Shown here: positions 1-52,214 of the stretch, in pieces | How the letters are laid out: every line of letters starts with the position of its first letter | Position numbering within the stretch: the stretch's first letter is position 1 | Assembly: GCA_002101225.1 (NCBI GenBank) | Contig: LWTN01000238.1 | Location: 1-52,214, forward strand | Source: Cycloclasticus sp. symbiont of Poecilosclerida sp. M | Lineage (GTDB): Bacteria > Pseudomonadota > Gammaproteobacteria > Methylococcales > Cycloclasticaceae | DNA length: 52,214 nt | Direction: 5' to 3' | Notes under the pieces: model-generated | Databases searched by the model: none | What the model was told of the DNA's origin: nothing | The model's input: the letters and a program-made list of their open reading frames with translations, nothing else | Program-made: the position numbers and the translations under genes

Positions 1-79
1 TTTTCTTGTCGGATTAAAGAGTGGTTAATATACCCTTTTGACCAACTAACGAGTGTTGCACTTATGATGTGAATTCAAG
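1..79 (-). mobile_element. Terminal segment of an insertion sequence, probably IS30 family, running off the left edge
   Basis: These 79 bases are the exact reverse complement of 52116-52194 at the other end of the window. In the right-hand copy the repeat is followed by a ribosome-binding site and ATG-AAA-AAA, so this is the transposase-proximal end of an element whose gene would run leftwards off the window. The inner edge, with the GTGTTGCACTT...GAATTC pattern, resembles IS30-family ends. That family call rests on pattern memory, since no transposase body is visible. Confidence 0.6.
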
Positions 80-163
80 CCTAACAAAGAAAAATACGTG
101 AAATTTTAAAGTTCACCTTAGAGGGTGCGAAATCATAAATATTCAATTATTAACAAAAAAAAT

Positions 164-207
164 TTGACCTCTGTGGTTTTTTTGATACTCTAATCGAGAA
201 ATATAAT
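164..207 (+). promoter_or_regulatory. Candidate promoter region of the OmpA-like lipoprotein gene
   Basis: A TTGACC box at 164-169 is followed 16 bases later by TACTCT (186-191). A consensus TATAAT also stands at 202-207 but without a good -35 box. Either could start a short leader ahead of the ATG at 243. The choice between them is a guess. Confidence 0.35.
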
Positions 208-242
208 ATCTATTGTATACGGATATAAAAACGGAGAGAAAA

Positions 243-857
243 ATGAGAAAGTTAAAATTAATTATTACAGTAGCTGCAGTCACATTCTTAGCAAGTGGTT
301 GTGCATCATTCAATGCTATCGTAGCGAATAAAAAAGTTGATACAAGCGATTGGAAACAATGCGCAATAGCAGGTGCTGCTGCAAGTACTGTTGTAACTGT
401 ATTCAGTGGTAAAGGTAGTAATGATGCAAAAGCATACCTTTCACATGGTGTGATTGGTGCAGCAATAGCAGGTACTTACTGCTACCTAACAGCTAACCAA
501 ACAGCTAACCAAACAGAAACGGTTAATGGAATCGTGTTAAAAAGTGTTAACTTCCACACAGGTTCAGCAACATTAACAGCAAAAGCAAAAGAAATTTTAC
601 GTCCAATAGCTATTGCGCACCATAAAAACAATGGTGGAGTTAATTTAATAATTGAAGGGCACACTGATTCAGCAGGTGGCGCTACTATGAATAAAGAACT
701 TTCAGGAAGACGCGCACAAGCTGTTCGTGCTTTCATGGTTGCAAATGGTTGTGACGTCAACAAACTGACTGCAATTGGTTACGGTGAAGAACAACCAATA
801 GCTGATAATGCAACAGATGAAGGTCGTGCTGCTAACCGTCGTGTTGAGTTACATTAA
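243..857 (+). CDS. OmpA-family peptidoglycan-binding lipoprotein
   Basis: Probable outer-membrane lipoprotein (204 aa) that anchors the envelope to peptidoglycan. I chose the ATG at 243 because GGAGAG lies just upstream at 233-238; an in-frame codon at 213 would add ten residues without a ribosome site. A short basic start and hydrophobic stretch end in the lipobox L-A-S-G-C. Next comes a small Gly/Ala-rich segment that may be a glycine-zipper membrane hairpin. The C-terminal ~105 residues are a full OmpA/Pal-like domain with EGHTDS, the LSxRRA motif and the closing GRAANRRVE. The protein stops right after that motif, a few residues earlier than is usual. It is a single-gene unit followed by a strong terminator. 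YiaD-like is a fair alternative name; the exact orthologue is not clear. Confidence 0.9.
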   Translation: MRKLKLIITVAAVTFLASGCASFNAIVANKKVDTSDWKQCAIAGAAASTVVTVFSGKGSNDAKAYLSHGVIGAAIAGTYCYLTANQTANQTETVNGIVLKSVNFHTGSATLTAKAKEILRPIAIAHHKNNGGVNLIIEGHTDSAGGATMNKELSGRRAQAVRAFMVANGCDVNKLTAIGYGEEQPIADNATDEGRAANRRVELH

Positions 858-882
858 GACTAAATAGGTTTTCAAACTGTTT

Positions 883-910
883 AAAAACGGAGCTTCGGCT
901 CCGTTTTTTT
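883..910 (+). terminator. Rho-independent terminator of the OmpA-like lipoprotein gene
   Basis: ACGGAGC (887-893) and GCTCCGT (898-904) form a perfect 7-bp stem around a TTCG tetraloop. A-rich sequence precedes it and seven T residues follow. Confidence 0.92.
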
Positions 911-952
911 GCGTGAAATTTATTACAAAGGTAACCAATGTAGTTAGATTAA

Positions 953-1843
953 CTATTTAAACTTTTGCGCTAGAGTCTTAAAGAATGCTTTTAATTTTTG
1001 AACAAAAGTTAAGCTTGGAGTTGAAAGAATAGCTTTGCCTTTGAAGAAGTCATTGAGAAGGCTATTAAATTTATCGGCTGCTTCAATTTGTGGGGCATGG
1101 CCAATTTTGGGCCACTTAACTAATACGCAATTGTTGATGGCTTTTTCCATTTTCAAAAGAGGTGAGCGTTTGATGATAGGGTCTAAGTCACCATGAATGA
1201 TGAGTACAGGGAATGTAAAGTTGGTTAAAAGCTGTTCACCTGTCCATTCTTTCAGTGTTTCCCAAAAACCTGATATCGCTTTTACGTCCATTTGATAAGC
1301 AATATCAGCGAGCTGAGCAACTAGAGCGGTTTGTTTTTTTATGCTGGGCATGGATTTTTTTAATCCATTCGCCAAAGTGGCTCTTTTTAAACCGTACTTA
1401 TTAAGCCTACGAAGCGTTTTGGGTGGTGGGAAAATACGACTAATCAATGTGTTTATTAAGTTCATTGAAAATCCTTCTGCGGGCGCTGGCGCAACTAAAG
1501 TGAGTGTTATAATGCGTCCAGGAACCGTGCCCGCGAGCTGTTGTGCGATCGCTCCGCCTAACGAATGCCCGACTAGGTGAAACTTTTTTAGTTTTAAATA
1601 ATCGGCTAAAAGTAATATATCATGGCTCATGGTTCTTATGTCATACCCTGACTCTGGCGCACCACTGTTCCCGCAACCCCTTAGGTCAACGGCGTAAGCC
1701 GTATACCCACCTAACGGGCTTTGTAAAAAGGACTCCCAATATTGCCAGTTACTGAAGTTGCCGTGAATGAAAATAATAGGCGTTCGGCCGCTGCCTTGCA
1801 TAGCGTAGTGCATATTAAATTCTTGTAACTGAAGTGTAGGCAT
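953..1843 (-). CDS. Alpha/beta-hydrolase fold protein
   Basis: A 296-residue alpha/beta hydrolase of unknown substrate. Visible signatures are the HGN oxyanion segment near residues 27-29, the nucleophile elbow GHSLGG with Ser94, a later HGDLDP segment carrying the probable catalytic Asp, and GHAPQIE with the probable catalytic His. The last ~25 residues form a Lys/Phe-rich amphipathic tail that may touch membranes. The gene starts 3 bases after the stop of cysG, so it is the last gene of a four-gene run (HAD phosphatase, tag, cysG, hydrolase). It could be an esterase, a lipase or a C-C bond hydrolase; the sequence alone does not decide. Confidence 0.85.
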   Translation of the reverse strand: MPTLQLQEFNMHYAMQGSGRTPIIFIHGNFSNWQYWESFLQSPLGGYTAYAVDLRGCGNSGAPESGYDIRTMSHDILLLADYLKLKKFHLVGHSLGGAIAQQLAGTVPGRIITLTLVAPAPAEGFSMNLINTLISRIFPPPKTLRRLNKYGLKRATLANGLKKSMPSIKKQTALVAQLADIAYQMDVKAISGFWETLKEWTGEQLLTNFTFPVLIIHGDLDPIIKRSPLLKMEKAINNCVLVKWPKIGHAPQIEAADKFNSLLNDFFKGKAILSTPSLTFVQKLKAFFKTLAQKFK

Positions 1844-1846
1844 TTT

Positions 1847-3229
1847 TTATATCCAATTTAATTTTTCGTGTAATGAGACAACGTGACCGATGATAATTAA
1901 GGTCGGTGGTTTTGGTTTTTCTTTGCTAACAGTGCTTGGTAGCTCGTTTAGGTTTGAAATAAATACTTTATGCTCAACTGTTGTGCCCTTTTGAATAAGT
2001 GCTGCAGGCGTATTTTTAGGCAATCCGTGGGCTATCAGCTCTCTACATACTTCGTGTATGCCCACTAAACCCATATAGATTACGATAGTTTGGTTTGGCT
2101 TTGCGAGTTGATCCCAATCTAAATTAACTTTATTTTCTTTAAGATTGCCTGTCACGAATACGCAAGATTGTGCGTAATCGCGGTGAGTTAAGGGAATGCC
2201 TGCGTAGCTGGCACAACCAGAAGCGGCCGTTATTCCGGGGACGACTTCAAAGGGAATTTTCTTCTCTAATAAAGTTTCAATTTCCTCTCCTCCGCGACCA
2301 AAGATAAACGGGTCGCCGCCTTTTAACCTGACGACTCGTTTTCCAAGTTGAGCGTGTTTAATCAAAAGGTTGTTTATGCTGCCTTGAGATAAGGTGTGTT
2401 CACTGCGCTTTTTTCCTGCGTATATTCTTTCTGCATCTCTACGTGCAAGGTTGAGAACCTCGGGGGAAACCAATCTGTCATATACAATAAGGTCTGCTTG
2501 TTGAATCAATCTAAGCGCCTTGAGTGTTAATAGCTCAGGGTCGCCTGGTCCTCCACCTACCAAGTAGACGACCCCAGTAGTAGCAGTATCTTTTGTGCTA
2601 CGAAGTTGTGCTAGTAGCGCTTCCTCAGCCAGGTTGTTTTTCCCTTGATAGACATAGTCGGCAATGGGGCCGGTGAAAATAGATTCCCAGAATAGCCGTC
2701 TTTGGTTGGTATGGGTAAAATGCACTTTAACAGTTTGGCGGAATTTTTCTGCTAGCCCTGCAAGTTTTCCTAAGGATTGAGGTAATAAAGTTTCTAGTTT
2801 TTCTCGGGTTGACCGAGAGAGGACTGGTGCTTTGCCACCGCTTGAGATGGCTATCGTCATCGGTGAACGATCTACGATAGCGGGAAAAATAAATGAACAT
2901 AAGCGTGGTTGGTCGACAACGTTAACAGGAATATTCTGTGCATTAGCAACACTTGATACACGTTCATTAAGAACAGGGTCATCGGTAGCAGAGATAATTA
3001 GTATGAAACGGCCGAGCTGTTCAGCGCTGTAGTCGAAGGTTTTATCTATATGTGTAATAAGAGCGCTATCAACTTGCTGCTGTAATTCACTAGTGAGCGA
3101 AGGGGATAGGACAGTTACATCAGCTCCGGCGTCAAGCAGCAAGGCAATTTTTCGTGCGGCAACTGTTCCGCCGCCTACCACTAAGCAGGGCTTTTGTTTT
3201 ACATCATGAAAAAGGGGTAAGTAATCCAT
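1847..3229 (-). CDS. cysG: Siroheme synthase (trifunctional CysG)
   Basis: Makes siroheme, the cofactor of sulfite and nitrite reductases, from uroporphyrinogen III by two SAM-dependent methylations, NAD-dependent dehydrogenation and ferrochelation. At 460 residues it is full length. The N-terminal precorrin-2 dehydrogenase/ferrochelatase module shows the Rossmann motif GGGTVAARK at about residues 19-27 and the ISSGGKAP segment. The C-terminal uroporphyrinogen methyltransferase module starts near residue 217 with YLVGGGPGDPELLT and contains the KGGDPFIFGRGGEE motif. Its start lies 5 bases downstream of tag's stop, consistent with cotranscription. Confidence 0.96.
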   Translation of the reverse strand: MDYLPLFHDVKQKPCLVVGGGTVAARKIALLLDAGADVTVLSPSLTSELQQQVDSALITHIDKTFDYSAEQLGRFILIISATDDPVLNERVSSVANAQNIPVNVVDQPRLCSFIFPAIVDRSPMTIAISSGGKAPVLSRSTREKLETLLPQSLGKLAGLAEKFRQTVKVHFTHTNQRRLFWESIFTGPIADYVYQGKNNLAEEALLAQLRSTKDTATTGVVYLVGGGPGDPELLTLKALRLIQQADLIVYDRLVSPEVLNLARRDAERIYAGKKRSEHTLSQGSINNLLIKHAQLGKRVVRLKGGDPFIFGRGGEEIETLLEKKIPFEVVPGITAASGCASYAGIPLTHRDYAQSCVFVTGNLKENKVNLDWDQLAKPNQTIVIYMGLVGIHEVCRELIAHGLPKNTPAALIQKGTTVEHKVFISNLNELPSTVSKEKPKPPTLIIIGHVVSLHEKLNWI

Positions 3230-3234
3230 GCAAG

Positions 3235-3804
3235 TTACCTAAGGTTAATTATTTCTTGGTGTCTAAAGCACGTCGTTAGGTGGTCATTGATAAGGCCGCT
3301 CGCCTGCATTAGTGCGTAACAGATAGTTGGCCCTACAAAGGTAAACCCTCTTTTTTTTAAGTCTTTACTGAGACGCTGAGATAAAGGTGTTTCATTTGGA
3401 ACTTGCTCGGGCGTTTGCCAGTTGTTTGTTATTGATTTATTGTCAACAAAGCACCAAAGGTAATGTGAGAAAGTCGCAAATTCTTTTTGTAGACGAAGGA
3501 ATGCTTGGGCATTTTTGACGCTGGCGTGTATTTTTAATTTATTGCGAATTAATTTCTTGTTGCCTAGTAAGGAGGTAATTTTTTTTTCGTCAAACTGGGC
3601 GACAGTTTCAGGAATAAAGCCTTCATAGGCCTCACGATACGCATCACGGCGTTGTAAAACAATAGACCAGCTTAACCCTGCTTGAACGCCTTCTAATATA
3701 AGGAATTCAAACAGTTTGTTGTCTTCATATAGCGGTACACCCCATTCTGTATCATGGTATTTAACGTCTAAAGGGGCCTTTGCCCATGCACAGCGTTTGG
3801 TCAT
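3235..3804 (-). CDS. tag: DNA-3-methyladenine glycosylase I
   Basis: Removes 3-methyladenine from alkylated DNA in base-excision repair. The 189-residue product opens with the family signature (Cys5, then DTEWGVP). It keeps all the zinc-snap ligand positions: Cys5, His17, His175 and Cys179. The start codon overlaps the stop of the upstream HAD gene by 4 bases (ATGA), indicating translational coupling. Confidence 0.96.
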   Translation of the reverse strand: MTKRCAWAKAPLDVKYHDTEWGVPLYEDNKLFEFLILEGVQAGLSWSIVLQRRDAYREAYEGFIPETVAQFDEKKITSLLGNKKLIRNKLKIHASVKNAQAFLRLQKEFATFSHYLWCFVDNKSITNNWQTPEQVPNETPLSQRLSKDLKKRGFTFVGPTICYALMQASGLINDHLTTCFRHQEIINLR

Positions 3805-4469
3805 ATCAGGTGGGGCTGACGTAAACTAATGATGGGCCAAGATTGCGTGCTGGCGTGCTGGCGCAATGTTTCGTCAGGGTCAACAGCTATGGGGTGTGTA
3901 ACCTTTTTTAACAAAGGAATATCGTTATGGGAATCGCTGTAAAAGGTGCTGCACTCCAGATTTTTGTGGTTAGATTTAAGCCATTTATTCAGTTGAACGA
4001 CTTTGCCGTCTTGATAGCATGGCTCTCCGTTGTACTTGCCGGTATATTGCCCATTGATAATTTCAGGTTCAGTAGCTAATAAATTTTCAATTCCAAACAG
4101 GGAAACAATAGGTTCAGTAACAAATCGATTGGTCGCGGTAATGACGACAAGGGTGTCACCTTGGTTCCGATGTTTGTTTACTAGCTCAACAGCAGCGGGT
4201 AACATGAGGGATAAAATCTTTTCTTCGACAAACTGCGTCCGCCAGTGCTCGAGCTTCTTCATTGGGTGTTCAGCTAAAAAAGATAAGGCAAATTTCAAGT
4301 ATTTGTCTATATCCAGTCGGCCCTCGCAGTAATCATTGTAAAACGCCGTGTTAGATTTCGCATAATCTTCTGAATTTACTAGGTTGTGTTCAACTAGAAA
4401 CTGCCCCCAAAGATGATCGCTATCATCGGCGAGTAGAGTGTTATCAAGGTCAAAAATAGCTAGGCTCAT
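3801..4469 (-). CDS. HAD-superfamily subfamily IB phosphatase
   Basis: A 222-residue HAD-IB hydrolase related to SerB and the TIGR01490 group. Motif I is FDLDNTLL at residues 6-13, giving the Asp nucleophile and acid/base pair. Motif II is the VVITAT segment and motif III/IV lies at SDSHNDIPLL. Substrate unknown; phosphoserine-like or lipid phosphate monoesters are typical of relatives. It is the first gene of a minus-strand unit with tag and cysG and is divergent from rppH, so a two-way promoter region lies in 4470-4594. Confidence 0.88.
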   Translation of the reverse strand: MSLAIFDLDNTLLADDSDHLWGQFLVEHNLVNSEDYAKSNTAFYNDYCEGRLDIDKYLKFALSFLAEHPMKKLEHWRTQFVEEKILSLMLPAAVELVNKHRNQGDTLVVITATNRFVTEPIVSLFGIENLLATEPEIINGQYTGKYNGEPCYQDGKVVQLNKWLKSNHKNLECSTFYSDSHNDIPLLKKVTHPIAVDPDETLRQHASTQSWPIISLRQPHLI

Positions 4470-4594
4470 AATAAATGCAAAATAGACTAAAAAAACGTGT
4501 GCTAATGATAACTAATTTTTATCTATCGTGTGGTCGCACATAGGGTAATCATCGTTATAATGTTGTTATTAAACTTTAAAGTGTGTGATGAATT

Positions 4595-5095
4595 GTGATT
4601 GATGAAGAAGGTTATCGGGCTAACGTCGGCATAATTTTATGCAATCAGCATAGTAAGTTGTTTTGGGCGCGGCGAACAAACTCAAAAGGTTGGCAATTCC
4701 CTCAAGGTGGTATGAAAGAGGGTGAGACTCCTGAACAGGCTATGTATCGCGAGCTACATGAAGAGGTGGGTTTAAAAAAACAACACGTAGAAATATTGGG
4801 TAGGACAGGAGACTGGGGTTATTACGATTTGCCTGAACAATTTTTACGCCGGAATAGTTTGCCGCTTTGTATAGGGCAAAAGCAAATTTGGTTTTTATTG
4901 CGCTTAGTTGGCGAAGAGTCTGAGATTGATTTTACTTTGACTGACAAGCCAGAGTTTGACCGTTGGAGGTGGGTGGACTATTGGGAGCCAGCTTTTGACG
5001 TGGTTTATTTCAAAAGAAATATCTATTTGAGCACATTGACGGAAATGTGGACTTTATTATTTCCTGGTATAACGCCAAAGCTTCCAAGAGATTAG
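4595..5095 (+). CDS. rppH: RNA pyrophosphohydrolase (Nudix)
   Basis: Removes pyrophosphate from the 5' end of mRNAs and so opens them to RNase E decay. The 166-residue protein begins at a GTG codon; the ATG seven bases upstream runs into a stop after four codons, and the family N-terminus IDxxGYRxNVGI starts exactly here. The Nudix box spans about residues 38-60 (GG...E...REL.EEVGL). CIGQKQIWF and the FDRWRWVDYW segment are further RppH signatures. The stop overlaps that of argA by 3 bases on the opposite strand, so the two transcripts are convergent with no room for a separate terminator. Confidence 0.95.
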   Translation: MIDEEGYRANVGIILCNQHSKLFWARRTNSKGWQFPQGGMKEGETPEQAMYRELHEEVGLKKQHVEILGRTGDWGYYDLPEQFLRRNSLPLCIGQKQIWFLLRLVGEESEIDFTLTDKPEFDRWRWVDYWEPAFDVVYFKRNIYLSTLTEMWTLLFPGITPKLPRD

Positions 5096-6663
5096 CCGAG
5101 TCTTTTAATCATGACGCTAGAGCGTCTTGAGTGGTTGTAGTTTTTGAGTTTCTCTGCGGGCAAATCAGACAATGATCCAGTCGTAAACCCACGCTCGAGG
5201 AACCAGTGGCTACTTTGTGTGGTTAGTACAAAAAGCTGGTTGAGATGAAGATCAAGGGCGGTTTGTTGAAGCATTGTGAGTAGGTGTTCTCCCCTCTCTC
5301 CTGTGCGATAGTCGGGGTGTACAGCAACACAAGCTAGTTCGGCCATAGCGCTGTCGGGATACTGATAGAGTGCTGCGCAGGTTGTTATCAGTCCGTCCTG
5401 CTCGATAATGTGAAACTTTTCAATATCGCGTTCAACGTCGTCCGCTGAACGTTCCGTGAGTAACCCCTTCTCAATCAAAGGTTTAATAAGTTTCAGGATG
5501 CCCGGTACATCGCTCGCGATAGCAGCACGAACCTCTTCAAATGGGCGTGAGCTGATAAGCGTTCCAGCGCCGTGTCGAGTAAACAATTCTAGTTGTATGC
5601 CGCCATTGATGCGTCGATCAATTAGGTGTACGCGTTTTACACCTTGCTGGCTAGCAAAGACGGCTTCCCTAAGGTGGAGTAACGTGTCGTCAAGCGGATT
5701 AACAGGCGCTGTTTTTTGTTCAAGCGCTGCTAAATGCTCAACGGCTTCTTGTGTGGTCAATTGCGTAATCAGTTTATTTTTTTCTGTAAGTAGTTCGGCG
5801 CGTTCGGTAAGCAAAATCAGCTTATCAGCACGCAGACTAACCGCAATTGCGGTGGCTACTTCCTCGCAGCGTAGATTAAAAGTATCACCCGAGGGTGAAT
5901 AGCCAATAGGAGAAACCAGCACTATATCGCCCGTGTTTAGTTTGGCGTTTATGCTCTCGGAGTTCACGCGTCTAACTTCTCCGGTAAATTGGTAATTTAC
6001 GCCATTAATAATGCCAAGAGGTTTGGCTGTTATCCAGTTGCCCGATGCAATCTGAATGTATGCATCTGATAAGGTTGAATTGGTTAAGGTCGAAGAAAAT
6101 TGGGCCTCAATTTTAGATCGAACAGCCCCCACAGATTCTTCGACAAGTTTTAATGTGCTTTTTGTCGTTACGCGTAAGTGATTGAAAACCAAACTCTCTT
6201 TTTGGCTAGCTTTTAGGCGTTGCTCAAGCTGTGAGCGAATGCCGTGTACGAGAATTAACCGAATGCCAAGACTGCTAAGCAGTGCAAAGTCTTGCACCAT
6301 TTCTAAGAAACGAATATCGTCAACGGCTTCACCATTAAAGCTGATGACAAAAGTTTTTCCACGATGTGTTTGTATATAGGGTGCTGTACTGCGAAACCAA
6401 CTGACGAACTGTTGAGGCTTTGAGTGGCTTTGCTTATCAGTTTGTATGGATAGGTTATCTTGGAGATGCCCTATGTTAAGACCTTTATCTTTTGCAGCGA
6501 GTAATATTTTGTTAAGAGCGTGAGAGGGAATCAATCCCCCGGTGCCGCCTTTATCTTTCGGGTAAGTCCAGCGATAGATAGTTGCAGGATTTTTACCAAT
6601 AGCCTTAGCTAAAGGCTTGATGCCTCCAAAGATCTCGATAATAGATTTCGCGTCGCGCAACAT
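5092..6663 (-). CDS. argA: N-acetylglutamate synthase with an N-terminal helix-turn-helix domain
   Basis: Catalyses acetyl-CoA + glutamate to N-acetylglutamate, the first and normally arginine-inhibited step of arginine synthesis. From about residue 82 the 523-residue protein matches complete ArgA: an amino-acid-kinase-like domain starting near THRGKTFVI, then a GNAT acetyltransferase domain (AVHPDYR, HWFLERGF). About 80 extra residues precede this. They read as a compact Cro/CI-like helix-turn-helix (IFGGIKPLAKAIGKNPATIYRW) with a Gly-rich wing and a third helix, similar to the short YdaS-type or 'carph-isopro' domains of proteobacteria. The ArgA of E. coli (about 443 aa) lacks this part. 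No ATG suits a separate ArgA start: the next Met is near residue 122, inside the kinase-like domain. There is no clear ribosome site before the ATG at 6663. A palindrome and promoter-like boxes lie directly upstream (see 6672-6722). Fusion and enzyme identity are clear; a regulatory role for the HTH is inference. Confidence 0.93.
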   Translation of the reverse strand: MLRDAKSIIEIFGGIKPLAKAIGKNPATIYRWTYPKDKGGTGGLIPSHALNKILLAAKDKGLNIGHLQDNLSIQTDKQSHSKPQQFVSWFRSTAPYIQTHRGKTFVISFNGEAVDDIRFLEMVQDFALLSSLGIRLILVHGIRSQLEQRLKASQKESLVFNHLRVTTKSTLKLVEESVGAVRSKIEAQFSSTLTNSTLSDAYIQIASGNWITAKPLGIINGVNYQFTGEVRRVNSESINAKLNTGDIVLVSPIGYSPSGDTFNLRCEEVATAIAVSLRADKLILLTERAELLTEKNKLITQLTTQEAVEHLAALEQKTAPVNPLDDTLLHLREAVFASQQGVKRVHLIDRRINGGIQLELFTRHGAGTLISSRPFEEVRAAIASDVPGILKLIKPLIEKGLLTERSADDVERDIEKFHIIEQDGLITTCAALYQYPDSAMAELACVAVHPDYRTGERGEHLLTMLQQTALDLHLNQLFVLTTQSSHWFLERGFTTGSLSDLPAEKLKNYNHSRRSSVMIKRLG

Positions 6664-6671
6664 GAGTTGAT

Positions 6672-6722
6672 ATCATAATTAATTTTTGCATAAAACGCAA
6701 TTAATTAAATATTAATTGCGTT
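6672..6722 (-). promoter_or_regulatory. Palindrome and predicted promoter upstream of argA
   Basis: AACGCAATTAAT (6694-6705) and ATTAATTGCGTT (6711-6722) are perfect 12-base inverted arms around a 5-base AT spacer. Read on the minus strand, TTGCGT (6695-6700) and TATGAT (6672-6677) make a -35/-10 pair with an ideal 17-base spacer, so the -35 box lies inside the arm nearest the gene. The -10 box ends 8 bases before the argA ATG, so a transcript would be nearly leaderless, which fits the missing ribosome site. A repressor bound to the palindrome would block this promoter. The stem is AT-rich with no long T tract after it, so a terminator for argE is less likely. Confidence 0.6.
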
Positions 6723-6733
6723 AATTTGTTTTT

Positions 6734-7897
6734 TTAACGACCTAAACAAATATTTTTAATGATTTTTTGCAAAAAACTAGAATATGGTTGTATTTGAGCT
6801 GAAGAGATAAACTCGTTCGCTTGGTGCGCTTGATCTATACTGCCAGGTCCGATGACAATAGTTTCAATACCTAAGTTATTTAAGTAAGGCGCCTCTGTTC
6901 CAAAGGCGACGGCTTCAGAAGGCTTGTTTATGAGTTGTTCGATTGTTCTTGTCAGTTTAGCATTTACGGCTGTTTCGAAAGGAGGAACGCCGCAAAATAT
7001 AGGTTTGTAGGCTAACTTGAGCTTGCTTTCTTCTGGTAAAACGTTGGCTAAGCGCTTTTGTAAATCCGCACGTAGGTCATTAATATTCATGCCAGGTAGC
7101 GGGCGAATATCTATTTGTGTTTCACAATGTGAGCAAATACGGTTGGGGTTATCACCGCCATGAATAGACCCAATGTTCATCGTGGGCGAGGCAACGTCAA
7201 AAACCGGGTTTTGATGTTTGGTTTGCAGCTCATCTCGCCAACGTAATAATTCGTTAATGACCTTGTGCATGCCTTCAGTTGCGCTAGCGCCAAGATTCGG
7301 GTTGCTCGAGTGCCCAGCGTGACCTGTGACGGTTAGAGACTCCATCATCACGCCTTTGTGCATACGTATAGGTGTTAAGTTGGTAGGCTCGCCAATGATG
7401 GCGTATTTAGCGTGTTGGAGTTGTTTTTTTTGTAAGGCTTGTGCGCCAGTCATAGCGCTTTCTTCGTCCGCTGTTGCTAAAATAGTGAGAGGCCTTTTAA
7501 AATCAGCCTGTTTAAATTTACAGGCGGCGTCTATAGCAAGTGCGAAGAAAGACTTCATGTCAGTGCTGCCGAGGCCGAAAAACTTATTATCTTTCTCGAC
7601 CAGCTTAAAAGGGTCGTGCTGCCATTGTTGCTGATCAAAAGGAACAGTGTCCGTATGCCCCGACAGTATTAAGCCTTCAGCACCAGGGTGAACGGGCCCA
7701 ATCGTAGCAATTAGGTTGGCCTTTCTAGGATCGACTAACGGCTGTACTTCTACTGAAAAGCCAATGTTTTCCAGCCAGTCGGTCAATAAATGAATAATGG
7801 GTAGGTTGCTTTGATCGTATCGTGGGTTTGTGCTGCTAACTGATGGCGTGCCAATTATGGCACGCATCATTTCAAGGGTTGTTAGCTGCTTGGCCAA
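6734..7897 (-). CDS. argE: Acetylornithine deacetylase
   Basis: M20-family zinc hydrolase that releases ornithine and acetate from N-acetylornithine. The 387-residue protein aligns along its full length with E. coli-type ArgE. Signatures are SGHTDTVPF (first metal ligands), GSTDMKSFFA (bridging Asp), ATADEESAMTGA (catalytic Glu pair) and GPGSIDQAHQANE near the C-terminus (metal-binding His). With argA, argD and argF it gives the linear acetylated route to ornithine. No argJ is visible in the window, consistent with a need for both ArgA and ArgE. It starts one base after ilvD ends. Confidence 0.95.
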   Translation of the reverse strand: MAKQLTTLEMMRAIIGTPSVSSTNPRYDQSNLPIIHLLTDWLENIGFSVEVQPLVDPRKANLIATIGPVHPGAEGLILSGHTDTVPFDQQQWQHDPFKLVEKDNKFFGLGSTDMKSFFALAIDAACKFKQADFKRPLTILATADEESAMTGAQALQKKQLQHAKYAIIGEPTNLTPIRMHKGVMMESLTVTGHAGHSSNPNLGASATEGMHKVINELLRWRDELQTKHQNPVFDVASPTMNIGSIHGGDNPNRICSHCETQIDIRPLPGMNINDLRADLQKRLANVLPEESKLKLAYKPIFCGVPPFETAVNAKLTRTIEQLINKPSEAVAFGTEAPYLNNLGIETIVIGPGSIDQAHQANEFISSAQIQPYSSFLQKIIKNICLGR

Positions 7898-7898
7898 T

Positions 7899-9596
7899 TT
7901 ATGCTAGATATTTGTCGGTCACGGCACCCTCAGAAGCGGAACAAACGAGCTTTGCGTATTTTGCCAACACGCCTTGAGTGTAGCGTGGTTTCGGTTGAAC
8001 CCAGCCATCAAGTCGTTGCTGAATAACAGCGTCATCTAAATGTAGGTTAAGTTGCCTATTTTGGCTGTCAATTGTGATGACATCGCCATCTTGGATAATG
8101 GCGATGGGACCACCTTGATTGGCTTCAGGCGTTATGTGCCCAACAACAAAACCGTGGGTTCCACCCGAAAAGCGACCGTCTGTAATAAGAGCCACTTCAT
8201 CACCGAGGCCTTTGCCCATAATGGCTGAAGTAGGTGCAAGCATTTCGCGCATACCTGGACCACCAGTCGGGCCCTCGTAACGGATGACGATAACATCGCC
8301 TTTTTGTACGTTGCCATCGAGGATGCTTTTCATTGAATCTTCTTCGGAATCAAAAACTCTAGCAGGTCCTGTAAACCCAAGGCCCTCTTTACCTGTAATT
8401 TTTGCAACACCGCCTTTGGGTGCAAGGTTGCCGTGTAACACGACTAAATGGCTATCCTTTTTAATGGCATTGTCTAAGGAACGAATTATGGTTTGACCTT
8501 CTGGGTAAGGCGCAATATTAGCTAAATTTTCGGCTAAAGTTTTACCCGTGACGGTCATGCAGTCGCCGTGTAGAAGGCCACGTTCCAATAGAATTTTCAT
8601 CAAAGGTTGAATGCCTCCAATATCAATCAAATCTCCCATTGAATGTTTGCCGCTCGGTTTAAGATCGGCCACCATCGGCACGCGCTTACCGATTTCGGTA
8701 AAGTCGTTTAGTTGTAAATTCACACCTGCGCTATACGCCATCGCAAGTAAATGCAGTACGGCATTGGTAGAGCCCCCAAGTGCAATGACAACAGTGATAG
8801 CGTTTTCAAATGCATTGCGGGTCATGATGTCGCGCGGTGTTATGCCGAGCTCTAACAAATTAAGAACGGCAGCGCCTGCGGCTTTGCAATCCTGTTTTTT
8901 ATCCTCCGATATAGCGGCTTGGGCGGAACTGTTGGGTAAACTCATGCCCATCGCTTCAATAGCAGAGGCCATAGTATTAGCGGTATACATGCCGCCACAA
9001 GAACCCGGTCCTGGAATGGCTTTGGACTCAATCGCGTGGAGCTCCTCGTCATCGATGAGGTCGTTTGCACGAGCGCCGACGGCTTCAAAAACAGAAACAA
9101 TGTCTAATTTACGCTGTTTATGGCAGCCAGAATGAATCGTTCCTCCATAGACAAAAACAGCAGGGCGGTTTAAGCGAGCCAATGCAATTAAGCAGCCGGG
9201 CATATTTTTATCACAGCCACCAATTGCAACAACGCCATCGTAGCCTTGGCAGCCCACAACCGTTTCAATCGAATCGGCAATAACTTCACGTGAAACGAGC
9301 GAGTATTTCATGCCTTCTGTACCCATTGAAATACCATCGGAGATGCTAATGGTATTAAAGACGATGCTCTTACCGCCAGCAAGGTCGACGCCGCGTGCCG
9401 CCTCATCAGCCAAGCCATTAATATGCATATTGCAAGGCGTGACCATCGCCCACGTAGAGGCGATTCCAATTTGTGGTTTGGCAAAATCTTTATCCGTAAA
9501 GCCGACTGCGTACAGCATGGCACGACTTGGTGCACGTTCCATTCCGTCAACTACTTGCGAGGAAAATTCTCGAGTATCTGTTTTTTTAGTAGACAT
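7899..9596 (-). CDS. ilvD: Dihydroxyacid dehydratase
   Basis: Dehydrates 2,3-dihydroxy-isovalerate and 2,3-dihydroxy-3-methylvalerate in valine, leucine and isoleucine synthesis. The product has 565 residues and full family length. Iron-sulfur and active-site signatures are visible: TPCNMH around residue 55, [10 protein letters not shown] near residue 127 and [14 protein letters not shown] near residue 200. The C-terminal part contains [13 protein letters not shown]. It lies within the arginine run, between the SH3 protein gene and argE, spaced 18 and 1 bases from its neighbours, so it is probably cotranscribed with arg genes. Confidence 0.97.
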
Positions 9597-9614
9597 TTTT
9601 AAGTTTAAATCAGG

Positions 9615-10280
9615 TTAAAAAGAGCTATTCCAAGAAGACTTTTTGCGCCAGCTGAGTTTAGGCAAAAAGAAACCAAAAACAAGGCCTAGCAACATAACGC
9701 TGCCGCCGATTAAGAACCAACTTTGTGAGTCGTTGTTGCTTAACACATTGTTTTTACGCTTTACGTTTTCGAGTTCGCGCTCAACGGATACAACACGTTG
9801 TTGAAGCTGATTCCGCTCCTCTAGAATTTGTATGGCATCGGCAGATGCTTCTTTAACTTCTTCAAGCTCTTTGGTAAGTGCAGTATTATTTGTTTGCAAG
9901 ACAGCGGCTTGGGTGTCTAAGTCGCCTTGCGCATTACCTAGTAAGTTTAATTTGGCTTTAAGTTCTTTTAGCTCAGTAGTTTGTTTTTCAAACATTACTT
10001 TAGCGCTGGCTAACCGCGCTTTTGATGCAGGTGCTTTCTGAAGTAAGCGACCGAGAACCCAGCCTTTGCGACCATCACCAAAGCTCACGTTGGAATACCT
10101 CGATGCTTCGTCATATTGAAGTATGTCAACCCGTGCGCCACTTCTAAGTGTGGCAATGATACGGTGGCTGCCACTTTTACCAGAGCGAACCATAATCTCA
10201 AGTTCGTCAGATACGTAAGCGGGTTTGGCCAATAAAAGAGAGGGTGCGAGTAAACAAATGAGTAAGAGTATTTTTTTCAC
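9615..10280 (-). CDS. SH3b-domain protein with coiled coil and C-terminal membrane anchor
   Basis: A 221-residue envelope protein matching the TIGR04211/YgiM arrangement. It has a signal peptide (KKILLLICLLAPSLLLA), a bacterial SH3 domain at about residues 20-80 ending GWVLGRLL, a Leu/Glu/Gln-rich coiled coil at about 85-185, then one membrane helix (WFLIGGSVMLLGLVFGFFL) and a short basic tail inside the cell. Its precise job is unknown; relatives are thought to bind peptidoglycan or act at the envelope. It sits between argF and ilvD with no obvious metabolic link to either. Confidence 0.88.
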   Translation of the reverse strand: MKKILLLICLLAPSLLLAKPAYVSDELEIMVRSGKSGSHRIIATLRSGARVDILQYDEASRYSNVSFGDGRKGWVLGRLLQKAPASKARLASAKVMFEKQTTELKELKAKLNLLGNAQGDLDTQAAVLQTNNTALTKELEEVKEASADAIQILEERNQLQQRVVSVERELENVKRKNNVLSNNDSQSWFLIGGSVMLLGLVFGFFLPKLSWRKKSSWNSSF

Positions 10281-10337
10281 AATGATTCCTATGGGTAAAA
10301 ACTAATAAAAAAGGCAGTATGACACGAGGTTTAAAAA

Positions 10338-11240
10338 TCACTGCATTAAAAATTCAAGCAAAGCCTTTTGTGCATGTAGGCGATTTTCAGCCTCATCCCA
10401 AACAACACTTTGAGGCCCATCTAAAACATCAGCACTAACTTCTTCGCCGCGGTGAGCTGGTAGGCAGTGCATAAATAAAGCATCATCCTTCGCTGATTGC
10501 ATAATGCGCGTATCTACTTGGAATTTAGCAAATGAAGCGCAACGGTCCTTTTGTTCTTGTTCTTGGCCCATGCTGGCCCAAACATCGGTGACAACTAGGT
10601 CGGCATCTTTGGCTGCAAGTAGCGGGTCGTGACATAGGGTTACGTGGTCATAAGTTGCAGATAGAAGATCACTTTCGGGTTCATAACCGACTGGGCAGGC
10701 GATAGAAAGTTTAAAGCCGAGTAGTTTTGCCGCATTCATATACGATTGGCACATATTGTTTCCATCACCAATCCAGCAGACCTTTTTCCCTTTGATATCG
10801 CCACGTTGTTCAAACCAAGTTTGTAAATCAGCAAGCAGCTGACAGGGGTGAAAACGGTCGGTCAAACCATTGATGACAGGGACTTTGGAGTGCTTAGCAA
10901 AGGTCTCAACGGTTTCGTGTTTATTGGTACGCAGCATAATGCCATCGACCATGCGAGAAATGACACGAGCGGAATCTTCAATCGGTTCGCCACGCCCAAG
11001 CTGGGTATCACGTGGGGATAGAAAAATGGTGCTGCCACCGAGCTGAGTCATACCTGCGTCGAATGAAATACGCGTTCGGGTTGAAGATTTTTCGAATACC
11101 ATGGCGAGTACTTTATTTTTTAGCGGTTGATATAACTCGCTGTTCTCGCGCATGGCTTTAAGTTCAATCGCACGATGGATGATCGCGCGCAGCTCATCGG
11201 CGGTTAAATCATTGAGAGTAATAAAGTGACGTAGGTTCAT
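10338..11240 (-). CDS. argF: Ornithine carbamoyltransferase
   Basis: Joins ornithine and carbamoyl phosphate to make citrulline. The 300-residue protein carries the carbamoyl-phosphate loop STRTR at residues 53-57, the HPCQ motif, the ornithine-binding SMG segment and [10 protein letters not shown] near residue 259, whose Cys is characteristic of OTCases. Its start is 17 bases after the argD stop, so argD-argF form an operon. Confidence 0.97.
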
Positions 11241-11257
11241 GCTGTTTATATGGCGAA

Positions 11258-12424
11258 CTAAAAGGTAAGTATAATCTCACTGAGTGTATTCACAATCATT
11301 TCTGCTTGTTCATCGCTAATAATGAGCGGAGGCAATAGGCGGATAGTGTTGTTAGCAACCACGTTTATAAGCAGGTGTTTGTTAAGGGCTCGCGCAACCA
11401 GTTCGGTGCAGGGTTTGTCTAGCTCAATGCCAATCATCAGACCTTTGTGCCGAATCTCAACGAGTGAATCGTAGCTGTCTAATTTTTCAGATAACGCTTT
11501 ACAGATAAAGTCACCTAGTTTTTCTGCGCGCGAGGCGAGCTGCTCGCGCTCTACTATTTGCAAAACTTTTAGTGCGCTCGCGCAGGCTAATGGGTTGCCA
11601 CCAAAGGTTGATCCGTGCGAGCCTGCCGTTAATAAACCGGCGGCTTTGCCAGCGCATAAACAAGCACCAATTGGCACGCCATTGCCGAGCGCTTTGGCAA
11701 GGGTAATGACGTCTGGTTTAATATCGTTATGTTGGCTCGCAAGGAAGGCACCGGTTCGCGCAACACCCGTTTGAATCTCATCCAACATTAGAAGCCAGTC
11801 ATTTTGCTGGCACAGAGAGCTAACTTTATTTAGGTAATCATTATCTGGAATGCGAACACCGCCCTCACCTTGGATGGGTTCGACTAAAATCGCCACGATG
11901 TTGCTGTGTTTTTCAGCAGCTTTTTCAAGCGCTGAAATATCATTGTAGTCAACGTGTATGAATCCGGTTGGCAAGGGTGAAAAGCCTTCTTTAACTTTAG
12001 GGTTACCTGTGGCGGTTAAGGTGGCAAGCGTACGGCCATGAAAACTGTTATTCATCGTAACGATAAGTGGGTTTTCAATTTTTTCACTGTGCGCATATTT
12101 TCGCGCAACTTTAATAGCGGCTTCGTTGGCTTCTGCGCCTGAATTTGCAAAAAACACGTTATCCATGCCTGTTAGCGTACACAGCTGTGCAGCTAGTTGC
12201 TCCTGTTTGTCGACACGGTATAAATTTGAGGTATGTAATAGCGTGCTAGCTTGCGCGCTAATGGCTTCTGCAATTTCCGGATTTGCGTGCCCCAAGCTAC
12301 AGACGGCGATACCCGACAGAGCATCTAGGTATTTTTCATTTTTTTCATTCCATAGCCAAGCGCCGTCTCCTTTTACGAAACGGATATCTTGCGATGCATA
12401 GGTGGGCATGATGTTGTCTTTCAT
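11258..12424 (-). CDS. argD: Acetylornithine aminotransferase
   Basis: PLP enzyme that converts N-acetylglutamate semialdehyde to N-acetylornithine; many relatives also serve the lysine pathway. Residue signatures of this class III aminotransferase are [13 protein letters not shown], the [11 protein letters not shown] segment, [12 protein letters not shown] and the PLP lysine in TLAKALGNG. The product is 388 aa from the ATG at 12424; an in-frame ATG five codons later (12409) could be the true start, and neither has a strong ribosome site. It is the first gene of the arginine run and diverges from the hydantoinase gene. Confidence 0.96.
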
Positions 12425-12534
12425 AGTTAATACATTAGTTATTTATGCGATAAAAAAAGGTGGCGCTTAACCCTGTTCTTATGAGTCAATGTGACATTAT
12501 AATTAGCTACTAATAAATCAGCAAACTTACGTAT

Positions 12535-14085
12535 ATGAATGCAATAGAACTCAGCATATTCTTTAGCCGTATGGAGTCGGTTTGTGGGGAAATGGGTGTT
12601 TTGTTGCAGCGCGCTGCATTTTCTCCAAATATCAAAGATCGGTTAGATTTTTCATGCGCCATTTTTGATGCGTCGGGTTTGTTGTGTGCGCAAGCAGCCC
12701 ACATACCTGTGCACTTAGGCAGCATGGCTTTTGCGATGAAGGATATAGTTGATCAATTTGAGTGGCATGCGGGGGACATGGTTGTATTTAATGACCCCTA
12801 TTTAGGTGGAACACATTTGCCAGATGTCACGTTAGTTTGCCCAATACATGTCGATGAGCTCCTTGTTGGATTTGTTGTGAATAGAGCGCACCACGCGGAT
12901 ATTGGCTCTGAAGCACCGGGTTCTATGCCCCTTTCGACCATCCTCGAAGAGGAAGGCTTAATTATACCCCCGCAAAAGATTATTAGTCAGTTTAAAAAAC
13001 AAGCGACACTTGAGCAAATTCTGAATCAGTTAAATAACTCGATTGAATCCGTGGGTGACTTTAATGCGCAAATCAGTGTGAACCAGCGCGGCTGTGAACG
13101 CATGGAGGCTTTGATCGAGGGGTACACGGTTTCCGCTTATGAGGAGGCCCTCGAGCACTTGAATGCCTATGGGGATAGGTTAATGCTTGGTTTTTTGGAG
13201 CAGGTGCCAGGGGGGGTGTATGTGTTCTCTGACGTTATGGATGGAGATGGGTTGGGCACTGTGGATATTAAGATTAAGGTCGCTTTATCAATAAGCCATA
13301 CTGGAATACGGGTGGATTTTACCGGCACAGATGCGCAGGTAAAAGGGAATATTAACTGTCCATTGTCAGTTGTAGCTGCGGCCGTGTACTACGTTTTTCG
13401 ATGTCTGTTGCCATCAAACACGCCAGCTTGTGACGGGGTTTTTAGGCGGATTAAATTGATTGCGCCAGAAGGGTGTTTGGTGAATTCAATAAAACCTGCG
13501 GCGGTGGCGGCAGGTAATGTAGAGACCAGCACGCGTTTGGTCGACGTTGTAATGGGCGCGTTGGCTAAAGCCATTCCTGATAAAGTACCAGCGGCTAGCC
13601 AGGGCAGTATGAATAATGTCGCGATGGGCATGAGAAACGATAAGGAGAGTTGGAATTATTATGAAACGATTGGCGGCGGCATGGGCGCGGGTGCCCAGTA
13701 TTCTGGGCTGTCTGGTGTTCAAACGCATATGACGAACACGCTTAATACGCCAATCGAGTCGCTAGAAATGCACTACCCATTACGCGTTACGCGCTATTCT
13801 TTGAGAAAAAACACAGGTGGAAAAGGGCTGCACACTGGGGGCGATGGGCTTTGTCGTGAAATTGAATTTTTAGATAATGCGCAGGTGACTGTGCTCACCG
13901 AGCGGCGCTCACATCAGCCTTGGGGGCTTCAAGGTGGTGAGGCGGGCGTGGAGGGAGCTAATTGGCTAAATAAAACACCCATGCCTGCAAAAGCATCTGT
14001 TCAAGTGGCGTTAGGCGAGCGTTTACTGATTGAGACACCCGGCGGCGGGGGTTGGAGAAGTGCGCTGAACAGCAGCAAACTCTGA
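12535..14085 (+). CDS. Hydantoinase B / oxoprolinase family protein
   Basis: A 516-residue protein of the HyuB family, the subunit that in N-methylhydantoinase, acetophenone carboxylase or 5-oxoprolinase systems acts with an ATP-using HyuA partner. Typical motifs are HIPVHLGSM near residue 60, the NDPYLGGTHLPDV motif, VNRAHHADIG, and the Gly-rich GGGMGAGAQYSG and GGDGLCREIEF segments in the second half. The C-terminal TPGGGGW is also a family hallmark. No hyuA gene lies beside it or anywhere in the window, so the substrate cannot be told. A TATAAT at 12498-12503 may be its -10 box. Confidence 0.88.
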   Translation: MNAIELSIFFSRMESVCGEMGVLLQRAAFSPNIKDRLDFSCAIFDASGLLCAQAAHIPVHLGSMAFAMKDIVDQFEWHAGDMVVFNDPYLGGTHLPDVTLVCPIHVDELLVGFVVNRAHHADIGSEAPGSMPLSTILEEEGLIIPPQKIISQFKKQATLEQILNQLNNSIESVGDFNAQISVNQRGCERMEALIEGYTVSAYEEALEHLNAYGDRLMLGFLEQVPGGVYVFSDVMDGDGLGTVDIKIKVALSISHTGIRVDFTGTDAQVKGNINCPLSVVAAAVYYVFRCLLPSNTPACDGVFRRIKLIAPEGCLVNSIKPAAVAAGNVETSTRLVDVVMGALAKAIPDKVPAASQGSMNNVAMGMRNDKESWNYYETIGGGMGAGAQYSGLSGVQTHMTNTLNTPIESLEMHYPLRVTRYSLRKNTGGKGLHTGGDGLCREIEFLDNAQVTVLTERRSHQPWGLQGGEAGVEGANWLNKTPMPAKASVQVALGERLLIETPGGGGWRSALNSSKL

Positions 14086-14117
14086 TAGAATGATTAAAAA
14101 TTTACCAGGGGTTAAAA

Positions 14118-14450
14118 ATGGACGTAATAGAAAGAATTAAAGAGCAGTTAGCTGGTCATAAAGTAGTGCTTTATATGAAAGGAACGCCGTACTTTCCCCA
14201 GTGTGGTTTTTCGAGCAAAGCCGTTCAAATGTTACAAGCGTGCGGAACAGAGTTTTCTTACGTGAATATTTTTGAAGACAATGAAGTGAGAGAGGGCCTT
14301 AAAGCATATTCTAACTGGCCAACGTACCCACAGCTCTATGTGGATACACAGTTAGTTGGTGGGGCTGATATTATGATTGAAATGTTTGAAAGCGGTGAGC
14401 TAAATGAGCTATTGGGCTGCTCAAGTGATGCGGGAGCACCAAGCAATTAG
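14118..14450 (+). CDS. grxD: Monothiol glutaredoxin (Grx4 type)
   Basis: Small cytosolic protein that carries [2Fe-2S] clusters with glutathione and works in iron-sulfur trafficking. The 110-residue product has the CGFS active site at residues 29-32 in the setting KGTPYFPQCGFS, then the NWPTYPQLYV and GGADIMIEM motifs that bind glutathione. AGGGG lies just before the ATG at 14118. It follows the hydantoinase gene by 32 bases but has no evident functional tie to it. Confidence 0.96.
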   Translation: MDVIERIKEQLAGHKVVLYMKGTPYFPQCGFSSKAVQMLQACGTEFSYVNIFEDNEVREGLKAYSNWPTYPQLYVDTQLVGGADIMIEMFESGELNELLGCSSDAGAPSN

Positions 14451-14486
14451 GCAACTAGAGTAGATTTCTTATTTTTTGGGTTTAAG

Positions 14487-15101
14487 TTAGCGAGATAGTT
14501 CGTCCCAGTGATTCACAATTTTACAAAACAAAAAGGCAGTTTGTTCGGCATCATAGAGTGCTGAATGCGCTTGTTCATTATCCCATTCGATTCCCGCAGC
14601 TTGAGCGACACGTGCCAAAACAGTTTGCCCATAGGCTAGCCCGCCTAATGTGGCGGTATCAAAGGTGCTGAATGGGTGGAATGGGTTACGCTTTACTTGT
14701 GCCCTATTTACGGCGGCATTCATAAAGCCGATGTCAAATGCGGGGTTATGCCCAACCAAAATAGCGCGGGTGCAGCCTTGATCTTTGATGGCTTGACGTA
14801 CGGGCTTAAAAAGCTGGGTTATGGCGGTTTTTTCATCTAAAGCGAGGCGAAACGGGTGATAGGGGTCGATACCGTTGAACTCTAAGGCTGCTGGGTCTAG
14901 ATTTGCACCTTCAAACGGTACGATATGTTCTCGATGTGAAGATTCAATGCCGATGTTTCCATTTTTATTAAAGGCTGGGATAACGACGGCCATTTCTAAA
15001 AGGGCGTCAGTTTCAGCATTAAACCCTGCGGTTTCAAGGTCGACGATAACGGGTAAGTAGCCACGAAAGCGCGACGACATTTTTGTGTTGGATTCAGACA
15101 T
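14487..15101 (-). CDS. rnt: Ribonuclease T
   Basis: 3'-to-5' exonuclease that trims the CCA end of tRNA and the 3' ends of other stable RNAs. The 204-residue protein shows the DEDDh exonuclease pattern: VDLETAGF near residue 20, VGHNPAFDIGFMN in the middle and the closing HSALYDAEQTAFLF. RNase T is limited mostly to gammaproteobacteria, which supports the placement of this genome. It is divergent from mlaA. Confidence 0.96.
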   Translation of the reverse strand: MSESNTKMSSRFRGYLPVIVDLETAGFNAETDALLEMAVVIPAFNKNGNIGIESSHREHIVPFEGANLDPAALEFNGIDPYHPFRLALDEKTAITQLFKPVRQAIKDQGCTRAILVGHNPAFDIGFMNAAVNRAQVKRNPFHPFSTFDTATLGGLAYGQTVLARVAQAAGIEWDNEQAHSALYDAEQTAFLFCKIVNHWDELSR

Positions 15102-15181
15102 AAAATAACTCTTTTCTTTTGTTGTATTTTAACTATAATAATTCACCATTAAAATGACAATTGCATAAATTTTCTCGTTAA

Positions 15182-15931
15182 ATGCGGAGAAGTAAGTTGA
15201 AAGGATTAAAAATAAATTTAAAAAAAGGGCTTGTCAGTAGTGCAATTTTTTCAGTCATTTTTCTTTCCGGTTGTGCGTCATTCTCATCACATAAAGAGAA
15301 TGATCCGTTAGAACCAGTTAACAGAGCAATGTATACCTTTAACGAAAAAGCAGATGAGTATGTTTTAGAGCCTGTCGCAAAAGGTTATCAAGCAATTACG
15401 CCTGAGTTAGTAAATAATGGCATTACAAACTTTTTCAGAAACTTAGATGATGTAGTTGTTTTCGTAAATGACTTATTGCAATTAAAGTTTAATCAAGCGG
15501 GGTCTGATGGCGGTCGCTTTGTGGTGAATTCAACAATTGGTGTGCTTGGTTTTATGGATGTAGCTACTGATATGGGTATGCCTAAGCATAATGAAGATTT
15601 CGGCCAAACATTGGGTGTTTATGGTATTGGCACGGGACCATATATAGTATTGCCTATTTTAGGCCCTAAGACGTTGAGAGATACAGTAGGTTTGTATGCT
15701 GATACGTTTGTTTATCCAATTGTTACGCTTAAAGGGTCAGAAGCTTTATGGGCAATAATTGGTGTTAAGATTGTCGATACCCGTGCCGATTTGATAACAG
15801 CAAAGAAAGTTTTAGACGAAGCATCGCTTGACCCATATGAGTTTATGAGAAGCGGCTATTTTCAACGTCGTGAATATTTAGTGTATGACGGTAACCCTCC
15901 ACTAGAAGACGAAGAGTTTCTTGACGATTAG
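15182..15931 (+). CDS. mlaA: MlaA (VacJ) outer-membrane lipoprotein
   Basis: Outer-membrane part of the Mla system that removes phospholipids from the outer leaflet. The predicted lipoprotein (249 aa) has a signal peptide ending FLSGC and a mature domain beginning DPLEPVNRAMYTFNEK, the MlaA signature. Two starts are possible. The ATG at 15182 has no ribosome site. A TTG at 15197 is preceded by GGAGA with 6-base spacing and would give a signal peptide starting M-K-G-L-K, which looks at least as natural. A TATAAT at 15134-15139 may be its promoter. The rest of the Mla pathway (mlaFEDCB) is not in the window. Confidence 0.93.
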   Translation: MRRSKLKGLKINLKKGLVSSAIFSVIFLSGCASFSSHKENDPLEPVNRAMYTFNEKADEYVLEPVAKGYQAITPELVNNGITNFFRNLDDVVVFVNDLLQLKFNQAGSDGGRFVVNSTIGVLGFMDVATDMGMPKHNEDFGQTLGVYGIGTGPYIVLPILGPKTLRDTVGLYADTFVYPIVTLKGSEALWAIIGVKIVDTRADLITAKKVLDEASLDPYEFMRSGYFQRREYLVYDGNPPLEDEEFLDD

Positions 15932-15954
15932 TAAGGGAAATTAAAATTAAAAAA

Positions 15955-15985
15955 AGCTCTAGTTAACGGCTAGGGCTTTTTTTTT
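15955..15985. terminator. Bidirectional terminator between mlaA and pyrC
   Basis: AGCTCTAG (15955-15962) pairs with CTAGGGCT (15970-15977), one G-T pair, across a 7-base loop. A-rich sequence lies on the left and a T run on the right, so it can stop transcription of both convergent genes. Confidence 0.88.
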
Positions 15986-16021
15986 GAGCAAAACTACAAG
16001 CTATGAGAAAGTAATTTTTAT

Positions 16022-17053
16022 TTAATCAGCTATTTGCCATTGTAGTGCCTGTTCGTGTCTGAAGGGAACAATGCTGTGCTCGGCAAAAGGATAACTTTTG
16101 GGAGCTTGCCATTCTTTCTTAATTAAGGTTATTGTGGATTTATTTCTTGGAAGTCTATAAAAGTCGGCTCCATAAAAACTGCTGAAGGCTTCTAATTTAT
16201 CCAGGGCATCTTCTGCATCAAAAATTTCCGTATAGAGTTCCATTGCAGCGTGTGCTGTAAAACAACCCGCGCAGCCACAGCTATTTTCTTTAGCTTGCTT
16301 TGTGTGGGGTGCACTATCGGTACCTAAAAAGAACTTGGGATCGCCGCTTGTCGCAGCTGTAATTAGGGCCTCTCTGTGTGTTTCTCGTTTAAGTATGGGT
16401 AAACAATAATTATGTGGCTGAATGCCGCCGACTAAAAGTGCATTTCGATTAAAGAGTAGATGTTGGGGGGTCAGTGTAGCGGCGGTGTGCTTATAGTTTT
16501 TGACAAATTCAACCGCTTGCGCGGTCGTAGCGTGCTCCAAAACAATGGGCAGTTCTGGAAAAGCTTCTCTAATAGATGATAAATGCAGATCGATAAAGAC
16601 TTGTTCTCGGTCAAAAATATCGATATCCGTATCAGTCACTTCGGCGTGGACGAGCAAAGGGAGTTGCTCAATTTCCATTTGCTCAAAGACGGGCCATAAA
16701 TCATCAATTTTGCTGACCCCTTTATCAGAGTTGGTCGTGGCGCCAGCAGGATATAGTTTGGCAGCGTGCACATGCTTACTTTGACTTGCCTGTTTGATGC
16801 CCTCTCTACTTGTTTTATTCGTTAAATATAGTGTCATCAAGGGATCAAACATGATGTTTTGTGGCGTGGCGTCAAGTATTCTATTGCGATAGGCTAGAGC
16901 CATTTCAACGTTTACAACAGGTTTGGCTAAATTTGGCATAATAATAGCGCGCTTAAATTGGCGAGCTGTAAAAGGCACGCTAGATAAGAGCGCTGCACCG
17001 TCGCGAACGTGTAAATGCCAATCGTCTGGTTGGGTAATCGAAATTTCTTTCAT
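16022..17053 (-). CDS. pyrC: Dihydroorotase (class II)
   Basis: Zinc enzyme that closes carbamoyl-aspartate to dihydroorotate in pyrimidine synthesis. The 343-residue length and the motif QPDDWHLHVRDG (metal ligands HxH) near the N-terminus mark the class II, E. coli-like type. The carboxylated lysine segment HAAKLYPAGATTNS and the metal-ligand segments HAEV and EHATT follow. The FFLGTDSAPH motif carries the catalytic Asp. Monocistronic by its surroundings. Confidence 0.96.
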   Translation of the reverse strand: MKEISITQPDDWHLHVRDGAALLSSVPFTARQFKRAIIMPNLAKPVVNVEMALAYRNRILDATPQNIMFDPLMTLYLTNKTSREGIKQASQSKHVHAAKLYPAGATTNSDKGVSKIDDLWPVFEQMEIEQLPLLVHAEVTDTDIDIFDREQVFIDLHLSSIREAFPELPIVLEHATTAQAVEFVKNYKHTAATLTPQHLLFNRNALLVGGIQPHNYCLPILKRETHREALITAATSGDPKFFLGTDSAPHTKQAKENSCGCAGCFTAHAAMELYTEIFDAEDALDKLEAFSSFYGADFYRLPRNKSTITLIKKEWQAPKSYPFAEHSIVPFRHEQALQWQIAD

Positions 17054-17224
17054 GTTATGTCAGGTTTTAGCGTCTATTTTCAATAAAGTTAGCTTATTTT
17101 ACATACATTGCTTGCGCTGATAGGTTGAAATCGTCGAAAATACACGGCTCTGTATAAAACAGCCAGCGAGTGTTGTGTTTCATGCGTAAATTGTTGGTTT
17201 TGAAATTAAAGGTTTAATAATCGA

Positions 17225-17512
17225 ATGCCTATATACGAATATCAATGCGGTTCGTGTGAAAGTCGCTGTGAAGTATTGCGAAAAATTAGTGATGAACCTT
17301 TAACGTTATGCCCAAACTGTGGTGAAGAGGCGTTGGTGAAGCAAGTGTCAGCAGCAGGCTTTAGGCTAAAGGGACAAGGTTGGTATGAGACCGACTTTAA
17401 GAGTGGCAAGAAAAAGAATTTAGCTGAAAGTAGTACAAAAAAAACACCGTGCAAAGATAAACCCTCTAGCTCGAAATCAATTAACAAACAGAAGTCACCA
17501 GGCAGCGCATAA
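17225..17512 (+). CDS. FmdB-family zinc-ribbon protein
   Basis: A 95-residue protein starting MPIYEYQCGSC with two CxxC pairs, at about residues 8-11 and 30-33, that form a zinc ribbon. A conserved QVSAAGFRLKGQGWYETD segment follows, then a Lys/Ser-rich tail. Such proteins are widely encoded just before aspS, as here, but their function is not established; a regulatory or quality-control role has been suggested from the FmdB name only. Confidence 0.92.
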   Translation: MPIYEYQCGSCESRCEVLRKISDEPLTLCPNCGEEALVKQVSAAGFRLKGQGWYETDFKSGKKKNLAESSTKKTPCKDKPSSSKSINKQKSPGSA

Positions 17513-17546
17513 GCTGCTTCTATAAACAAAGATAGGGAATAGATGT

Positions 17547-19331
17547 ATGCGTAGCCATTATTGCGGCGAAATCAATGAAGCACACTTGGATCAAGAAATT
17601 GAGTTATGTGGGTGGGTACATAGAAGACGCGACCACGGTGGTGTTATTTTTATCGATTTACGTGATCGTGAAGGTATTGTTCAAGTGGTATATGACCCAG
17701 ATAGAGCGGAGCCATTTTCTTTAGCGGAAAGCATCCGCAGTGAGTTTGTGATTAAGCTTCGTGGCCGTGTTCGGGTACGTCCAGACGGTACGGTGAACCC
17801 TAAAATGAAAACGGGAAAGATTGAGGTTTTAGGTCTTGATCTAGAGATTCTAAATAGCTCAGAACCCCCCCCTATTCAAGTTGACGGCGATATCGAGGTT
17901 AATGAAGAAATGCGTTTACGCTACCGTTATATCGATCTTCGTCGTCCTGAAATGTTGGAGAAAATCCGATTGCGTCGTGATGTCACATTAAACTTGCGAC
18001 GATTTTTAGAGGATGAAGGTTTTTATGAAATTGAAACGCCATTTTTGACCAAGGCAACGCCCGAGGGAGCACGGGATTATTTGGTGCCAAGTCGTACACA
18101 CGAAAATAGTTTTTTTGCTCTGCCTCAATCTCCACAGCTGTTTAAGCAGTTGCTGATGATCGCGGGTATGGATCGTTACTATCAAGTGGTTCGTTGTTTC
18201 CGCGATGAAGATTTGCGTGCAGACCGTCAGCCAGAATTTACCCAATTAGATATCGAAACTTCGTTTTTAGACGAGGCTCAAATTATGGGTCTGATGGAGG
18301 GGATGATTCGTCGTTTATTTGACGAGGTGATAGACGTCCAATTAGCTGAGAAATTCCCTCAAATTAGTTATGCAGAGGCGATGAATGTCTATGGCACAGA
18401 CCGTCCAGACTTACGTAACCCCTTAGTGTTGACAGATGTGGGTGATTTGATGGCATCAGTTGAATTCAAGGTGTTCTCAGGCCCTGCAAAAAATAACGAC
18501 GGGCGAGTCGTAGCCTTAAAAGTTGCGGGCGCAGCGTCACTCAGTCGTAAAGAGATAGATGACTATACGAAATTCGTTAGTATCTATGGCGCAAAGGGCT
18601 TGGCTTACATAAAAGTTAATGACCGCGCGGAAGGCATCGAAGGCTTGCAGTCTCCTATATTAAAGTTTCTGCCGGACGAAGTGGTAGAAAGCATTATGCA
18701 GCGCTGTGATGCACAGGCCGGTGATATCGTCTTCTTCGGTGCTGATAAAGCTAAGGTAGTTAATGAGTCTATTGGCGCTTTACGCGATAAGATTGGCAAG
18801 GATCGGGGGTTGTTGGAAGGTGACTGGAAGCCGGTATGGGTCGTTGATTTTCCTATGTTCGATTGGGACGACAAGTCAAATCGCTGGAATGCAATTCACC
18901 ATCCTTTTACGGCACCTTCCTGTAGTGCAGATGAGCTAAAAGAAAATACGGGCAGTGCCCTTTCAAGGGCTTACGACCTGGTTCTAAATGGAACGGAGGT
19001 GGGCGGCGGCTCTATTCGTATTCACCAAACAGATATGCAACAAACGGTGTTCAATTTATTAGGCATGGAACCTGCCGAGTCACAAGAAAAGTTCGGCTTC
19101 CTACTCGATGCGCTTAAATATGGCTGTCCTCCACATGGCGGCATCGCTTTTGGCCTCGATCGCTTAGTGATGTTAATGTCGGGCGCAGCGACAATTCGTG
19201 ACGTAATGGCTTTCCCTAAAACACAAACAGCGGCTTGCCCGTTAACTTCAGCGCCGTCTATGGTAAGTGATCAGCAGCTGAAGGAACTTGGGATTAAATT
19301 AAGAAAACCGCCTGTGAGTGTGGCAGAATAA
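17547..19331 (+). CDS. aspS: Aspartyl-tRNA synthetase
   Basis: Charges tRNA-Asp. At 594 residues this is the long bacterial type: an N-terminal OB-fold anticodon domain ([20 protein letters not shown]), then the class II catalytic core with [10 protein letters not shown] and [18 protein letters not shown], a central GAD insertion at about residues 285-420, and motif 3 as [19 protein letters not shown] lies 7 bases before the ATG. Whether it is discriminating or also charges tRNA-Asn cannot be told here. Confidence 0.98.
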
Positions 19332-19339
19332 AGACTGTT

Positions 19340-20431
19340 ATGTCAGCTACAGCGAAAGCGATTCAGGATTATTCTTTACTTGACGATAGTGAGTGCGATC
19401 GTCGGATTATCTCGGCAAAAAAGAAGCTAGGCGACCGCTGTATTATTTTAGCTCACCACTATCAACGCAATGAAGTATTTAAGCACGCCGACTTTAGTGG
19501 TGACTCGCTAAAATTATCACACCACGCGGCGGATTCAAAAGCCGAATATATTGTGTTTTGCGGCGTGCACTTTATGGCGGAAGTCGCTGATATTTTGTCT
19601 CGTCCAGAACAAATCACCGTATTGCCTGATCTTGCTGCGGGCTGTTCTATGGCTGATATGGCCGACCTTAAAAAAGTAGAGCAATGCTGGAAAGAATTGA
19701 ATTCAGTGTTAGATGCAGATGAAGAAGTTACACCCGTTACTTATATCAACTCAGCCGCCGACTTAAAGGCTTTTTGTGGCCGCCATGACGGCATTGTATG
19801 TACTTCCTCTAATGCCAAGCAAGTATTGGATTGGTGTTTTGAAAAACGTGAAAAAGTTTTGTTTTTCCCCGATGAGCACCTCGGTAGAAATACCGGTTAC
19901 CGTATGGATATACCCCTAGATAAGATGATGGTTTGGGATTTCAATCAACCCTTAGGCGGCTTAACAAAGGAACAAATTAAAGTAGCTAAAATTATCCTAT
20001 GGAAGGGTTTTTGCTCGGTGCACCAAATGTTCCAAGCAGAGCAAATTGACGCGTTCAAAGAACGTTACCCTGAAACCATCGTTATTGCGCACCCAGAGGC
20101 AAATTTTGATGTGTGTGAAAAGGCTGACTACGTTGGCTCAACAGAGATGATATTAAAAACGGTGCGAGATGCTAAACCTAATACGCGCTGGTTAGTGGCA
20201 ACCGAATTGAATTTAGTTAATCGCTTAAAAGAAGAAGTAAAAGGCCAAGCTAAAGCGGTGCACTTTATGTCCCCAACAGTGAGTATGTGTTCCACAATGT
20301 TTCGTACAGACCCGCAGCATTTGGCGTGGATTTTAGAAAACTTAGCTGAAGGAAATGTTGTTAATCAAATCCAAGTTCAAGATAAAATTCAGGCGAAAAA
20401 AGCATTAGATAATATGCTTTTATTGAATTAA
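19340..20431 (+). CDS. nadA: Quinolinate synthase
   Basis: Condenses iminoaspartate with dihydroxyacetone phosphate to quinolinate in NAD synthesis. The 363-residue protein carries three candidate [4Fe-4S] ligands, in AAGCSMADM, GFCSVHQMF and SMCSTMFRT, along with the ILAHHYQRNEV opening and the HPEANFDVCE segment. It begins 8 bases after aspS and its stop overlaps, on the opposite strand, the end of the neighbouring membrane gene by 4 bases. nadE is also in the window at 28.3 kb. Confidence 0.96.
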   Translation: MSATAKAIQDYSLLDDSECDRRIISAKKKLGDRCIILAHHYQRNEVFKHADFSGDSLKLSHHAADSKAEYIVFCGVHFMAEVADILSRPEQITVLPDLAAGCSMADMADLKKVEQCWKELNSVLDADEEVTPVTYINSAADLKAFCGRHDGIVCTSSNAKQVLDWCFEKREKVLFFPDEHLGRNTGYRMDIPLDKMMVWDFNQPLGGLTKEQIKVAKIILWKGFCSVHQMFQAEQIDAFKERYPETIVIAHPEANFDVCEKADYVGSTEMILKTVRDAKPNTRWLVATELNLVNRLKEEVKGQAKAVHFMSPTVSMCSTMFRTDPQHLAWILENLAEGNVVNQIQVQDKIQAKKALDNMLLLN

Positions 20432-22350
20432 GTTGGTGGCAAGGGGTTATCTGACGCTTGCTGTTTTGCATTTTCGAGCATCGTTTTAAGTCGCTTAAGC
20501 TCTTTAGGACGTCTAAATTCACTTGCTTTATTTTTCTCTTCAATCCAGCCAATAATTAATTCAACTTGATCTAACTGACCTAGGCTTAAAAAAATGCCCG
20601 CCATTTCAAAAAGCGGGTGCAAATATTGTTTATCAAGTTCGTGTGAGCGCTGAAACGAATTGAGCGCAAGCGCATAATTGCTGCTTGCTCGGTGCGCCTT
20701 GCCAATCAGGTAATGAAAATACGATTGCTTAGGTTTTTTCTTAATCAGCTCATCTAACCATTCGATATAATTTTTTATTAAAGGTTTGCAAATAGGTTTG
20801 ATTAGACAGCCCGAAATTTGGTCGAGCGCCAATTCGGTCGACGGGCTTACTATATTATTGCGAATTTTCTTTAGCGTATCTTGTTGCACTTGGTGCGGAA
20901 TTGTTTTTTTTGAAATAGCTAGAATGTTTTGATAGTGAAGTGAGAAAGCGGTTTCATCCGGGCTAAGAATCATTGCTTTATTGATCGCCGTAGTTGCTGT
21001 TTCAAAGTCACCTTTTTGAAAGGCAGCATTGCTCAATAACGCTTGAATTGCTGGGGAGTCTGGATGGTGTTCCGCTTCAAAATAAGCAAGCCGTTGATAG
21101 TTGCCCCACTGTACAGCGCGTAGATAGGTGGTCGCCCCAAGGATTAAAACCAGTATAAAAGCGGCTGAAAAAAACTTTTTGTTTTGCGCGTACTTATCAG
21201 GTATTAACGCGGTTATAGCAAGCATTAAACCGATGAATGGAAAATAGTTTCGGTGTTCATGTGCAATCTCTAAAGGGAAAAAGGATGATTCCAATAAATG
21301 ACCTATAAAAAACCAACCGAGTCCAAACGCGTATAAAGGATTTTTCTTTTTAAAAACAAAAACAGTAGACATTAAAACTAGCAAAAAGATGGCTGAACTT
21401 AGCGTGCTCCAGGGTGTGATCAGCGATGTGGACAGGGCTATATCGTCGTGAAATAACCCAAAGGCATCAATACGCGGAATAAGAATGAGTAATAGGTAAA
21501 AACTCACGACGCGTAACTCTGTAAGCGTTCGCTCCTGGATATTGAAAGGGCGGCTTGCATAGCCATTGCTTGCGTAATTAATAAGGACGAACAGAACGAG
21601 CGTGAAGAGGATGGCAATTGACGTATATATTACGCGCCGTGTGCTTTGTGGAAGCTCGCTAAAACGGGTTAAAAGTGAGCTATTGGGAAACAGGGTTAAC
21701 TCGAGCCAAATGATAATAAGCGGCACCAGTGCAGCGTTTTCCTTGCTATATAGAGCCAAGATTAAGCAGCTAAGGCTAGCAAGCAACAGCCCTGCATTGC
21801 GACTAGTTAAATTGTGTTTTATTAAGTTATTTCTAGCGGCAATATAAGTCGAAAGGCAACCGAGACTAAACAGAGCGCTTAGTGACGTCATACGCTGTAC
21901 GACGTAAAGAACGCTGGTTAGGTTGATAGGGTGAACGGCCCACAGTAAACAGGCGGCAGCCGCTAAGTAGAATGTTTGGCTGGGGGGGGCAATCTCTTGC
22001 TTACATAAGGCGCTCAATTTCCTCAATTGAATGCAGAGTATAAAAAACAAAATAGCGCATAAACTGTGGATAATAACGTTGCTTATTTTAAAAGCAAGGG
22101 CTTCGAAACCGCTTGCGAAATAGTAATTTAGGGCAAAACTTAGCATTGCAACGGGCCGTTTGAGCGGGCCCGCTGAGCCGGAAGTTGCGCTAGAAGTTAA
22201 AGAGGAATAGTCGAGCGTTTGTATGCGCAATAATGAATTATGTAAAATATTGGGTAAATCATCAAAGATAAATGGCCCGTGTATTCCTGGTGCGTAAATC
22301 AGGAAGATTGCGGAGACTAAAAGAAGTAGGAATAAGAGGCGTTTAAACAT
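20428..22350 (-). CDS. Multi-spanning GT-C-like membrane protein with C-terminal TPR repeats; candidate pilin glycosyltransferase
   Basis: A 640-residue protein. The first ~410 residues hold about ten hydrophobic helices. After helix 1 comes GPFIFDDLP with Asp30-Asp31, placed like the catalytic acidic motif of GT-C glycosyltransferases, and then WAVHPINLTSVLYVVQRM, which resembles the TMTC/DUF1736 and PMT-like group. Residues ~415-620 form TPR-like helix pairs (ALLSNAAFQKGDFETATTAI; FHYLIGKAHRASSNYALAL). It begins about 60 bases downstream of pilA on the same strand, beyond pilA's terminator. Position and topology suggest a role in pilin modification, as with TfpW or PilO elsewhere, but there is no direct proof and no close named homologue that I recognise. 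Confidence 0.7.
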   Translation of the reverse strand: MFKRLLFLLLLVSAIFLIYAPGIHGPFIFDDLPNILHNSLLRIQTLDYSSLTSSATSGSAGPLKRPVAMLSFALNYYFASGFEALAFKISNVIIHSLCAILFFILCIQLRKLSALCKQEIAPPSQTFYLAAAACLLWAVHPINLTSVLYVVQRMTSLSALFSLGCLSTYIAARNNLIKHNLTSRNAGLLLASLSCLILALYSKENAALVPLIIIWLELTLFPNSSLLTRFSELPQSTRRVIYTSIAILFTLVLFVLINYASNGYASRPFNIQERTLTELRVVSFYLLLILIPRIDAFGLFHDDIALSTSLITPWSTLSSAIFLLVLMSTVFVFKKKNPLYAFGLGWFFIGHLLESSFFPLEIAHEHRNYFPFIGLMLAITALIPDKYAQNKKFFSAAFILVLILGATTYLRAVQWGNYQRLAYFEAEHHPDSPAIQALLSNAAFQKGDFETATTAINKAMILSPDETAFSLHYQNILAISKKTIPHQVQQDTLKKIRNNIVSPSTELALDQISGCLIKPICKPLIKNYIEWLDELIKKKPKQSYFHYLIGKAHRASSNYALALNSFQRSHELDKQYLHPLFEMAGIFLSLGQLDQVELIIGWIEEKNKASEFRRPKELKRLKTMLENAKQQASDNPLPPT

Positions 22351-22361
22351 GGAAAAGCAAA

Positions 22362-22391
22362 TAAAAAAGGGTGGCTAAGCCACCCTTTTTT
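22362..22391 (-). terminator. Terminator or attenuator between pilA and the GT-C/TPR gene
   Basis: GGGTGGC (22369-22375) and GCCACCC (22379-22385) pair perfectly across 3 bases, extended by A and T runs on either side to about 13 bp. It lies after the pilA stop and ahead of the next gene's start. Most transcripts should end here, giving much pilin mRNA and little readthrough. Confidence 0.92.
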
Positions 22392-22411
22392 ATAATACGA
22401 CTAAAGCTTAC

Positions 22412-22867
22412 TTAGGATCTAGGTAAGTATTTGGGAGAAAGATTAGGGCCGCTACAATCTTCAGAAGACTCCCAACTTAAGTTACCACCACTGGCACTGG
22501 CAGCTGTTGGTTTATACTGGAAGCAGGCCCCACCAGCATCGCCAAGTTTTGGGTCAGCTTTCAACGTAACTTCAACGTTTCTGCTGCCCTCAATTGTTAC
22601 CGCTGAAACATATTGTCCGCTAGCACTGGCTAAGCCGAGTGTAGTACCACCACCACCAATACCAGCTAAGGTGCCATTTTCACTCCAGTATAGGTCTATA
22701 GCTGTTTTGTATGTGCCGGATAGCGATGCGCCCTCAGCCACGCGTGCTTTGATCGTGTAGTCCTGGTAAGCGGGAATCGCTAACGCCGCTAAGATGCCAA
22801 TAATCGCAACCACGATCATTAATTCAATTAGGGTAAAACCTTGTTGTGTTTTTTTCATTGTGTTCAT
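22412..22867 (-). CDS. pilA: Type IV major pilin
   Basis: Pilin subunit for twitching motility, adhesion and DNA uptake. I start it at the ATG at 22867 because GGAG lies just upstream; the earlier ATG at 22879 overlaps that ribosome site. The 151-residue prepilin has a 10-residue leader ending in Gly10, then FTLIE with Glu at +5, and a hydrophobic N-terminal helix (type IVa, class III signal). Cys115 and Cys138 would close the usual C-terminal disulfide loop. The protein ends in Ser151 after Pro-Arg. In some Pseudomonas pilins a C-terminal Ser carries O-linked sugar, so this residue is a candidate modification site (inference). Driven by the sigma-54 site at 22911-22925. Confidence 0.95.
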
Positions 22868-22910
22868 TTGTTTCTCCATAAAATTTAATATCTTGCCTTA
22901 AGATAAGGAA

Positions 22911-22925
22911 GCAGAAAGCGTGCCA
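22911..22925 (-). promoter_or_regulatory. Sigma-54 promoter of pilA
   Basis: On the minus strand the sequence reads TGGCACG, four bases, then CTGC, which matches the RpoN -24/-12 consensus with the essential GG and GC at the right spacing. It lies about 45 bases upstream of the pilA start, and the sigma-54 activator PilR is encoded immediately upstream, so PilR control is expected. Confidence 0.88.
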
Positions 22926-23089
22926 AAGACAAAAATAGCACAATATTTTTAAAAAATACAGTTATAATGCATTGATTATTATAGGTTAATAATTTTGTTC
23001 CTGCTTTGAGTTTGATGTGAATAATAATCTTACAGGGTGAGAAACACGCGCCGGCTGTCAACAAGTGACGTACAGCGTCACCTTCTGAC

Positions 23090-24436
23090 TCATGCTATGT
23101 TTAGTTTTTCTAGTCGGTAGCGTAAAGCGCGAAAGGTTATTCCTAACTCTTTTGCGGCTGCCGTTTTATTCCAACGTGTTTTCTCTAATGCGCGCATAAT
23201 AGCGTCCCTCTCAACATCATCTATATAGCCCTCAAGGCTGCTGATTGGCTGCTGATTAGCTAAGCCCACAGGGCTAGTCACACGGCTATTTTCTTTTGGT
23301 AAATAGAGGTCGTTTTCAGTGATTAACGTGTCATTAGATAAGGCGCAAGCACGTTCTAGGATATTTTCTAACTCACGAACATTACCCGGGTAGTGGTAAC
23401 TTGAGAGAGCATTTAATGCAGATGGACTTAGCTTTTTAACTCCTACCCTAAGGTTAGTTGCATTTTTCTTCAGTAAGTGCGTGACCAGCTGAGGGATGTC
23501 ACTTTTACGTTCACGTAAGCTGGGAAGCGAAATTTCAATCACATTAATGCGGTAATATAGGTCTTGACGAAACGCTCCACGCTGCACTTGGTCGCTTAAG
23601 TTTTGATGACTAGCGCTTAATATTCTAATGTCTACAGATATTTCTTTATCAGCGCCAATAGGGCGTATGGTTTTTTCTTGAACCGCGCGTAATAGTTTAA
23701 CCTGCATATGTAAAGGTAGGTCTGCAATTTCATCCAGAAATATTGTGCCGCCATCGGCTTGTCGAAACAGCCCTTGTTTATCAGCAATAGCGCCCGTAAA
23801 GCTGCCTTTTATATGTCCAAATAACTCACTTTCTAGCAGTTCATCTGGAATTGCTCCGCAATTTATCGGTACAAAATTTTGCTTTGCCCGCGGACCTTTT
23901 TCGTGAATAAGTTTAGCCACTAACTCTTTACCTGTACCAGATTCCCCACCTATAAAAACGGGTGCTTGGCTGCGCGCTAGTTGGGCTATTTTAGAGCGTA
24001 CCTCGCGCATCAGTGTTGATTCACCTAGTAATTGGTCGCGGTTACGCTGATTGGGTGAAAAAGTTGAATCGTTAACATGAATAGCTGCGCTAACCAGTTT
24101 TTTTAATACCGTTAAATCAACGGGTTTTGTAACAAAATCGAAAGCGCCCAGTTTGAGCGCTTCAATGGCGGTCTCCATGCTGCCAAAAGCTGTGATTACG
24201 GCGGTAGGTATGCATGGATTAGTTTTTTGGATATGCTCTACCAACTCAAGCCCTGTGCCGTCCGGTAGTTGTAAGTCGGTCAGACAAATATCAAAGTGGT
24301 GTTTTTTGAGTAATGCTTTTGCTTCAGTTAAATTTTGAGCAGTTTTGCATTGTATGTTCATCCGTGCCAACGTGATGTTCAGTAGCTCACGAATATCGGG
24401 TTCGTCATCTAGTACGAGTGCGAGGGGATTGTTCAT
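23090..24436 (-). CDS. pilR: Type IV pilus response regulator PilR (sigma-54 activator)
   Basis: Activates pilA transcription by sigma-54 RNA polymerase. Three domains are seen in 448 residues: a receiver with phosphoacceptor Asp54 in CLTDLQLPDG; an AAA+ domain with Walker A GESGTGKE, the sigma-contact loop GSFTGA (the PilR version of GAFTGA) and Walker B FLDEIADLP; and a Fis-type helix-turn-helix at the C-terminus (NKTAAAKELGITFRALRYRLEK). It starts 6 bases after pilS, so the two are an operon, directly upstream of pilA. Confidence 0.96.
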   Translation of the reverse strand: MNNPLALVLDDEPDIRELLNITLARMNIQCKTAQNLTEAKALLKKHHFDICLTDLQLPDGTGLELVEHIQKTNPCIPTAVITAFGSMETAIEALKLGAFDFVTKPVDLTVLKKLVSAAIHVNDSTFSPNQRNRDQLLGESTLMREVRSKIAQLARSQAPVFIGGESGTGKELVAKLIHEKGPRAKQNFVPINCGAIPDELLESELFGHIKGSFTGAIADKQGLFRQADGGTIFLDEIADLPLHMQVKLLRAVQEKTIRPIGADKEISVDIRILSASHQNLSDQVQRGAFRQDLYYRINVIEISLPSLRERKSDIPQLVTHLLKKNATNLRVGVKKLSPSALNALSSYHYPGNVRELENILERACALSNDTLITENDLYLPKENSRVTSPVGLANQQPISSLEGYIDDVERDAIMRALEKTRWNKTAAAKELGITFRALRYRLEKLNIA

Positions 24437-24442
24437 AGGGTG

Positions 24443-26113
24443 TTAAACAATTTTTGAGTTGAAGTATAAGGTAAAACAACTGCCGCCATTGCTATTTTGG
24501 GTAAAGCGAAGAGTGGCATGATTGAGTTCAGCGAGTTGATTGCTTATATATAGTCCTAAGCCTGTGCCGGACGAGGAGGTGGTGAAAAAAGGCTCAAAAA
24601 TGCGTTCGACAATATCTGGGTTCATGCCTTTTCCATTATCTGATACGGCAAGGTAAGTTTGTTGGCTGTTTTTTTGTATACCCAAGGTTAGCATAATATT
24701 GGGCTCGTCTATATCTTGCTGGCCGTGCTTGAGGGCGTTACTGCAAAGGTTATCAATAATTTGTTTTAACTGGTTTTTGTCAAAAAGAACGGCAATAGTG
24801 CTCGTTGGCTTAGTCATAATAAGAGGAGATTGGTTTAAACCGAATTCATTTGTAAATTCGACCTCAAATTCCTTTAGCCACGTAGACATATCTATCACAT
24901 CAACGGTCGTTTGCTCAAGGCGTGAAAGGTTAAGAATGCTTTTAACGATGCCATTCACACGCTCACTTTGCTGATGAATGATATCTAATAATCGCCTATC
25001 GTCCTGCGGTATCTGATCCGATTCAGCTAAAAGCTGTCCGGCGTGGCTGATGGCGCCTAAGGGGTTTCTTATTTCATGCGCGATGCGGGCAGTAAATCCA
25101 CCCAATAAGGCTAGTTTTTGCTGCTGGACCTGTTGATCAACGACCGACAGATCATCAAGGAAAATAAGATACGCATTTTCAGCGTCGGTCGCTAGCCGAT
25201 GGAATTGGAGTTGTATGCGTGGTGAGGCAGCTTTGCCTTCAATAATAGCTGTTTGTTGCTTAGGTGAATTAACCCAACAATCAAGAAGCTCAGAAAAATC
25301 GGTGGAAACTTCTGCAAGTGGTTTGCCAAGCTTAATGTTGTTTTCAACAAAATGGTTCGCGGCCTTATTTTTTAACAAAATATTTTTATTCGCGTCAATG
25401 ACGATAACGCCTGAACTGAGTTGCTCGATGATATGGCCGTTTATAAGTTCTAATGTGTAGATATCTTGGCTTTGCTGATGGATTACTTGTTCGGAATCTT
25501 CGGCGCGTTTAGTTAACACTAAGGCGAGCGCCGCGATTGCAAAAAATGAAGTGCTAAGGGCGCTAGTGTATGTATACGCAGTCGTATCAAAGACATTTTT
25601 ATAGTCGGCGTATAGTTGCTCACCCAAGACGGCGAAAGTTGCAAGTGCAGCAAAGGCTAAAGTGCAAACGCCGCCTGCCATTAGCCCGCCTGCCGCCACG
25701 CTAACGGCGAGCAAAACACCTAATCCACTGGTAATGCCGCCACTGGCGTGCATAAGTAAGCTCAGCGCAATGATATCAATTAATATCTTGAATTGAACCA
25801 ACGATTTGTAAGATAAGTGTCGTATTAAAGCGGTGCTAAATAAAGTGAGTGCAAAATAGGCAAGGCTAGCCGAGTAGAACAGTGCCGCATTGCTTTGGCC
25901 GAATAAAGAGGGGCCTGTTTCACTGGCAAATAAAACAAAAAAAGCGGCCGAGAGTATTAGCTGGTAGGCGTGAAATACTTTTAGGTTTGACCAGGCTTGT
26001 TCTGCAGATAGATAAAACCCCTTGTTATAAGGGCAAGCTATCAGTTTATCGGTTGTTTTTTCTTTTTGTTGCACAGCCTCTAGTATAGAGGCTGTGCTGA
26101 TTTTATGAGCCAT
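24443..26113 (-). CDS. pilS: Type IV pilus sensor histidine kinase PilS
   Basis: Sensor partner of PilR. The 556-residue protein begins with a soluble segment of about 45 residues, then about six membrane helices (to residue ~205), a PAS-like region ([15 protein letters not shown]), the phosphoacceptor His in [17 protein letters not shown], and a HATPase domain with [11 protein letters not shown] and the GTGLGLYI motif. In Pseudomonas the membrane part senses PilA in the inner membrane; the same is likely here. The start is 51 bases from that of the divergent sucC. Confidence 0.95.
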
Positions 26114-26164
26114 ATCAATTATAATAATCGATTATTTATCGGTTTAATTAAAGGAAATAAGCAA

Positions 26165-27325
26165 ATGAATTTACATGAGTATCAAGCAAAACAAGTGTTT
26201 GCTGAGTATGGCGTGCCTGTTCCTGCAGGGAAGCCTGCGCGGTCAGTTAAAGAGGCGATTAACGTGGCGAAAGAATTAGGCGGTGATTGCTGGGTAGTTA
26301 AAGCGCAGGTTCATGCGGGTGGTCGCGGTAAAGCGGGCGGCGTAAAACTATGCAAGGGCATGGATGAGGTCGAAGAATTCAGTAAAAAGCTATTAGGCTC
26401 ACGCTTGGTAACACCGCAAACAGGCGCAGAAGGTCTGCCGATTGAAACGTTGATTGTTGAAGAAGTTAAACCAATCGAAAGAGAGTTGTATCTAAGCGCT
26501 GTGGTCGATCGTGGTAGCAAGCGTATTATGTTTATGGCATCTGAAGCGGGCGGTATGGATATTGAGGAAGTGGCTGAAGAAACGCCTGAAAAAATCTTGT
26601 TAGCCGCTATTGACCCAGTTGCGGGCTTGCAGCCTTTTCAATGCCGTAATATTGCATTCAAAATGGGGCTTGAAGGTAAACAAATCAGCCAATTATTTAA
26701 AGTAATGTCGGGTGTTTTGGCGGTGTTTCACGCTAAAGATGCAGGCCAAGTTGAAATTAATCCGCTTATCGTTAATGGTGATGGTGATTTAATTGCCTTG
26801 GATGCCAAAGTTAATTTGGACGATAACGCAGCTTATCGCCATCCCGATATGGTCGCTATGCGTGACCCGTCTCAAGAAGACGAAAAAGAACACGCCGCTC
26901 AGCAGCACGACCTTAACTACATTACCTTAAACGGTAGCATTGGTTGCATGGTGAATGGTGCAGGCTTGGCGATGGCGACGATGGATTTAGTTAAATTGGA
27001 AGGCGGTTTCCCAGCTAACTTTTTAGACGTAGGTGGCGGTGCAACAGCAGAACGGGTGGCCGAAGCATTCAAGCTTATTTTGTCAGACGATAAAGTAAAA
27101 GTTGTTTTAGTGAACATCTTTGGCGGTATCGTGCGCTGTAACTTGATCGCTGAGGGTATTATTCAAGCGATCAAAGAGGTGGGTGTTCAAGTGCCGGTTG
27201 TGGTCCGTTTAGAAGGGACTAATGCCGACCAAGGCCGCCGAATATTAAAAGACTCAGGTCTTGATATTATTGCCGCGGATGATTTAACGTTAGCTGCAAA
27301 AGCAGTCGTAAAAGCAGCGTCTTAA
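26165..27325 (+). CDS. sucC: Succinyl-CoA synthetase, beta subunit
   Basis: ADP/GDP-forming beta subunit of the TCA-cycle enzyme that links succinyl-CoA to substrate-level phosphorylation. I chose the ATG at 26165, preceded by AAGGAAA, giving 386 residues beginning [16 protein letters not shown], the family start; the open frame extends 20 codons further upstream without support. The ATP-grasp domain and the CoA-ligase motif [16 protein letters not shown] are present. sucD follows 12 bases later. Confidence 0.97.
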
Positions 27326-27337
27326 GAGGGAACAGAT

Positions 27338-28210
27338 ATGAGTATTTTAATTAATAAAGGCACAAAAGTAATTTGCCAAGGGTTTACCGGCAAACAAGGC
27401 ACGTTTCATTCAGAACAAGCAATTGCTTACGGTACAAACGTTGTGGGTGGTGTAACGCCGGGTCGTGGTGGCGAAAAGCATTTAGGTTTACCCGTATTTA
27501 ATACCGTTGAAGACGCGGTTAACGCTACGGGCGCAACAGCAACAATGATTTATGTGCCACCTCCATTTGCAGCAGACGCGGTGTTAGAAGCGGCAGCCGC
27601 GGGCATTAAAGTAATCGTTTGTATTACAGAAGGCATCCCCGTCTTAGATATGCTGAAAGTAAAAGCCGCTTTGGAAGCGTATGAGGACGTTGTTTTAATC
27701 GGCCCAAATTGCCCAGGAATTATTACACCGGGTGAGTGTAAAATTGGCATTATGCCTGGATTTATCCACCAAGCTGGCTGTATCGGTGTGGTGTCACGTT
27801 CGGGCACGTTAACGTATGAAGCTGTGCATCAAACGACCGTTACAGGTTTAGGTCAAACAACCTGTGTTGGCATCGGTGGCGACCCCATCCATGGGATGAG
27901 CTTTATCGACGTTATTTCACGCTTCCAAGAAGATGACGCGACGAAAGGCATCATCATGGTGGGCGAAATTGGCGGAACAGCAGAAGAAGAAGCGGCTGAA
28001 TACATTAAAGAACACGTAACAAAGCCGGTTGTTGGTTATATTGCGGGTGTTACAGCGCCTCCAGGAAAACGTATGGGTCATGCAGGTGCGATTGTCTCGG
28101 GTGGTAAAGGCACGGCGGATGCTAAATTTGAAGCGCTTGAAGCGGCTGGTGTGCATATCGTTAAATCACCAACTGAAATGGGCGCGAAGATGAAGGAAAT
28201 TTTAGGTTAA
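27338..28210 (+). CDS. sucD: Succinyl-CoA synthetase, alpha subunit
   Basis: 290-residue CoA-binding subunit. The CoA-binding fold begins with [15 protein letters not shown]; the phosphorylated active-site His lies in the [14 protein letters not shown] segment near residue 247, and [16 protein letters not shown] is also present. Cotranscribed with sucC and closed by a terminator at 28232. Confidence 0.97.
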
Positions 28211-28231
28211 ACCTTCTGTCTCCAAAAAATT

Positions 28232-28262
28232 AAAGGGTTGCTTTGTACGCAGCCCTTTTTTA
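28232..28262 (+). terminator. Terminator of sucCD
   Basis: AAAGGGTTGC (28232-28241) pairs with GCAGCCCTTT (28249-28258), with one G-T pair, followed by more T residues. Confidence 0.9.
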
Positions 28263-28292
28263 TGTGCAGTGAAAAAGCCATAATAAAATGTG

Positions 28293-29918
28293 ATGAAAAT
28301 AGCAATAGTACAATTTAACCCCGTTGTCGGTGATTTAGAAGGCAATGGAAAACGGATGGTGGAATTCTGTCAGCAGGCGATTGAGCAGCGCGCTGCGGCT
28401 ATTATTTTCCCCGAGCTTGCAATTTCTGGTTATCCGCCAGAAGACTTGTTGTTACGCGTGGATTTCTTGAGTCGTATAGAAAAAGAACTAAAACATCTAG
28501 CAGAAGTGGATACTGAATTAACGGTCATGGTTGGTTATTCCGAGAAAGATGGGGTGAGTTTATACAATAGTGTGGCTGTCTTAAGGGGCGGTGAAATAAC
28601 GGCAAATTACCGGAAACAACAGTTGCCTAACTATGGTGTTTTTGACGAGAAACGTTATTTCAACGCGGGGACTCAGCCCTGCGTGTTTGAGCTCCAAGGG
28701 GTTAAAGTTGGTTTAACCATTTGTGAAGACATTTGGTCAAAGGGCGCGTGTGAGCAACTGAAAAATTCAGGCGCCGAGTTAATTATTAATTTGAACGCTT
28801 CACCTTTTGAGGTGAATAAAAACGATCTACGAGAGAAGACGGTCAATAAGCGGGTAAAGGAAACAGGCTTGCCCATTATTTATTTGAACCAAGTGGGTGG
28901 GCAAGATGAGCTCGTTTTTGACGGAGCCTCGTTTGTTATGAATGGGACGGGTGAAGTCGTGCAGCGCTTACCGGCGTTTGAACAAACGTTGGCGATAGTC
29001 GAATTGGATGTTAGTGCAGGCGTTAACATTAAGCACCAATCGTACGCAGAGTATTTACCTGAATTAGACAGTATTTACCAAGCTCTTGTGTTGGGCATTG
29101 CGGACTATGTAGAGAAAAATGGGTTTCAGGGAGCGGTGCTGGGCCTTTCAGGTGGGATTGACTCTGCGCTTACGCTCGCGCTTGCGGTTGATGCATTAGG
29201 TGTTGACTGTGTAGAAGCTGTTTTAATGCCGTCAAAGTATACAGCCGATATGAGTAATGTAGATGCAATAGAGCAAGCGGAACTGATGGACGTACTATAC
29301 GAAATAATACCGATTGAACCGGCCGTTCAGGCCTTCTCAGGCATGTTAGAAAAGGCTTTCGAGGGCTATGAAGCTGATGTAACAGAAGAAAATATACAGG
29401 CACGATGCCGAGGTGTTTTACTCATGGCGATTTCTAATAAGAAAAGAAAAATTCTGTTAACCACGGGCAATAAAAGTGAGATGAGTGTGGGATATGCAAC
29501 GCTATACGGTGATATGGCAGGCGGTTTTGCGCCGCTAAAAGACGTGCCAAAAATGATGGTGTATGCGCTCGCAAAATACCGCAATGAGCAATCTCGTGTT
29601 ATTCCTGAAAGAGTGATTGAGCGGCCGCCTTCTGCTGAACTAGCACCTGACCAAAAGGACGAAGATAGCTTGCCGCAGTATCCAATTTTGGATGAAATTT
29701 TAGCGCGTTATATAGAGCAAGACCAAGCACGGGATGAAATTATTGCGGCGGGATTTGAATCGACTGTTGTCGATCGTGTGCTTAAATTAGTAGAGCAAAA
29801 TGAATATAAACGTCGTCAAGCACCACCCGGTATAAAGGTCACATCACGCTCATTTGGGCGTGAACGCCGCTACCCTATAACGTCTGGTTTTAGCCGTTTA
29901 TTGAAGGCTAAAAAATAG
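28293..29918 (+). CDS. nadE: Glutamine-dependent NAD(+) synthetase
   Basis: Final step of NAD synthesis, amidating deamido-NAD. The two-domain protein (541 aa) has an N-terminal nitrilase-type glutaminase with FPELAISGYPPEDLL (Glu), YRKQQLPNYGVFDE (Lys) and GLTICEDIW (nucleophilic Cys), and a C-terminal synthetase domain with the PP-loop LGLSGGIDSALTLA near residue 293 and TTGNKSEMSVGYATLYGD. A GTG three bases upstream (28290) is in frame, but ATG at 28293 gives the normal MKIAIVQFNP start. Confidence 0.96.
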   Translation: MKIAIVQFNPVVGDLEGNGKRMVEFCQQAIEQRAAAIIFPELAISGYPPEDLLLRVDFLSRIEKELKHLAEVDTELTVMVGYSEKDGVSLYNSVAVLRGGEITANYRKQQLPNYGVFDEKRYFNAGTQPCVFELQGVKVGLTICEDIWSKGACEQLKNSGAELIINLNASPFEVNKNDLREKTVNKRVKETGLPIIYLNQVGGQDELVFDGASFVMNGTGEVVQRLPAFEQTLAIVELDVSAGVNIKHQSYAEYLPELDSIYQALVLGIADYVEKNGFQGAVLGLSGGIDSALTLALAVDALGVDCVEAVLMPSKYTADMSNVDAIEQAELMDVLYEIIPIEPAVQAFSGMLEKAFEGYEADVTEENIQARCRGVLLMAISNKKRKILLTTGNKSEMSVGYATLYGDMAGGFAPLKDVPKMMVYALAKYRNEQSRVIPERVIERPPSAELAPDQKDEDSLPQYPILDEILARYIEQDQARDEIIAAGFESTVVDRVLKLVEQNEYKRRQAPPGIKVTSRSFGRERRYPITSGFSRLLKAKK

Positions 29919-29940
29919 CGGATAAATGCAGCAACTGGGG

Positions 29941-30798
29941 TTACTTATCTAGTTCTAAATACTCCCAAACAGATTCAGCAGACGTTTTTTCACGGTCATC
30001 GACTTTGTACAAAGGCGGCATACCCTTAGGGTAGTTCAAGTTATAAACACGCTGCGAATACTTGGCTAAATCAGCCATTCCGAGCCTTTTGTAGGCATCA
30101 GACATCAATAACAAAGCGCGAGGAACAGCCGTTGTTTTTGGATATTTCTCGATAATATTTTTGCAGCGATTAACGACCGCTATATAGGCACCACGTTTCA
30201 TATAGTATTGGGCGACGTTCAAATCATACAACGCAAGATTGGAATGTAACGCAATAATTCTTTGTTTTGAATCAGCCGCGTATTGGCTGTTTGGGAAACG
30301 TCGTAGCAAGGTTTCAAAGTCGCCTAATGAACGACTGGTGGCACCTGGGTCACGTTGAGTTTTATCAGTCGGTAAGTAGCGCTCAAATAAGCCAATGCCA
30401 CGGTTAAAATTAATTAAGCCCTTTAGATAATATAAATAGTCGATATTTTCGTAACGCGGGTAAACGCGAATAAAACGGTTAGCTGTGGATAAGGCAGAAT
30501 CAGGTTCAGAATCTTTGTAGTACGAGTAAGCTAAATCGACTTGTGATTGTTGTGCATAAGTGCCAAAAGGGTATCGTGCTTCTAATTTTTGGAATAATTC
30601 AATCGCCGCCGTATAGTTCTCATCGTCCATTTGTTTTTTGGCTTCTTTATAATAGTCGCCAGCAGACCAGTTTGCCGTTTTATCTTCTTCTTCGGCAAAG
30701 GGGCTGGGCAAGAGTTCTAGTCCAGCGCAAGCGCTGATAAAAACGGCTAAAAATGCAATAAAAACTAATTTAGTAAAAGGGGTGTTGGCAAATGTCAT
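29941..30798 (-). CDS. bamD: Outer-membrane assembly lipoprotein BamD
   Basis: Essential lipoprotein of the BAM complex that folds beta-barrel proteins. The 285-residue product has a signal peptide ending in the lipobox FISAC, then five TPR-like repeats beginning YYKEAKKQMDDENYTAAIE and including the conserved YPFGTYAQQSQVDLAYSYY and RFIRVYPRYENIDYLYYL segments. It diverges from rluD, a very common gammaproteobacterial arrangement. Confidence 0.96.
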   Translation of the reverse strand: MTFANTPFTKLVFIAFLAVFISACAGLELLPSPFAEEEDKTANWSAGDYYKEAKKQMDDENYTAAIELFQKLEARYPFGTYAQQSQVDLAYSYYKDSEPDSALSTANRFIRVYPRYENIDYLYYLKGLINFNRGIGLFERYLPTDKTQRDPGATSRSLGDFETLLRRFPNSQYAADSKQRIIALHSNLALYDLNVAQYYMKRGAYIAVVNRCKNIIEKYPKTTAVPRALLLMSDAYKRLGMADLAKYSQRVYNLNYPKGMPPLYKVDDREKTSAESVWEYLELDK

Positions 30799-30874
30799 GG
30801 CTTGAATTTTAACTCTATAGTGGAATGAAAAGATTATAATGCCGTAGCCTTTTATTTAAAACAATATTATCCAA

Positions 30875-31831
30875 TTGAAAATAGACCAAACGTTAGAAAT
30901 AACGATCCCTCAAGAGCTTTCGGGCTTTAGGTTAGACCAAGCGCTAGCTGAGATGTGCCCAGAATACTCGCGCAGCCGCCTGAAAACATGGGTAATCAGC
31001 GGCGATATTCGCGTGGATGGCGAAATACTCAGACCAAAAGATAAAGTAAAAAGCGGTGAACTGGTTTTACTAAACCCAGTAGCAGATACTAGCTCCGAAG
31101 TTAAAGCAGAGTCCATCGAGCTAAATATTGTGTATGAAGACGAGTCACTATTAGTTGTTAATAAACCAGCGGGTCTGGTTGTTCACCCTGCGGTAGGAAA
31201 CTGGAATGGTACATTGCAAAATGCACTGTTACACCATGACGCGAGTTTAGAAGGTTTGCCTCGGGCAGGCTTAGTGCATCGAATTGATAAAGATACCAGC
31301 GGGTTATTGATGGTGGCGCGTACTTTAACGGCGCATAAAGATTTAGTGGAGCAGTTGCAAGCGAGGGCATTTGAACGCGAATACCTTGCGGTTGTACGAG
31401 GTTATATGACGGCGGGTGGATCGGTGGATAAGCCCTTGGCTCGCCACCCAACAGACCGTAAAAAATATGCCGTGCGCGGGGGCGGAAAACAGGCTATTAC
31501 CCACTACCGTGTAGACACAAGATTTGCCAAACACACCTTGCTCAAAGTTAAACTTGAGACGGGGCGTACGCATCAAATTCGTGTTCATATGTCACATATC
31601 AGCCACCCTATAGTGGGCGACCAAGTGTATGGCGGTCGTTTCAAAATGATGGCCAATGCCAGCGAGTTATTGAGCGATACTTTGCGGGCTTTTAAGCGGC
31701 AAGCATTGCACGCGGCACGTTTAGGCGTTATCCATCCTGAATCAGGCGAAGCCATTGCTTGGGATTGTCCATTACCAGACGATATGAAAAACTTGGTAAA
31801 GGTGTTGGGACAGGAAACCCCTGTGCAATAG
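30875..31831 (+). CDS. rluD: 23S rRNA pseudouridine synthase RluD
   Basis: Makes pseudouridines in helix 69 of 23S rRNA (1911, 1915, 1917 in E. coli). The 318-residue protein starts at a TTG codon; no ATG is available before the S4 domain, which opens at residue ~15 with SGFRLDQALAEM. The catalytic domain contains the HRIDKDTSGLLMVA motif with the catalytic Asp, and KLETGRTHQIRVHM. pgeF follows after one base, in the usual bamD/rluD-pgeF-clpB neighbourhood. Confidence 0.96.
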   Translation: MKIDQTLEITIPQELSGFRLDQALAEMCPEYSRSRLKTWVISGDIRVDGEILRPKDKVKSGELVLLNPVADTSSEVKAESIELNIVYEDESLLVVNKPAGLVVHPAVGNWNGTLQNALLHHDASLEGLPRAGLVHRIDKDTSGLLMVARTLTAHKDLVEQLQARAFEREYLAVVRGYMTAGGSVDKPLARHPTDRKKYAVRGGGKQAITHYRVDTRFAKHTLLKVKLETGRTHQIRVHMSHISHPIVGDQVYGGRFKMMANASELLSDTLRAFKRQALHAARLGVIHPESGEAIAWDCPLPDDMKNLVKVLGQETPVQ

Positions 31832-31832
31832 C

Positions 31833-32591
31833 ATGGCCGTTGAAAATAAAGCTCGAGTTGAATTTTTAACACCCAATTGGCCCGCGCCACAAAACATAAA
31901 AGCCATCTCAACCCGCCGTTCAGGTGGGTTTAGCCACGGCCCATATGCGGGGCTCAATTTAGCAAAGCACGTGGCTGATGACGAAGTTGTTGTGGAACAA
32001 AATAGGCGTGCACTTAGTCAGGCTTTGCGATTACCATCCGAGCCCGTTTGGCTGAAACAAGTACACGGAATAGACGTCGCTGAAATCAACGCTGAATCAG
32101 CTAAATCAACACCCCAGGCAGATGCGTCAATAGCGCGTAGCAGTGCTCTGGTTTGCGCCATTATGACAGCGGATTGCCTACCAATTTTCTTGTGTAATAC
32201 GCAAGGCACAGTGGTTGCCGCTGTCCATGCGGGTTGGCGAGGTTTACACGCGGGTGTGATAGAAAATACAGTCGAAAAAATGGGTGAGTCAAAAGATTTG
32301 ATGGCTTGGCTCGGTCCGGCTATCAGCCCCAGCTGTTTTGAAGTAGGGCAGGAAGTAAAGCAAGCCTTCACGCATAAAAACACAGATATGCAGAGTGCCT
32401 TTGTGCAAAAAGAGAATGGTCAATACCTAGCTGACCTATACGCTTTAGCGCGAACCATATTAATTAAAAGCGGGGTAGAAAAAATTTATGGCGGTGAACA
32501 ATGCACGTACAATAATCCGGATAAGTTTTTTTCGTATCGACGCGACGCGGTGACAGGCCGAATGGCGTCGTTAATTTGGATGCAATCTTAA
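31833..32591 (+). CDS. pgeF: Peptidoglycan editing factor PgeF (YfiH, multicopper-oxidase-like)
   Basis: 252-residue YfiH-family protein. In E. coli it keeps L-Ala at position 1 of peptidoglycan stem peptides; related proteins also have purine nucleoside phosphorylase/deaminase activity. Metal and active-site signatures are VWLKQVHGIDV, TADCLPIFL with the key Cys, and AAVHAGWRGLHAG. The rluD stop is one base upstream, so they are coupled. Confidence 0.95.
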   Translation: MAVENKARVEFLTPNWPAPQNIKAISTRRSGGFSHGPYAGLNLAKHVADDEVVVEQNRRALSQALRLPSEPVWLKQVHGIDVAEINAESAKSTPQADASIARSSALVCAIMTADCLPIFLCNTQGTVVAAVHAGWRGLHAGVIENTVEKMGESKDLMAWLGPAISPSCFEVGQEVKQAFTHKNTDMQSAFVQKENGQYLADLYALARTILIKSGVEKIYGGEQCTYNNPDKFFSYRRDAVTGRMASLIWMQS

Positions 32592-32602
32592 TCTTTGAAT
32601 AT

Positions 32603-33382
32603 ATGAGTGTTTTAAGCTGGATTATTCTTTTTACCCTTTTAGGTGGTGTGCTGAGTGTGTTAATGGCATCGCTAGTTTTATTGGTGTCGAAAAAAACTAT
32701 CAGCAAAACTTTACCATTCAGCGTTAGCTTTGCCACAGGCGCGTTATTGAGCGTCTCGTTCGTTGGTTTAATCCCACATGCGTTGGAAGAGGTAGGTGCA
32801 GAGAATTTTCATACCTTATCCATCACCATTCTGGGTGGTTTGATGTTCTTCTTTGTATTAGAAAAACTCGTTTTGTGGCGGCACTGTCACCATGATGATT
32901 GCGAGGGGCACGTTGACGTGCACGCGCACAGTCATAAGTCTGCGGGTACGTTAATACTGGTCGGCGATAGCGTTCATAACTTTGTCGATGGGGTTTTAAT
33001 TGCAGCGGCTTTTTTAACCGATGTTCACCTCGGTATTGTTACGGCACTGGCGGTTACAACGCACGAAATTCCACAGGAAGTGGGTGATTTTGCGATTCTA
33101 TTACAAAGTGGCTTTTCGCGTAAAAAAGCCTTTTTTTATAATATAATTTCAAGTTTTGCGACCTTAGCAGGCGGGTTATTGGCTTATTTCTGGTTAGAAG
33201 ATTTCCAGTCAGTTTTACCCTACGTGCTGGCTTTTGCTGCGGCCAGTTTTATTTATATCGCAGTGGCCGATTTGATTCCTACCTTGCACAAACGAGTAAG
33301 CCCCATGGCGGCGGTGGAGCAAATATTCTTGATGTTATGCGGCATCGGCCTGATAGGTTGGCTACATAGCTTTATTCATTAA
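32603..33382 (+). CDS. ZIP-family divalent metal transporter
   Basis: 259-residue inner-membrane transporter for zinc or related metals. I start it at the ATG at 32603; the open frame continues upstream into the end of pgeF via a TTG. About eight helices are visible. A His-rich loop (HCHHDDCEGH and HAHSHK) lies between helices 3 and 4. Helix 4 has HNFVDGVLIAAAF and helix 5 HEIPQEVGDFAILL, the ZIP metal-site pair. It follows pgeF by 11 bases. Which metal it moves cannot be told. Confidence 0.93.
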   Translation: MSVLSWIILFTLLGGVLSVLMASLVLLVSKKTISKTLPFSVSFATGALLSVSFVGLIPHALEEVGAENFHTLSITILGGLMFFFVLEKLVLWRHCHHDDCEGHVDVHAHSHKSAGTLILVGDSVHNFVDGVLIAAAFLTDVHLGIVTALAVTTHEIPQEVGDFAILLQSGFSRKKAFFYNIISSFATLAGGLLAYFWLEDFQSVLPYVLAFAAASFIYIAVADLIPTLHKRVSPMAAVEQIFLMLCGIGLIGWLHSFIH

Positions 33383-33415
33383 TTTTTCTTCGAGCAGCTT
33401 ATATTTTTGTAAGGC

Positions 33416-33443
33416 CTTGAAAAATAGAGCTTTATCCCCATAT
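33416..33443 (+). promoter_or_regulatory. Sigma-32 heat-shock promoter of clpB
   Basis: CTTGAAA (33416-33422) and CCCCATAT (33436-33443) are separated by 13 bases, which matches the RpoH consensus closely. It stands about 35 bases upstream of clpB. Confidence 0.9.
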
Positions 33444-33477
33444 ATAAAGCATCAAAATTAATTTAACGGGTGTTTTT

Positions 33478-36060
33478 ATGCGAATGGATAAGCTTACCAG
33501 CCAGTTCCAACTTGCCTTATCAGACGCGCAAAGTTTAGCGTTAGGCAAAGACCATCAGTTTATAGAACCTGCGCACTTAGCCGTAGCGATGCTCGATCAG
33601 CAAGGCACCAGCGTGCGCCATTTGTTGCAGCTCGCGGGCGCTAATGTGAATCAACTTCGCTCTACATTAGGCGAGGTGCTCGACCGCATGCCAACGGTAC
33701 AGGGCACGCAAGGGGATGTGCAGATATCAAATGATTTAAGTCGGCTATTCAATCTTACCGACAAACTCGCGCAAAAAAGGCAAGACACCTATATTTCTAG
33801 TGAACTGTTTATATTGGCTGCGTTTGGCGATAAAGGGCAGTTGGGTAAGGCATTGCAAGGATCGGGTGTCACCAAAAGCGTGTTGGAAAAAGCAATCGAC
33901 GACGTACGCGGTGGCGAGGCCGTGAAGGACCAAAATGCCGAAGAGAACCGTCAGGCGCTAGAGAAATACAGCATCGATTTAACCGAGCGCGCAGAGCAAG
34001 GCAAGTTAGACCCCGTGATTGGTCGGGACGAAGAAATACGCCGTACGATTCAAGTATTACAGCGCCGTACAAAGAATAACCCCGTGCTCATTGGTGAGCC
34101 AGGTGTGGGTAAAACGGCTATTGTAGAAGGCTTAGCGCAGCGTATCATTAATGGCGAAGTGCCAGAGAGCTTAAAAGGTAAACGTTTACTCTCGTTGGAC
34201 ATGGCGGCTTTGATTGCGGGCGCTAAATTCCGAGGGGAATTTGAAGAGCGCCTAAAATCTGTGCTCAATGATGTGGCTAAACAAGAGGGCCAAGTCATTC
34301 TCTTCATCGATGAATTACACACCATGGTCGGCGCAGGCAAGGGCGACGGTGCGATGGACGCGGGTAATATGTTGAAGCCAGCGCTTGCCCGTGGTGATTT
34401 GCACTGCGTAGGTGCAACCACCTTAGACGAATACCGTCAGTACATTGAAAAAGATGCAGCGCTTGAACGCCGCTTCCAAAAAGTGTTGGTCGACGAGCCC
34501 ACGGTGGAAGATACCATCGCTATTTTGCGTGGCCTTAAAGAACGCTACGAGGTGCATCACAGCGTGGATATTACCGACCCCGCGATTGTATCCGCGGCAG
34601 TATTGTCACATCGTTATATAACTGATCGCCAATTACCGGATAAGGCGATTGATTTAATCGACGAATCCGCTAGCCGTATTCGTATGGAAATGGATTCAAA
34701 GCCTGAATCAATGGATCGTTTGGAGCGCCGATTAATTCAGTTAAAAATTGAACGTGAAGCGTTAAAGAAAGAAACGGACGATGCCTCTATTAAGCGATTG
34801 CAATTGCTTGAGTCTGAAATCGACGAGCTTGAAAAAGAATACGCCGATTTAGACGAAGTATGGAAATCTGAAAAAGCCGCGATGCAAGGCAGTGCACAAC
34901 ACAAAGAAGAGCTGGAACGGGTAAAGCTTGAGTTGGAAACAGCTCGACGTGCAGGCGATTTAACGCGTATGTCGGAGTTGCAATATGGCGAAATACCCCG
35001 CTTGGAAAAGTTAATTCAAGAAGCTGAACAGGGGAGTGATGATCAGGTGTTTACTTTGTTGCGAAATAAAGTGACCGAAGAAGAAATTGCCGAAGTCGTG
35101 TCTAAATGGACCGGAATTCCCGTGTCTAAAATGCTCGAAGGAGAACGCAAGAAATTACTGCAAATGGAGGCTAATTTAGGTAATCGTATCATTGGACAAG
35201 ATGAAGCAGTTAAGGCAGTGAGTGACGCGATTCGCCGATCGCGCGCGGGCCTGTCAGACCCTAATCGCCCGAATGGATCGTTTTTATTCCTCGGGCCAAC
35301 GGGTGTAGGTAAAACCGAATTATGTAAAGCGCTCGCTGAATTCTTATTTGATACCGAAGAAGCCATTGTGCGTATCGATATGTCCGAGTTCATGGAAAAG
35401 CATTCAGTCGCAAGATTAATTGGCGCACCTCCTGGATATGTTGGTTATGAGGAAGGCGGCTATTTAACCGAAGCGATTCGCCGTAGACCTTACAGTGTCA
35501 TATTGATGGACGAAGTAGAGAAAGCGCACCCCGATGTTTTTAATATTCTATTACAAGTATTAGATGACGGCCGCTTAACCGATGGCCAAGGGCGTACCGT
35601 GGATTTCCGCAATACCGTTATCGTGATGACGTCAAACTTGGGTTCAGACCGTATTCAAGAGTTAGCGGGTGAATCACATTATGATGAAATGAAAAACGCG
35701 GTGATGGAAGTGGTCGGAAGCCATTTCCGCCCAGAATTTATCAATCGTATTGATGAATCGGTAGTATTCCACCCATTAGGCCGCGCGCAAATTCGTGCGA
35801 TTACGACGATACAGGTCGACGTATTACGTAAACGCCTACAAGAGCGCGAGATTGATTTACAGGTGTCAGAAGCTGCATTGGATAAATTAGGCGAAGCTGG
35901 TTTTGATTCGGTGTATGGTGCAAGGCCGCTTAAAAGAGCGATTCAACAGCGCTTAGAAAATGCCTTAGCGCACGATATATTGGCGGGTGAGTTTATGCCA
36001 GGCGATGTGGTTAAAGTTGATTTAGAGGGTGATGAGTTGGCTTTCAAAAAAGTCAACTAA
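33478..36060 (+). CDS. clpB: Protein disaggregase ClpB
   Basis: Hsp100 ATPase that resolves aggregates with DnaK. The 860-residue protein is full length: an N-terminal Clp repeat domain ([15 protein letters not shown]), first AAA+ module with GEPGVGKT and FIDELHTM, a coiled-coil middle domain at about residues 410-525, and second AAA+ module with GPTGVGKT, the pore-loop region [13 protein letters not shown] and C-terminal [13 protein letters not shown]. The start [11 protein letters not shown] matches the family. Preceded by a sigma-32 promoter. Confidence 0.98.
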
Positions 36061-36064
36061 AGGC

Positions 36065-36712
36065 TTATTTATCGCTAAACCAAATATCGCCGAACCATGC
36101 CTGTGTGGCTGCACCCGTTTGATCGGTGTCCGTCATAATGGCGATGGCGTGGACTTTCGTGATGGTGATACCGAATGTTTTTTTAATATCTTCTAAAACA
36201 TTTCTGCTTTCAGTATGCCACTGGTTGGTTTTATCGTTACCGGCTTTTACCGCAAACATTTGAGCATTGCTCGTGAACGGGTTGGGCCAGTGTTCACCAG
36301 CATTCGCTTGGTTTGCCCAAACGTAATTTAAGGTTTTGGTCTGCCAGAAAAACGGACCATTGGAAAATACAACGTAAACGCGTGCGCTAAAGTCATCTCC
36401 TGATTTTACACGTTCGTTTTTACTTTTGATTGTGTTCTTAATTTTCCATGACCAATGAATGATGGGTGTTTTAATTAAATTGATATCAATGGTTTTAAAT
36501 AAGCCAGAGGCAGCATTTGAACTTAACGAGGTTAATGTAGCTGGTAGATCTTCTGATGCTCGAATTTGATATAGAGTTTGCCCCGAAAATTCTTTTACTT
36601 GCCAACCCGACAGGTCATGGTCAGAGAATTTTCCGACAAAAACTGATTCTGCTAAGCAGGTAAAACTGAATAGCATTCCGATTAGGAGTAGAGTCGATTG
36701 TCTTTCTTTCAT
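36065..36712 (-). CDS. Secreted DUF3047 protein
   Basis: 215-residue protein with a signal peptide (STLLLIGMLFSFTCLA) and a single DUF3047 domain, recognised by IHWSWKIKN, ARVYVVFSNGP, NYVWAN and the closing MTDTDQTGAATQAWFGDIWF. The family has a jelly-roll-like look and no established function. The probable location is the periplasm. It converges on clpB, with only 4 bases between the two stops. Confidence 0.85.
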   Translation of the reverse strand: MKERQSTLLLIGMLFSFTCLAESVFVGKFSDHDLSGWQVKEFSGQTLYQIRASEDLPATLTSLSSNAASGLFKTIDINLIKTPIIHWSWKIKNTIKSKNERVKSGDDFSARVYVVFSNGPFFWQTKTLNYVWANQANAGEHWPNPFTSNAQMFAVKAGNDKTNQWHTESRNVLEDIKKTFGITITKVHAIAIMTDTDQTGAATQAWFGDIWFSDK

Positions 36713-36775
36713 ATTGGCTAATAATGAGTTTAATCATGTAATGAGAGCTTAAACGGTGAGCTTTTCTTTCAGTAA

Positions 36776-36894
36776 GAGACCTTTGTACGAAAGCTCTTTC
36801 ACTCCTATGCGGCGTCGGCTAAAGCCGCCTACTGTCGGTAAAAACGCCTACTTTTGGTGCCTAGAAGCGAAATCTTCTTCCGTGCAAAGGTCTC
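36776..36894. mobile_element. 119-bp MITE-like element with inverted ends and AGTAA target repeat
   Basis: The left end, starting GAGACCTTTG at 36776, and the right end, finishing in CAAAGGTCTC at 36894, are inverted copies with 15 of 17 matches. Both sides are flanked by a direct AGTAA (36771-36775 and 36895-36899), which looks like an intact target duplication. It is too short for a transposase. The GAGACCTTTGCA end resembles IS5-family elements such as the IS1106 group; family assignment is from memory. An internal GGC...GCC stem adds to the folding potential. Confidence 0.72.
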
Positions 36895-36988
36895 AGTAAA
36901 TAAGTTATTTATTTTGTTTTGTATGATGGCTTTTGAAGGCGCTGCATTTATAATACAAACATATTAAATATTAAGAGTATTTCATACT

Positions 36989-37669
36989 ATGGCTTCTAAA
37001 AACTACCTCACGGGCTTGTTTGGCGCCTCTCCAGTGGCCCCTCTTCAGTCACACATGACAATTGTCGACGAGTGTGTATCGAAGTTAATTGGTTTATTCG
37101 AGCACATGGCCAAAGGCGATACCGATGCTGTAAAAGAGACGTACCACGAGATTGCCGCACTTGAGCAAAAAGCAGATGACCAAAAGCATCTATTGCGCGA
37201 GCAGTTGCCGACGGGTTTGTTTATGCCCATTGAGCGCCAAGATTTATTAGATTCTTTGCGAGTTCAAGATTTGCTAGCGAACCGCGCTAGGGATATCGCA
37301 GGCATTGTCGTTAGTCGCAATCTTCAGTTTCCCAAGCAAGCGGCTGCAAGAGCCATTGAGTTAGTAAAAGCAACGGTTGAAACGTGCCATCAAGCTTTAA
37401 AGGTAGTTAATGAGTTAGACGAGCTCATTGAAACAGGTTTTAGAGGCCATGCAGTACGCGTGGTTGAGAAAATGCTGGTGGAGCTTGATGACCTAGAATC
37501 AGAGACAGATCGTATTCAAGTTGATTTGCGCTCAGATCTATTTGCCGTTGAAAAAGTTTTATATGCTGTAGACGTCATGTTTATGTATCGGGTAATCGAA
37601 TCAATTGCCGATATTGCAGACGACGCTGAACGCGTTGGGCGCAGGTTTCAGCAAATGTTAGCTAAATAA
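36989..37669 (+). CDS. DUF47 (PhoU-like) family protein
   Basis: 226-residue all-helical TIGR00153/DUF47 protein, distantly like PhoU. These proteins are nearly always encoded in front of a Pit phosphate transporter and are thought to regulate it. Here the Pit gene begins 12 bases downstream. Acidic E/D-rich helices (EQKADDQKH, LDDLESETDRIQ) are the family's candidate metal-binding stretches. A TATAAT at 36949-36954 may be the operon's -10 box. Confidence 0.93.
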   Translation: MASKNYLTGLFGASPVAPLQSHMTIVDECVSKLIGLFEHMAKGDTDAVKETYHEIAALEQKADDQKHLLREQLPTGLFMPIERQDLLDSLRVQDLLANRARDIAGIVVSRNLQFPKQAAARAIELVKATVETCHQALKVVNELDELIETGFRGHAVRVVEKMLVELDDLESETDRIQVDLRSDLFAVEKVLYAVDVMFMYRVIESIADIADDAERVGRRFQQMLAK

Positions 37670-37681
37670 GAGGGTGTAGAG

Positions 37682-38932
37682 ATGGATTTTGGTACAACTT
37701 ATTTAGTTTTAGCGGTTATTTTTGGTCTCTTCATGGCCTGGGGTATTGGTGCGAATGATGTGGCGAATGCGATGGCAACCTCGGTGGGTTCCAAAGCTAT
37801 CACCATTAAACAGGCCGTTATTATTGCGGCCATTTTTGAATTCGCCGGCGCGATTTTGGCAGGTGGTCAGGTCACGTCCACTATTCGTAAAGGCATTGTC
37901 GATGTAAGTAGCCTAGGGGCGACGCCGGAGGTGCTTGTTTTTGGCATGCTCGCGGCGCTATTAGCAGCGGGTACTTGGCTGTTGGTCGCATCCTTTAAAG
38001 GTTGGCCCGTTTCTACTACCCACTCTATTGTTGGCTCCATCGTCGGTTTTGCCATCGTTGGTATTGGTATGGATGCGGTGTACTGGGGCAAAATTGGCAA
38101 AATTGTGATGAGCTGGGTTACCTCGCCATTGCTTGCCGGTGTTATTGCTTTTATGCTGTTTCGCTCGGTCCAAGTCGTTATTCTAGATACCGAAAAACCA
38201 TTTGAAAACGCAAAACGTTATGTGCCTTACTATATTTTCTTAGTGGGCTTTATGCTGACTTTAGTCACCATCATGAAAGGGCTAAAGCACGTTGGGGTAG
38301 ATTTGCCTATCGGGACGTCAGTGCTCATTGCGGCTGGCTGTGGCGTGTTAACCACCTGCTTGGGCAAGTACCTTGTCGGTCGAGTTAAATTTGATCCCAG
38401 CGCAGATCGTGATTTCCACTATGCCAACGTGGAAAAGATTTTCGGCGCTTTGATGGTTTTAACCGCTTGTGCGATGGCATTTGCTCACGGCTCAAACGAT
38501 GTGGCGAATGCTATTGGGCCGTTGGCTGCAATTAATAGTATTGTGCAAACTGGTGAGCTGTCACAAAAATCAGCGCTACCTATTTGGATACTGTTTGTGG
38601 GGGGTGTGGGTATCGTCTTAGGCTTGGCGATGTACGGTCGTAAAGTGATTGAAACCGTCGGTACAAAAATTACTGAGTTAACCCCAAGTCGTGGTTTTTG
38701 TTGCACCATTTCTGCGGCTACAACGGTCGTGCTGGCGTCGGGTATGGGCTTGCCTATTTCCACAACTCACACCATGGTGGGTGCGGTGCTGGGTGTGGGT
38801 ATGGCACGTGGTATTTCATCACTTAATATGGACGTGGTTCGGGGTATCTTTATGTCATGGATTATCACCTTACCGATTGGCGGCGTGCTGGCGATTATCT
38901 TCTTCTTTATTTTGCAGGGTATTTTTGTTTAG
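37682..38932 (+). CDS. Inorganic phosphate transporter (PiT family)
   Basis: 416-residue membrane transporter of phosphate, usually as a metal-phosphate complex driven by protons. It has about ten to eleven helices and the two inverted family repeats, GIGANDVANAM near residue 20 and GSNDVANAIG near residue 270. The paired WPVSTTHSIVG and LPISTTHTMVG motifs are also seen. Cotranscribed with the DUF47 gene. Confidence 0.95.
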   Translation: MDFGTTYLVLAVIFGLFMAWGIGANDVANAMATSVGSKAITIKQAVIIAAIFEFAGAILAGGQVTSTIRKGIVDVSSLGATPEVLVFGMLAALLAAGTWLLVASFKGWPVSTTHSIVGSIVGFAIVGIGMDAVYWGKIGKIVMSWVTSPLLAGVIAFMLFRSVQVVILDTEKPFENAKRYVPYYIFLVGFMLTLVTIMKGLKHVGVDLPIGTSVLIAAGCGVLTTCLGKYLVGRVKFDPSADRDFHYANVEKIFGALMVLTACAMAFAHGSNDVANAIGPLAAINSIVQTGELSQKSALPIWILFVGGVGIVLGLAMYGRKVIETVGTKITELTPSRGFCCTISAATTVVLASGMGLPISTTHTMVGAVLGVGMARGISSLNMDVVRGIFMSWIITLPIGGVLAIIFFFILQGIFV

Positions 38933-38980
38933 AACGAAGTGCTCCCAAATTTTTGACGTGACTTTTTTGTAAATTTTGAA

Positions 38981-39976
38981 ATGAAATTGACAGAAACGCA
39001 TTATAAGTTGATTGCTAAATTGGCGGATGGTCAGTTTTATTCGGGCCAGCAGTTGGCAGATGAATTGAACGTCAGCAGAACATCTATCTGGAATTACCTT
39101 AAAACTCTCGAGGGCACAGGGCTCTCTCTACACGCTGTTAAGGGTAAAGGGACGCGTTTGGCCGTTCCAATTGAGTTGCTCGAGGCGGATAAAATAAACG
39201 TATCATTATCATCGCGCAGTCGAGAAGTTTTATCGCAATTAGAGCTTTTGACGTCAACCGACTCGACAAATCATTATTTAACTCAGAAAAACGCGCAGCA
39301 GAGACTAGCCAGTGGCTCTGTTTGCGTGGCGGAAAATCAAACGGCAGGCAGGGGCCGCTTAGGGCGTACGTGGGTGTCACCGTACGGACAAAACATCTAT
39401 ATTTCTTTTTTGTGGAATTTCAAAGCGGGTTTAAGTGGCTTATCTGGCTTAAGTCTAGCCTGTGGCGTGGCTGTGTGCAACGCGTTAAAAAGCAATGGGC
39501 TAACCGAACACGGTTTAAAATGGCCCAATGATATATTGTGGGAAAGAAAAAAAATTGGCGGTATTTTGGTCGAAGTGCAAGGTGAAAGTCAGGGCGATTC
39601 CACCGCCGTTATTGGTATCGGCGTCAACTATAAAATGAGCACCGAAGCATCCGGTGATATTGACCAACCGTGGGTTGATTTAAATCGCGCGTTAAATGGA
39701 AAGGTACCAAGTAGAAACAAAGTGGTGGGTGATTTGATTAATGAAATTTTGCCCGTACTAGCCGTTTATGAAGACACAGGCTTGCCGCCCTATGTTGAAA
39801 GTTGGAATAAATACGATTGCCATAAAAATAAAAAGGTCAACATTATCAAAGCTGGAAAATCGAGTGAGTTTGTTGCAAAAGGTATTAGCGCATCGGGTGA
39901 GTTGAAATTATTAAATGCGCAGGGCGGTATTGAAAAAATCATGTCGGGTGAAATAAGCCTTAGGATGGACGACTAA
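38981..39976 (+). CDS. birA: Biotin--protein ligase / biotin operon repressor BirA
   Basis: Attaches biotin to the acetyl-CoA carboxylase carrier protein and, when it has the DNA-binding domain, represses biotin genes. This 331-residue protein has both: an N-terminal winged helix (FYSGQQLADELNVSRTSIW, residues 18-36) and the ligase core with AGRGRLGRTWVSPYGQNIY and KWPNDI. It overlaps the coaX start by one base (TAATG), giving a coupled birA-coaX unit. Confidence 0.95.
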   Translation: MKLTETHYKLIAKLADGQFYSGQQLADELNVSRTSIWNYLKTLEGTGLSLHAVKGKGTRLAVPIELLEADKINVSLSSRSREVLSQLELLTSTDSTNHYLTQKNAQQRLASGSVCVAENQTAGRGRLGRTWVSPYGQNIYISFLWNFKAGLSGLSGLSLACGVAVCNALKSNGLTEHGLKWPNDILWERKKIGGILVEVQGESQGDSTAVIGIGVNYKMSTEASGDIDQPWVDLNRALNGKVPSRNKVVGDLINEILPVLAVYEDTGLPPYVESWNKYDCHKNKKVNIIKAGKSSEFVAKGISASGELKLLNAQGGIEKIMSGEISLRMDD

Positions 39977-40713
39977 TGACAGTCTTATTAATTGACCGAG
40001 GTAACACGCGCACGAAATGGCAGCTACATGAATCAAACGACATGATAACGCGCGGTGTTAGTGCGAATGATGAAAGCTTGGAAAGCATTTTTTCTGGCTT
40101 AACGAAACAATCACTTTCTGGCGTCTACGTGGCCAGCGTTGTGGGTGAAAGTTTTGAGAAAGAGCTGAGCCAATGGGCTGAAAAAAATAATTGGCCAAGC
40201 CCTGTTTTTATACGCAGTGAGAAACAGGCATTTGGTGTAAGTAATGCTTATGCGAAGCCGACAGATCTTGGGGTGGATCGTTGGCTAACTTTAGTCGCGG
40301 TTCATCAAAGCCACACGGGTTTAGTGTGCATTGTGGATTGCGGTACGGCCTTCACGATTGATTTTGTTAACGCAGACGGAAGACACTTGGGAGGTTTTAT
40401 TTTGCCCGGTATTAACCTGATGAAAAGTAGTTTGTTAAATAATACAGATAACATAAAAGTAGCTGGCGAGGATGAGCAAGTGTTGTTAGGCACCAGTACT
40501 AGCCAAGCCGTTGCGCTGGCTCCTGCGCAAGCACTAGCCGCGTTCGCGCAGAAAAAAATGCAACAAGTGGAAAGCGATACCGGCGCTGTTGCGCAGATCG
40601 TCTTAACAGGTGGTGAATCGAACTTATTAGAAGATCTGTTAGGCCTAGATTGTCATCTAGAACAAGACCTAGTGCTTAAAGGTTTGTATTTGTACGCACA
40701 GAAAAATCCATGA
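39976..40713 (+). CDS. coaX: Type III pantothenate kinase
   Basis: First step of coenzyme A synthesis. The 245-residue protein of the ASKHA fold opens with LIDRGNTRTKWQ (phosphate 1 motif) and contains DLGVDRWLTLVA, IVDCGTAFTIDFV (phosphate 2) and the GGFILPGINLM segment. The downstream SPOR gene overlaps by 4 bases (ATGA). Confidence 0.95.
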   Translation: MTVLLIDRGNTRTKWQLHESNDMITRGVSANDESLESIFSGLTKQSLSGVYVASVVGESFEKELSQWAEKNNWPSPVFIRSEKQAFGVSNAYAKPTDLGVDRWLTLVAVHQSHTGLVCIVDCGTAFTIDFVNADGRHLGGFILPGINLMKSSLLNNTDNIKVAGEDEQVLLGTSTSQAVALAPAQALAAFAQKKMQQVESDTGAVAQIVLTGGESNLLEDLLGLDCHLEQDLVLKGLYLYAQKNP

Positions 40714-41246
40714 AAAATTTCTTTTTATTCTTAGCGCTCATCAATATTGCATTTTTATTATGGGCGGCCAGTACGCAGAAAAGTACCACTAAAGTTGTCG
40801 CTGATGCTCCACTGTATAACGGCGCTAAGTTGGAAAGCTTGCGGCTTATTCCGTTTGAAGAAAAACAGTCGAGCAAGAAAGCGTCGGAAGCATCTAAGTT
40901 TCCCCCGGTAATTGAAAGTGAGGCCGCGTTAGAGCCTAAGGCCGAACAGGATGAAGGTGTTTGTTTTGAGTTGGGGAGTTTTAACGATGATCTTACAGCA
41001 AAAAAAGTTGCCGAAGCGTTAGGCGGTTTAGCGCAACAGATTGTGCTGCTTGATAAATCAAAACCTGTAATTTATAGATGTTGGGTTGTGTTACCCGCTG
41101 CGTCAAGCTGGGAACAATCCAATCAGAATTTCGTCGATTTAAAAAATAAGAATGCGGGTGATATGTGGCTCATGCCTAATGGCGAAAATAAGGGGGTCAG
41201 TATGCGGTTCCCCCATTTGACTGGGCACCATCCTAACAAATCATAA
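40710..41246 (+). pseudogene. SPOR-type gene, 5' half (interrupted by the island at 41.2-43.9 kb)
   Basis: The reading frame encodes an N-terminal membrane anchor (FFLFLALINIAFLLWAA), a variable linker and the first part of a SPOR-like region (CFELGSFNDDLTAKKVAEAL ... YRCWVVLPA ... MWLMPNGENKG). Relatives encoded after coaX normally continue with an ISLGxFS-type segment. Here the frame leaves that pattern at about 41193, exactly where a GGGGTCAG...TTCCCC repeat begins, and ends after some 18 unrelated residues. The missing second half is found at 43872-44093. The truncated product may still be made; its function in peptidoglycan binding is probably lost. Confidence 0.75.
41193..41213. repeat. 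GGGGTCAG...GTTCCCC repeat, left copy
   Basis: This 21-base unit matches 16 of 21 bases with one at 43733-43753, in the same orientation. Each copy is itself bounded by GGG(G) and CCCC. The left copy sits at the point where the SPOR reading frame is broken. A shared mobile-element end or a hairpin-forming repeat would explain both. Confidence 0.45.
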
Positions 41247-41273
41247 CTTTGTTTTTTGTTCTAATAACAGAGG

Positions 41274-41343
41274 TTTGGGGCTTGCCCCAACTTGGACGAA
41301 GTCCAAGCCCTAACTTGAACCTTAAAGGTTTGATATCAAGTTA
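41274..41343. repeat. Cluster of tandem hairpins between the SPOR fragment and the IS3 remnant
   Basis: Three perfect stems stand in a row: TTGGGGC/GCCCCAA (41275-41290), CTTGGAC/GTCCAAG (41291-41307) and TAACTTGA/TCAAGTTA (41311-41343). The last encloses AACCTT/AAGGTT. No T tract follows any of them. They may be the structured 3' end of the insertion element or a separate small repeat. Confidence 0.5.
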
Positions 41344-41917
41344 GGCATTATTACTCCGATAAAACCTATTTTCATAATCACTTGGTGAGTAATAGCCAAT
41401 CGTTGAGTGCCGCCTAACTGGATTGTAAAATGATTCAATATACTCAAATATAGCACTCTTTGCCTGTTGTCGTGTGGCGTAGCTTTGTTGGTTGATTAAC
41501 TCGGTCTTTATTGTATTAAAAAAACTCTCAGCAACAGCATAATCGTGACATTCTCCCTTTCTACTCATGCTTTGGGTGATGTTATTTGCTTTGAATAGGT
41601 TTATATATTCATAAGCCCTATTAAGTTGAACCTTGGTCGGAATGCAGTAATACTTGTTGTTTTGGCTTGTTGTTTATTGCCATTGTGAGTGCTGCAATAA
41701 CTAATGCTGTATTAGTGTTTTTACTCATTGACCAACCTACAACCTTACGAGAATACAAATCAATCACGCATGCTAAATACAGCCAACCTTGTTTAGTCAA
41801 AAACTCTAGCACCTTCAATCGTTCTGTACTTATGCTTGTATCCATCTCGTTACTTATCGCATAACCGGCTAATCGATAGAAGCCTTTAATTCCGTAACCT
41901 ATGTGTTGATATTGCAC
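41341..41917 (-). pseudogene. IS3-family transposase OrfB remnant, frameshifted and lacking its N-terminus
   Basis: The two pieces are in different frames. The first (41917 to 41621) contains [22 protein letters not shown] and ends HSDQGST-stop. The second, open from about 41641 to 41341, continues AYEYINLFKANNITQSMSRKGE, then VAESFF and the C-terminal FYNPVRRHSTIGYYSPSDYE. Together they show the DDE catalytic residues of the IS3 family (IS2/IS51-like). Sequence upstream of GWLYL does not look like OrfB, so the N-terminal half is replaced, and the frameshift near 41620 kills the gene. Confidence 0.85.
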
Positions 41918-41947
41918 CGCTATTCTCCTGCGCTATAGTGCAATATC
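41908..41947. repeat. 10-bp inverted repeat at the IS remnant/autotransporter junction
   Basis: GATATTGCAC (41908-41917) and GTGCAATATC (41938-41947) are perfect inverted copies 20 bases apart. They lie exactly between the broken transposase and the start of the autotransporter frame, so they may mark a mobile-element end or a recombination point. Confidence 0.5.
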
Positions 41948-41975
41948 TTTCTGAACTTATACAGACGCCAAAGTC

Positions 41976-43655
41976 TTGCTGACTGTCGCCATTGTTCCGG
42001 GTTTTACCATTCTCCCCGCACAGGCAGCAGAGGACATAACAACAGACAGAATCACTCAGGTTGAATTGAATGCCCCTGACGACAGCCTCACCATTACCGA
42101 AGGCGGTTCAGTTACCACCACAGGCACAGGTGTTCACGCCATTAATTCAACAGGTGCTACTACCACTATCACCAACAGGGGCACGATTACCACCACAGGG
42201 TCTAAGTCTGACGGCCTGTACTCGACTGGTTCAAATGCCAAGTTCACCAACAACGGTATAATTAAAACCATAGGATCTGGGTCTGACGGCATTAACTCAT
42301 ATGATCGTGCGCATGAGAAAAACAAAAGCACTCAGTCTGCCGTTAATGCCGTTATCACCAACAGCGGCATAATTACAACCACAGGGGATGAAGCTGACGG
42401 CATTCGAATAACAGGTGCAAATGCCATCATCCATAACAGCGGCATTATCTCTACTACTGGCACAGGCGCTACTTACGCCATTTCTGGCGGCATCAATAAC
42501 AGCACCCTTAATTTATATGCTGGCTCGCAAATATTCGGTCGGATTGATTTAGGAGGTAGTACGGATAGCGATACAGTCAATATTTATAGCGGGAGAGGGC
42601 TGGGCGTATCGGCAGCAATCAGCTTTGAAAATACCGAAACACTTAATATATTGGGTAATGTTGTCGGTTCCAAGTTCGACACCAAGACAGGCAAGGGTTT
42701 CATTGGCGTTGATCCTACTGCCGAGGCTACACGCTCGGTTATCTTATCAGGCTTAACCTCGGCTATTCATCAGGTTGTCAGCCAGCGGATGGCACAAACA
42801 GCTAACTCTAGTTTGTTGCAACGAGACAAACCCATTACTTGGATACAGGCATTTGGTGGTACTTTTGAGCGTGATAGCAAAAGCAATGTACTGGCTTATG
42901 ACAGCGATCAGATAGGGTTTACCCTAGGCCATGAACGCCAAATCCACGGAGGCACATTAGGTTTCATCGGCGGTTATGCCTACTCAGATACAGACTCTGC
43001 TGATATTAAATCCTTTAAAACCGAGGTGTATAATTACTTTATAGGTGCTTATGGAGGCTTTAGCTTTGTTGATGCCTTGGGCGATGCCAATCTTACCGGC
43101 TCAGCGCTTGCAGGTTACAGCAAACATGAGAATCAGCGTTTAGTCGCTGATAATATCAATCGCCATGATATTGCTACTGCTGATATAGACAGTTTCTTTG
43201 TAAGCCCTTCATTGACCCTAAGCGCCGCATTCTCTGTTGCCGATAAGATAGAAATACGGCCTTTTGCGGCTATAAACTACAGTGTTGCCTGGATGGACGG
43301 TTATACCGAGCAAGGCACGACAAGGGCTGACCTGAAAGTAGACGATCGCACCTTACAAACGGTAAGCGGCAGACTGCAACTCGCCAGTGCCTGCCTTATA
43401 GATGAGGGTAGTGAGATAGAGTTACGCGCAGGTGTCAACAGCCGTCACAGCTTTGATGACGATACCAACTTTAGTATAAAGGGAAATCGTTTTAGCTATG
43501 GCGCTGACGGTAATGACAACACAGCAGGCTTTGTCGGTGCTAATTTCCGTGTTAGCACAACAAACCAGCTAGAGATTATTGCAGACATAGAATATGCCGA
43601 AAGCGACAATGAAACCCGTTTGGGTGGCACAGTCGGCTTAAATTATTGCTTTTAG
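41976..43655 (+). pseudogene. Autotransporter with 5'-truncated signal sequence
   Basis: The frame encodes about 559 residues of a type Va autotransporter. It opens with the end of a signal peptide (LLTVAIVPGFTILPAQA), but no ATG or GTG start lies between the in-frame stop at 41952 and this hydrophobic core; only TTG at 41976 is available, without a ribosome site. A passenger of about 240 residues with Asn/Gly/Thr-rich repeats follows, then the 12-strand beta-domain from about residue 265 (WIQAFGGTFERD onward), ending in Phe after NYC as outer-membrane barrels do. The body is intact. The 5' end with the basic signal-peptide start and promoter seems lost at the junction with the IS remnant. 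I call it a pseudogene, but weak TTG expression is possible. Confidence 0.7.
42105..42500 (+). repeat. Five ~24-residue passenger repeats of the autotransporter
   Basis: Units follow the pattern N-x-G-x-I-x-T-T-G-x-x-x-D-G-I-x-x-x-G-x-N-A-x-I, seen at about residues 44-67, 68-92, 93-128, 129-154 and 154-175. The third carries a ~10-residue insertion. Such repeats fold into the beta-helix stalk of the passenger. Confidence 0.75.
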
Positions 43656-43732
43656 CACATCGGGATTAGCAAAAACGGAAACGGTCAAAAACAAACAGAA
43701 AAACAACAACGTATTTCTTATTAAACAATAAA

Positions 43733-43753
43733 GGGATCAGATTGAAGTTCCCC
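43733..43753. repeat. GGGATCAG...GTTCCCC repeat, right copy
   Basis: Partner of the unit at 41193-41213 (16 of 21 identical, same orientation). It covers the stop of the OrfA remnant, so it probably marks where that element was cut or joined. Confidence 0.45.
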
Positions 43754-43889
43754 TTATGTTCAACTCTACCCTCCATTTATAGATCATATTCCTGCGCAAA
43801 CCTAAACCTCTTGCAAGCTGTGCTATACAGATATTTGGTTGGTTTGTTAATTGTAGGGTTTCTAGTTTAAAGGCTTTGGTGTATTTTCT
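43737..43889 (-). pseudogene. IS3-family OrfA N-terminal remnant
   Basis: Read on the minus strand, 50 codons give RKYTKAFKLETLQL, then IAQLARGLGLRRNMIYKW, the usual helix-turn-helix opening of IS3 OrfA, and stop soon after RVELN. The leucine-zipper end of OrfA and the rest of the element are missing here. It has the same orientation as the OrfB remnant at 41.3-41.9 kb and lies upstream of it in the transposase sense, so both may be parts of one element now separated by the autotransporter segment. Confidence 0.75.
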
Positions 43890-44093
43890 GATAAAGGGCT
43901 CGCAGAAAATAGATTAAGAACATTGTCTAAAAAGCAAAGTGGCGTAAAAATCATTAATAGAAATAGCGCAGATGAATTAACGGTTGAGTACCGTATAAAA
44001 CTTGACCGCGTGTTTAATAAAAAAGTTAAAAGCGATTATCTAAAAATCCGCGCGGCTGAGCCGAATATGAGTATTCGTAGAATTAGCTGCTAA
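43872..44093 (+). pseudogene. SPOR-type gene, 3' half (displaced by the island)
   Basis: An open frame of 73 codons reads GFGVFSDKGLAENRLRTLSK and goes on to end ...MSIRRISC-stop at 44093. GVFSDKGLAENRL is what should follow GENKx in the interrupted gene at 40710 (the ISLGxFS pattern of SPOR proteins next to coaX). It has no start codon of its own. The exact joint with the OrfA remnant cannot be placed, since the two share about 18 bases of plausible coding on opposite strands. Confidence 0.65.
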
Positions 44094-44098
44094 GTGTA

Positions 44099-44127
44099 TT
44101 GCTCAGAGTGTTGATATCCCTTAGAAT
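44099..44127 (+). promoter_or_regulatory. Predicted promoter of tRNA-Thr
   Basis: TTGCTC (44099-44104) and TAGAAT (44122-44127) are spaced by 17 bases. A C-rich stretch follows at the expected start site, as often seen in stable-RNA promoters. It begins 5 bases after the end of the SPOR 3' fragment. Confidence 0.55.
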
Positions 44128-44139
44128 ACACGCCCTGAT

Positions 44140-44215
44140 GCTGGTGTAGCTCAGTCGGTAGAGCAGCTGATTTGTAATCAGCCGGTCGGTGGTTCGAATC
44201 CTCTCACCAGCTCCA
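44140..44215 (+). tRNA. tRNA-Thr (anticodon UGU)
   Basis: A full cloverleaf: acceptor GCTGGTG/CACCAGC, D-arm with AGCTCAGTCGGTAGAGC, anticodon stem with loop TTTGTAA (TGT at 44173-44175), T-arm with GGTTCGAATCC and an encoded CCA end. Reads ACA and probably the other ACN codons. Confidence 0.97.
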
Positions 44216-44229
44216 TTTTCCGTAAGGAT

Positions 44230-44266
44230 GTATAAAAGGCGAAACACTGTGTTTCGCCTTTTATAC
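44230..44266. terminator. Perfect 17-bp hairpin after tRNA-Thr
   Basis: The arms 44230-44246 and 44250-44266 are complete inverted copies (GGCGAAACA core) with a 3-base loop. A and T runs lie inside the arms, so it can act as a terminator both ways, between tRNA-Thr and leuC. Confidence 0.88.
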
Positions 44267-44402
44267 TTTGGCCATCCTTTAAATTTTCACTGATTGCAAA
44301 ATACGTTCAATTTAGCGAAAATATACGGTTCATTCGGTATAGACCGATCATTTCTCTTCTTTGTTTGTCAAATAATTGGGAGAGCTAGCTTTGGAAAGAA
44401 TT

Positions 44403-45803
44403 ATGAAAAAAACGATGTACGAAAAAATTTGGGAAAGCCACTTTGTTCACCAAGAACCAGGCCAGGCACCCTTGCTATATGTTGACAGGCATTTGATGCA
44501 CGAAGTCACTAGCCCGCAAGCATTTGAAGGTTTACGCATGGCGAAGAGACCTGTGCGCAACCCACATAGCATTTTGGCAACGATGGATCATTGTGTGCCA
44601 ACGAAAAATCGTGATTTACCTATTGCTGACCCGATTGCTAAAAAGCAAATTGAAACGATGGCGGTTAACTGTGATGAGAATGGCTTAAATTTATACGACA
44701 TGGAAAGCCCCGATAACGGCGTGATTCACGTGATAGTGCCTGAGCACGGCTTTGTACACCCCGGTATGGTCGTGGTCTGTGGCGATAGCCACACGGCAAC
44801 GCACGGTGCATTCGGCGCGTTAGCATTTGGCATTGGTACGTCGGAAGTTGAACACGTGATGGCGACGCAAACCTTGCCGCAGCAAAAATCAAAAACGATG
44901 CTGGTACAGGTTGATGGCATCTTATCCAAACACTGTACGGCTAAAGATATTGCCTTAGCGATTATCGGTGTAACCGGTACTGCAGGTGGAACAGGCTATG
45001 TAATGGAGTATGCCGGCGAAGCTATCGATGCGTTATCAATGGAAGGCCGTATGACGGTCTGTAATATGGCAATCGAAGCGGGCGCGCGTGCAGGCATGGT
45101 GGCTCCCGATTACAAAACATTCGATTTCTTAGCAGGCAAAGAATTCGCCCCAAAAGGCGAACAATGGGAACAAGCGCTAAGTTACTGGAAGTCATTAGTA
45201 ACAGATGAGGGTGCTGAGTTTGACACTGTGGTTACTTTGGATGCATCAAAAATTTCGCCACAAGTGACGTGGGGAACGTCACCTGAGCAGGTTGTAGGTG
45301 TTAATGGCGTGGTGCCGGCTCCTACAAGTTTTGGCAACAAAGGTAAGCGTATTGCCTGCGAAGGTGCGTTGAAATATATGGACCTTGCAGCGAATACTAA
45401 AATAACCGATATCGAGATTGATTACGTGTTCATCGGTTCATGCACGAATGGACGTATTGAAGATTTCCGTGATGCGGCGGCAATGGCAAAGGGTACGCAA
45501 GTAGCCGAAGGCGTTACAGCCATCGCAGTGCCAGGTTCGTTCCATGTGAAGATTCAAGCCGAGAAAGAAGGCATTGATAAAATCTTTAAAGACGCGGGTT
45601 GGGAATGGCGTGAGCCAGGCTGTTCTATGTGCTTAGCTATGAACGGTGATGAACTAAAAGATGGCCAACGCTGTGCGTCAACATCAAACCGTAACTTCGA
45701 AGGGCGCCAGGGCAAAGGCGGACGCACCCATTTGGTGTCACCCGCGATGGCTGCGGCGGCGGCTTCGGCAGGTCGCTTCGTCGATATCAGTAAATTAGGT
45801 TAA
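44403..45803 (+). CDS. leuC: 3-isopropylmalate / (R)-2-methylmalate dehydratase, large subunit
   Basis: Large subunit of the aconitase-like isomerase of leucine synthesis; the same enzyme also isomerises citramalate in the pyruvate route to isoleucine. I chose ATG 44403 with GGAAAG upstream (466 aa); the frame extends to a TTG at 44376. The three [4Fe-4S] cysteines are seen in [15 protein letters not shown] and [12 protein letters not shown], and the substrate loop in [15 protein letters not shown]. leuD follows after 4 bases. Confidence 0.97.
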
Positions 45804-45807
45804 TACT

Positions 45808-46422
45808 ATGGAACAATATAAAAAACACGAAAGCGTTGCGGCGTTGATGAATAGAAATAACGTCGATACCGATCAAATCATTCCTAAACAGTTTTTGAAA
45901 AAAGTAGAGCGTACAGGCTTTGGCGTGCACTTATTTCACGATTGGCGTTATAACGACGATGGCGTAACCGATAATCCAGATTTTGAGTTAAACAAGTCAT
46001 CCTTTAAAGACGCAAAAATCCTTGTGGCGGGCGATAACTTTGGCTGTGGTTCATCGCGTGAACACGCGCCGTGGGCGATTGCGGATTATGGTTTTAATAC
46101 TATTATCTCTACAAGTTATGCGGATATCTTTTATAACAACTGCTTTAAAAATGGCATTTTGGCTATCGTTGTCGATGAGAGCCAGCTAGACGCATTGATG
46201 CAAGAAATTAACGCAAATGAAGGCGTTAGTTTTGCTGTGGATTTAGAAAACCAAACAGTCACTACGCCAGCGGGTAATGGTTTTTCATTCGAGATCGACC
46301 CCTTCCGCAAAGAAAACATGATTAAAGGTTTGGACGATATTGGTTTAACCCTAAAGCACGTCGATAAAATCGGCGAATACGAAGAGCAGCACAAAAAGCG
46401 CTACCCTTGGCTCTGGGCGTAA
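45808..46422 (+). CDS. leuD: 3-isopropylmalate / (R)-2-methylmalate dehydratase, small subunit
   Basis: 204-residue swivel-domain partner of LeuC. Family signatures are [34 protein letters not shown] and the [13 protein letters not shown] segment. A cimA-like gene starts 33 bases downstream, which supports a shared transcript. Confidence 0.97.
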
Positions 46423-46455
46423 GCATCTAAATAGGCGAACTAAATAAATAAGACG

Positions 46456-47982
46456 ATGGAATCCCGATATATCCAAGTGATGGATACCACCTTGCGTGAT
46501 GGTGAACAAACGCAGGGCGTTTCGTTTTCGCCTGCAGAAAAAGTCAGCATCGCAAAAGCTTTATTGGAATCGTTGCGTGTTGACCGCGTAGAAGTCGCTT
46601 CGGCCTGCGTTTCAGACGGTGAAAAAGAAGCGGTTCGTAATATCAACGAATGGGCAAAAACCGAAGGCTTTGACGGCGCGGTAGAAGTGCTTGGTTTTGC
46701 AGACCATAAACGCAGTGTGGATTGGATTGTAGACGCTAATGGGCAAGTGATTAACTTGCTTACAAAAGGTAGCGAAAAGCACTGCCGCGAACAACTCGGA
46801 AAAACCCTTGAAGAACACGTAGAGCAGGTGCTTAACACTGTTAACTATGCGTTAGAGCAAGGCTTAAAGGTAAATGTTTATCTTGAGGACTGGTCGAACG
46901 GTTACGCCGATAGCCCCGATTACGTTTTTGCCTTTATGGATGCTATTAAAGATTCAGGTATAGACCATTTTATGCTGCCAGACACCTTGGGAGTTATGTC
47001 GCCAGAAGAAGTATTTGATGCGTTAAGTGATATGTGTGCGCGGTACCCCGATGTTCAGTTCGACTTTCATCCGCATAATGACTACGGCTTAGGCACGGCG
47101 AATATCATGGCGGCTGTACGCGCTGGCATCAGTGCTATCCACTGTACCGTTAATTGTTTAGGCGAGCGCGCGGGTAACGCTTCCGTGTCAGAAGTGACCG
47201 TCGTATTGCGCGATAAAATGGGTATGGAGCTATCGATTGATGAGAGCAATATCGTCCGTTTGAGCAATATGGTAGAAAACTTTTCAGGCAAGTGGGTATC
47301 GGCCAACGCACCTATTATTGGTGATGATGTGTTTACCCAAACAGCGGGTATTCATGCCGACGGCGATAAAAAAGGCGGTTTGTATGAAAGCAAACTCAGC
47401 CCAGAGCGCTTCGCCAGAATACGCAGCTATGCGCTGGGTAAAATGAGCGGCAAAGCATCGTTGAGCAAAAATTTAGAACGTTTGGGTATTGAATTATCGG
47501 AAGAAAATCAGAGAAAAGTTTTGGCGCGCATTGTGCGTTTGGGTGACTCAAAGCAAACCATCACTACCGAAGACTTACCGTTCATTATTGCCGATGTTTT
47601 AGAAAGCGAAAGCTACAAGCACATTAGATTACTTGATTGCTCTATTACCAGTCGTTTGGATGAGTCATCTGCTGCCAGTATTAGGGTGGATATAAAGGGC
47701 AAAGAGCACGCGTCTGAAGGTACTGGAAACGGTGGGTTTGATGCGTTTATAGATGCCATTAACAAAGTGCTTGGCGAATACGACACGGTATTGCCAGAAC
47801 TGGCGGATTACGAAGTGCGCATACCAAAAGGTGGCCACACCAGCGCGCTAACCGAGTGTGTTATTACGTGGGAAAATGAATTTAAGAAACGCAAAACACG
47901 GGGTGTTCACTCTAACCAAGTGTTCGCATCTATTTTGGCGGCACTGCGGATGATTAATATTCAGCTGCACGAAAAAGCATAA
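46456..47982 (+). CDS. cimA: (R)-citramalate synthase-like enzyme of the LeuA/CimA family
   Basis: 508-residue Claisen-condensing synthase: TIM barrel with DTTLRDGEQ (Arg14, Asp15), the metal motif HPHND and GERAGNASVSEV, then a linker (TQTAGIHADGDKKGG) and a C-terminal LeuA-type allosteric domain of about 120 residues. It is much closer in pattern to the Leptospira CimA than to E. coli LeuA. The residues I remember lining the pyruvate pocket of that enzyme (Leu81, Leu104, Tyr144) have counterparts at Leu79, Leu102 and Tyr142. With pyruvate as acceptor it would feed LeuCD and LeuB to 2-oxobutanoate for isoleucine. Some relatives, for example in Bacteroidetes, are annotated as 2-isopropylmalate synthases, so leucine synthesis remains a real alternative. 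No other leuA or ilvA is present in the window. Confidence 0.8.
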   Translation: MESRYIQVMDTTLRDGEQTQGVSFSPAEKVSIAKALLESLRVDRVEVASACVSDGEKEAVRNINEWAKTEGFDGAVEVLGFADHKRSVDWIVDANGQVINLLTKGSEKHCREQLGKTLEEHVEQVLNTVNYALEQGLKVNVYLEDWSNGYADSPDYVFAFMDAIKDSGIDHFMLPDTLGVMSPEEVFDALSDMCARYPDVQFDFHPHNDYGLGTANIMAAVRAGISAIHCTVNCLGERAGNASVSEVTVVLRDKMGMELSIDESNIVRLSNMVENFSGKWVSANAPIIGDDVFTQTAGIHADGDKKGGLYESKLSPERFARIRSYALGKMSGKASLSKNLERLGIELSEENQRKVLARIVRLGDSKQTITTEDLPFIIADVLESESYKHIRLLDCSITSRLDESSAASIRVDIKGKEHASEGTGNGGFDAFIDAINKVLGEYDTVLPELADYEVRIPKGGHTSALTECVITWENEFKKRKTRGVHSNQVFASILAALRMINIQLHEKA

Positions 47983-48116
47983 AGGCTTTGAATTAGGTAA
48001 GAAGATACAAGTGCAGAAAATTAATTTCATACTATACTTTTTGTTATATAATGTTTAACCAAATTTATTTAGTGATGTTTTTTTGACTGCGTCATAAAAA
48101 ATAGGAGTAGATATTA

Positions 48117-48347
48117 ATGAAAATAGATGAAAGTAACTCAAGTATAGAATTTAACAATGTTTTTCGTGCAACGGTTAGTGTTAACGATGTAAAAGGTGAG
48201 ACGGTTAAGGTCAACAGTTACTCATTCACTAATACAAACTCAAAAGGAGATTTTAAGCCAGTGAGGAATGTTGAAGACTTAAACGGTTTGCATGAGCTTG
48301 GTTTAAAATCTGCAAAAAGAACTTTTGCTATAATGAATGCAGAGTAA
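48117..48347 (+). CDS. Small hypothetical protein (76 aa)
   Basis: Not recognised. A GGAG ribosome site lies 9 bases before the ATG, and TATAAT at 48047-48052 may be the -10 box. The protein is polar, rich in Asn, Ser, Lys and Val, probably mostly beta-strand, and without signal peptide, Cys or membrane segment; it ends in a helix-like ELGLKSAKRTFAIMN. A good terminator follows, so it forms its own transcription unit. Base composition is more AT-rich than the neighbouring leu genes, suggesting transfer. Confidence 0.65.
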   Translation: MKIDESNSSIEFNNVFRATVSVNDVKGETVKVNSYSFTNTNSKGDFKPVRNVEDLNGLHELGLKSAKRTFAIMNAE

Positions 48348-48366
48348 TATAAACACAGGCTTTACT

Positions 48367-48393
48367 AAAGCACCTTTCAGGTGCTTTTTTTTT
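48367..48393 (+). terminator. Terminator after the 76-aa gene
   Basis: AAAGCACCT (48367-48375) and AGGTGCTTT (48379-48387) form a perfect 9-bp stem with a TTC loop, followed by T residues. Confidence 0.92.
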
Positions 48394-48413
48394 ATTTTAA
48401 GGTGAGGTGAGAT

Positions 48414-48926
48414 TTGATATTTTCCGATAATGAAACTACCGATTATTTTGAAATAATGGCGTTGATTGATAGTTTTGCAGAAGCTAATAGTGCAAAAATA
48501 TCACTAAATAATGATAAACTTTTTTATGCAATTAAAAGAATATATGCTGATTTTCCTTGCATTGATGGCGCGCAAAATGCAAATGTTTTCAAAAAATCTG
48601 CTGCGTTTACATGTGAGTTTATTGGTGAGCAAATTGTGGAGTCATTTGAATGTGAAATGTCGGATAAGCTTAAAAAAATACCTAATAATGGGAATCAAAT
48701 ACTAGCATTTCATATTGTGTCCACAATGTTATGTGGGGCAACGGTACAAGATGGGAATAAAATTATAGAGAATTCAATTCATCTGTCTAGTCATTCATAT
48801 GTTGATATTATTGATGCACTTACCGGAATTACAGCACAAGGAAGCTTTAAGTTAGTTACGGTATTATTTGAGCAGTTGGTATATAAAACTAATCCTGACT
48901 TGCAATATGACGTTGTGGAACTTTGA
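48414..48926 (+). CDS. Hypothetical protein (170 aa)
   Basis: Not recognised. The best start is a TTG at 48414 with AGGTGAG just upstream; an ATG at 48459 is a weaker option. The protein looks soluble and mainly alpha-helical, with three to four Cys, and has no signal peptide or clear motif. Its AT content is clearly higher than that of leuB and ychF. It sits between a terminator and a bidirectional terminator, next to the other orphan gene at 48117. Whether the two work together is unknown. Confidence 0.6.
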   Translation: MIFSDNETTDYFEIMALIDSFAEANSAKISLNNDKLFYAIKRIYADFPCIDGAQNANVFKKSAAFTCEFIGEQIVESFECEMSDKLKKIPNNGNQILAFHIVSTMLCGATVQDGNKIIENSIHLSSHSYVDIIDALTGITAQGSFKLVTVLFEQLVYKTNPDLQYDVVEL

Positions 48927-48951
48927 GTTTGACAAATAAGAATAGATACAT

Positions 48952-48985
48952 AAAAAAAGGCTTACATAATGTAAGCCTTTTTTTA
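48952..48985. terminator. Bidirectional terminator between the 170-aa gene and leuB
   Basis: GGCTTAC (48959-48965) and GTAAGCC (48971-48977) form the core stem, extended by an A run on the left and a T run on the right. It serves the two convergent genes. Confidence 0.9.
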
Positions 48986-49004
48986 TGTTCTAAACAGTTA
49001 AGTG

Positions 49005-50111
49005 CTATACCGTTGGCATCGCTTTTAATTTTTCAACAACCTTATCACCAAAGGCATCGGTGCTAATCATATTAACGCCAGAGCCCGGTTTTGAAAGGTC
49101 AGCCGTAGAATAACCATCCGTAAACACATCTTGCATCGCAGCCCATACATTGGCGGCTTCATCCACCATGCCAAAGCTGTACTCAAGCATCATTGCGATT
49201 GAACCTATCATTGAATAAGGGTTGGCAATGTTTTTGCCTGCAATATCAGGTGCAGAGCCGTGTGATGGTTCGTAGTAAGCTTTCTTGTCGCCTAAGCAAG
49301 CAGAAGGCATCAAGCCAAGCGAGCCTAAAATACCGCCGCCTTGGTCGCTTAAAATATCGCCGAACATGTTTTCCATCACCATCACGTCAAACTGTGTCGG
49401 TTTCAGGCAAAGTAAGGTGGCAACAGCGTCTACCAAAATATTAATCACTTCAACGTCTGGGTATTCAACCGCCACTTCTTCCATAATTTCATTCCAAAGC
49501 ACGGATGACTTCAGCACGTTGCTCTTATGGATATTGTGTAGAACCTTTTTGCGGCCACTCGATAACTTAAACGAGTGGTGCATAATTTGACGAATTTGCG
49601 CCTCGTCATATTCCAGAGTTTCTTTAACGTAACGTAAGCCTTGCTCGTTAACGCCGGTTTCTTTTGCGCCAAAATACAGTCCGCCAACCAACTCGCGCAC
49701 CATAATAATATCAATGCCTTCACCGATTATTTCAGGCTTTAAAGGCGAAAAGTGCGCCAATCCTTTTGGTAAAAAAACAGGGCGGTAGTTTGCATACGTG
49801 TTGTAACGCCGGCGCATAGGTAATAAAGCACCGCGTTCTGGCTGCTCATCAACCGGAATTTTTTTCGATTCTTCATGGCTCAAACCAATCGGGCCTTTAA
49901 CAATCGCGTCGGCTTCGTCACAAATATCTTTAGTTTCCTGCGGGAAAGCTTCGCCTTTTTCAAAGTATGCGCACGCGCCAAATAGGGCAGGCATCAATTC
50001 AAACGTAACGTCATTACGTTCTTCAACCAGCTTTAGTACCTTAACGGCTTCTTGCATAATTTCTGGGCCAATGCCGTCGCCAGCCATTATGGCAATTTTA
50101 TAATTCTTCAT
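49005..50111 (-). CDS. leuB: 3-isopropylmalate dehydrogenase
   Basis: Oxidative decarboxylase that completes the leucine chain-extension round and, with citramalate-derived substrate, yields 2-oxobutanoate. The 368-residue protein shows IAMAGDGIGPEIM, VRELVGGLYFG, the Lys in the HNIHKSNVLKSS segment, the metal-binding Asp in NMFGDILSDQGG and EPSHGSAPDIAGK. It is transcribed towards leuCD-cimA and separated from them by two orphan genes, which is unlike the compact leuCDB order of many relatives. Confidence 0.95.
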   Translation of the reverse strand: MKNYKIAIMAGDGIGPEIMQEAVKVLKLVEERNDVTFELMPALFGACAYFEKGEAFPQETKDICDEADAIVKGPIGLSHEESKKIPVDEQPERGALLPMRRRYNTYANYRPVFLPKGLAHFSPLKPEIIGEGIDIIMVRELVGGLYFGAKETGVNEQGLRYVKETLEYDEAQIRQIMHHSFKLSSGRKKVLHNIHKSNVLKSSVLWNEIMEEVAVEYPDVEVINILVDAVATLLCLKPTQFDVMVMENMFGDILSDQGGGILGSLGLMPSACLGDKKAYYEPSHGSAPDIAGKNIANPYSMIGSIAMMLEYSFGMVDEAANVWAAMQDVFTDGYSTADLSKPGSGVNMISTDAFGDKVVEKLKAMPTV

Positions 50112-50133
50112 CGTTTATCCGTTGATTGTATCG

Positions 50134-50161
50134 AGAGTAAAGCGCGCATTTTACGCGACAA
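50134..50161 (-). promoter_or_regulatory. Predicted promoter of leuB
   Basis: On the minus strand, TTGTCG (50156-50161) and TACTCT (50134-50139) are separated by 16 bases, leaving a leader of about 15-20 bases before the ATG at 50111. Confidence 0.4.
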
Positions 50162-50196
50162 GCCTGTTGTGCGCCACGTGTTAGTTATTAATGCTT

Positions 50197-50233
50197 AGAT
50201 ACTTTTTAAGTATCTCGGTGCATAACGTATAAT
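50197..50233 (+). promoter_or_regulatory. ychF promoter region with an 8-bp-arm palindrome
   Basis: TATAAT (50228-50233) is a consensus -10 box about 35 bases before ychF. The -35 position falls within AGATACTT-TTT-AAGTATCT (50197-50215), a perfect palindrome, and there is no good -35 hexamer, so an activator or repressor site is possible. Confidence 0.45.
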
Positions 50234-50267
50234 CACCGCCTTTATAGAACTTCTAAAGAGAATCACT

Positions 50268-51359
50268 ATGGCTTTAAATTGCGGCATTGTGGGCTTACCC
50301 AACGTGGGGAAATCAACCCTATTTAATGCATTAACCAAAGCAACTATTGCGGCTGAAAATTACCCGTTTTGTACGATTGAACCTAATACAGGTATCGTGC
50401 CCGTTCCCGATGAGCGGCTGGATAAATTAGCGGCTATTGTTAAGCCACAACGCGTATTGCCAACGACCTTTGAGTTTGTTGATATCGCAGGCCTCGTGGC
50501 GGGTGCGTCAAAAGGCGAAGGCTTGGGTAACCAGTTTTTAGCGAATATTCGAGAGTCCGATGCAATCGCCCACGTGGTGCGTTGTTTTGAAGACGATGAC
50601 GTGGTGCACGTCGCAGGGAAAATTGAGCCGTTAGCCGATATTGAAGTGATTCAAACAGAGCTGGCTTTAGCCGATATGGTGTCGTTGGATAAAGCGTTAA
50701 CCAAAGCAACCAAAGCGTCTAAATCGGGCAATAAAGACGAATTAAAACGTAAGGCTTTAGTAGAAAAGGCGCTAACGCATTTGGATTCAGATATCACATT
50801 AAGAACCTTGGCTTTAGATGAATACGAGCTAAAGTCATTATTCGATCTTCAATTACTCACCTTAAAACCCATGTTGTATATCGCAAACGTTCAAGACGAT
50901 GGGTTTGAAAATAATCCACATTTAGACGCCGTGGTAAAACTTGCCGCTGAAGAAGGTGCAGAAGTCGTTGCCGTATGTGCATCCATGGAAGCCGAAATTA
51001 TTCAGCTAGAAGAAGATGAACGCGCCGAGTTTTTAGCGGAAATGGGCTTAACAGAGCCTGGCTTAAACCGAGTCATTAGAGCGGGTTACCACCTACTTAG
51101 CTTGCAAACGTATTTCACTGCGGGTGAAAAAGAAGTGAGAGCGTGGACCATCAAGAAAGGGGCAACCGCTCCCCAAGCGGCAGGCGTAATCCACACAGAT
51201 TTTGAAAAAGGTTTTATTCGTGCGGAAATTACAGCGTATGACAACTTTGTTCAATACAACGGTGAAAAAGGCGCGAAAGAAGCGGGCAAATTAACCGTTC
51301 AAGGCAAGGATTACATCATGCAAGACGGGGACGTGACCCATTTTAGATTTAATGTTTAG
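50268..51359 (+). CDS. ychF: Redox-regulated ATPase YchF (OLA1-type)
   Basis: Universally conserved Obg-family P-loop protein that prefers ATP and binds ribosomes; in E. coli it acts in the oxidative-stress response. The 363-residue protein has G1 [16 protein letters not shown]3 [17 protein letters not shown] and a C-terminal TGS-like domain ending [17 protein letters not shown]. The family's NxxE-type G4 (here NVQD) is consistent with relaxed nucleotide choice. Confidence 0.97.
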
Positions 51360-51385
51360 AATTCAGCTTTTGCGTGTAGTTCAGC

Positions 51386-51414
51386 TTGACAAAATGAGCT
51401 GAAACCACGAAAAT
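51386..51414 (+). promoter_or_regulatory. Possible promoter of tRNA-Met
   Basis: A perfect TTGACA (51386-51391) is followed at 17-base spacing by a poor GAAAAT. The tRNA begins at 51433. TTCAGCT at 51362 and 51380 can each pair with AGCTGAA (51397-51403), but there is no T run, so a terminator here is doubtful. Confidence 0.4.
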
Positions 51415-51432
51415 TCACAGCCTTCAAAATAT

Positions 51433-51509
51433 GGTCATGTAGCTCAGCTGGTTAGAGCACGGCATTCATAATGCCGGGGTCGGTGGTTCAAGTCCACCCA
51501 TGACCACCA
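51433..51509 (+). tRNA. tRNA-Met (anticodon CAU, elongator type)
   Basis: Cloverleaf with acceptor GGTCATG/CATGACC, D-arm AGCTCAGCTGGTTAGAGC, anticodon stem around loop TTCATAA (CAT at 51467-51469), T-arm GGTTCAAGTCC and encoded CCA. The first pair is G-C and the stem lacks the three G-C pairs of an initiator. CAU could also be a lysidine-modified tRNA-Ile, but the overall sequence looks more like elongator Met. Confidence 0.93.
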
Positions 51510-51518
51510 TTTCAAGCT

Positions 51519-51690
51519 TTCCCATTTTCAATTGAGCAACTTTCTCTCGTAGTTTACGGAAAAACCTTACTGCTGTATTGCGATATATACCGACTAAACT
51601 TGCTGCTGTTCTTGCAGTCGTACCGGCAATGAAGTATTTCATTAACTCAAACTGCTTATTTCTTCTTGATTTACAATGCTTTATATACAT
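51519..51690 (-). pseudogene. IS1595-family transposase N-terminal remnant
   Basis: From the ATG at 51690 the minus strand encodes about 57 residues that include FIAGTTARTAASLVGIYRNT and FFRKLREKVAQL, the N-terminal DNA-binding part of IS1016/IS1595 transposases. After that the frame runs straight into the tRNA-Met gene, so the catalytic part is gone. Upstream, about 40 bases to around 51733 probably belong to the element's end. Confidence 0.75.
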
Positions 51691-51716
51691 TTACCAACCC
51701 TAACATTTGATATGGT

Positions 51717-51926
51717 AGGTGGCAGTCCCTAAATGAATTACTTAGTAGTGCTGCTGGCGTTTGGATGCGTGACATTTATTCTGCTATTAAAATCGCACGA
51801 ATCAGAGAAGTTGAGCTTGAAAAAACACATGGCATAGATGCAAGTTTGCTATTAACTGACGCGGACACAGCCTCTAACCCTAAAGAACCAATTGAATTTG
51901 ATGGACCCCGTTGGCATTTTCTTTAA
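51717..51926 (+). pseudogene. Unidentified gene remnant
   Basis: An open frame without a start codon reads NELLSSAAGVWMRDIYSAIK..., then REVELEKTHGIDASLLLTDAD, and stops at 51926. The mix of helices and polar residues looks like real coding sequence cut at its 5' end by the IS1595 remnant. I do not recognise the family. Confidence 0.4.
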
Positions 51927-52115
51927 GCGAACAAAAATAACTCCTCGCGCCACATTAAGCTTTTCAAAACACTTGTGCGCACATTTAAACCTTCAGCCTC
52001 AGTGGATTCCTTGGTTTCACCCGGCCGACAAAAAATATCGTCGATCCTTTAAAAAATATTTACCGACCCTATCTCATAGCAGTCAATCTCAGGGCGTTTT
52101 CCCTTTGCTTTCTTC

Positions 52116-52214
52116 CTTGAATTCACATCATAAGTGCAACACTCGTTAGTTGGTCAAAAGGGTATATTAACCACTCTTTAATCCGACAAGAAAAAGGAGT
52201 GAAACATGAAAAAA
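52116..52214 (+). mobile_element. 5' end of an insertion sequence (probably IS30 family) running off the right edge
   Basis: Bases 52116-52194 are the exact reverse complement of 1-79. The element's outer edge is about 52116. AAGGAG at 52194-52199 and ATG at 52206 mark the start of its transposase gene, of which only Met-Lys-Lys is in the window. Between the remnant ending at 51926 and this point (about 190 bases) I see no supported gene. Confidence 0.65.

Follow-up and report, generated by a model that had tools for sequence, protein, structure and literature searches.

N-acetylglutamate synthase (NAGS) is a classic feedback-controlled enzyme. The NAGS of the type treated here is a D3 hexamer built from its AAK domains, in which bound arginine shifts an N-terminal helix and alters the shape of the ring (PMC4490483). 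Metabolic enzymes that act on transcription include BirA, a biosynthetic enzyme doubling as a transcriptional repressor (PMC6978683), and the nearly single-target trigger enzyme PutA, whose binding is confined to its own control region (PMC8249747). Among DNA-binding proteins, ArgR is a winged HTH protein whose targets are paired 18-bp ARG boxes (PMC6245113), and PY54 Cro has a single palindrome of 16 bp as its binding site (PMC4488713). Our search of the literature returned no NAGS described as a DNA-binding regulator, and nothing on carph-isopro, HTH-NAGS or arginine regulation in Cycloclasticus.

Cycloclasticus is an oil-degrading marine bacterium. The window, which means here the whole stretch of 52,214 nucleotides that was analysed, comes from a sponge-associated member of this genus and contains an argA gene for a NAGS preceded by an HTH domain, with a palindrome in front of the gene. 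The features are listed in Table 1.

Table 1. Features of the argE-argA region, in coordinates of the window
Feature	Position	Strand	Basis or remark
argA, 523-aa HTH-ArgA	5092..6663	-	HTH aa 1-62, flexible linker about 66-84, AAK 103-348, GNAT 377-522
Cro-like / carph-isopro HTH coding part (aa 1-62)	6478..6663	-	NCBIfam NF046037; predicted fold
-10 box TATGAT	6672..6677	-	17-nt spacer; ends 8 nt before ATG
Putative core operator TTGCGTTTTATGCAA (TTGC-N7-GCAA)	6686..6700	-	17-species footprinting; left half is the -35 box
-35 box TTGCGT	6695..6700	-	Conservation; within the palindrome
12-bp-arm palindrome (auxiliary half-site, AT-rich filler and left half of the core operator)	6694..6722	.	Repeat search, shuffles, cross-species arm comparison
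Auxiliary half-site AACGCAA	6716..6722	-	About two helical turns (about 19 bp) upstream of the core's left half-site
argE	6734..7897	-	Co-directional with argA, upstream neighbour

Results

HTH-ArgA and its distribution

Two NAGS equivalog models scored the argA product above cut-off (564.8 bits for NF003641, and 509.9 bits), and 70-85 extra residues precede the NAGS part. When the HTH domain was scanned alone, the carph-isopro model NF046037 matched it with 40.2 bits (cut-off 38) and matched all 16 genus members as well. The AlphaFold model of the domain has four helices (pLDDT 88.5), and among solved structures N15, Xfaso 1 and P22 Cro come closest to it, at Foldseek probabilities of 0.98-1.0. 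The family match is modest, as the whole protein scores 33.5 bits with NF046037, below the cut-off, and the Foldseek E-values are 0.1-0.3. The region is also weakly similar to YdaS, and it did not reach the gathering cut-off of P22_Cro (PF14549; 20.2 vs 30.2 bits), so that this likeness is one of fold only. The NAGS models, the match of the HTH alone and the predicted fold agree with the earlier note, which took the gene for an HTH-ArgA fusion.

In all 16 full-length genes of the genus, HTH and ArgA share one uninterrupted open frame. The AAK and GNAT residues are conserved in these 16 genomes, and across the 16 species the recognition-helix region PATxYRWTY is nearly invariant and the linker is not. 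In the full-length model, whose confidence is moderate (pLDDT 74), the linker is of low confidence, with residues 68-98 disordered, and the HTH is probably tethered flexibly to ArgA.

The fusion was present in every Cycloclasticus genome with a full argA (16/16) and also in G003, where it lies at a contig end; ArgA was not seen in one incomplete genome (G011). These 17 are the only fusions among 251 genomes of the order, and neither that sample nor a class sample of 369 genomes held one outside Cycloclasticus. Each carrier genome has a single copy of the HTH, in every case as part of ArgA, and no stand-alone paralogue was detected in the searched genomes, so a paralogue was dismissed as an alternative binder. 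A search for E. coli-type ArgR (PF01316) gave nothing in the 41 genomes of the genus and order sample but detected the family in 9 of 14 control genomes.

Cycloclasticus species share the gene order ilvD-argE-argA with a convergent rppH (5092-9596 in the window). The ilvD stop nearly abuts the listed TTG start of argE, so argE may ride on the ilvD transcript and argA may have its own promoter.

Promoter and predicted leaderless start

The -35 box TTGCGT, the 17-bp spacing, the -10 box TATGAT and the 8 bases to the ATG described earlier were recovered at the same coordinates. TTGCGT departs too much from TTGACA for a consensus promoter scan to call the argA promoter, and the assignment is based on conservation. 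The -10 box ends 5-8 nt before the ATG in 15 of 17 genomes, and no Shine-Dalgarno-like motif was found upstream of argA in any of the 17; the predicted transcription start is therefore the ATG itself or its immediate neighbourhood. The earlier note had considered a leaderless mRNA possible for this gene, and by these predictions the argA promoter is probably leaderless genus-wide. This predicted leaderless arrangement is conserved, and it is independent of the question of the operator.

The palindrome between argE and argA

The gap of 70 bp from the argE stop (6734, - strand) to the ATG of HTH-argA (6663-6661, - strand) holds a perfect inverted repeat at 6694-6722, AACGCAATTAAT-N5-ATTAATTGCGTT, with 12-bp arms and a 5-nt loop. 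In 70 bp of equal composition (19% GC) the chance of such a repeat is about 0.005, and Markov-shuffled windows (n = 8) gave no inverted repeat of comparable kind. The perfect palindrome reported to cover the -35 box is thus real and unlikely to have arisen by chance. The window has five such repeats in total, the other four being stem-loops at 22361, 26071, 44230 and 48948, three of which end in T runs. Those at 22361-22393, 44230-44266 and 48948-48988 are perfect 16-20 bp stem-loops with T runs closing both strands, and are probably bidirectional terminators. According to the earlier note, recurrence as a repeat or terminator would speak against an operator; no second copy of the palindrome was found genome-wide, even allowing 3 mismatches, and because of this uniqueness it is not a dispersed repeat.

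The palindrome might instead work at the RNA level, its hairpin terminating or attenuating transcription between argE and argA, given its folding energy of -12 kcal/mol (z -2.95) and the terminator-like score of the + strand in a terminator scan. However, the coding (-) strand was not called a terminator, the stem has just 3 G-C pairs, and the palindrome precedes the -10 box, so it lies outside any argA transcript starting there. Hairpins of relatives vary in place and pairing, whereas the DNA half-sites are conserved. Because the hairpin is not kept in relatives, this explanation was discarded as very unlikely.

The length of the arms differs among the 17 species: 12 bp in two (the window and L008), 7-8 bp in six more and 3-5 bp in the rest. 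The two 12-bp pairs lie near an equivalent centre and differ in their letters; the argE-argA gap of L008 (G015) has a separate palindrome at the equivalent place, based on TTGCAA and not on AACGCAA/TTGCGTT. In L014, one of the eight species with arms of at least 7 bp, the centre is two bases off and GCAA is missing. Arm lengths summed over species amounted to 104, compared with a shuffle maximum of 83. Since the letters change while the arms persist in eight species, the symmetry is partly kept and the sequence is not. From this comparison, the long 12-bp-arm palindrome is mostly species-specific, and its AT-only inner part is probably incidental.

A conserved core element over the -35 box

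The conserved unit is a 15-bp element shifted toward the gene relative to the long palindrome. TTGC-N7/8-GCAW was found at the same place in the upstream regions of all 17 HTH-argA genes, in 15 of them as strict TTGC-N7-GCAA; the remaining two are an N8 variant (L005) and a GCAT variant (L016). Alternative half-site spacings upstream of HTH-argA reached a count of at most 1, and shuffled sets gave a mean of 0.3 and a maximum of 4. In an unbiased scan of all 4-mer dyads, in which one member of each close species pair was taken out to leave 14, TTGC-N7-GCAA ranked first (12/14; shuffled maxima 3-7); such species counts come from related genomes and are not fully independent. The right half of the core, GCAA, sits in the promoter spacer, which promoter conservation alone would not preserve.

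AACGCAA pairs with TTGCGTT of the core, and the two therefore make up the outer arms of the 12-bp palindrome. A GCAA starting 16-20 nt upstream of the core TTGC was observed in 9 of 17 species (best-window count 9, shuffle maximum 5).

Two close species, L013 and L015, have a different layout. About 60 bp upstream of argA, tandem half-sites TTGCGTTTTTTGCGTTT lie over the likely -35 box, and the palindrome has moved downstream of the likely -10 box. The palindrome is therefore not merely a promoter box there, and repression would be expected from either position. Most Cycloclasticus (e.g. L003 and L005) have, some 120 bp ahead of argA and still inside argE at its 3′ end, a TTGCAATTTTTTGCAA-like palindrome within C-N-F-L-Q codons; it is likely coding-driven, though operator-like with N8 spacing.

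Association with the fusion

The core was not found upstream of HTH-less argA (0/67 and 0/14, 81 genes examined), although the high GC content of many of these relatives makes an occurrence of the motif less probable there. Phylogenetic footprinting had been proposed with the expectation that the arms co-vary and persist only with the fusion; the core follows this expectation (17/17 vs 0/81 in HTH-less genes), whereas the 12-bp arms, present in 2/17, do not. Exact TTGCRTTTTNYGCAA gave 13 matches over 18 genomes, 10 at argA and 3 within long open frames, one of these in a citrate-synthase-like gene. When one mismatch was allowed in two genomes, all 17 further matches were inside open frames, with no second intergenic copy of the operator in either; on this close look at two genomes, a regulon was rejected. 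As far as searched, the core appears to be essentially the sole intergenic copy per genome, and weak second targets matching a degenerate 17-bp pattern are possible. Present in all 17 HTH-argA regions, absent from HTH-less argA and single among intergenic sites, the site thus accompanies the HTH and singles out essentially one promoter.

Another arginine or nitrogen regulator might own this operator, with the HTH of ArgA serving otherwise: TTGC/GCAA-type palindromes are bound by many regulators, and the tie between HTH and site is one of sequence association, so that another single-target DNA-binding protein could use it. This is unlikely, since in the searches made each genome has one intergenic site, the site co-occurs strictly with the fusion, and classical ArgR is absent. 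An ARG box was rejected because PF01316 is absent and both spacing and sequence differ.

Discussion

In our view, HTH-ArgA is probably enzyme and repressor in one, and the site is the operator through which it would regulate itself, acting on the argA promoter as a repressing trigger enzyme with a single target; we give this reading a probability of roughly three in four. It is supported by the operator, which keeps a fixed place, goes exclusively with the fusion and, within the searches made, has one intergenic copy per genome, and by the intact conserved HTH. By the same sequence evidence, the protein would have the attributes of a trigger enzyme: intact catalytic domains, a DNA-binding domain in the same protein and a specific operator at its gene. 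The earlier note had assigned the autoregulatory role to the palindrome. An operator-like site over the -35 box, restricted to the fusion, was retained, and the role passes from the palindrome to the conserved unit TTGCGTTTTATGCAA; binding of the HTH to it, the repressive effect and any dependence on arginine or another ligand are what we infer.

In the proposed mechanism, the Cro-like HTH at the N-terminus of ArgA would bind TTGC-N7-GCAA with one HTH per half-site, and the extra half-site about two helical turns upstream would be engaged as well. Because the left half of the operator overlaps the -35 box, bound HTH-ArgA is predicted to keep RNA polymerase off, and the level of ArgA would limit argA transcription. 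Three half-sites in one region would fit an oligomer that carries several HTHs. The HTH is attached just before the AAK-associated N-terminal helix that arginine moves, so arginine could change how HTH pairs are presented to the palindrome, and its binding to AAK could make repression arginine-dependent. We tentatively suggest, with somewhat less than even confidence, that ArgR-type control has been replaced here, the first arginine enzyme being its own arginine-responsive repressor in which arginine bound by the AAK hexamer changes the pose of the tethered Cro-like HTHs. If true, a single protein would combine feedback inhibition with transcriptional repression.

Bound HTH-ArgA might also activate, as a CII-like protein beside the -35 box, or mainly loop or wrap DNA as a hexamer. 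Lambda CII has TTGC elements at the -35 box, which the TTGC here recalls, and the third half-site fits a multi-headed oligomer. However, the half-sites are inverted and one of them is the -35 box itself, the site is downstream of the -10 box in L013 and L015, and the nearest folds are Cro repressors, so we regard activation or looping as very unlikely.

A self-repressing HTH-ArgA would close a feedback circuit within one protein, in a lineage that yielded no E. coli-type ArgR, and would give a candidate function for a carph-isopro domain. The genus-wide fusion with its dedicated operator offers a testable case in which a biosynthetic enzyme has acquired a phage-type HTH.

Several known systems resemble this one in part. 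PutA is catabolic and has another DNA-binding fold, unlike HTH-ArgA, which joins a biosynthetic enzyme to a Cro-like HTH. The two would be alike as metabolic enzymes with a DNA-binding domain and a nearly single target, their own control region (PMC8249747). BirA differs in that its target is a separate bio operon and that enzyme and HTH are unrelated. Its N-terminal HTH and palindromic operator recall HTH-ArgA. As proposed for HTH-ArgA, it is a biosynthetic enzyme and a repressor (PMC6978683). E. coli ArgR with its ARG boxes would be similar as a hexameric regulator at a palindromic arginine-gene operator, but it is a winged HTH protein using paired 18-bp boxes (PMC6245113), whereas here TTGC-N7-GCAA is found with a single target and PF01316 is absent. 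The Cro proteins of N15, PY54 and P22 belong to the same HTH fold class, and PY54 Cro also uses a single palindrome (PMC4488713); they are, in contrast, stand-alone phage proteins with another operator and weak sequence similarity to the HTH of ArgA.
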